A stretch of DNA of 39,366 nucleotides, from the NCBI GenBank assembly GCA_021443335.1, contig JABUUE010000004.1:1-39366 (forward strand), written 5' to 3'. Shown here one piece after another: positions 1-39,366 of this stretch (the stretch's first letter is position 1; the number at the start of each line of letters is the position of its first letter). The stretch comes from Bacteroidaceae bacterium. Its GTDB lineage: Bacteria > Bacteroidota > Bacteroidia > Bacteroidales > Bacteroidaceae. Both the position numbers and the translations under genes were made by a program. Under the pieces are notes generated by a model, which was not told where the DNA came from, made no database searches, and worked only from the letters and a program-made list of their open reading frames with translations.

Positions 1-38
1 TCTATCTGATAGAGGAAAGTTCTCAAAAATGCCTCAAG

Positions 39-1001
39 CTAATTTATAGAACCCACCTTAATTCTTTCGCGTGCGGCAGCGTATTCTGCAAGCATCTCTT
101 CCATGGCTTCGTCAACAGTCTGCATCTCGCGTCCCTTGAACAAAGATGCTATCTGTCCGATTTCAAGCTCTCCGTTGTCGATGTCGCCATCAAACATACC
201 TAACTTCGCTCTGCCCACACCGAGTATTTCGAGCAGTTGCTCGGCAGTGGCGTTGTTTGCCTCCGCCTCCTCAAGCACACCCCTGAACTTGTTGTTGATA
301 AGTCGTGTAGGCGAAAGTTTTTTCAGAATCAGTTTTGTGTCGCCCTCATTAAGGTTCAGGCATATCTGTTTGAAAGCATCGTGGGCGGAACTCTCCTTGG
401 TTATTGCAAAGCGTGTTCCTATCTGCACGCCCTCTGCGCCTAAAGCCTCAGCAGCAAGGATGGCATCACCGGTAGCGATACCGCCGGCAGCCACGAGAGG
501 AAGGGATGTAGCCTTACGCACGGCAGGAATAAGACACATTGTTGTTGTCTCCTCACGACCGTTATGACCGCCAGCCTCGAAGCCTTCCGCAACCACAACA
601 TCAACTCCGGCATCCTCACATTTCTTGGCAAAGACAGATGAAGCCACCACATGCGCCACCTTCACGCCGCGCTCATGAAGCCATGAAGTCCATTTCTTTG
701 GACTACCAGCGGAAGTAAACACCACAGGCACATTATATTTCTCCACCAATTCCATCACCTTTGGAGCCATCGGATTAGCGAGAGGAATATTCACGCCATA
801 AGGTTTCCCGTTGACTGCATCTCTGCACTTGATGATATTCTCCTCCAAAACCTCTGCCGTCATCGAGCCTGCGCCTATCAAACCAAGTCCACCGGCATTA
901 GTCACAGCTGCCGCTAATCTCCAGCCGCTGCACCAAGCCATACCACCAGCAATGATAGGATATTTTATGCCGAAAATGTCTGTTATTCTATTGCTCATCA
1001 T
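39..1001 (-). CDS. NAD(P)H-dependent flavin oxidoreductase (nitronate monooxygenase / FabK-like enoyl-ACP reductase)
   Basis: 320-aa ORF; N-term MSNRITDIFGIKYPIIAGGMAW, GGHNGRE and PLVAAGGIATGDAILAAEALGAEGVQIGTRF motifs typical of the 2-nitropropane dioxygenase/FabK TIM-barrel family. Confidence 0.88.
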   Translation of the reverse strand: MMSNRITDIFGIKYPIIAGGMAWCSGWRLAAAVTNAGGLGLIGAGSMTAEVLEENIIKCRDAVNGKPYGVNIPLANPMAPKVMELVEKYNVPVVFTSAGSPKKWTSWLHERGVKVAHVVASSVFAKKCEDAGVDVVVAEGFEAGGHNGREETTTMCLIPAVRKATSLPLVAAGGIATGDAILAAEALGAEGVQIGTRFAITKESSAHDAFKQICLNLNEGDTKLILKKLSPTRLINNKFRGVLEEAEANNATAEQLLEILGVGRAKLGMFDGDIDNGELEIGQIASLFKGREMQTVDEAMEEMLAEYAAARERIKVGSIN

Positions 1002-1069
1002 GTTTGTTTATTATTCAAAACCCGTCAATAATCTGTGATAGATTAGATTTCTACGTCATTTTTCAGATG

Positions 1070-1077
1070 CAAAGTTA
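1070..1077 (-). promoter_or_regulatory. Candidate Bacteroidota -7 element (TAACTTTG on minus strand) upstream of the FabK/NMO-like gene
   Basis: CAAAGTTA on + strand, 69 bp upstream of the minus-strand start at 1001; no good -33 TTTG seen. Confidence 0.4.
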
Positions 1078-1172
1078 ATATAATCCGTTAAAAATCATGC
1101 TACTAATAGGATTAATTTATCTGACTTTAAATTATTTTTAGTCAAAATCAATGATATTTAATAAAAAATCAC

Positions 1173-1180
1173 TAACTTTG
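1173..1180 (+). promoter_or_regulatory. Candidate Bacteroidota -7 element TAACTTTG; implies a near-leaderless mRNA for the 1191 gene
   Basis: ACTAACTTTGCGGCC ending 10 nt before ATG at 1191; -33 element weak. Confidence 0.45.
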
Positions 1181-1190
1181 CGGCCTAATC

Positions 1191-1853
1191 ATGAAAATAC
1201 AGAACAAAAGAATATTAATCAGCAGCTTCTTTTTAACACTAATTATCGGCGCTATTATTGTCGGGGGAATATTCACCGACAGCGACGAATATTACGGTCC
1301 GTTCGACCTTACCCCCCGCCCCATTTCCTACGATTACAGCTTTTCCGACAACAACCGCCTTCAGCTTACTGCCGCCGACGCCATCGGACTTCCACCTATT
1401 GAAAACGACGCGCAATATCAACAGGCTGTCAGAATGGGCAAGTTAGTGCTGATTGAAGATTGCCGAAACTACTATCTTCGTAATGTGAAATTTCCACATC
1501 TCGTACCGACGGCAGCGAAACTGTTAGACGAGATTGGCAAGCGATACAGGGAGAATGTCGGTGATTTCGGTTCGCCACTCAGAATTACAAGCGCCACCAG
1601 AACAAACGATTACCAGCAGCGATTGAGCAGAGGCGGAAACGCTAACGCATCACGCAACTCATGTCACACGCGCGGAACAACAATCGACATATCCTACTCC
1701 CAGCTTAACCACAAGGAAAAGGAGGCGCTTAGCGATGTTTTGGCGGCACTGCGCGGCGAAGGCAGATGTTATGTTATTCGTGAAACGAAACAACCATGCT
1801 ACCACATCACTGCCAGATGGTACATGAAGTGGGATGAAGACTATTTGAAATAG
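1191..1853 (+). CDS. DUF5715-like membrane-anchored protein with a peptidase M15-like (D-Ala-D-Ala carboxypeptidase fold) metal-site pattern
   Basis: 220 aa; N-terminal hydrophobic anchor; SATRTNDYQQRLSRGGNANASRNSCHTRGTTIDISY and YHITARW resemble M15/LAS SxxxH...D...H. Confidence 0.7.
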   Translation: MKIQNKRILISSFFLTLIIGAIIVGGIFTDSDEYYGPFDLTPRPISYDYSFSDNNRLQLTAADAIGLPPIENDAQYQQAVRMGKLVLIEDCRNYYLRNVKFPHLVPTAAKLLDEIGKRYRENVGDFGSPLRITSATRTNDYQQRLSRGGNANASRNSCHTRGTTIDISYSQLNHKEKEALSDVLAALRGEGRCYVIRETKQPCYHITARWYMKWDEDYLK

Positions 1854-1911
1854 GATTTCTTCAGGTTTATTTCGCATGTAAAACTTGAACCCTAATTCAT
1901 CTTAAACCCAA

Positions 1912-1945
1912 AAGCCTCTCTTAGACTTTTTGCTAAGAGAGGCTT
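1912..1945. terminator. Hairpin terminator between convergent genes (1853 + / 1998 -)
   Basis: AAGCCTCTCTTAG-actttttg-CTAAGAGAGGCTT, perfect 13-bp stem; followed by TTTT when read on the minus strand. Confidence 0.75.
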
Positions 1946-1997
1946 CAGTATTGTCACATAAGTAAGTGGTCAAATTTTGTTCACTTACTTCAACAAA

Positions 1998-3017
1998 TTA
2001 TTTCTTGTTGAGAGCGAGGTCAACATTTACTGCACAAGCCACAGAGCAACCTACCATTGGGTTGTTACCAATGCCGAGGAAGCCCATCATCTCAACGTGT
2101 GCTGGAACAGATGAAGAACCAGCGAACTGAGCGTCAGAGTGCATGCGGCCGAGAGTATCTGTCATACCGTAAGAAGCAGGACCGGCAGCCATGTTGTCTG
2201 GGTGGAGAGTACGGCCAGTACCACCACCGGAAGCAACTGAGAAGTATGGCTTTCCTGCGCGTGTGCGCTCCTTCTTGTATGTACCTGCTGTTGGATGCTG
2301 GAAGCGTGTTGGGTTTGTTGAGTTACCAGTGATAGAAACATCAACATCCTCATGCCACATGATGGCAACACCCTCGCGAACATCGTCAGCGCCGTAGCAG
2401 TTTACGGCAGCGCGTGGACCGTTAGAGTATGGAGTCTTCTTAACAATCTTCAGCTCACCAGTGAAGTAGTCAAACTGTGTCTGAACGTAGGTGAAGCCAT
2501 TGATACGAGAGATAATCATTGCAGCGTCCTTGCCGAGACCGTTGAGGATGCAACGGAGAGGCTTGTCTGCTGGTCTTGACTTGTTAGCCATCTGTGCAAT
2601 CTTGATAGCACCCTCAGCGGCAGCGAAAGACTCGTGACCAGCGAGGAATGCGAAGCACTTTGTGTCCTCCTGGAGCAGGCGGGCAGCGAGCTCACCGTGG
2701 CCGATACCAACCTTACGGTCGTCAGCAACAGAACCAGGGATACAGAATGACTGCAGGCCCTCACCGATATAGTTGGCAGCCTCAACAGCATCCTTAGCAC
2801 CTTCCTTAAGAGCGATAGCTGTACCTACAACGTATGCCCACTTAGCGTTCTCAAAGCAAATCATCTGAGTTTCCTCACATGTCATATATGGGTCGAGACC
2901 TGCCTTGTCGCAAATTTCGTTAGCTTCTTCGATTGACTTGATGCCGTGCTTCTCGAGACAAGCGAGAATCTGTGGCATACGACGATCCTGTGATTCGAAT
3001 TTTACTTCTCTAAGCAT
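1998..3017 (-). CDS. GGGtGRT protein (conserved family of unknown function)
   Basis: 339 aa with YFSVASGGGTGRTLHPDNMAAGPASYGMTDTLGRMHSDAQFAGSSSVPAHVEMMG signature; located beside a NifU-like scaffold gene. Confidence 0.88.
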   Translation of the reverse strand: MLREVKFESQDRRMPQILACLEKHGIKSIEEANEICDKAGLDPYMTCEETQMICFENAKWAYVVGTAIALKEGAKDAVEAANYIGEGLQSFCIPGSVADDRKVGIGHGELAARLLQEDTKCFAFLAGHESFAAAEGAIKIAQMANKSRPADKPLRCILNGLGKDAAMIISRINGFTYVQTQFDYFTGELKIVKKTPYSNGPRAAVNCYGADDVREGVAIMWHEDVDVSITGNSTNPTRFQHPTAGTYKKERTRAGKPYFSVASGGGTGRTLHPDNMAAGPASYGMTDTLGRMHSDAQFAGSSSVPAHVEMMGFLGIGNNPMVGCSVACAVNVDLALNKK

Positions 3018-3019
3018 AA

Positions 3020-3141
3020 TCTTATTTACTATTTAATTATTTACTATTTACTATTGGCCTTTATTTAGCTATTTTTCTATTTGATTATTTTTATATTTAG
3101 CTATTTTATATTTAGCTATTAATTATAACCATTTACTATTT
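3020..3141. repeat. AT-rich degenerate tandem array (TTTACTATT / ATTTAGCTATT words) abutting the GGGtGRT start codon
   Basis: ttatttactatttaattatttactatttactattgg...tatttagctattttatatttagctatt...accatttactattta. Confidence 0.7.
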
Positions 3142-3200
3142 AGATAAATACTAACCAATATCTTTATTGAATTTAATGTTTAGGTAACTTTCTTTTACTC

Positions 3201-3571
3201 TTACAGCAATTTACTATTAACAAGTCTATTTATTACAGTAACTATTGAAGAAACTATTTTTTTAAGCAGCTCTATATTTTCGTTATAAAGTTCACTTAAC
3301 TTTTCCTTCTTTATAATACCGCTTTCTCCAATTAACTCTACCCAACGAGATGTTTCGTCAAATTCTTCTTCAACCATTTTCAGTTTATTGAGAAAGTCTT
3401 TATCAGACTTAGCCAGACAAGCTGCACAATAATTGGCATAGGGAGAAGTTCCCGAACGAATTATTTGATTAGCAAGAGCTTTTGAAGATACTGAGTAAGG
3501 CATCGAATCTACAAGGCGAATAATTCTTAATGCAAATGCTTCAGCCTAAATTTCAGTTCTTCTTCTGTCAT
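3201..3571 (-). pseudogene. Four-helix-bundle protein (23S rRNA intervening-sequence-protein/Avd-like family), interrupted by a 1-nt frameshift
   Basis: ORF 3201..3503 starts mid-domain (MPYSVSSKALANQIIRSGTSPYANYCAAC...). In the same frame just upstream lies AFALRIIRLVDS, and an ATG at 3571 in another frame gives MTEEELKFRLK. Restoring one base near 3540-3545 gives a ~123-aa family-like protein MTEEELKFRLKAFALRIIRLVDSMPYSV... Confidence 0.75.
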
Positions 3572-3654
3572 AATCTACCAAATAACAAATAAATCGCTGC
3601 AATAGTTAAATAGGAGAAGATAGTCAATGGTAAATTGTCCAATAGTAAATAAAA

Positions 3655-4356
3655 TTAATCTTTTCGTGGATCAATAGACTTTACTGCGCCGTCTTCTGCC
3701 TTGGTACGGCCGTAAGTACCTGTAACACTCTTGAGAGCCTCGTCTGCTGGCACACCCTTCTTGATAGCGTCCATGAACTTGCCCATGTGAACGAACTCGT
3801 AACCGCAAACCTGGTCGTCAGCGTCGAGATACATCTTTGTGATGTAGCCCTCAGTGAGCTGGAGGTAGCGAGTTCCCTTCACCTTTGTACCGTAGAGAGT
3901 ACCAGTCTGTGAGATAAGACCCTTGCCAAGGTCCTCAAGACCTGCACCAATCATCAAACCGCCCTCAGAGAAAGCAGACTGAGTACGTCCGTAAACAATC
4001 TGGAGGAAAAGTTCGCGCATTGCTGTGTTGATAGCGTCGCAAACGAGGTCTGTGTTGAGAGCCTCAAGGATTGTCTTGCCAGGAAGAATCTCAGAAGCCA
4101 TAGCTGCCGAGTGAGTCATACCTGAGCAACCGATTGTTTCTACGAGACACTCTTCGATAACGCCTTCCTTCACATTGAGAGTGAGCTTACAAGCACCCTG
4201 CTGTGGAGCGCACCAGCCAATACCGTGAGTAAGACCAGAGATGTCCTTGATTTCTTTTGCCTGCACCCACTTGCCCTCTTCTGGGATTGGTGCAGGACCA
4301 TGGTTCGGGCCTTTTGCCACGCAACACATGTTCTGAACTTCGTGTGAATATACCAT
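3655..4356 (-). CDS. Iron-sulfur cluster assembly scaffold (NifU/IscU N-terminal-like) protein, partner of the GGGtGRT protein
   Basis: 233 aa; APQQGACKLTLNVKEGVIEECLVETIGCSGMTHSAAMASEILPGKT resembles the NifU_N cysteine motif. Confidence 0.82.
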   Translation of the reverse strand: MVYSHEVQNMCCVAKGPNHGPAPIPEEGKWVQAKEIKDISGLTHGIGWCAPQQGACKLTLNVKEGVIEECLVETIGCSGMTHSAAMASEILPGKTILEALNTDLVCDAINTAMRELFLQIVYGRTQSAFSEGGLMIGAGLEDLGKGLISQTGTLYGTKVKGTRYLQLTEGYITKMYLDADDQVCGYEFVHMGKFMDAIKKGVPADEALKSVTGTYGRTKAEDGAVKSIDPRKD

Positions 4357-4411
4357 AATTACATTAAAATTTATGATTTATGATTTGTCTGTTTTTGCAG
4401 TTATTACGCCG

Positions 4412-4419
4412 CAAAATTA
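4412..4419 (-). promoter_or_regulatory. Candidate -7 element (TAATTTTG on minus strand) for the scaffold gene
   Basis: CAAAATTA on + strand 56 bp upstream of the start at 4356. Confidence 0.4.
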
Positions 4420-4493
4420 TAAAAATTTGCGGAAAAATCGTTCACAAAAGTGGATTTTTATGGTTTTTTAAGCAATATTTTTCTCAAAAACAT

Positions 4494-4501
4494 TACTTTT
4501 G
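4494..4501 (+). promoter_or_regulatory. Candidate -7 element TACTTTTG upstream of the TPR gene
   Basis: ATTACTTTTGCAAAG 41 bp upstream of ATG 4542; -33 weak. Confidence 0.35.
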
Positions 4502-4541
4502 CAAAGTGAAAGTAATAAATCTAACAGTAAACAATCAGTAG

Positions 4542-4784
4542 ATGAACGAACAAATATATATCGGAATGGCTAAAATGCAGATTGAGGCTGGCGATGTGCA
4601 GAACGCATTGACCATTCTCACATCAGCATTGAAACAATATCCCGACAGCGCACAACTGCATCTCGAACGAGGCAGAATATACCGAACTTTGGGGAACAAC
4701 GAAGCAGCACTTTTCGACCTCAAGAAAGCCGCCGAGCTCAATCCGCAGCTAATCAACATCTCGACATTGGCGAAGCTGGATTAA
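4542..4784 (+). CDS. Small TPR-repeat protein
   Basis: 80 aa; AKMQIEAGDVQNALTILTSALKQYPDSAQLHLERGRIYRTLGNNEAALFDLKKAAELNPQ fits two TPR units. Confidence 0.8.
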   Translation: MNEQIYIGMAKMQIEAGDVQNALTILTSALKQYPDSAQLHLERGRIYRTLGNNEAALFDLKKAAELNPQLINISTLAKLD

Positions 4785-4802
4785 AAAGCCTCGAAAACTC
4801 GA

Positions 4803-4860
4803 AATAGTAAATAGTAAATCCCAAAAATAGTAAATAGTAAATCCCAAAAATAGTAAATCC
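4803..4860. repeat. 23-bp tandem repeat AATAGTAAATAGTAAATCCCAAA (2 full + 1 partial copy) abutting the next start codon
   Basis: 4803-4825, 4826-4848, partial 4849-4860, read directly. Confidence 0.9.
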
Positions 4861-4863
4861 CCC

Positions 4864-6183
4864 GTGTTTCACCCCCTTCCATACGCCGGCTCTCTACCCG
4901 AAAAGTTCACCTACCCTTTCTGCTACCAGCCGCATCCCTCGGCAGTGATGGCGGCAGAGATTGTCCAAAAATACCTCAGCAGCAAAGAGGAATGGGCAGA
5001 CGAACTAAACAATGGCAAGATGTTCGGCGTGATGGTTGTGACCGATGCCGCCAAAGAATCATCCCCCTTCTTCATCGCCGCCTATAGCGGACTTCTCGGC
5101 GGAAGAAACGACCACGAGTTTTTCGTGCCGCCAGTGTTCAACTCACAGAACAAAGACGAGCATTTCAAGACAACGGAAAGAAGGATAAGCGCACTGAGCA
5201 GAGGCGGCAGGGAGACAAGAGCCTACTCCATAAACCTGCAACGATGGCTGTTCATGCAGTACAACATGAGAAACGCGTTCGGAGAAAGCCGTAATGTGCT
5301 CGACATATTCAAGGATTACTACTCTGCGTCAAAGGCTTACGAAAGGAAAGCCAACGGAGTGCCACCGTCAGGAACCGGCGACTGCTGTGCGCCGAAGCTG
5401 CTGCAATATGCCTTTCTTCATAACCTCAAGCCCGTCTGTATGGCAGAATTTTGGTATGGCAATTCGCCGAAAGGGGAAATCAGGCACCATCTACAGTATT
5501 ATCCCGCCTGTTCAGGAAAATGCAAGCCACTGCTTTCTTACATGCTGCAAGGATTAGACATAGAAGAAAACCCGCAAGAGGCAGCCATAAAGGGCAAGTT
5601 GGAAACAGTCTATGAGGACAAATGGATAGTCGTGGTGAACAAGCCGTCAGGAATGCCGTCAGTACCCGGCAAGATAGGAGTGAAATCAGTTGTCGAGCAT
5701 TTGAGCCCCACGCTGTTGCCCGTACACAGGTTAGACATGGCAACAAGCGGACTGCTCATATTGGCAAAGAACGAAAAGACGCACAAAGAGATGCAGAGCA
5801 TGTTCGCGGCACGACGAGTGAAAAAGGAATATGCAGCCATCGTCGAAGGGCATATCAGTCAGGAAACAACGGAAATATCCCTGCCACTATCGCCCGACAT
5901 CCTCAACAGACCATACCAGAAAGTAGATTACGAGAAAGGCAAAGAGGCTGTCACCATCGTCAGGCGACAAGACGCCACGCGAGTGCTTCTATATCCGCTC
6001 ACCGGCCGCACACACCAGCTGCGAGTACACTGCGCCCACTGCCAAGGACTCAACGCCCCAATCAAAGGCGACGAGCTATACGGCAAAACGGCAGACAGAC
6101 TATACCTCCACTGCCAACGGTTGGAGTTCACGCACCCCGAGACACACAAGGCAATCACACTCACCTGCCCCACCCCATTTTAA
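4864..6183 (+). CDS. RluA-family pseudouridine synthase with a ~215-aa Cys-containing N-terminal domain (GTG start)
   Basis: 439 aa; VNKPSGMPSVPG, LLPVHRLDMATSGLLILAKN (catalytic HRLD), LTGRTHQLRVH; N-term contains GTGDCCAPKLLQYAF and YYPACSGKCKPLL. Confidence 0.9.
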   Translation: MFHPLPYAGSLPEKFTYPFCYQPHPSAVMAAEIVQKYLSSKEEWADELNNGKMFGVMVVTDAAKESSPFFIAAYSGLLGGRNDHEFFVPPVFNSQNKDEHFKTTERRISALSRGGRETRAYSINLQRWLFMQYNMRNAFGESRNVLDIFKDYYSASKAYERKANGVPPSGTGDCCAPKLLQYAFLHNLKPVCMAEFWYGNSPKGEIRHHLQYYPACSGKCKPLLSYMLQGLDIEENPQEAAIKGKLETVYEDKWIVVVNKPSGMPSVPGKIGVKSVVEHLSPTLLPVHRLDMATSGLLILAKNEKTHKEMQSMFAARRVKKEYAAIVEGHISQETTEISLPLSPDILNRPYQKVDYEKGKEAVTIVRRQDATRVLLYPLTGRTHQLRVHCAHCQGLNAPIKGDELYGKTADRLYLHCQRLEFTHPETHKAITLTCPTPF

Positions 6184-6188
6184 CCCAG

Positions 6189-6276
6189 CCGCAACTCACT
6201 ACGAGCATCACCGCAACTTGCTACGAGTATCGCTGAAACTCGCTGCGAGTATCGCTGAAACTCATTCACTGTCTCA
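6189..6276. repeat. Degenerate 22-bp tandem repeat (CCGCAACTTGCTACGAGTATCG-like), ~4 copies
   Basis: 6189-6210, 6211-6232, 6233-6254, degenerate 6255-6276, immediately after the stop codon at 6183. Confidence 0.8.
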
Positions 6277-6293
6277 GGGAAACTCGTGCCGCG

Positions 6294-6327
6294 CGCTTTG
6301 CTTGCAAAGTTCTTTGCAAGCAAAGCG
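6294..6327. terminator. Long near-loopless palindrome, possible terminator or cruciform
   Basis: GCTTTGCTTGCAAAG-tt-CTTTGCAAGCAAAGC perfect 15-bp arms (6295-6309/6312-6326), extended by one C-G pair. Confidence 0.6.
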
Positions 6328-6452
6328 GCAAAGCTGAGTCCGAATAAGCGAGAAAAAAGCAATTATTTTTATGATTTTGCAAGTCGGAATACGCAAATGC
6401 AGTGTGGAATTTGGGTTTAATCGTAGTGTGCGCAATTATTATGTTTATGTTT

Positions 6453-6484
6453 GTTGATGTTGATATGTTGATGTTGATGTTAAC
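6453..6484. repeat. Simple hexamer repeat (GTTGAT)n, interrupted
   Basis: gttgatgttgatatgttgatgttgatgttaac. Confidence 0.8.
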
Positions 6485-6698
6485 TTAGTGATAAATTTAA
6501 AGGATGCATGCACAATTTTTTGGTATAGCATGGTTTTTACTATGCGAAACCACACCACACAATGCCTACAAATGCGCCAAAATGGAATAATTGACATACG
6601 ATAAGAGATTTTTTGCATAAAAGTAGCGTATCTGAAAAAAAAAATGTAATTTTGCACACAGTAAAAACAAGATCTAAAAACCGTATATTTTGAAAGAA

Positions 6699-8468
6699 AT
6701 GAGTTTCATAAAATCAGTCCTCGCCACAGTTGTTGGTATCATGGCTTTTTTTGCCATCATGTTATGCTTCTTTATCGGCAGCCTGGTAGGCATAGCGTTT
6801 TCCAGCAGCTCGCCGTCAATCGCCGACAACTCTGTTTTCGTGATTAATCTCGACGGCGACCTCACCGAGCGCGCATCTTCCAATCCGCTGCAGAAGATTA
6901 TGGGCACTCAAAAAACATCGCTGGCACTCGACGACATGATAGCAAACATCAAGAAGGCGAAGGCTAACGACAAGATAAAGGGAATATTCCTGGACTGCGG
7001 TTCACTCGGCACATCGACAGCCTCACTGGAGGAGATTCGCCGACAGCTTCTCGACTTCAAGAAGAGCGGCAAATGGATTATCGCCTACGCCGACAACTAC
7101 GACGCCGACACCTACTACCTGGCAACTGTTGCCAACAAGGTGCTCATCCACGAGCAGGGAGGACTGGACTGGCACGGCCTTGCATCCAACAACCTCCTGC
7201 TGAAAGACGCGCTGGCAAAGTTCGGCATCAAGTTTGCAGTGACCAAGGTCGGCAAATACAAGAGCGCGCCCGAAACGCTGACAGCCGACAAGATGAGCGA
7301 GCCTAACCGCGAGCAGATTACAGCCTACATGAACGGCATCTGGAACAACATCGTGAAGGGCGTCTCTGACAGCAGAAAGATATCTGCGGAAAAGCTGAAC
7401 GAATACGCCGACAGCCTCATCACCTTCTCGCCAGCAAAGGATTACCTGAAATATCACTTGGTTGACCAGCTCGTAAGCGGCAACGACGAGGTGAGGGCTG
7501 TGGTAAAGAAAATGCTCGGCATCGGCAAAGACGACGACATAAAGACGGTGTCTATGGCAACGATGAGCAAGCAAGAGGATGTTGACACTGACGGCGACGA
7601 GATAGCTGTTTACTACGCCTACGGCGACATTGTTGACGACCCATCAACAGGCATCAACGCAGCTTCTGACGAGATTGTAGGCAACACGGTTTCCGACGAC
7701 CTGATGAAGTTGGCAGACGACAAGGAAGTGAAGGCCGTAGTGATACGCGTAAACAGCGGCGGCGGAAGTGCTTTCGCTTCGGAGAAGATGTGGCAGGCAG
7801 TAAAATACCTGAAGGGAAAGAAGCCGGTTGTTGTATCTATGGGCGATTTGGCTGCTTCAGGCGGCTACTACATGAGCTGCCTTGCCAACTGGATTGTTGC
7901 CGAGAAAACCACTCTCACCGGCTCTATCGGAATCTTCGGAATGTTCCGCGACCTCAGCGACCTCCTGACAAACAAGCTCGGGGTGAAATACGAAACTCTC
8001 AAGACCAACGAGCACAGCGATTTCGGCAATATGTTCCGCTCGTTCAACGAGTCCGAGAAAGCCTTGCTCGAGAAATACATCACCCGCGGCTACGACCTTT
8101 TCCTCTCGCGCGTGGCTGAGGGCAGAAAGATGACTAAAGACCAGGTGAACGAGATAGCGCAAGGTCGCGTATGGCTTGGCGAAGACGCACTGAAGAACAA
8201 ACTCGTTGACGAGATAGGTGGCATAGACGCTGCCTTAGCGAAGGCGGCGAAACTGGCAAGGATGGAGAAATATCACACCCAGGCATATCCTTCTGCTGAA
8301 GACTTCAACCTCAACGCCCTGCTCGACCAGCAGGAGCAGGACATTCTCAACGAAAAGCTGACCGGCGTTTTCGGCGAATACTACAGCACATTCAAGTTCA
8401 TCCAAACCATCGACAAGCAAAACCACATACAAGCGCGCATTCCGTTCATCATGGAAATAAATTTATAA
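6699..8468 (+). CDS. sppA: Signal peptide peptidase SppA, 67K-type protease IV
   Basis: ORF 6690..8468 (592 aa; ATG at 6699 favoured over TTG 6690); N-term TM segment; VIRVNSGGGSAFASEKMW and GDLAASGGYYMSCLANWIVAEKTTLTGSIGIFG. Confidence 0.93.
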   Translation: MSFIKSVLATVVGIMAFFAIMLCFFIGSLVGIAFSSSSPSIADNSVFVINLDGDLTERASSNPLQKIMGTQKTSLALDDMIANIKKAKANDKIKGIFLDCGSLGTSTASLEEIRRQLLDFKKSGKWIIAYADNYDADTYYLATVANKVLIHEQGGLDWHGLASNNLLLKDALAKFGIKFAVTKVGKYKSAPETLTADKMSEPNREQITAYMNGIWNNIVKGVSDSRKISAEKLNEYADSLITFSPAKDYLKYHLVDQLVSGNDEVRAVVKKMLGIGKDDDIKTVSMATMSKQEDVDTDGDEIAVYYAYGDIVDDPSTGINAASDEIVGNTVSDDLMKLADDKEVKAVVIRVNSGGGSAFASEKMWQAVKYLKGKKPVVVSMGDLAASGGYYMSCLANWIVAEKTTLTGSIGIFGMFRDLSDLLTNKLGVKYETLKTNEHSDFGNMFRSFNESEKALLEKYITRGYDLFLSRVAEGRKMTKDQVNEIAQGRVWLGEDALKNKLVDEIGGIDAALAKAAKLARMEKYHTQAYPSAEDFNLNALLDQQEQDILNEKLTGVFGEYYSTFKFIQTIDKQNHIQARIPFIMEINL

Positions 8469-8535
8469 GCGGCTCAAGTTTTGCTTGCGAAAGTTGAGTT
8501 TATAAGCGCCTCAAGTTTCATTTGTACAAGTTAAA
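8462..8535. repeat. Two diverged 37-bp direct repeats TTTATAAGCGgCTCAAGTTTt...; first copy contains the sppA stop codon
   Basis: 8462-8498 and 8499-8535, 28/37 positions identical by eye. Confidence 0.75.
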
Positions 8536-8539
8536 CGCG

Positions 8540-8605
8540 AAGCTGAAAGCGGAGTTAAAAGAAGCTGAAAGCGGAGTTAAAAGAAGCTAAAAGCGGAGTT
8601 AAAAA
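8540..8605. repeat. 22-bp tandem repeat AAGCTGAAAGCGGAGTTAAAAG, 3 copies, abutting lpxK
   Basis: 8540-8561, 8562-8583 identical; 8584-8605 with 2 mismatches; ATG at 8609. Confidence 0.95.
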
Positions 8606-8608
8606 GGG

Positions 8609-9793
8609 ATGTTAAAAATACTGCTTTTCCCCATAGCCTGGATTTACGGCATGATAATAGCCATCAGGAATCATCTTTTCGACACCAATGTGTTGAAGAG
8701 GCGGAGTTATAACATTCCCGTGATTTCCGTTGGCAACATCACAATGTGCGGCACAGGCAAGACTCCACACACGGAATACATTGTCAACCTCCTGAAAAAC
8801 TCGTGCAAGGTTTCCGTGCTGAGCAGAGGATACATGAGAAAGACGAAGGGTTATGTCTTGGCAAACGAAAAAACCGAAATGCAGGACATCGGCGACGAAC
8901 CTTTCCAGATGCACAGAAAATTCCCGGACGCGACCATCGCCGTAAGCGAAAACCGCTGCGAGGGCATCGACAGGCTGATAGAGGAAGAGAAGGTAGAGGC
9001 AGTGATTCTCGACGACGCCTTCCAGCACCGCTATGTAGAGCCGGGACTGAGCATACTGCTTGTTGACTTCCACCGCCCCATTTCGCGCGACCACATGATA
9101 CCCGTGGGACTGCTCCGCGAGCCTGCAAGCGCAAGGAAAAGGGCTGACATAATAGTGGTGACAAAATGTCCGCAAGACATCAATCCTTTGGACATACGCG
9201 TGACGACAAACGACCTGCGCATGCTCGCCTTCCAGAAACTGTTCTTCTCCACAATAGAATATTCCCCGCTAAAGCCATTGTTCTACAACGACGTTCCGGA
9301 GATGCCGCTTTTCAACCTGAAGAAGATTAATGTGCTGCTCGTGACAGCCATCGGTTCGCCGGCAAACATTGTGAAAGACCTTGAGCCTTACGGGGCGAAA
9401 CTAAAGGAACTGCACTACCGCGACCACCACCAGTTTACGGAGAAAGAGGTCTATGAAATAAACGAGACTTACTCGTTTATGTCCTCGCCTAAGATAGTGA
9501 TAACCACAGAGAAAGACGCCACGAGACTGCAGAACCTCAACGGCTTCTCGAACGAAATGCGCAAATCAACCTATGTCTTGCCTATCAAGGTGAAGATAAT
9601 GCTTGACCAGGAAGACGAATTCAACAGGCTCATACTCGACTATGTTCACAAAGACACGACAAACATCACAAACACCGAGCCACAACAATACGAAGAGAAA
9701 GAGGTTACACTAACTAACAGCGGCAACACTGCCGACGAGGAAACCTTCTCTCCCCCACCACCAATAACCATAAACTTCAAGGAAAACGACTAA
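8609..9793 (+). CDS. lpxK: Tetraacyldisaccharide 4'-kinase
   Basis: 394 aa; ISVGNITMCGTGKTPHTEYIVNLL, VSVLSRGYMRKTKGY, GDEPFQMHRKFP, ILDDAFQHRYVEPGLSILLVDF. Confidence 0.95.
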   Translation: MLKILLFPIAWIYGMIIAIRNHLFDTNVLKRRSYNIPVISVGNITMCGTGKTPHTEYIVNLLKNSCKVSVLSRGYMRKTKGYVLANEKTEMQDIGDEPFQMHRKFPDATIAVSENRCEGIDRLIEEEKVEAVILDDAFQHRYVEPGLSILLVDFHRPISRDHMIPVGLLREPASARKRADIIVVTKCPQDINPLDIRVTTNDLRMLAFQKLFFSTIEYSPLKPLFYNDVPEMPLFNLKKINVLLVTAIGSPANIVKDLEPYGAKLKELHYRDHHQFTEKEVYEINETYSFMSSPKIVITTEKDATRLQNLNGFSNEMRKSTYVLPIKVKIMLDQEDEFNRLILDYVHKDTTNITNTEPQQYEEKEVTLTNSGNTADEETFSPPPPITINFKEND

Positions 9794-9841
9794 GTAATGA
9801 ATTCAAGCCTTGCAAGTTTTTGACTTGCGAAACACAATCAA

Positions 9842-10867
9842 ATGGACATTTCAAAACTCGGAGAATTTGGACTTATAGACCATCTGATGGATGGATATGA
9901 ACTGAAGAATCCATCATCAGAACATGGCGCGGGCGACGATTGTGCCGTGCTCAACCATAGCAACAGGCGTGTGCTTGTAACCACCGACATGCTTATGGAG
10001 GGCGTTCATTTCGACCTCACATACATAAGTCTTGAGCTGTTAGGCTACAAGGCGGCAATGGTAAACATTTCCGACATCTTTGCAATGAACGGAAAGCCGG
10101 AACAGATGACCGTCAGTATAGCGCTCTCAAAAAAGTTCTCTGTAGAGAATTTAGAAGATTTCTACAAAGGACTGCACCGCGCCTGCGACAAATGGAACAT
10201 TGACATTGTTGGCGGCGACACTTCGTCATCGCTCACAGGACTTGCCATAAGCATCACATGCATCGGCAGCGCTGACAAGGACGAAATAGTTTACCGCTCA
10301 GGAGCAAAGGAGACAGACCTTATCTGCGTCTCCGGCGACCTCGGAGCTGCTTATATGGGCTTGCAGATATTAGAACGAGAGAAGGCTGTTTTTTACCAGA
10401 CGAAAACCGACAACGACTTCCAGCCTGACTTTGCCGGGAAAGAATATCTGCTGGAACGCCAGCTGAAGCCTGAAGCACGCGGCGACATCTTGGAAGCCTT
10501 GCGCTCATACGGAATACAGCCGACAGCCATGATTGACATCTCCGACGGACTGTCGTCAGAACTGCTCCACATATGCAAACAAAGCAAATGCGGCTGCCGT
10601 ATCTACGAGAAGAACCTGCCAATAGACTATCAGACAGCGGTTACAGCCGAGGAGTTCTCGATGAACGTAACCACATGCGCAATGAACGGCGGCGAAGACT
10701 ACGAGCTGCTCTTCACCGTGCCAATAGGCGACCTACAGAAAATCGAACAGATAGAAGGGGTGAAGATGATTGGCTACATCACAAAGCCGGAGCTCGGCGC
10801 ACAACTTATAACGCGCGACAACCAGGAATTTGAAATCAAGGCACAAGGATGGCAACACGAGATATGA
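9842..10867 (+). CDS. thiL: Thiamine-monophosphate kinase
   Basis: 341 aa; GDDCAVL, LVTTDMLMEGVHFDLTY, MVNISDIFAMNGKPEQM, IDISDGLSSELLHICKQS, NGGEDYELLFTV. Confidence 0.95.
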   Translation: MDISKLGEFGLIDHLMDGYELKNPSSEHGAGDDCAVLNHSNRRVLVTTDMLMEGVHFDLTYISLELLGYKAAMVNISDIFAMNGKPEQMTVSIALSKKFSVENLEDFYKGLHRACDKWNIDIVGGDTSSSLTGLAISITCIGSADKDEIVYRSGAKETDLICVSGDLGAAYMGLQILEREKAVFYQTKTDNDFQPDFAGKEYLLERQLKPEARGDILEALRSYGIQPTAMIDISDGLSSELLHICKQSKCGCRIYEKNLPIDYQTAVTAEEFSMNVTTCAMNGGEDYELLFTVPIGDLQKIEQIEGVKMIGYITKPELGAQLITRDNQEFEIKAQGWQHEI

Positions 10868-11442
10868 AGAAACTGATACTTGCATCAAACAGCCCGCGCC
10901 GCAAGGAACTGCTTGCCGGTCTCGACATTCCCTTTGAGGTGAGAGTCATTGACGGCATTGACGAGTCACACCCCGAAGGTGTTGACATCTACTCCCTGCC
11001 GGAAATTCTTGCGCAGAGAAAGGCTAACGCCTACAAAGACCACATCAGCGACGACGAGGTATTACTGACGGCTGACACCGTTGTAATCTTAGGCGAGAAG
11101 ATTCTCGAGAAGCCTACTTCGCTCGAAAACGCCAAGGAGATGCTGCGACAACTGAGCGGCAAGTCGCACAGCGTAGTCACAGGTGTCTGCATAGGCACGA
11201 AAAACGACCTCAACCACAGTCACTTCTCCGTCCTTACGGAAGTGCGCTTCAAGAAACTCACAGAAGAGGAGATAAACTACTATGTGGAAACTTACAAGCC
11301 TCTCGACAAGGCTGGAGCCTACGGAATACAGGAATGGATAGGCTATGTGGGAGTGACTGGCATAGACGGAAGTTTCTACAATGTTATGGGATTACCAGTG
11401 CAAAGATTGTATCCGGAATTGATAAAAATCATAAACTTATGA
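10864..11442 (+). CDS. maf: Maf-like nucleotide pyrophosphatase (septum formation inhibitor family)
   Basis: ORF opens at 10849; likely start MKKLILASNSPRRKELLAGL at 10864, overlapping the thiL stop by 4 nt; LTADTVVILGEKILEKP, GAYGIQEWIGYVGVTGIDGSFYNVMGLP. Confidence 0.93.
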   Translation: MKKLILASNSPRRKELLAGLDIPFEVRVIDGIDESHPEGVDIYSLPEILAQRKANAYKDHISDDEVLLTADTVVILGEKILEKPTSLENAKEMLRQLSGKSHSVVTGVCIGTKNDLNHSHFSVLTEVRFKKLTEEEINYYVETYKPLDKAGAYGIQEWIGYVGVTGIDGSFYNVMGLPVQRLYPELIKIINL

Positions 11443-11470
11443 CGCAATGATACTTTTATTGATAAAATAC

Positions 11471-11501
11471 TTGCAAGTTTGCTAACATAGTCGTAACTTT
11501 G
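11471..11501 (+). promoter_or_regulatory. Candidate promoter of a free-standing transcript (-33 TTG, 19 nt, -7 TAACTTTG)
   Basis: TTGC at 11471-11474 and TAACTTTG at 11494-11501 with consensus-like spacing. Confidence 0.55.
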
Positions 11502-11507
11502 CAACGT

Positions 11508-11571
11508 GTTTTTCATGGTATTAGATTATTAAGGTTAGAAGATTGGTTGTCGCGAGACAATCAATTTTTTT
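11508..11571 (+). ncRNA. Candidate small RNA or orphan leader, ~64 nt, ending in an intrinsic terminator
   Basis: Promoter-like element at 11471-11501; hairpin ATTGGTTGTC-gcga-GACAATCAAT (11542-11565, one G-T pair) then a T-tract to 11571; no ORF downstream in the same orientation. Confidence 0.5.
11542..11571 (+). terminator. Intrinsic terminator
   Basis: attggttgtc gcga gacaatcaat + T run. Confidence 0.75.
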
Positions 11572-11612
11572 ATACCCATGCTGATTACAAACAAATAATC
11601 GGCATGGGTATA
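11571..11612. terminator. Second strong hairpin, 17-bp stem / 8-nt loop, possibly bidirectional terminator
   Basis: TATACCCATGCTGATTA-caaacaaa-TAATCGGCATGGGTATA, one mismatch. Confidence 0.65.
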
Positions 11613-11650
11613 AATTTTGGATTTACATTTATGAGCAAAATATCCCCCGA

Positions 11651-11755
11651 ATAATTTATGGGCAAATAATTTATAGGCAAATAAATTATAGGCAAATAAA
11701 TTATAGGCAAATAAATTATAGGGAAATAAATTATAGGGAAATAAATTATGAGAAA
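11651..11755. repeat. 15-bp tandem repeat ATAAATTATAGGCAA, 7 copies with graded variation
   Basis: 7 consecutive 15-mers 11651-11755: ataatttatgggcaa, ataatttataggcaa, ataaattataggcaa x2, ataaattatagggaa x2, ataaattatgagaaa. Confidence 0.97.
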
Positions 11756-11759
11756 AAGA

Positions 11760-11793
11760 AAATCCCCGAAAGCCAAATAGTCTTCGGGGATTT
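11760..11793 (-). terminator. Terminator hairpin of the Nfn-like gene
   Basis: AAATCCCCGAA-agccaaatagtc-TTCGGGGATTT perfect 11-bp stem just downstream of the minus-strand stop at 11813. Confidence 0.7.
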
Positions 11794-11812
11794 ATCGTAG
11801 GGAAAAGTGTTA

Positions 11813-14167
11813 TTACTTAGAAAGTTTCTCGTGCATATTCATGGCAGCTCGCCTTCCGTCGCCCATGGCGAGGATAACTGTTGCTCCTCCACGAACGATA
11901 TCTCCACCAGCATAGAGGTTAGGACGGGATGACTCCATTCCTTCGTTGACAACGATAGTGTTCTTGCGTCCGAGTTCAAGTCCTGCAATAGACTTTGGCA
12001 CGAGAGGATTTGGAGAAACGCCAACGGCAACAACAACCTGGTCAACATCGAGAGTGACAGTCTTGCCTTCTACTGGCACTGGCGAACGACGACCGGAAGC
12101 ATCTGGTTCTCCGAGCTCCATAACCTGCAATATCGCCTGGCATACACGCCCCTGCTCGTCAGCCTTGTACTCTATAGGATTGTGGAGAGTAAGGAAATTA
12201 ATGCCTTCTTCCTTGGCGTGCTTAACCTCTTCCAAACGGGCAGGCATCTCCTGCTCGCTGCGGCGATACACAAGCGTAACCTCCGCACCAAGGCGTTTCG
12301 CGGTACGACAAGAGTCCATCGCCGTATTGCCACCACCAACAACGAGAACGCTCTTGCCTAGGTTTATCGGAGTGTCAGTATGAGGGTTGGCAGCATCCAT
12401 AAGGTTCACACGGGTGAGATACTCGTTGGATGACATAATATTGATAGCATTCTCACCAGGAATATTCATGAAGTTTGGAAGTCCCGCACCAGAAGCAACA
12501 AAGATACCACAGAAATTCTGCGCTTCGAGTTCGTCAACAGAAATTGTCTTGCCAACAATGCAGTCTGGCATAAAATGAACTCCCATCTTACGAAGGTTGT
12601 CAATCTCAACATCAACAATCTTGTTCGGCAGACGGAACTCAGGAATTCCGTACTTCAACACTCCGCCGATTTCGTGGAGAGCCTCATATACAGTGACATC
12701 ATAACCGAACTTTGCCATCTCACCGGCAAAGGTAAGTCCGGCAGGACCAGAGCCTACCACAGCAACCTTCTTGCCATTGCTTGACGCTATCTCGGGAACA
12801 GAGATGTTTCCGCTCTCGCGCTCATAGTCAGCGGCAAAGCGCTCAAGGTAACCGATAGCAACTGCCTGCTTGCCCATCTTCAGATGCATACACCTACTCT
12901 CGCACTGCTTCTCCTGCGGACAAACACGACCGCAAACTGCCGGCAGTGTGGATGTTGACTTCAGCACCTTAGCCGCAGCAAGGAACTCGCCACGTTCTAT
13001 ATTCTTGACGAAAGAAGGGATATTGATGCTTACAGGACAGCCCTGAACACATTCCGGATTAGCACAGTCAAGGCAACGCTTAGCCTCAACAAGTGCCTGC
13101 TCGGAAGTGAGACCTGTGTTAACTTCCTCTATGCGGGTAGTGGCGCGATAGACAGGGTCAAGTTCCGGCATGATAACACGCTCAATGGCTGCGCGCTCCT
13201 TAGCCTTCATCGACTTACGGAGTTCCTGACGCCACTCAGCGTTGCGGTCGGTGAGAGTCTCTAAAGATTCAGAGTTTGCCTTGTTGTCAGAAGTATCAGG
13301 AGCGTCAGAGATTTCTGCGTTATCTTCATTAGTCAACTGGCAAATATGCTCCTCGTAATGCTCCATCTCGTCGCGCTCAACGTTCTTGAATGTTCCCATA
13401 CGTTTGAACATCTCATCCCAATCGACAAGAGCGCCGTCGAACTCAGGACCGTCAATGCAGACAAACCTGGTCTTACCACCAATGGAAAGACGGCAAGCAC
13501 CGCACATTCCTGTACCGTCAACCATAATTGTGTTGAGCGACACATCTGTAGGAATGCCATATTTCTGTGTTAGCAAACAAGAGAACTTCATCATCATTGG
13601 AGGACCGATGGCAAACGCCTTGTCAATCTTTGGCTCCTGCTGGATGAACTTCTCAATACCAACAGTAACAACACCCTTTTCGCCCTTTGAGCCGTCGTCG
13701 GTCATGATAATAAGTTCGTCGGAACTTGCGCGAACCTCATCCTCAAGAATAACGAGGTCTTTATTACGACCGGCAATTACTGAAAGTACGCGGTTGCCTG
13801 CGGCCTTCAAAGCCTTGATGATAGGCAACATAGGAGCAACTCCTACTCCACCGCCGGCACAAATAACTGTTCCGAAGTTCTCTATATGAGTAGGATTTCC
13901 AAGCGGACCTACAATGTCAAGAACGAAATCGCCTTCGTTCAGATTACAAAGCTTTGTACTTGAAAGACCAACTTCCTGCACAACAAGTGTAATTGTGCCT
14001 TTCTCTATGTCAGCATCAGCTATTGTAAGCGGCATACGCTCACCCAACTTGTCAACACGAACGATGACAAAGTTACCAGCCTTACGGCTCTTCGCTATCA
14101 GCGGCGCTTCTATCTCAAAGAGAAATACCTTCTCTGAGAATTGATGTTTTCTAACTATCTTATTCAT
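11813..14167 (-). CDS. Fused NfnA-NfnB-like protein: ferredoxin-NADP+ reductase/DHOD-B-like FAD/[2Fe-2S] domain + GltD-like NADPH-dependent oxidoreductase
   Basis: 784 aa; N-terminal half GTMCGACRL-type cluster motif (VDGTGMCGACRLSIGGKTRFVCIDGPEFDG); C-terminal half CLDCANPECVQGCPVSINIPSFVKNI, CGRVCPQEKQCESRC, VAVVGSGPAGLTFAGEMA, VLVVGGGNTAMDSCRTA. Confidence 0.9.
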   Translation of the reverse strand: MNKIVRKHQFSEKVFLFEIEAPLIAKSRKAGNFVIVRVDKLGERMPLTIADADIEKGTITLVVQEVGLSSTKLCNLNEGDFVLDIVGPLGNPTHIENFGTVICAGGGVGVAPMLPIIKALKAAGNRVLSVIAGRNKDLVILEDEVRASSDELIIMTDDGSKGEKGVVTVGIEKFIQQEPKIDKAFAIGPPMMMKFSCLLTQKYGIPTDVSLNTIMVDGTGMCGACRLSIGGKTRFVCIDGPEFDGALVDWDEMFKRMGTFKNVERDEMEHYEEHICQLTNEDNAEISDAPDTSDNKANSESLETLTDRNAEWRQELRKSMKAKERAAIERVIMPELDPVYRATTRIEEVNTGLTSEQALVEAKRCLDCANPECVQGCPVSINIPSFVKNIERGEFLAAAKVLKSTSTLPAVCGRVCPQEKQCESRCMHLKMGKQAVAIGYLERFAADYERESGNISVPEIASSNGKKVAVVGSGPAGLTFAGEMAKFGYDVTVYEALHEIGGVLKYGIPEFRLPNKIVDVEIDNLRKMGVHFMPDCIVGKTISVDELEAQNFCGIFVASGAGLPNFMNIPGENAINIMSSNEYLTRVNLMDAANPHTDTPINLGKSVLVVGGGNTAMDSCRTAKRLGAEVTLVYRRSEQEMPARLEEVKHAKEEGINFLTLHNPIEYKADEQGRVCQAILQVMELGEPDASGRRSPVPVEGKTVTLDVDQVVVAVGVSPNPLVPKSIAGLELGRKNTIVVNEGMESSRPNLYAGGDIVRGGATVILAMGDGRRAAMNMHEKLSK

Positions 14168-14173
14168 GCCTCT

Positions 14174-15496
14174 CTATAATGTGATGTATTCAAATCCCGT
14201 ATAAGGTACCAATGCTTTCGGCATACGGATGCCCTGTTCGGTCTGGTTGTTCTCTATGATGGCAGCCACGATTCTTGGCAAAGCGAGCGCAGAGCCGTTG
14301 AGAGTGTGGCAGAGTTCTGTCTTCTTTGTTTCAGCCTTACGGTAGCGGCATTTCAGACGGTTAGCCTGATAGGTGTCGAAATTGCTGACAGAAGAAACCT
14401 CCAGCCAACGGCCTTGTGCCTCGGAATAGACCTCAAAGTCATAGCAGATGGCAGAAGTGAAACTCTGGTCGCCGCCACAAAGACGGAGTATGCGATATGG
14501 CAATTCGAGTTTCTGCAGCAAACCTTCAACATGCTCAAGCATTTCCTTATGACTTTCTGCAGAATGCTCTGGTGTGTCAATGCGCACAATCTCTATCTTT
14601 GAGAACTCGTGCAGGCGGTTCAATCCGCGAACATCCTTGCCGTAAGAACCAGCCTCGCGACGGAAACACTGTGTGTAAGCGCAGTTCTTTATCGGGAGTT
14701 GCTTCTCGTCGAGAATAACATCACGATAGATATTTGTTACAGGAACCTCGGCTGTAGGAATGAGATAAAGGTCGTCTAACTCGCAGTGATACATCTGTCC
14801 CTCCTTGTCAGGAAGCTGTCCGGTGCCATAACCAGAAGCAGCATTAACCACTGTTGGCGGCATTATCTCTGTGTAGCCTGACTTACGAGCCTCGTCCAAA
14901 AAGAAATTGATGAGAGCACGCTGAAGTCGAGCGCCTTGACCAACATAAACGGGGAAACCCGCACCTGTAATCTTAACACCAAGGTCGAAATCTATGAGAT
15001 TATATTTCTTAGCCAGTTCCCAGTGCGGCTCTTTTGCCTCACTGTTGCTTGGGTTTGTGTTCCAATTGCCGACAGTATCTTGACCAACAACACATTCCTT
15101 AAGGTTAGATTTCACAACCCAGTTATCCTCTGCGCATGCTCCTTCAGGAACCTCGTCGTAAGGAATGTTAGGAATGGTGCAAAGATGCGCATTCAGTTCG
15201 TCTTCTGCCTTTTTCTTGGCAACCTCCATGTCAGCAGCTTCGGCTTTCAGCTTTGCCACCTCGGCTTTTGCTGCATCTGCCTCTTCCTTCTTGCCTTGCT
15301 TCATCAGCTGACCAATAACCGAAGCATATTTTTTACTCTCAGCAAGAATAGCATCGAGTTTTGTCTGTGAATCACGACGCTCCTTGTCGTAACTGATTGC
15401 TTTTTCAACAGCTTCCTTGGCCCCATGGAAGTGCTTCTTTTCAAGACCATTGATAACTCTTTCGGTCTCTTCTGTAATAAGTTTGAGTGTTAACAT
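14174..15496 (-). CDS. serS: Seryl-tRNA synthetase
   Basis: 440 aa; N-terminal coiled coil; LIPTAEVPVTNIYRD, AYTQCFRREAGSYGKDVRGLNRLHEFSKIEIV, EVSSVSNFDTYQANR, NGSALALPRIVAAIIENNQ. Confidence 0.97.
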   Translation of the reverse strand: MLTLKLITEETERVINGLEKKHFHGAKEAVEKAISYDKERRDSQTKLDAILAESKKYASVIGQLMKQGKKEEADAAKAEVAKLKAEAADMEVAKKKAEDELNAHLCTIPNIPYDEVPEGACAEDNWVVKSNLKECVVGQDTVGNWNTNPSNSEAKEPHWELAKKYNLIDFDLGVKITGAGFPVYVGQGARLQRALINFFLDEARKSGYTEIMPPTVVNAASGYGTGQLPDKEGQMYHCELDDLYLIPTAEVPVTNIYRDVILDEKQLPIKNCAYTQCFRREAGSYGKDVRGLNRLHEFSKIEIVRIDTPEHSAESHKEMLEHVEGLLQKLELPYRILRLCGGDQSFTSAICYDFEVYSEAQGRWLEVSSVSNFDTYQANRLKCRYRKAETKKTELCHTLNGSALALPRIVAAIIENNQTEQGIRMPKALVPYTGFEYITL

Positions 15497-15500
15497 AATG

Positions 15501-15557
15501 TTATTTACTATTGGACTATTTACTATTGGACTATTTATTATTGGACTATTTACTATT
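15501..15557. repeat. 15-bp tandem repeat CTATTTACTATTGGA (3 full copies + degenerate copies) abutting the serS start codon
   Basis: 15501-15515, 15516-15530, 15531-15545, then ctatttactatt...ctattggg. Confidence 0.93.
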
Positions 15558-15636
15558 TTCTATTGGGCTATTTTCCACAAACTTTCGCACGTTCAATTGG
15601 AATTCAATGTTTATTGAACATTTGCGAGACACGAAT

Positions 15637-17673
15637 CTAATATTTGTTGTTCTCTTTAATTATTCCGTGACGGTAAGCATATAACAGTGTTTTGAGGTCA
15701 TCTATTTGTTGTCTCAATATCTGTCCTTGGTCGGTATCGGCAACAAGCAGACGCTTTCCGGACATTTCAACAATCTGCCTCATAGATTTAATATCTGTAC
15801 CTCTTGCCACAGCATCTTCTGTGGAAGTGAAAGCCTCATGCTGTACAAGTTCAAATCCGCGAGAGTGATAAACAAGCGTATAGCCTGCAATACCGGTTTC
15901 CTTGTGATAAGGCTCTGAGAATCCGCCGTCGATAACCATCAACGAACCGTCAGCCTTCACGGGGTTTTCACCCTTATTCACATGTACTGGTACATGTCCA
16001 TTTATAATATGACGATGTTCGCCTGTAACACCGAAGGCGTCAAGAATATTTTGACAGACATCCTTATCGTTGCGAAGGGTAAAGTAATGTCCCTTGTCTT
16101 CTTTCCATGTATCCTTATCTTTCAGGAAATAGCGTTCAAAAGTAGCCATCTTGCTCTTGTTGAACAAAGTGGAATCCTTGCCGCTCCAAAGGTAAAGGAA
16201 ATAGTCTATGGCATCTTGCTTGTTTTGCTTTGGAGTGTCATTATTAAACGCCGCACGGATGACAAGTCCTGTATGGTGAAGGAGTTCCTTGCCACTATAT
16301 TTCTTCCCATTAGGCAGCAGAACCTCTTTCATTGTACCATCAGCATTCAGCGGGATGGCAGCATGATAAAGAAGGTTATTGTTGATGACGGAGTACATAC
16401 ATCCATGAGAGAGAAGCAAGCGAATATGCTTATGCAGTTTCTCGCTGACACGGAAAGAATGGTGCAGACGACGCATCAAATCACACTCTTCCTCCGTAAG
16501 TTCTGTTGGATTGGCAGGGTCAATCGTTGGGAAATTGAAGCTGTTCATCTCGTAATTGCAGATTTCAGAATCGCCTGAAGCTGACGGCATGCGACAAGTC
16601 TTGGTCTCAAAATCAAGACATGAGAGAAGGTCTCTGTCACTCATCTCCCACTCAGGATGCTTGGCAACTATCTGTGCCTCCACCTTAAACTGGATGATAC
16701 TGATAGCCTTATGCATAAGCCCGGCAAGATGCATTGTCTTCTCGTCAAACTGCGCCTTCTTGTCGTCGTTGGTGATAGGCATAAACTCCTCGCAAGGGTC
16801 GTCGCCATAAGTTTCAAGGGCGAAAGTGGCAAGCGGCACAAGGTTTATTCCATAGCCGTCTTCGAGGGTTTGAAGGTTGGCATAACGCAGAGAAAGACGA
16901 ATGACATTGCAGATGCAAGCATCGTTGCCTGCTGCCGCTCCCATCCACAGGATATCATGATTGCCCCACTGTATATCCCAACTATGATAATTTTTTAGGT
17001 AGTCAAGAATAAGATGCGCACCAGGTCCGCGGTCAAAGATGTCGCCAAGAATGTGTAACGAATCTATTGACAGACGCTGAATGACATTTGATATTGTAAT
17101 GATGAAATCGCTTGCACGACCAGTGGAAATAATCGTATCGATAATCATGTTCACATAAGCCACCTTGTTGTCTTCATTGGTGCGCTCGTGCAAGAGTTCC
17201 TGTATAATGTAAGAGAAATCTTTCGGCAACGCTTTGCGAACCTTTGAGCGAGTGTATTTGCTTGACACCTCAATCAGGATTTGCACAAGCTGATGAAGTG
17301 TGACATGACACCAATCGTCAAAGTCATTCTCCTCATTGCGCACAATCTCAAGCTTCTCTTCCGGGTAATATATCAATGTGCAGAGTTCGCGCTTCTCCGC
17401 CTCTCTCAACTGATTTCCGAAAATCTCGTTAACTTTTCTCTTGATATTTCCCGAAGCATTTTTCAGCACATGCATAAAAGCCTGATGCTCACCGTGAAGG
17501 TCAGCAAGAAAATGCTCCGTACCCTTAGGCAGGTTAAGTATTGCGCTAAGATTGATAATCTCAGTGCTGGCAGCGGCAATCGTTGGAAAAGAATGAGAAA
17601 GCAGCTGCATATATCTCATGTCTTTTTCGATTATTTCTTTCATAGTTTTTAAATCACTCATCTTTGAAATCAT
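15637..17673 (-). CDS. fbp: Fructose-1,6-bisphosphatase class III
   Basis: 678 aa; LADLHGEHQAFMHVLKNASGNIKRKV, HILGDIFDRGPGAHLILDYL, WDIQWGNHDILWMGAAAGNDACI, HIINGHVPVHVNKGENPVKADG. Confidence 0.95.
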   Translation of the reverse strand: MISKMSDLKTMKEIIEKDMRYMQLLSHSFPTIAAASTEIINLSAILNLPKGTEHFLADLHGEHQAFMHVLKNASGNIKRKVNEIFGNQLREAEKRELCTLIYYPEEKLEIVRNEENDFDDWCHVTLHQLVQILIEVSSKYTRSKVRKALPKDFSYIIQELLHERTNEDNKVAYVNMIIDTIISTGRASDFIITISNVIQRLSIDSLHILGDIFDRGPGAHLILDYLKNYHSWDIQWGNHDILWMGAAAGNDACICNVIRLSLRYANLQTLEDGYGINLVPLATFALETYGDDPCEEFMPITNDDKKAQFDEKTMHLAGLMHKAISIIQFKVEAQIVAKHPEWEMSDRDLLSCLDFETKTCRMPSASGDSEICNYEMNSFNFPTIDPANPTELTEEECDLMRRLHHSFRVSEKLHKHIRLLLSHGCMYSVINNNLLYHAAIPLNADGTMKEVLLPNGKKYSGKELLHHTGLVIRAAFNNDTPKQNKQDAIDYFLYLWSGKDSTLFNKSKMATFERYFLKDKDTWKEDKGHYFTLRNDKDVCQNILDAFGVTGEHRHIINGHVPVHVNKGENPVKADGSLMVIDGGFSEPYHKETGIAGYTLVYHSRGFELVQHEAFTSTEDAVARGTDIKSMRQIVEMSGKRLLVADTDQGQILRQQIDDLKTLLYAYRHGIIKENNKY

Positions 17674-17692
17674 TTCATTCCTTTATCAGGGT

Positions 17693-18922
17693 TTATCCCT
17701 GCACTTGCCAAAGCAGCAGTTTGTCTTTTATCTTCCGTGTTATATCATCGTCTAACGGTTCCATTGGCATGAAACCTTCTTCAAGGTTGTAATAGTCTTT
17801 CAATAACTGCATCAGTCTCGCAGTGTCTTGCAAAGCACCCATACGAAGAAGAATGACATTCAATGTGTCTTCATCATAATACGTTGTCTTCAGCGCCTTA
17901 TACAGCTCTATGAGATGTCTCTGCGAAATAGAATTGTGAACAATCTCATGCTTTACGTTCAACAACAGCCTTATGATTAACAAGTCGTTTTCTGTTGCCT
18001 TTTCCTCTTTGCCATAAGCCTCCAAGTCTGATTTGCCCGAAAGCATCTTCACAGAATAAAGAGTATCCACATTCTTTTTTGTGTTATAGACATAATGCAG
18101 TGTGTTATCAGCATAGTCTTTCGCCCCGTTAGGCAGAAAAGGAAGCAAGATTTTGAGAGTACCCTCATACTGGGCATGTAGTATGATACGGCCCAATCCT
18201 GACAAAGGTGCGGCTGAGGAGGAACTGCTATCAGATGGCTCAATAGACGTATAAGACGAATGTTTATTGCCAACATGTTGTTTCTGCATCACCGCCTCTT
18301 TCAGGAGCATAACCTCTTTCTGTTTTTCCTCGTCAGTCATGAACAGATAAGGATTACTGTTTGACAGCGTCTCACATAAAGTAGCATAATCAGAACGCAT
18401 CTGTTCTTCTGAGTAGCCTGGCACAAGAAGCGCATTCGGGATGTTCACCACATGCAGATTCGTCTGGATATTAGTCTCCTGGGGAGAATCCGTCAGTATG
18501 ACATCTGCTTTTTCCACAATCTTTTGCTGATACAATCTGGTTTGTAGGAAGCGTTGCAGTATGTTTGAGTTATGCCATGGCATAAGCAACTTATGAGTGG
18601 AAAGAATCAGTGGCCGTTTGTAAAACTTTTCATTCCAATCCACAATGTCAGCCATAACACTTGACCAGCACGAATGTATGTTGATGATGTCTGGATTCAC
18701 TTCGTCCATTACTTTACAGAAACGGCGCTTGTTTTTCCATCTCACCCATTTGAAATATGACAGATAATGCACCTGAACACCCTCAACCTCAACATCATAT
18801 TCAGGTTTGGGCATCAGCAAGTGAACCTCCAGTTCCTCGTCTGCATCGTTAGCCAATAGTTCAAAATATTCTTTCGGCAAACGAATTGGGTCAAAGTCAT
18901 CTATATAGTGAAGAATCTTCAA
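17693..18922 (-). CDS. GT4-type glycosyltransferase N-terminal-like protein with atypical C-terminal half
   Basis: 409 aa; MKILHYIDDFDPIRLPKEYFELLA..., PDIINIHSCWSSVMADIV, LILSTHKLLMPWH, ADVILTDSPQE; Ser-rich SIEPSDSSSSSAAP; no clear GT4 C-terminal sugar-nucleotide (EX7E-like) motif recognised. Confidence 0.65.
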   Translation of the reverse strand: MKILHYIDDFDPIRLPKEYFELLANDADEELEVHLLMPKPEYDVEVEGVQVHYLSYFKWVRWKNKRRFCKVMDEVNPDIINIHSCWSSVMADIVDWNEKFYKRPLILSTHKLLMPWHNSNILQRFLQTRLYQQKIVEKADVILTDSPQETNIQTNLHVVNIPNALLVPGYSEEQMRSDYATLCETLSNSNPYLFMTDEEKQKEVMLLKEAVMQKQHVGNKHSSYTSIEPSDSSSSSAAPLSGLGRIILHAQYEGTLKILLPFLPNGAKDYADNTLHYVYNTKKNVDTLYSVKMLSGKSDLEAYGKEEKATENDLLIIRLLLNVKHEIVHNSISQRHLIELYKALKTTYYDEDTLNVILLRMGALQDTARLMQLLKDYYNLEEGFMPMEPLDDDITRKIKDKLLLWQVQG

Positions 18923-18934
18923 CTCTGATTTAAT

Positions 18935-20137
18935 TTAATACTTATGACTGATAAATTCCGTTTTATCAGATATCATATACTTTATCTTATATATGAAATG
19001 TTGCCACAGCAGATACAACTCAAAGTGTGTGATGAATTTCGCCTTAAGCTCTACCCTAAACCTTTTCAGCGATTTCTTTGCAAGCCATTCCCTGATGAAC
19101 AAGCCAATAGGTAATGATAGAAAAGATGCGGTAGCTGCTATCCATTGTGAAGTATAAAACGCATAGACAGCCATGAGGATAGCTATCGGGAACGACAGGT
19201 GCAAAACCATCTGGTCAAGGGCCACAAGCATACGATGTTTCCACTTGCGTTGCAGATGCTTGCGAGTCTCATGGAAACAACGATGGAAAAGGTCAAATTC
19301 ATGAGCCGTATATTTGTCTCTTGCACACCATGAATCGGGATGAGTCTCTACAGCCACATTATCTTGTAAAGCATAAGTGTTTACCAAAAATTCATACTCG
19401 CCAAAGGTGTATTTCAGATTACCCGAATATCCTTTGCCATTCATGAACATCGACTTTCGGAACATCAGGTTTCCTCCCGCCGTACTGTAGGCCAGCCCTT
19501 GCTCTGCCTGGCGCAGATTATACAGTTGCCACAGATGTCGCTCAAAGCGTTGGAAGTCAGCATGTCTTTGTTCTCTTGCATTCACGGCATTTTTAAAAGA
19601 GCCGACAGTGAATTTCTCTTTCGCAATAGTTGTATATCCGAGAACAATGTCTTTTCCAAAGCAGTTGCGTGCCATGACGTTCAGCCAATTGTAACTTTTT
19701 GGCTCAACATGACCGTCGGTCAGCATTATCCAATTATATCTCGCTGCCTTGACGCCAAGAGTAACAGCCAACTTCTGCAACCCCATGTAGTGAGAAGAGT
19801 CTGGCACATACGTTGTACGCAGTCTCTCTTTATTAGGCAGTTGCGACAATTGAAACTGATAACTCTCCTCATGTATCTTCTCATTATCCACAACAAGTAT
19901 TACCTCATAGTCCGACTCATACTGCTGGTTCAGAAACGATGACAGTTTCATCAAAACACGTTCCGGATTATCAAACGCAGAAATAATAACACTTATCGAC
20001 GGCATCTTTATGCCATCAGTGCCATTATATTCTCTAACCCTTCGTAACTTTCTGAAATAAGCGGAGCATAGCGGCAGTAATATCACTATCGCTATGCTTG
20101 CTATTATGAGGAATACACTTGTCGTAGTCAATGACAT
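18935..20137 (-). CDS. Glycosyltransferase family 2, membrane-anchored
   Basis: 400 aa; N-terminal TM; SISVIISAFDNPERVLMKLSSFLNQQYESDYEVILVVDN; IMLTDGHVEPKSYNWL; C-terminal hydrophobic segments. Confidence 0.85.
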   Translation of the reverse strand: MSLTTTSVFLIIASIAIVILLPLCSAYFRKLRRVREYNGTDGIKMPSISVIISAFDNPERVLMKLSSFLNQQYESDYEVILVVDNEKIHEESYQFQLSQLPNKERLRTTYVPDSSHYMGLQKLAVTLGVKAARYNWIMLTDGHVEPKSYNWLNVMARNCFGKDIVLGYTTIAKEKFTVGSFKNAVNAREQRHADFQRFERHLWQLYNLRQAEQGLAYSTAGGNLMFRKSMFMNGKGYSGNLKYTFGEYEFLVNTYALQDNVAVETHPDSWCARDKYTAHEFDLFHRCFHETRKHLQRKWKHRMLVALDQMVLHLSFPIAILMAVYAFYTSQWIAATASFLSLPIGLFIREWLAKKSLKRFRVELKAKFITHFELYLLWQHFIYKIKYMISDKTEFISHKY

Positions 20138-20165
20138 ATTTTGGAATATCAGTTAATTAGAAAAT

Positions 20166-21317
20166 CTATAATTCATCGCTTGTCCAGCCTTTCGGGAGTT
20201 GCCTGCAGTTATAGCCAGACGCCATTATCTCGCCATAAGCTCCAGCGGAACGCAAGGCTATTAGATCGCCACGCTTTGTCTTATTAACCTTGCGTGCCTT
20301 GCCAAACACATCTGTAGATTCACAGATAGGTCCGACAACATCATACACTTCCTCCGCCTCGTTGCTCATAATGTTTTCTATCTTATGATAAGCATCATAG
20401 AGCGCAGGACGAATAAGGTCCGTGAAGCCAGCATCGACGATGAGGAATTGTTTTGCCACACCCTGCTTAATATATAATGTGCGAGTGATGAGCGTTCCGC
20501 ATTGAGCCACCACCGAGCGTCCAAGCTCAAAGTGAAGCGTCTGACCGTCGCGGAGTTTCAGGCCATCAGCGTAGGTCTTGAAAAAATCCTTGAAGTTTGG
20601 AACAGGGTTTGCGTCAGGGTCCTGATAATCAACACCTAAGCCGCCACCCACATTTATACTTTGCAAGGTTATTCCTTCTGCCTCGAGTTGGTCCTGAAGT
20701 TCGTTAACACGCTGGCACAACGCAGCGAAGTCATCCATCTCCAATATCTGCGAGCCTATATGGAAATGCAGACCAGTGAAGTTGACGTTTGGCATTTCAT
20801 TGGCTATACGAATAGCCTTTGTCATATCACGCATCGCAATTCCAAATTTGTTTTCAGCAGTTCCTGTAGTGATGTTTGCATGAGTGTGTGCTCCTACCTC
20901 CGGATTAATACGGAAAGCCACATTTGCCTTTGTCTCAAGATTGCCGGCAAGCTCGTTGATAACCTCCAGTTCAGGAAGACTTTCCACATTGAAACATGCA
21001 ATGCTGAGGTTCAGACCAAGTTCTATCTCCCAGTCAGCCTTTGCCACACCGGCGAAGACAATCTTGTTTGCAGGAAATCCCGCAGCCACAGCAGCCTCCA
21101 CCTCTCCACCGCTCACACAGTCTGCTCCCATTCCGCTCTTTGCTATGATACGGAGAAGCTTCGGATTAGCGTTTGCCTTTACTGCGTAGTGAACGCAAAA
21201 GTTATCATATTTCCCTGCTTCTTCGTTGATGTTGTCAAGTGTTGTGCGCAACAAGTCGGCATCGTAGAAGTAAAAGGGAGTGTCTATATTGTTTAGTTGT
21301 TGTGTTGGAAAATTCAT
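20166..21317 (-). CDS. lysA: Diaminopimelate decarboxylase
   Basis: 383 aa; VHYAVKANANPKLLRIIAKSGMGADCVSGGEVEAA, FHIGSQI, NVGGGLGVDY, FELGRSVVAQCG, GPICESTDVF. Confidence 0.95.
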   Translation of the reverse strand: MNFPTQQLNNIDTPFYFYDADLLRTTLDNINEEAGKYDNFCVHYAVKANANPKLLRIIAKSGMGADCVSGGEVEAAVAAGFPANKIVFAGVAKADWEIELGLNLSIACFNVESLPELEVINELAGNLETKANVAFRINPEVGAHTHANITTGTAENKFGIAMRDMTKAIRIANEMPNVNFTGLHFHIGSQILEMDDFAALCQRVNELQDQLEAEGITLQSINVGGGLGVDYQDPDANPVPNFKDFFKTYADGLKLRDGQTLHFELGRSVVAQCGTLITRTLYIKQGVAKQFLIVDAGFTDLIRPALYDAYHKIENIMSNEAEEVYDVVGPICESTDVFGKARKVNKTKRGDLIALRSAGAYGEIMASGYNCRQLPKGWTSDEL

Positions 21318-21356
21318 TGTGTTGATTTTTTGAGTTAGAGTAATCGTTGACTCTGG

Positions 21357-22673
21357 TTATTGGAAGAGTGTAGCACTTAGATTTTGCAACGCACGCTTCT
21401 TGTCTTCTTCCTTGATAAGGAATGAGATGTTGAAATTAGAACCGCCATAAGAAACCATACGAACAGGAATGTCTTTCATCGCATCAGTGGCAAGAGTCTC
21501 GAAACCAATATTATTCCATTCAAGGTCTCCCACAACGCAGATGATACACATGTCCCTGTCAACAGTCACTGTGCCATATTTCTTCAACTCATCGACAATC
21601 TTGTCGAGATTCTTGTTATTGTCAATGCTCATTGACACACCAACCTCACTTGTTGTAATCATGTCAATAGGAGTATTGTAACGCTCAAACGTCTCAAACA
21701 CCTTACGCATAAAGCCCGATGCGAGGAGCATGCGACTGCTCTTTATCTTGATGGCAGTTATGTTGTCCTTGGCGGCAACAGCCTTTATCTTTCCACGTTG
21801 AAGCTCGTTGTTGATTATTGTGCCTGGTGCTTGCGGATCCATTGTGTTTTTCAGACGAACAGGAACACCGGCGAACTTTGCAGGCTGAACACAAGTAGGA
21901 TGCAGAATCTTCGCACCGAAATAAGCCAATTCGGCAGCCTCCTCAAAGTTCAGTTGCGAAACAGCCTCAGTGTTATCCACAAAACGCGGGTCGTTATTGT
22001 GCATGCCGTCGATATCTGTCCATATCACTATCTCTTCTGCCTTTATGGCAGCACCCACAAGCGAGGCAGTATAGTCAGATCCACCACGCAGCAGATTGTC
22101 AATCTCATTGTATGCATTCATACAAATGAAACCCTGTGTGATATAAATCTGGTAGCCCTCGTTTGCTTCAAGAACGCGATGTATGTTTTCTACGATGTAG
22201 TGCATGTCAGGCTCGGCGTTCTTGTCTGTTTTCATGAAGTCAAAAGCAGAGAGAAGCACAGCCTTCACACCACACTCTTTAAGGTAATTGACAACCATAT
22301 TTGTTGACAGAATCTCGCCCTGCGCAACAACTTTCTTCTCCTCGGCACTTGTGAAATGACCTTTTGTGAAAGAGCGGAGATACATGAATCTGTCATGAAG
22401 AACCTCACGAACAGTCTCTTTCATCTCCTCCGTCTTGTACAGCTCGTCAACGTGCTTTGCGTATTTTGTTTCAAGTTGTCGAATAACCTCGTTCGCTCCC
22501 TCTGGGTTGTGATGATATAGATAATTTGATATCTCTATCAGCGAGTTTGTTGTCCCTGACATTGCTGAAAGCACCACAAATGTTGGTTGTCCGCTTTCAG
22601 TGATAATCTTTGACACGCCTTGCATTCTCTCTGCAGAGCCTACACTCGTGCCGCCAAATTTCATTACTTTCAT
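21357..22673 (-). CDS. lysC: Aspartate kinase (monofunctional)
   Basis: 438 aa; MKVMKFGGTSVGSAERM, LLRGGSDYTASLVGAAIKAEEIVIWTDIDGMHNNDPRFV, C-terminal ACT domains. Confidence 0.93.
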   Translation of the reverse strand: MKVMKFGGTSVGSAERMQGVSKIITESGQPTFVVLSAMSGTTNSLIEISNYLYHHNPEGANEVIRQLETKYAKHVDELYKTEEMKETVREVLHDRFMYLRSFTKGHFTSAEEKKVVAQGEILSTNMVVNYLKECGVKAVLLSAFDFMKTDKNAEPDMHYIVENIHRVLEANEGYQIYITQGFICMNAYNEIDNLLRGGSDYTASLVGAAIKAEEIVIWTDIDGMHNNDPRFVDNTEAVSQLNFEEAAELAYFGAKILHPTCVQPAKFAGVPVRLKNTMDPQAPGTIINNELQRGKIKAVAAKDNITAIKIKSSRMLLASGFMRKVFETFERYNTPIDMITTSEVGVSMSIDNNKNLDKIVDELKKYGTVTVDRDMCIICVVGDLEWNNIGFETLATDAMKDIPVRMVSYGGSNFNISFLIKEEDKKRALQNLSATLFQ

Positions 22674-22709
22674 ACGTACGATATATAGTTTTTGGTTGTT
22701 GTCAATCTG

Positions 22710-23411
22710 TTAATTGTCCAGACTTGCTATAATCTCTTTATATTTGTCTGTTACATTCTCAAGTCGGTTATCCTTACACAGATAGACCGTTCCCGGGAAT
22801 GAATTTAGCAGGTTCAAATTATGTGTGGACATGATAATCGATGTTCCCATTGCAGAAATGTCGTGCATCAATGTCGCAATGCCGTTAGCAGTCTCAGGGT
22901 CAAGATTTCCTGTCGGCTCATCAGCAATTATGAGAGCAGGCTTGTTGAGTATGGCACGTGCAATAGCCGCACGCTGCTGCTCGCCACCAGAAAGCTCATG
23001 AGGCATGCGTTCTGCCTTGTCTGCCAGTCCTACCGCCTCAAGCACCTCTGAGATTCTTTGGGCGCAGTCAGCCTTCTTTGTTCCTGTTGCTCGAAGCACG
23101 AAATAAAGGTTCTTATACAGTGTGCGGTCATGGAGCAACTGGAAATCCTGGAACACTATTCCCATCTTCTTACGCAAGTCCGGAATATGACTACGTTTTA
23201 GTTTCATCAGGTTGAAGTCAAAGATGCGAGCCTCCTGTGCGCTTTCAATGTCAAGCTCACAATACAGAGATTTCAGAAGACTCGACTTACCAGTCCCCAC
23301 CTTTCCTATAATATACACAAACTCACCCTCCTTGACCTCGAACGATACATTGTCAAGAATGGGGTCTTCGCCTATGTGTTGAAGAGTAACATCTTTATAG
23401 CTTATCAACAT
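22710..23411 (-). CDS. ftsE: FtsE-like ABC transporter ATP-binding protein
   Basis: ORF 22710..23447; likely start MLISYKDVTLQHIGEDPILDNVSF at 23411; VGTGKSSLLKSLYCELD, LSGGEQQRAAIARAILNKPALIIADEPTGNLD. Confidence 0.8.
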   Translation of the reverse strand: MLISYKDVTLQHIGEDPILDNVSFEVKEGEFVYIIGKVGTGKSSLLKSLYCELDIESAQEARIFDFNLMKLKRSHIPDLRKKMGIVFQDFQLLHDRTLYKNLYFVLRATGTKKADCAQRISEVLEAVGLADKAERMPHELSGGEQQRAAIARAILNKPALIIADEPTGNLDPETANGIATLMHDISAMGTSIIMSTHNLNLLNSFPGTVYLCKDNRLENVTDKYKEIIASLDN

Positions 23412-23478
23412 ATCATTTATATTTTTACACAAGTTTTGCAAGCTCAACCTTTAACACCTATCCTTATAGAACCCACCT

Positions 23479-24090
23479 TTAGTGTTTATGCCAGTTCGGG
23501 TCGTGTCTCACTTGCAGTTCTTTAGCCACATCCTCTATGCGGAGACCTTTGCTTGTCAGCAAGACAATCAGGTGATAGAACATGTCAGAAGCCTCGTATA
23601 TGAGGCGCTCGTTGGTTCCGTTACAAGCCTCTATCACAGCCTCAAGCGCTTCCTCACCCACCTTTTGTGCCATGCGGTTGAGTCCGTCCTTGAAAAGACT
23701 TGTGGTGTATGAACCTTCAGGCATTTCCTTATAGCGTTTCTCGATAAAATCGTTTAGGAAAGAGAGGAAGAGCAGAGGGTTCTTGTCGTTGGTCTCGCCC
23801 CAACAGGTATCTGTTCCTTTATGGCAAGTAGGACCTGCCGGAATAGCTTTCACCAATAGAGTGTCATTGTCGCAGTCTATCTTAATATCCACAAGCGTAA
23901 GGAAATTTCCACTTGTCTCTCCCTTTGTCCACAAACATTTGCGTGAACGGCTCCAGAAAGTCACTTTCTTTGTCTCAAGAGTCTTGTCGTAAGCCTCCTG
24001 ATTCATGTAACCGAGCATCAGCACTGTTTTTGTCTCCGCATCCTGAACGATTGCGGGAACAAGGCCATTCATCTTTTCAAAATCTATCAT
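23479..24090 (-). CDS. hisIE: Bifunctional phosphoribosyl-AMP cyclohydrolase / phosphoribosyl-ATP pyrophosphatase
   Basis: 203 aa; GLVPAIVQDAETKTVLMLGYMNQEAYDKTLET, FWSRSRKCLWTKGETSGNFL, then HisE domain KVGEEALEAVIEA. Confidence 0.96.
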   Translation of the reverse strand: MIDFEKMNGLVPAIVQDAETKTVLMLGYMNQEAYDKTLETKKVTFWSRSRKCLWTKGETSGNFLTLVDIKIDCDNDTLLVKAIPAGPTCHKGTDTCWGETNDKNPLLFLSFLNDFIEKRYKEMPEGSYTTSLFKDGLNRMAQKVGEEALEAVIEACNGTNERLIYEASDMFYHLIVLLTSKGLRIEDVAKELQVRHDPNWHKH

Positions 24091-24132
24091 ATTGCATTTA
24101 TTTGTTAATTCAATCCAAGGGCAAAGCCAAAG

Positions 24133-24894
24133 TCAAAGCCTCACATTTACCCCTTCTGCCTTTAAATATTGTTTCAGCTCAGGTATCGGAATCTCGCCGA
24201 AATGGAAAACGCTGGCTGCCAAAGCCGCGTCTGCCTTACCCTTGTCGAAGACGTCAAGAAAATCCTCTTTTCTGCCTGCGCCGCCACTGGCTATTATCGG
24301 TATTGTCAGTTCCTCCGACAGTCGGCACAAAGCCTCGTTGGCAAAACCTTGTTTCGTACCGTCGTGGTTCATTGAAGTAAAGAGTATCTCCCCTGCTCCA
24401 CGGTCGGTCACCTCCTTTGCCCATTCAAGCAGTTTCCTTTCCGTCTTCAAGCGGCCGCCGTTGAGATAGCACCACCACTCGCCGTCGTCTTCAAGTCGGG
24501 CGTCGATGGCACAAACACACACTTGTGAGCCGAATTTGCCAGTTATCTCATCAATCAATTCAGGACGACGTATAGCTGCCGAATTAACGCTTATCTTGTC
24601 GGCACCAGCATAGAGCAGTCTTTCCACATCTTCAAGAGCATTGATGCCACCGCCAACAGTAAACGGGATATTTATTTCCTCTGCCACACGCGTCACCATT
24701 TCAGCAAATGTCTTACGACCTTCATGACTTGCCGTGATATCCAAGAAGACAAGCTCATCAGCACCTTGCTCGGAATATATCCTGCCTAATTCCACAGGGT
24801 CTCCCGCACTTCGCAGATTCACGAAGTTCGTGCCCTTCACTGTTTCGCCGTCTTTTACATCGAGGCATGGAATAATGCGTTTTGCTAATGACAT
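24133..24894 (-). CDS. hisF: Imidazole glycerol phosphate synthase, cyclase subunit
   Basis: 253 aa; [63 protein letters not shown]. Confidence 0.97.
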
Positions 24895-24897
24895 ATC

Positions 24898-25611
24898 TCA
24901 GACCTTTAACCTTTCTAATATTATTCTTCCCTCATAGAAGGCTTTTCCGAACACTACGGCAGGAATTCCAGCCTCGTCAAGAGCCTCTATGTCAGCATTT
25001 GAAGACACACCGCCAGAGGCTATAAGATGCAACGACGGGAAGCGAGACATAATCTCCTTATACAGTGTGATGGCAGGTCCCGCAAGCGTTCCGTCTTTGG
25101 TTATATCTGTACACAACACATTCCTCACGCCCTTTTCCATATAATAACTTATGAAAGGCATCAGGTCTTCTGCGGAGTCTTCCTTCCAGCCGTTGATACT
25201 CACTTTGCCGTTTCTAACATCAGCACCAAGCACTATCTTGTCTGCGCCGAAGCGTTCTATCGTACGACAGGTGAAGTCGCGGTCGGTAACAGCTATCGAG
25301 CCAAGCGTCACCATCTCTGCACCAGCAGCAAACGCCTTTGCAAGGTCGGCCTCCGATTTTATGCCGCCACCAAAATCCACCACAAGATTTGTCTCGGCGA
25401 CGATGGCTCTCAGCACATCCTCGTTGACAATATGCTTAGCCTTTGCCCCGTCAAGGTCAACCACATGAAGGCGCTTGAACCCGATGCGTTCAAACTCCTT
25501 GGCAACTTCCACAGGGTTTTCGTTGTAAACCGTCTTCTGGTCATAGTCGCCTTTTGTCAGTCTGACGCATTTGCCGTCTATTATGTCTATCGCCGGTATG
25601 AGTTCTATCAT
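24898..25611 (-). CDS. hisA: Phosphoribosylformimino-5-aminoimidazole carboxamide ribotide isomerase
   Basis: 237 aa; MIELIPAIDIIDGKCVRLTKGDYDQKTVY, DFGGGIKSEADL, TDITKDGTLAGP. Confidence 0.97.
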   Translation of the reverse strand: MIELIPAIDIIDGKCVRLTKGDYDQKTVYNENPVEVAKEFERIGFKRLHVVDLDGAKAKHIVNEDVLRAIVAETNLVVDFGGGIKSEADLAKAFAAGAEMVTLGSIAVTDRDFTCRTIERFGADKIVLGADVRNGKVSINGWKEDSAEDLMPFISYYMEKGVRNVLCTDITKDGTLAGPAITLYKEIMSRFPSLHLIASGGVSSNADIEALDEAGIPAVVFGKAFYEGRIILERLKV

Positions 25612-25632
25612 TTCTTAACGATTACTTAACTA

Positions 25633-25774
25633 AACTTTCGCAAGCTCAAGTTTGAGTTAAAGGTCTAAGGTTTTAAGGTCTAAGGTTAAAGGTTTAAGGT
25701 CTAAGGCCAAAGCCAAGGCCAAAGCCAAGGTCCCTCCAACCTCCAACCTTTAACCTTAAAACCTAACGAAAGTT
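25633..25774. repeat. Mosaic repeat-rich intercistronic element with alternative inverted-repeat pairings
   Basis: AACTTTCG (25633-25640)/CGAAAGTT (25767-25774); AGGTTTTAAGGT (25668-25679)/ACCTTAAAACCT (25753-25764); AAGGTTAAAGGTT (25682-25694)/AACCTTTAACCTT (25745-25757); central GGCCAAAGCCAAGGCCAAAGCCAAGG. Confidence 0.85.
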
Positions 25775-25794
25775 GAGCACTTGCGAAACTTGAA

Positions 25795-26391
25795 TTACTT
25801 AATCTCAAGGAAGTTTCTCAATATCGTCTCGCCCACCCGCCCACTCTTCTCCGGGTGAAACTGCGTGGCGTAGAAGTTATCCTTGTGCAACGCCGCGCTG
25901 TATGGCTGTATGTAGTCTGCCGTGGCTATTGTATATTCGCATTGCGGCACATAGTAACTGTGTACGAAATAAGCGTAGTCGTCGCCATCTTTCAGCCCAT
26001 CAAACAGAGGTGTCTTGAGCTCTTTCAAGGCGTTCCATCCCATTGCGGGAACCTTGTCCACGTGTCTTTGTGGCTGAAATCGCAAAACCGGAAGGTCAAA
26101 TATTCCGATGCAGTCAACATCACCCTCATCAGAATGTTTGCACATCAGCTGCTGACCGACACATATTCCAAGCACTGGCTGACGCAGCGAGCGAATAACC
26201 TCATCGAGACGATGGCTCTTCAGCGACGCCATTGTAGTCCTCGCCTCACCTTGACCAGGAAACAAGACGCGGTCCGCCTTCTGCAGTATCTCGGCGTCAT
26301 GCGTCAAGACAGGCTCTATGCCCAATCGTTTCAGCGCGTTGACCACGCTGTAAATGTTGCCCGCGTTGTATTCTACGATTGCTACGGTCAT
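25795..26391 (-). CDS. hisH: Imidazole glycerol phosphate synthase, glutamine amidotransferase subunit
   Basis: ORF to 26409; likely start MTVAIVEYNAGNIYSVVNAL at 26391; VLFPGQGEARTTM, GICVGQQLM, ATQFHPEKSG. Confidence 0.95.
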   Translation of the reverse strand: MTVAIVEYNAGNIYSVVNALKRLGIEPVLTHDAEILQKADRVLFPGQGEARTTMASLKSHRLDEVIRSLRQPVLGICVGQQLMCKHSDEGDVDCIGIFDLPVLRFQPQRHVDKVPAMGWNALKELKTPLFDGLKDGDDYAYFVHSYYVPQCEYTIATADYIQPYSAALHKDNFYATQFHPEKSGRVGETILRNFLEIK

Positions 26392-26405
26392 CTTTACCTC
26401 AAAAA

Positions 26406-27278
26406 TCAAGTAAATATAAATGTTCTGTTGTTGTATGTAAGGATTTTGTGCTCAATATGTTTCTTCACAGCCCTCGACAGCACAATCTTCTCTAAGTCAC
26501 GGCCTTTCAGCACAAGCGTGTCGGGAGTGTCGCGGTGAGTGATGCGCACCACATCCTGCTCGATGATAGGACCGGCGTCGAGTTCTGTCGTAACATAATG
26601 GCTCGTCGCTCCGATGATTTTCACGCCTCTCTGCCAAGCCTGATGATAGGGTTTTGCGCCGATAAACGCCGGAAGGAACGAGTGGTGTATGTTTATTATC
26701 CTGTGAGGATAAGCCTTTATCATCTTCTCCGTAACTATCTGCATGTAGCGTGCAAGCACTATGAAGTCAACATTCTCTTTTTTCAGCAACTCCATCTCTG
26801 CCGCTTCCACATCATCCTTGTTTGAGTGGTCCTTCTTTATCGACCAAACATAATACGGAATGTTAAACTGCTCGGCCACATAGCGCAGGTCCTCATGATT
26901 GCTTATGATACAAGGTATCTCGCACTCTAACTCACCCGAATTGTAACGCGCAAGGAGGTCATATAGACAGTGGCTCATCTTTGACACGAAGAGCGCCATG
27001 CGAGGCTTCTTGTCGCTGAAATGAAGATAATACCTCATATCATAGCGTTGAGCATACAGCGTGTTTATGTATTCCGAAATCTTCTCCTGAGGAATCAGAA
27101 AATCCGCCAATTCCCACTCTATGCGCATGAAAAACACGCCGCCTTGGTGGTCCACGTATTGGTCAAGATATACAATGTTACCCTTATTGTCAGTGATAAA
27201 CTTTGTAACCTCCGAGATAATGCCCTGCTTGTCAGGACAGTGGAGCAGAAGTATCGCTGTAGGTTTATTTTCTGTCAT
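26406..27278 (-). CDS. purU: Formyltetrahydrofolate deformylase
   Basis: Start at MTENKPTAILLLHCPDKQGIISEVTKFI (27278); ACT domain + formyltransferase domain; VLARYMQIVTEKM, INIHHSFLPAFIGAKPYHQAWQRGVKIIGATSHYVTTELDAGPIIEQD. Confidence 0.93.
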   Translation of the reverse strand: MTENKPTAILLLHCPDKQGIISEVTKFITDNKGNIVYLDQYVDHQGGVFFMRIEWELADFLIPQEKISEYINTLYAQRYDMRYYLHFSDKKPRMALFVSKMSHCLYDLLARYNSGELECEIPCIISNHEDLRYVAEQFNIPYYVWSIKKDHSNKDDVEAAEMELLKKENVDFIVLARYMQIVTEKMIKAYPHRIINIHHSFLPAFIGAKPYHQAWQRGVKIIGATSHYVTTELDAGPIIEQDVVRITHRDTPDTLVLKGRDLEKIVLSRAVKKHIEHKILTYNNRTFIFT

Positions 27279-27491
27279 AATATACTTATTCAAGTTTCTC
27301 GATGCGAAAGTTAAGACACTTTCTTTTAATGCGTGCAAAATTAGTAAAAAAAAGGAACAATACCCTTTGCAGGCTGCGGAAAAGTAGTAAAACAAAGAAT
27401 ATTTCTTAATATTGCACAATATTTCTTTTGATAAAATATAGAAAAAAAGCAGAAAACTAAGGTAATTCTTGCACAAATAATATTCTTTTTA

Positions 27492-27499
27492 TAATTTTG
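27492..27499 (+). promoter_or_regulatory. Candidate -7 element TAATTTTG for the lpxD-lpxC/fabZ-lpxA operon
   Basis: TTTATAATTTTGCCGC 31 bp upstream of ATG 27530; partial -33 (CTTG) about 20 nt upstream. Confidence 0.5.
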
Positions 27500-27529
27500 C
27501 CGCATAAAATACCGCAACATTAACAAACA

Positions 27530-28561
27530 ATGGAATTCTCAGCAAAGCAAATTGCAGAACTCATCGGAGGAAAGATTGAGGGCGACGAGAACGCCCCAGT
27601 GTCCTCCTTTGCCAAGATTGAGGAAGGACAGAAAGGAGCCATCTCCTTCTTGGCAAATCCAAAATATCTGCACTATATATACGAAACCCAGTCAAGCGTT
27701 GTGCTCATAAACGACGACACAATCCTTGACCGTCCCGTCAGTGCCACGCTCATTCGCGTGCCCAACGCGTATGAGTCTATTGCAAAGTTACTGCAATTTT
27801 ACCAGTCCATGCAGCCCCGAAAGAGTGGCATAGACTCTCTCGCTTTCATAGACCCGGAGGCCACTGTTGAAGAAAACTGCTACATCGGAGCTTTCGCATA
27901 CATTGGCAAGGGAGCCCATGTCGGAGAAGGAAGCCTTATCTACCCTCACGCCTACATCGGCGACGGAGCGACCATAGGCAAAAACTGCCAGCTCTTCCCA
28001 AAGGTAACTATTTACCACGGCTGCCGGCTCGGAAACAATGTCACTATTCACGCAGGAAGTGTCATCGGAGCCGACGGATTCGGCTTTGCGCCTAACCAAG
28101 AAGGCTACGACAAGATTCCGCAGATAGGAACTGTTGTCATTGAGGACAATGTTGAAATCGGAGCCAACACATGCGTCGACCGCTCAACCATGGGGCAGAC
28201 AGTGCTGCGCAAAGGCGTCAAGCTCGACAATCTCGTGCAGATAGCCCACAATGTTGAGGTCGGAGAAAACACCGTCATGTCGGCGCAAGTAGGCATTGCA
28301 GGAAGCACAAAAGTCGGCAAGTGGTGCATGTTCGGCGGACAGGCAGGCATTGCCGGCCACAGCACAATAGGCGACAAGACCATGCTTGCAGCACAGGCAG
28401 GAATACCAGGCAACACCAAGGGAAACGAAACCCTCATGGGAACGCCGGTAATGGACATAAAGAAGTATTTCAAAAGCTACGCCATTTTCAAAATGCTTCC
28501 TGAAATGTACAAAGACCTCAACGAACTGAAAAAAAATTTAACAAGTAAGTTACAAGGGTAA
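27530..28561 (+). CDS. lpxD: UDP-3-O-(3-hydroxyacyl)glucosamine N-acyltransferase
   Basis: 343 aa; hexapeptide repeats; [72 protein letters not shown]. Confidence 0.97.
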
Positions 28562-28582
28562 AACCCCAAAACCATAAGAATT

Positions 28583-29968
28583 ATGCCAAAACAAAAAACG
28601 CTGAAAGGCAGTTTTTCCCTTTGTGGAAAAGGATTGCATACAGGACTGACTCTTACAGTCACCTTCAATCCAGCACCAGAAAATACAGGATACAAAATTC
28701 AACGCATCGACATTGAAGGTCAACCCGTCATCGACGCCATCGCCGAAAATGTCGTCGACACACGACGCGGCACCGTCGTCGGAAAAGGAGATGTGAGGGT
28801 TTCAACTATCGAACACGCACTCTCAGCACTCTACGCACTCGGCATCGACAACTGTCTCATGCAAGTCAACGGGCCGGAGTTCCCCATCCTTGACGGCTCT
28901 GCCATTATCTATGTCAACAAGATTAACGAGATTGGCACAGAAGAACAGGCTGCGCCGAAAGACATCTACATCATACGCAAGAAGATTGAGGTACGCGACG
29001 AGGAGACCGGTTCCTCAATAACCATTCTTCCCGACGACGACTTCTCGATCACCGCCATGTGCTCGTTCGAAAGCAAATTCATCAACTCCCAGTTTGCCAC
29101 CATTGAAAAGCCTGGCGACTACGCCAAGGAGATTGCACCCGCGCGCACATTCGTCTTCGTGCGAGACATAGAGCCGCTCCTGCAGGCAAACCTCGTGAAA
29201 GGCGGAGACATGGACAACGCCATCATCATTTACGAGCGACAGACAACACAAGAAAACCTCGACCACCTCGCCGACCTCATGAAGGTGCCACGCAGAGACG
29301 CCTCAAAACTCGGCTACATACAGCACAAGCCGCTGCAGTGGGAAAACGAGTGCACACGCCACAAACTCCTTGACATCGTTGGCGACATGGCCCTTATTGG
29401 TCGGCCTATAAAAGGAAGAATCATCGCCACACGCCCCGGACATTCCATCAACAACAAGTTTGCCCGACTGATGCGCAAGGAAATCAAGAAACACGATGTG
29501 CAGGCCCCAATGTACGACGCCAACGAAGAGCCCGTAATGGATGTCAACAAGATTCGCTCCCTGCTCCCACACCGCTATCCTATGCAGCTCGTCGACAAGA
29601 TTATCGCCATCGGCCCTACCTCCATCGTCGGCGTCAAGAACATCACCTCCAACGAGCCTTTCTTCCAGGGACATTTCCCCGAAGAGCCCGTCATGCCCGG
29701 AGTGCTGCAGATTGAGGCCATGGCACAGTGCGGCGGACTCCTCGTGCTCAATTCCATCGAAGAGCCGGAACGCTGGTCAACATACTTCATGAAAATCGAC
29801 AATGTGAAGTTCCGTCAGAAGGTTGTTCCCGGCGACACGCTCCTTTTCCGTGTCGAGATGATAGCACCGCTGCGCCACGGCATTAGCACCATGCGCGGAT
29901 ACATGTTCGTTGGCGACCACGTAGTCTCAGAAGCCACATTCACCGCGCAGATTGTTAAAAACAAATAA
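28583..29968 (+). CDS. lpxC/fabZ: Bifunctional UDP-3-O-acyl-N-acetylglucosamine deacetylase / 3-hydroxyacyl-ACP dehydratase (LpxC-FabZ fusion)
   Basis: 461 aa; STIEHALSALYALGIDNCLMQVNGPEFPILDGSA, HKLLDIVGDMALIGRPIKGRI; C-term LLPHRYPMQLVDKI, FFQGHFPEEPVMPGVLQIEAMAQCGG. Confidence 0.97.
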   Translation: MPKQKTLKGSFSLCGKGLHTGLTLTVTFNPAPENTGYKIQRIDIEGQPVIDAIAENVVDTRRGTVVGKGDVRVSTIEHALSALYALGIDNCLMQVNGPEFPILDGSAIIYVNKINEIGTEEQAAPKDIYIIRKKIEVRDEETGSSITILPDDDFSITAMCSFESKFINSQFATIEKPGDYAKEIAPARTFVFVRDIEPLLQANLVKGGDMDNAIIIYERQTTQENLDHLADLMKVPRRDASKLGYIQHKPLQWENECTRHKLLDIVGDMALIGRPIKGRIIATRPGHSINNKFARLMRKEIKKHDVQAPMYDANEEPVMDVNKIRSLLPHRYPMQLVDKIIAIGPTSIVGVKNITSNEPFFQGHFPEEPVMPGVLQIEAMAQCGGLLVLNSIEEPERWSTYFMKIDNVKFRQKVVPGDTLLFRVEMIAPLRHGISTMRGYMFVGDHVVSEATFTAQIVKNK

Positions 29969-29983
29969 AATACAGGGCTATCC

Positions 29984-30754
29984 ATGAACACCATTCACCC
30001 ATTGGCAATAATACATCCCGACGCAAAACTCGGCGACAACAACGTTATAGGACCCTTCTGCGTCATTGAGGAAAACACCGTCATAGGCAACAACAACGAG
30101 CTCAAGAACAGTGTCACCATCCAGTATGGCGCGCGCATAGGCGACAACAACGAGTTCTTTCCCGGAGCAAGCATATCGACAAAGCCACAAGACCTGAAGT
30201 TCCGCGGAGAAGAAACGCTGTGCGAGATTGGCAACAACAACTCCATCCGCGAGAATGTCACCATCTCACGAGGAACAGCATCGAAGGGAACAACAAGGGT
30301 TGGCAGCGGCAACCTCCTTATGGAGAACATGCACATAGGTCACGACTGCGTCATCGGCAACAACTGCATCATCGGCAACACCACAAAGTTTGCCGGCGAG
30401 GTCGTCGTCGACGACAACGCCATTATCTCCGCCTGCGTCCTTGTCCACCAGTTCTGCCATGTCGGCGGCTACGGCATCGTGCAGGGCGGCACACGATTCT
30501 CCGTCGATGTTCCCCCATTCATCGTTGCAGGCAAGGAACCCGCCCACTATTGCGGAGTAAACGTCATCGGACTGCGCCGCCGCGGCTTCACCAACGAGAC
30601 CATCAACACCATCCACGACGCTTACAGAACACTCTACGGCGCACCGACTCTCAACGAAGGGTTGGAGATACTCGAGTCAATGACCGACCGACCGAAAGAG
30701 ATACAGATGATTATCGACTTCGTGAAAACATCCAGGCGCGGAGTTATGAGATAA
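29984..30754 (+). CDS. lpxA: UDP-N-acetylglucosamine O-acyltransferase
   Basis: 256 aa; IHPLAIIHPDAKLGDNNVIGPFCVIEENTVIG; MHIGHDCVIGNNCIIGNTTKFAGEVVVDDNAIISACVLVHQFCHVG; GLRRRGF. Confidence 0.97.
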   Translation: MNTIHPLAIIHPDAKLGDNNVIGPFCVIEENTVIGNNNELKNSVTIQYGARIGDNNEFFPGASISTKPQDLKFRGEETLCEIGNNNSIRENVTISRGTASKGTTRVGSGNLLMENMHIGHDCVIGNNCIIGNTTKFAGEVVVDDNAIISACVLVHQFCHVGGYGIVQGGTRFSVDVPPFIVAGKEPAHYCGVNVIGLRRRGFTNETINTIHDAYRTLYGAPTLNEGLEILESMTDRPKEIQMIIDFVKTSRRGVMR

Positions 30755-30792
30755 AAAAAACGTATGGCGCAAAGCATAAAGCGGTAAGTGCT

Positions 30793-30845
30793 AAGTTCTA
30801 AGTACTAAGTTCTAAGTGCTAAGTATGATTACCCACTTAAAGGCA
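30793..30845 (+). repeat. 53-bp dispersed repeat, copy A (TAAGTTC/TAAGTAC heptads + TATGATTACCCACTTAAAGGCA)
   Basis: 52/53 identity by eye to 39310-39362. Confidence 0.95.
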
Positions 30846-30914
30846 TAATCGAAACCTCAGAAGCAAATCATTCTTGGCACTTACTACTTTTATTTTATAC
30901 TTATAACCCTCCCC

Positions 30915-32357
30915 TTAGGGGGTTAAGGAGCAGACAATCGTCACAATACTCCTGCCCCGAACTACAATGTCCTTTGCGTCATCGCATTGCAGTTCCTCCA
31001 TATTCTGGCTCCTGCTTGTCACAGTGGCAGACTTAACCTTCATGGCCCCTCTGCCAAAGCCCTGAACATTCAGGCATATCCTTTCATCGTCTGCACTCCG
31101 ATTAAGCAGGCAAACTACAAGCGTCTTTCCGTCAGGACTTATCGCGGCAAGAACACTGTCGTCAGAAGTTTCCACAACAACATACCCCGGAGTAATATTC
31201 CTTGTTACCTGCGCGCGGACAAAATAGTTCTTATTCCTCTTGAAAGGAGGACGATAACCGTCAACATTCCCCGAACATGTTATCAGACACCACTGGTTGC
31301 CACTGTCAACATACTGCCAGTCGCACCATACGGAGGGCTGCAAATACCGCATATCGTCGAAGAGGGTCTTTGCCACGCCTAAATTTCCCATTATTCCTCT
31401 GCCGCCGCCACCGGTCTCACTCATCCACAGTGTCTTGCCTCGCGCCCGGACTTTGTTGCCGAGCGCCGTGCGACACTGACTGCGAGACTGTTCCGACTTC
31501 ACGGGAGAATATCCGTAAGAATGGGTGTTCCATTGCGCAACAGATTCCAGGGCGGCGGCATCTTCCTCATACACGCTCCATGTCTCAAGGCTTTTCTTCT
31601 CATTCGTCTCATCGCTGGCAGATATTACGGTCTTCAGGCAGCTGCGTGCAAGACGAGGTGCAAGATAATCGTTGAGAAAACGCACCTGGTCGGCAGGCAG
31701 AAAACCGCAACCTTCCTGCGTTCCACCCTTGTGCCAATAGTCCGTATTCGGCTCATTGAAGGGGGCAAGGCTGTGGAACTCTATCCCTTCTGCATCACGA
31801 AAATGCTGGCAGACATCCACCAAATATTGCGCATAATCATCGTAATAGTCGGGATGGAGGTTGGTGGCTGTGGGACTGTCGGCGCCAGCACAACATCCGC
31901 TAACCGTCATCCACCAAGGGGGTGTGTTTGCAAAAGCCTCAATGATGGCTCTCTTTCCATAATGCTGGCAGCGGGAAACAATCTTCCGCAATATCCTTAT
32001 CTGAGCCTCGTCGGCATTCCAATCGTAAGGGCTGTTCTCATCTTCCTTAAACCCCTTCATCGCTGCCCGCAGTCCCTTCATCCCTTTCATGTGGTCGGGC
32101 TTGCAGTTTCTGTGCTTCGGGTCATCGCCGCCAGGAATGTTATACCGAAACACGTTATAGTTAAGTCCCTCGGGCGACACCAACCAATCCACCAACTGAT
32201 TTACGTCCTCCTCGGGCCATGTGCCAGCCTCTTTTGCCCACCAGCACAGACTTATTCCCCACCCCTCTACTGTCTGCAAGCGACAGTCTGTGTTTACCGT
32301 GACAACCCTCTGCGCCATGCATGGAAGACACAGAAACAAAAGAAGAAGTTCAAGCAT
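30915..32357 (-). CDS. Secreted GH30-family-like glycoside hydrolase (endo-beta-1,6-galactanase/glucanase-like)
   Basis: Start MLELLLLFLCLPCMAQ (signal peptide) at 32357; QTVEGWGISLCWWAKEAG, FANTPPWWMTVSGCCAG, LAPFNEPNTDYW (acid/base Glu), LWMSETGGGGRG (nucleophile Glu). Confidence 0.83.
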   Translation of the reverse strand: MLELLLLFLCLPCMAQRVVTVNTDCRLQTVEGWGISLCWWAKEAGTWPEEDVNQLVDWLVSPEGLNYNVFRYNIPGGDDPKHRNCKPDHMKGMKGLRAAMKGFKEDENSPYDWNADEAQIRILRKIVSRCQHYGKRAIIEAFANTPPWWMTVSGCCAGADSPTATNLHPDYYDDYAQYLVDVCQHFRDAEGIEFHSLAPFNEPNTDYWHKGGTQEGCGFLPADQVRFLNDYLAPRLARSCLKTVISASDETNEKKSLETWSVYEEDAAALESVAQWNTHSYGYSPVKSEQSRSQCRTALGNKVRARGKTLWMSETGGGGRGIMGNLGVAKTLFDDMRYLQPSVWCDWQYVDSGNQWCLITCSGNVDGYRPPFKRNKNYFVRAQVTRNITPGYVVVETSDDSVLAAISPDGKTLVVCLLNRSADDERICLNVQGFGRGAMKVKSATVTSRSQNMEELQCDDAKDIVVRGRSIVTIVCSLTP

Positions 32358-32383
32358 CGTACGGTATTTTTTTGTATAGCTTT

Positions 32384-34408
32384 TTACCAGAGCTTGAGTC
32401 TCTTCTCCGGTGCTATCCACATTTTGTCGCCCTCTTTGACATTGAAGGCTGTGTAGAAGTTGTCGATATGTTTGAGCGCCTCATTGACACGGATGTATCC
32501 GATGGAGTGAACATCGCTCTTGGTGAGGTGGCGGATGCCCTTCTCGGTCCAGTTGCCTGCCCAAACGCCGGCATAAGAGAGGAAGAAACGCTGCATAGGT
32601 GTGAAGCCGTCAGCATCGCCGAGCTGGTTGTTCTGCATGGCGATATTGAGGGCTTCCATAGCCACCATGAGACCTCCGTGGTCGGCGAGGTTCTCTCCGT
32701 TAGTCATTTTACCGTTCATCTTCAGGTCAGGGAAGAGTCCCACGGTGTCGAAATAGCCTGCGAAATAGTCGGCTTTCTTCTGGAAGTTTTCGCGGTCCTC
32801 CTGCTTCCACCACTGGCTCATGTTGCCGTTCTTGTCGAAGAGCGAGCCTTTGTCGTCGAAGCCGTGAGTCATCTCGTGACCGATAACCACTCCGATAGCA
32901 CCGTAGTTGATGGCGTCGTCTGCATCGGCGTTGAAATATGGCGGCTGGAGAATACCTGCAGGGAAGCAAATCTCGTTGGTTGTCGGGTTGTAGTATGCGT
33001 TGACGGTCTGAGGTGTCATGTGCCACTCTGTTGGGTCAACCTTCTTGCCGGCAGTGCGACGGAGGTCGTCTTTCTGCTTAAATTCACTGATGGCCTGTGT
33101 GTTCTCAAGATATGACTTCTTTGGGTCGATGGTGATTTCGGAGATGTCGTCCCACTTGTCAGGATAACCAATCTTCACGCGGAAGGTAGAGAGTTTCTGG
33201 ATAGCAGCGTACTTGGTGGCTGGCGACATCCAGTCTTGTGCAATGATGCGGATACCGAGAGCTGTCTGCAGGTTGGCAACGAGGTTCTCCATGCGCTTCT
33301 TGCTGCTCTCAGGGAAATAACGCTCCACATACATCTTGCCGATGGCCTGTCCGAAAGCGCTTTCCACCTGCGCGAGACAGCGCTGCCAGCGTGGCTTCTG
33401 CTCTGTCTTGCCCTCGAGGACTTTGCCGTAGAACTCGAAGTTGGCAGCTGACACCTCGTCAGAAAGACGTGAGACTGTGCTTTGTATCAAATCCCACTCC
33501 ATATAAGCCTTCAGGACTTCCACAGACATTGCAGGAACATACTTGTTAGCCCAGTCGAAATACTTGAGGTTGCTGACAATGAGCTCTTTAAGGCAGTCGT
33601 CGGTAACGCCTTTGCGTTTCACTCCTGTTGTAATATCAATATTAGGCCAGCGGTCGGAGAATTCCTTAAGCGTCATCTTGTTGTAGCGCTTCTCTACATC
33701 GCGACGCTCAACCATGGTGAGAGAGACGTCGGCAATCTGCATCTCGAGGTCGTAAACAAGCTGTGCCTTTTTCTTCGCTCCCTTGATGCCGTAGAGCTTG
33801 AACATGCGCTCGATGTGAGCCTTGAACTTCTTGCGGATGTCCTGCGCCTCTTTTGTTGTCTCGGTGTAATACTCCTTTTGACCGAGAGAGAGTCCGGCAG
33901 TAGAAGCGTAGTATATGTTCCACTCTGAGTTCTTGGCATCAGCGCCGAAGCCGCCGCCATAGAGTGTGCCTACGGAAATGAACGGATGACGATCCCAGAA
34001 GGCTTTCAGTTCCTCGACAGTCTTAGCCTGTGCTATCTCCTTGAAGAGCGGAAGAACGGGAGTGATACCCTCCTTGTTGCGGCGCACAGAATCCATAGAG
34101 AGCTTGTAGAAGTCACTGATTTTCTGCTCGTTGGTACCGAAGTCGTAGGTCTTTGTGAGCAGTTCGTTCATCAAGTCGGTGTTCTTCTTGTCGTTGTTGT
34201 CGCGAAGTACATCGAACATGGTGTAACGACTGTAAGCCGCTGGCACGGGGTTGTACTTTTTCCATTCGCCATTGGCGTACTGGTCGAAGTTGTCCTGTGG
34301 ACGAACAGACTTGTCCATATTGCCGAGGGCAAGTCCTGACTGTGATTGTGCATTTGTTGTTGTCATAGCAAGAATTGCAAATGCGAAAGTTAATAATCTT
34401 TTCAGCAT
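32384..34408 (-). CDS. M13-family zinc metallopeptidase (PepO/neprilysin-like), secreted
   Basis: Start MLKRLLTFAFAILAMTTTNAQ at 34408; VNAYYNPTTNEICFPAGILQPPYF, GVVIGHEMTHGFDDKG (HExxH), GENLADHGGLMVA. Confidence 0.95.
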   Translation of the reverse strand: MLKRLLTFAFAILAMTTTNAQSQSGLALGNMDKSVRPQDNFDQYANGEWKKYNPVPAAYSRYTMFDVLRDNNDKKNTDLMNELLTKTYDFGTNEQKISDFYKLSMDSVRRNKEGITPVLPLFKEIAQAKTVEELKAFWDRHPFISVGTLYGGGFGADAKNSEWNIYYASTAGLSLGQKEYYTETTKEAQDIRKKFKAHIERMFKLYGIKGAKKKAQLVYDLEMQIADVSLTMVERRDVEKRYNKMTLKEFSDRWPNIDITTGVKRKGVTDDCLKELIVSNLKYFDWANKYVPAMSVEVLKAYMEWDLIQSTVSRLSDEVSAANFEFYGKVLEGKTEQKPRWQRCLAQVESAFGQAIGKMYVERYFPESSKKRMENLVANLQTALGIRIIAQDWMSPATKYAAIQKLSTFRVKIGYPDKWDDISEITIDPKKSYLENTQAISEFKQKDDLRRTAGKKVDPTEWHMTPQTVNAYYNPTTNEICFPAGILQPPYFNADADDAINYGAIGVVIGHEMTHGFDDKGSLFDKNGNMSQWWKQEDRENFQKKADYFAGYFDTVGLFPDLKMNGKMTNGENLADHGGLMVAMEALNIAMQNNQLGDADGFTPMQRFFLSYAGVWAGNWTEKGIRHLTKSDVHSIGYIRVNEALKHIDNFYTAFNVKEGDKMWIAPEKRLKLW

Positions 34409-34428
34409 ATTGTTATTGAACTTTGATT

Positions 34429-34452
34429 TTGGCTTTGGCCTTGGCTTTGGCC
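34429..34452. repeat. Copy of GGCCAAAGCCAAGGCCAAAGCCAA dispersed repeat (minus orientation)
   Basis: Exact reverse complement of 25705-25728. Confidence 0.95.
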
Positions 34453-34461
34453 AGAAAGAGT

Positions 34462-36465
34462 TTAATTGATTTTGCTTTTCCACTCTTCGAGCACGCTTGC
34501 CTGTTCCTCCCACTGCTCCATGACCTTTGCGATTTGGTCTGACAGTTCGGTGTATTCGGTAACAAGCTTCATGTCTGATGCGTGGGCGGGGTCGAGGAGT
34601 ATCTGGTCAAGTTCTTTCTGGCGTGCCTCGAGACGGGAAATCTCCTTCTCGCAGTCTGCCACAATGCGCTCATACTTGGAAATCTTCCTCTGTATCTCCT
34701 TGCGGGCTTCGTAGGACCCCCCTCTAACTCCCCCCACAAGGGGGGAGGAATGGATAGTTACCTTTTGCAATCCGCACTCAGAACTAACTTTATAGTCCTC
34801 CCCCTTCCCCCCTTGTGGGGGGACCGAGGGGGGGCCTGGAGTTAGAGGGGGGCATTGTTCCTTTTCTTTTGTGTATAAAAAATCATAGATACCTCCGAGA
34901 TGTTCCTTGACCTTTCCGCCGCCGAACTCATAGACCTTGGTGACAAGTCCGTCGAGGAACTCGCGGTCGTGGCTTACGACGATTACAGTGCCGGTGAATG
35001 CCTTGATGGCTTCTTTGAGCACATCTTTCGAGTTCATGTCAAGGTGGTTTGTAGGCTCGTCGAGGATGAGCAGATTGACAGGCTCAAGCAGCAGTTTTAT
35101 CATCGCCAGACGGCTGCGTTCTCCGCCCGACAGCACTTTGACCTTCTTGTCAGACGCCTCGCCTCCAAACATGAACGCGCCGAGGATGTCGCGGATTTTC
35201 AGTCGTATCTCGCCTTTTGCAACATTGTCAATGGTCTGAAACACCGTCAGTTCCTCATCGAGAAGCTGCGCCTGGTTCTGAGCGAAATAACCTATCTGGA
35301 TATTATGGCCAACCTTAAGGTTTCCCGTAAAAGGAATCTCTCCCATAATACATTTGACGAGTGTTGACTTTCCCTCTCCGTTCTTACCTACAAACGCCAC
35401 TTTCTCGCCGCGCTTGATGGTGAGGTTGACACGGTCGAAGACGGTGTGAGAGCCATAGTCCTTGCGCACCTCGTCGCATATCACTGGATAGTCGCCGCTG
35501 CGCTCCGCCGGTGGGAACTTGAGTCGGAGGGCTGAGGTGTCAACCTCGTCAATCTCTATCGGCACAATCTTCTCCAACTGCTTTATGCGCTGCTGCACCT
35601 GGACGGCTTTTGTAGCCTGATAACGGAAACGCTCTATGAAAGCTTTGATGTCGGCAATCTCCTTCTGCTGGTTTTCGTAGGCGCGTATCTGCTGCTCGCG
35701 GCGCTCTTTTCGCAGCACGACATACTCGTTGTACTTGACCTTATAATCTATGACATTTCCGCACGAAATCTCCAATGTGCGGTTGGTGACATTGTTGATG
35801 AAAGCGCGGTCGTGGCTAACCATGACAACAGCTTTGGCGGATGTGGAAAGGAAGTTCTCAAGCCACTGTATGCTCTCAATGTCGAGATGGTTGGTAGGCT
35901 CGTCGAGAAGCAACACATCGGGCCTCTGGAGAAGTATCTTGGCAAGCTCTATTCTCATACGCCAGCCGCCAGAGAACTCGCTCGTTGGCCGCTCGAAATC
36001 GGTGCGCTGAAAGCCAAGGCCGACAAGCGTGCGCTCAATCTCCGCCTCATAACCTTCAGCTCCAAGCATCATATAGCGCTCATGCTCACGAGTGAACTTC
36101 TCAACCAGCGCCATATAGCTCTCGCTGTCGTAGTCAGTGCGCTCGGCTATCTCGTTCTGCATACGGTCAATCCGTTCCTTGAGTTGCAGATTGCCGGCAA
36201 AAGCCTTGCGCGCCTCCTCGCGAACGGTGGTGTCATCTTGCAGCACCATCACCTGTGGCAGATAGCCTATCGTGGTATCGTTAGGCACAGACACGCTGCC
36301 GCTCGTTGGCTGCTGCTGTCCGCATATTATTTTGAGCATCGTCGATTTGCCCGCGCCGTTCTTGCCGACAAGGGCTATGCGGTCGCGGTCGTTGATGACG
36401 AAATTAGCGTTCCTGAACAAAGGCTTTACGCCAAACTCCACTGTAAGATTATCGATTGAAAGCAT
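34462..36465 (-). CDS. ABC-F family ATPase (Uup/EttA-like) with an in-frame repeat-derived linker insertion
   Basis: Start MLSIDNLTVEFGVKPLF at 36465; two ABC domains (GKNGAGKSTMLK, SGGWRMRIELAKILLQRPDVLLLDEPTNHLD; GKNGEGKSTLVK, LSGGERSRLAMIKLLLEPVNLLILDEPTNHLD); C-terminal coiled coil. Confidence 0.95.
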   Translation of the reverse strand: MLSIDNLTVEFGVKPLFRNANFVINDRDRIALVGKNGAGKSTMLKIICGQQQPTSGSVSVPNDTTIGYLPQVMVLQDDTTVREEARKAFAGNLQLKERIDRMQNEIAERTDYDSESYMALVEKFTREHERYMMLGAEGYEAEIERTLVGLGFQRTDFERPTSEFSGGWRMRIELAKILLQRPDVLLLDEPTNHLDIESIQWLENFLSTSAKAVVMVSHDRAFINNVTNRTLEISCGNVIDYKVKYNEYVVLRKERREQQIRAYENQQKEIADIKAFIERFRYQATKAVQVQQRIKQLEKIVPIEIDEVDTSALRLKFPPAERSGDYPVICDEVRKDYGSHTVFDRVNLTIKRGEKVAFVGKNGEGKSTLVKCIMGEIPFTGNLKVGHNIQIGYFAQNQAQLLDEELTVFQTIDNVAKGEIRLKIRDILGAFMFGGEASDKKVKVLSGGERSRLAMIKLLLEPVNLLILDEPTNHLDMNSKDVLKEAIKAFTGTVIVVSHDREFLDGLVTKVYEFGGGKVKEHLGGIYDFLYTKEKEQCPPLTPGPPSVPPQGGKGEDYKVSSECGLQKVTIHSSPLVGGVRGGSYEARKEIQRKISKYERIVADCEKEISRLEARQKELDQILLDPAHASDMKLVTEYTELSDQIAKVMEQWEEQASVLEEWKSKIN
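34717..34852. mobile_element. 136-bp palindromic MITE-like / repeat-palindromic element inside the ABC-F gene
   Basis: Perfect 15-bp terminal inverted repeats CCCCCCTCTAACTCC (34717-34731)/GGAGTTAGAGGGGGG (34838-34852); inner inverted CCCCCCACAAGGGGGG/CCCCCCTTGTGGGGGG. Confidence 0.8.
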
Positions 36466-36604
36466 AACCAGCGCAAAATTACAACTATCGCTCATTATAA
36501 ACAAACAAACGGCAATCATTATGAAACAAGCAGATGAAAAAAACAATTTGTGTCAATGTTTGGTTGTTGCTTCAACAGAACATCAACTTTCTTTGCACTA
36601 AAGT

Positions 36605-36635
36605 TTTGACATCCGCGTTATTCTGTGTAATTTTG
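36605..36635 (+). promoter_or_regulatory. Bacteroidota-type promoter (-33 TTTG, 19 nt, -7 TAATTTTG) for the Ca2+ ATPase
   Basis: TTTG 36605-36608; TAATTTTG 36628-36635; ATG at 36660. Confidence 0.65.
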
Positions 36636-36659
36636 CATTTGAAATTATCACAGCTGATT

Positions 36660-39332
36660 ATGAAAAGCTATACTGGACTCACCGAAGCGCAAGTGGCGGA
36701 AAGCCGCAAGAAACACGGAAAAAACATTCTGACACCTCCTGCAAAAGAACCTGTCTGGAAACTGTATCTGGAGAAGTTCCACGACCCTCTGATTATCATC
36801 CTTCTCATAGCGGGAGTTCTGTCTGTGGGAATATCCTGCTACGAATATTGGGGACTGCAAAACGAGCCTGCGGTCTTCTTCGAGCCGATTGGTATTTTTG
36901 TTGCCATACTCCTCGCCACCGGTCTCGGTTTCTACTTTGAATTTGTGGCAAACAAGGAGTTTTCGGTTCTAAACCATGTGAACGACGAGGAGGCGGTGAA
37001 AGTGATACGCAACAGCAATGTCATTGAGATAGCGAGGAAAGACGTGGTTGTTGGCGACATCGTTATTCTGCACACTGGCGACGAAGTGCCGGCAGACGGA
37101 GAACTGCTCGAGGCGGTATCGCTGAACATTGACGAATCAACACTGACGGGCGAACCTGTATGCTCCAAGACTACCGACGAAGCTTGCTTTGACAACGACG
37201 CCACTTACCCGTCAAACTGCGTGTTGCGAGGCACAAAGGTGATGGAGGGACACGGCATTTTCGAGGTAAAAAGTGTGGGCGACGCCACGGAAAACGGGAA
37301 GGTATTTGTGGAAGCGCAGATTGACGACTCCGTGAAAACACCGCTCGACGAACAGTTCGACCGATTAGGAATGATGGTAACTTACATCAGCTACACCATC
37401 GCTGCGCTGATAATCGTGGGCAGACTGCTGCACTACTTCTGCTGTGAGCCGTTTGAGCTTGTAACCTTCCTCTCCCACACGCTGAGAACACTGATGATAG
37501 CCGTGACACTCATCGTTGTGGCTGTGCCCGAAGGTCTGCCAATGGCTGTAACGCTGAGCCTCGCCTACTCCATGCGCTCAATGCTGAAAACCAACAACTT
37601 GGTGCGTAAACTTCATGCGTGCGAGACGATGGGAGCGACAACCGTAATCTGCACCGACAAGACGGGCACGCTGACACAAAACAAGATGCAAGTGGAGAAA
37701 TGGACTTTCAGCAAGCTCACTCCCGAATTAGCGGAAGGCATTGCCGTAAACTCCACCGCCTCGCTCGACTTCTCGGGAGACACTATAAAGCCCGTAGGAA
37801 ACCCGACAGAGGGAGCGCTGCTGCTATGGATGAACAGCAACGGATACGACTACCGCAAGATAAAGACTCTAACGGCAACAATAGAAGAAGTGCCATTCTC
37901 GACGGAGCGAAAATACATGAGCACAACAGTCAATTCGGCTGTAGCGGAAAAGCCTGTGACATACACGAAAGGGGCACCAGAGATAGTCTTCTCCATGTGC
38001 AAAACATCGGACATAGACGAGGAGACGCTGAAAGCAACCCTGAAAGCTTATCAGGATGACGCCTACAGAACATTAGGCTTTGCACGCGACAACCATTTTC
38101 TTGGTGTTGTGGCAATCAGCGACCCAGTTCGCGAGGATGTGCCTACGGAGGTGAAGAAATGTATGGACGCCGGAATAAATGTGAAGATTGTTACCGGCGA
38201 CACTCCGGGAACGGCAATGAAGATAGGGCGCGAGATTGGCTTATGGACAAACAGCGACAACGACGAGAACATTATCACCGGCACTGAGTTTGCGGCTCTC
38301 AGCGATGAAGAGTTGAGACAGCGCGTGAACAATCTGAAAATCATTGCGCGCGCCCGTCCGATGGACAAGAAAAGGCTTGTGGAAGCGTTGCAGGCAAACA
38401 ACCATATTGTTGCCGTGACTGGCGATGGAACAAACGACGCGCCAGCCCTGAACGCTGCTCACGTGGGACTGTCTATGGGCGACGGAACTTCTGTGGCAAA
38501 GGAGGCTTCAGATATAACAATTATTGACAACTCGTTCTCTTCCATCGGTCATGCAGTGATGTGGGGGCGCTCGCTCTACAAGAACATTCAGCGCTTCCTG
38601 CTCTTCCAACTGACGGTGAATGTCTCTGCCTGTCTCATCGTTCTCGTCGGAGCATTTATGGGAACAGAGTCGCCGCTGACAGTGACGCAAATGCTGTGGG
38701 TAAACCTTATCATGGACACTTTCGGGGCAATGGCTCTCGCCTCTCTCCCACCCTCGCCAAGCGTGATGACGGAAAAACCACGCGACCGCAAAGCTTTCAT
38801 CCTGACGAAATCCATGTACGCCAACATCATCGGCGTTGGAGTGGCTTTCTTCCTTCTGCTGTTCTCCATGCTTTTTATCTTCCAGCACTTTGACGTCAAC
38901 TCGCTGACAGACATTCTTTGGATGTTCTTCTATCCAGATTCTATTACGACGGCCATCAGCGCAAGTGCCAGCGATATTGACGCACAGACACGGGCGGTTA
39001 CTCCTTACGAGCAGACACTGCTGTTCTCAATATTTGTCTGGACACATTTCTGGTACATGTTCAACGCGCGCTCGTTTGAAACCGGCGAGAGTTTCTTCGC
39101 CGTACCAAAGAGCACTGGCTTCTGGACAATAGCCATCATAATCTTCGTCGGACAGTTCGTGATAACTGAGTTGCTTCCGCAATTCTTTGATGTTGTGCCA
39201 ATGCTCCACAACAGCGCTCACCCTTACGCCTGGGCAGACTGTCTCGCAATAATCATACTCTCGTCATCAGTGTTGTGGATACGAGAGGTTTTCAGGTGGA
39301 TATCTCCTAAAGTTCTAAGTACTAAGTTCTAA
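36660..39332 (+). CDS. Calcium-translocating P-type ATPase, PMCA-like
   Basis: 890 aa from MKSYTGLTEAQVAESRKKHGKN; VVAVPEGLPMAVTLSLAYSM, CTDKTGTLTQNKM, TGDGTNDAPALNAAHVGLSMG, multiple C-terminal TMs. Confidence 0.94.
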   Translation: MKSYTGLTEAQVAESRKKHGKNILTPPAKEPVWKLYLEKFHDPLIIILLIAGVLSVGISCYEYWGLQNEPAVFFEPIGIFVAILLATGLGFYFEFVANKEFSVLNHVNDEEAVKVIRNSNVIEIARKDVVVGDIVILHTGDEVPADGELLEAVSLNIDESTLTGEPVCSKTTDEACFDNDATYPSNCVLRGTKVMEGHGIFEVKSVGDATENGKVFVEAQIDDSVKTPLDEQFDRLGMMVTYISYTIAALIIVGRLLHYFCCEPFELVTFLSHTLRTLMIAVTLIVVAVPEGLPMAVTLSLAYSMRSMLKTNNLVRKLHACETMGATTVICTDKTGTLTQNKMQVEKWTFSKLTPELAEGIAVNSTASLDFSGDTIKPVGNPTEGALLLWMNSNGYDYRKIKTLTATIEEVPFSTERKYMSTTVNSAVAEKPVTYTKGAPEIVFSMCKTSDIDEETLKATLKAYQDDAYRTLGFARDNHFLGVVAISDPVREDVPTEVKKCMDAGINVKIVTGDTPGTAMKIGREIGLWTNSDNDENIITGTEFAALSDEELRQRVNNLKIIARARPMDKKRLVEALQANNHIVAVTGDGTNDAPALNAAHVGLSMGDGTSVAKEASDITIIDNSFSSIGHAVMWGRSLYKNIQRFLLFQLTVNVSACLIVLVGAFMGTESPLTVTQMLWVNLIMDTFGAMALASLPPSPSVMTEKPRDRKAFILTKSMYANIIGVGVAFFLLLFSMLFIFQHFDVNSLTDILWMFFYPDSITTAISASASDIDAQTRAVTPYEQTLLFSIFVWTHFWYMFNARSFETGESFFAVPKSTGFWTIAIIIFVGQFVITELLPQFFDVVPMLHNSAHPYAWADCLAIIILSSSVLWIREVFRWISPKVLSTKF

Positions 39333-39362
39333 GTACTAAGTATGATTACCCACTTAAAGGCA
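39310..39362 (+). repeat. 53-bp dispersed repeat, copy B, overlapping the 3' end of the Ca2+ ATPase gene
   Basis: 52/53 identity by eye to 30793-30845; contains the TAA stop at 39330-39332. Confidence 0.95.
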
Positions 39363-39366
39363 GAGT

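Follow-up and report, generated by a model that had tools for sequence, protein, structure and literature searches.

A predicted FopS-family small RNA gene downstream of maf in a Prevotella-like bacterium with no detectable RRM-1 gene

Results

A promoter, a short RNA and a terminator lie between convergent genes

The DNA analysed here (the window) is a stretch of 39,366 nucleotides from an uncultured, Prevotella-like bacterium; the nearest named records for its maf gene are three Bacteroidaceae MAGs (82–89% identity, two from horse faeces), and the next are mostly Prevotella at about 60%. A preliminary description of this DNA had pointed to the gap between maf and a convergent neighbour as the possible site of a free-standing small RNA, and the layout that it gave is confirmed by the sequence: maf is met by a gltA-type gene on the opposite strand with no plus-strand gene next, an ORF-poor stretch leads into a canonical intrinsic terminator, and a second strong hairpin follows, which can be extended by two nucleotides on either side (Table 1).

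Table 1. Features of the maf-downstream locus (positions in the window)
Feature	Position	Strand	Basis
maf (Maf family nucleotide pyrophosphatase), conserved upstream neighbour	10849–11442	+	TIGR00172, 156 bits
−33-like TTG of promoter	11471–11473	+	read from sequence
−7 element TAACTTTG, sigma-ABfr type	11494–11501	+	read from sequence
Predicted FopS sRNA (RF04319), about 69 nt	11506–11574	+	cmscan, 71.5 bits; near-invariant across four species
Putative single-stranded 5′ seed region with R1/R1′ inside, GTGTTTTTCATGGTATTAGATTATTAAGGTT	11506–11536	+	consensus identity, fold, complementarity excess
Intrinsic terminator, hairpin and T-tract	11537–11571	+	fold, model alignment, stem invariant in four species
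Second, locus-specific hairpin directly 3′ of terminator	11569–11614 (core 11571–11612)	+	fold, compensatory changes
DHOD-B/NADPH-dependent glutamate synthase fusion (gltA-type), convergent, neighbourhood not conserved	11813–14167	−	NF009414, 1347 bits

The putative RNA gene begins 63 nt past the maf stop codon, and its −7 element ends 4 nt before the RNA 5′ end as placed by sequence. Both promoter elements of the preliminary description are present, separated by 20 nt instead of the 19 nt given there. The published consensus is TTTG / TAnnTTTG (PMC7366714), and the boxes of FopS copies match it; a TAnnTTTG-type box stands at a constant distance before essentially all host FopS copies that we inspected, usually with a TTG about 20 nt further upstream, and TTG(C) at equal spacing recurs in two of three sister genomes (L041 and L042) and at many copies in congeners. 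By its sequence, then, the gene has a canonical sigma-ABfr-type promoter. Downstream, the terminator stem pairs ATTGGTTGTC with GACAATCAAT (11542–11551/11556–11565) around a GCGA loop and runs into seven T. The interval 11471–11612 has a predicted folding energy of −50.5 kcal/mol, where dinucleotide shuffles give −25.4 ± 3.2 (z = −7.8, 0/200), and the predicted structure leaves most of the 5′ seed region unpaired.

The DNA that separates the second hairpin from the gltA-type gene includes a 15-bp tandem repeat (AATAAATTATAGGCA, 6.7 copies, 11650–11749) that is absent from the sister loci. Tandem arrays with periods of 7, 12–16 or 21–23 bp also occur elsewhere in the window (3022–3142, 4802–4858, 15502–15564, 25657–25730, 30785–30825 and 39310–39342), several of them made of heptamers such as TATTTAC and TAAGTGC.

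The RNA matches the FopS family over its full length

The preliminary description had proposed a covariance search and left the family unnamed. Scanning with the curated gathering scores of Rfam 15 (cmscan) gave a full-length match (model positions 1–71 of 71) to RF04319, BTncRNA_FopS, at 71.5 bits (gathering cut-off 56; E = 1.1e-8 over the whole window), and this is the sole match over cut-off within the entire window. The alignment places the RNA 5′ end two nucleotides upstream of the start near 11508 that had been suggested, and the first 21 nt show no difference from the model consensus. We conclude from these sequence features that the gap 3′ of maf holds a real, strongly conserved regulatory sRNA of the FopS family, which supports the reading as a free-standing small RNA first suggested.

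FopS RNAs are a family of paralogous sRNAs with 14 copies in Bacteroides thetaiotaomicron, where members have been mapped experimentally; they combine a single-stranded 5′ seed (R1′) with a terminator and sigma-ABfr promoters, and pair near the start codon to block translation of SusC-type glycan importers; RbpB, an RRM-1 protein, binds the sRNAs and relieves this block (Ruttiger et al. 2025, PMC11697453). The RNA described here resembles them in matching the covariance model from end to end, in its 21-nt 5′ seed, which is identical, and in its single-stranded 5′ part with one intrinsic terminator, its sigma-ABfr promoter and its complementarity to SusC start regions. It differs in being a single copy in a different host lineage, in two extra bases after the seed (ATTATTAAGG, a subtype found in other congeners too), in the conserved hairpin 3′ of its terminator, and in a host with no detectable RRM-1/RbpB gene.

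Two related Rfam families bear on whether the functional RNA might instead be a transcript of about 110 nt that includes both hairpins, a variant of GibS or BTnc231 and not a plain FopS. The models for BTnc231 (RF04180) and GibS (RF04182; PMC7366714) do align over both hairpins, BTnc231 is alike at the 5′ end and has two hairpins in succession, and GibS carries the R1 seed at its 5′ end (GUGUUUUUCAU.GUAUUAGAU). Yet the scores (34.7 and 29.7 bits) are far under the cut-offs of 80.4 and 115, and most of each score is contributed by the 5′ seed that these RNAs have in common. A large part of the BTnc231 lower stem fails to form here; GibS is about 145 nt long with a middle part that aligns poorly, and according to PMC11697453 it carries a further seed (R2) and uses a PM2 promoter, whereas the box here is TAnnTTTG. 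In addition, the seven T after the first hairpin should terminate most transcripts there. Although the second hairpin directly adjoins the terminator and appears to be under selection (see below), we regard this longer form as unlikely. Of the two-hairpin candidate in the preliminary description, the first part is kept as FopS, and the second hairpin lies outside the family consensus and is specific to the locus.

The RNA is conserved while its surroundings change

The genome that holds the window (2.9 Mb, 90% complete) has one FopS copy over cut-off, as does each of three sister genomes, one of which has another below cut-off. More widely, FopS exceeds the cut-off in 33 of 35 sampled congeners, with 1–5 matches each and at unrelated loci, and Rfam FopS matches occur in 42 of the 60 genomes sampled; the preliminary description's unverified impression that similar stretches recur in other Bacteroidales is correct. 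The order maf–FopS is kept in the three sister genomes and at one further locus (L314), and FopS was absent near maf at the 29 congener maf loci fetched.

Across the four maf-linked species the RNA body has two variable positions besides the end of the T-tract, one lying ahead of the stem and the other within the loop, whereas the DNA on either side diverges. The gene 3′ of FopS is clpP-like, an unrelated convergent gene, lysozyme-like or gltA-type (ORFs named by inspection only). These patterns speak to two further readings. An orphaned 5′ leader or transcription attenuator whose gene was lost would share the promoter, short RNA and terminator seen here, and the preliminary description had offered it as an option; but no plus-strand gene follows, the element is repeated at unrelated loci with an invariant RNA and a changing downstream gene, and family members have been mapped as sRNAs, so that this origin has only the slightest probability. 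A product of the maf 3′ UTR, or a plain maf terminator, in either case with no regulatory role, would fit the closeness of the RNA to the maf stop codon and its linkage to maf throughout the clade, and one FopS of B. thetaiotaomicron is indeed 3′ UTR-derived (PMC11697453). Against it stand the RNA's own promoter box at constant spacing, an unstructured 5′ part that is conserved as strongly as the stem, and more distant maf loci that lack the element in genomes carrying FopS elsewhere; we consider it very improbable.

The exact 22-nt FopS 5′ seed is also found in 39 IMG/VR viral contigs (L237–L275). Some resemble host-type FopS, TAnnTTTG promoter included; many have little in common beyond the seed, with hairpins that are unrelated (about a dozen carry CCCCGCCGTCCGTGAGGATAYGCGGGG, for example) and without a TAnnTTTG promoter, and 5 of the 11 contigs scanned reach the FopS cut-off. 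In L237 (3826–3922, minus strand), a viral contig with four tRNAs, the seed starts 2 nt past the 3′ end of a predicted tRNA-Arg, and tRNA 3′ processing could thus make the 5′ end of the sRNA.

A second hairpin is specific to the maf locus

All four maf-linked copies have the second hairpin, and six of its 15 pairs carry changes on both sides among the four species. Paired cells amount to 98.3% when both helices are counted together, the first helix being invariant in these four sequences, and shifting the partner by 1–3 columns abolishes this pairing. Such compensatory changes point to selection on pairing, within an alignment of four sequences, which is few. At the other congener FopS copies inspected, including those with the same terminator sequence, no hairpin is fused to the T-tract, and among the fetched loci the exact 17-nt 5′ arm occurs only in copies of the maf locus; the second hairpin therefore belongs to this locus and not to the family.

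We asked whether the hairpin could be the terminator of the convergent gltA-type gene and rejected this: on the minus strand the letters after it are A and not U, the minus-strand gene has a stem of its own by inspection (AAATCCCCGAA/TTCGGGGATTT, 11760–11794), and the hairpin persists in relatives with other downstream genes. Matches to other Rfam families (miRNA families, potC) scored below their cut-offs, as any long hairpin may give. Because it is kept when the downstream gene changes, the hairpin is more likely connected with transcription of FopS and maf than with the convergent gene. Our best guess is that it would give read-through transcripts of maf and FopS a fail-safe end or a 3′ barrier.

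The known protein partner was not detected

FopS is described as forming a two-part circuit with RbpB, and the RNA and RRM-1 proteins are said to be jointly conserved across Bacteroidaceae. Searching for RRM_1 (Pfam PF00076) detected no member in the genome of the window or the three sister genomes, nor in 33 of the 35 congeners, nine of which are 99% complete; 31 of these 33 carry FopS. The same search was positive in Bacteroides ihuae, used as the control, and in 16 genomes from other families. Outside the genus, one genome with a completeness of 99% (G056) combines five FopS matches with no RRM_1. The two remaining congeners (G024 and G030) have one RRM_1 gene each, which suggests either loss elsewhere or later gain. 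Judging from these draft genomes, RbpB, the known FopS antagonist, is probably lacking here, and without RRM_1 the published FopS–RbpB circuit is incomplete.

The 5′ region is complementary to SusC translation starts

Nucleotides 1–36 of the RNA were compared with positions −40 to +30 of genes, with the first ATG taken as the start, using ViennaRNA duplexfold without accessibility; in the own genome, 26 SusC genes were set beside about 480 other ORFs, and the null was 160 dinucleotide shuffles. SusC starts gave a mean of −15.1 kcal/mol against −12.0 ± 0.8 for the shuffles (0/160). Other genes gave −13.1 against −12.0 ± 0.4, where the real RNA again beat all 160, and the difference between SusC and other genes was −1.97 against −0.03 ± 0.70, equalled by 2 of 160 shuffles. 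The SusC excess is weak when signal-peptide-like genes are the reference (p = 0.03, one-sided). At 30 SusC starts from the three sister genomes the mean was −14.6 against −11.9 ± 0.9 (1/400 shuffles). The FopS 5′ region is therefore significantly complementary to translation starts, more so to those of SusC genes, and this is partly replicated in the sisters. It is an average excess: the distributions overlap, other genes share part of it, and sites are not individually conserved.

The strongest single site (−32.8 kcal/mol; the mean over the shuffles' best sites is −23.1 ± 1.8) covers the start codon of a gene for a URO-D/L-rhamnose mutarotase fusion that is followed by a fucP-like transporter gene (G000:C37:86044–87432, minus strand, in L166), and the leader of this fusion is complementary to nearly the entire FopS 5′ region. 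We predict this rhaM/fucP-like sugar operon to be the best single target; no orthologues of the fusion and its fucP-like neighbour were found at E ≤ 1e-60 among 17 other genomes. Perfect or near-perfect complements of the seed in the own genome are limited to the antisense of the FopS gene itself and two sites with 3 mismatches.

Discussion

Family membership, promoter and terminator, conservation and excess complementarity all find support in the sequence. As a whole, the working model of a gene downstream of maf for a FopS-family trans-acting sRNA that represses SusC-type importers is, in our view, very probably right. The likeliest form of it is the published FopS mechanism in a host without the RbpB arm. 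Transcription would start near 11506 and stop in the T-tract near 11571. Once expressed, the RNA would use its 5′ seed, with the complement ...CTAATACCATGAAAAAC..., to pair in vivo over the start codons of mRNAs for SusC-type importers and of some further mRNAs for sugar uptake, and the duplex may repress them by blocking ribosome entry, by analogy with FopS-10 of B. thetaiotaomicron, for which this has been shown (PMC11697453). With RbpB probably absent, relief of repression must come another way, perhaps from control at the promoter, from RNA turnover or from another protein. The single copy, set beside the 14 of B. thetaiotaomicron, counts against a full FopS parallel, though the assembly is 90% complete; multiple copies are a trait of Bacteroides that the Rfam model does not demand.

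We hold it to be an evenly balanced question whether FopS of this Prevotella-like genus works without RRM-1, being either chaperone-independent or served by another partner after RbpB was lost or never gained, with the maf-locus RNA bearing an added, selected 3′ hairpin. As a further member of an already published family, the maf-downstream RNA is of modest novelty; its one point of real interest is a FopS with no detectable RRM-1 partner. That many species, mostly without RRM_1, have FopS with its seed unchanged uncouples the RNA from the RbpB half of the circuit, and in single-copy hosts the function of FopS could be tested by one deletion, which is impossible with the 14 copies of B. thetaiotaomicron.
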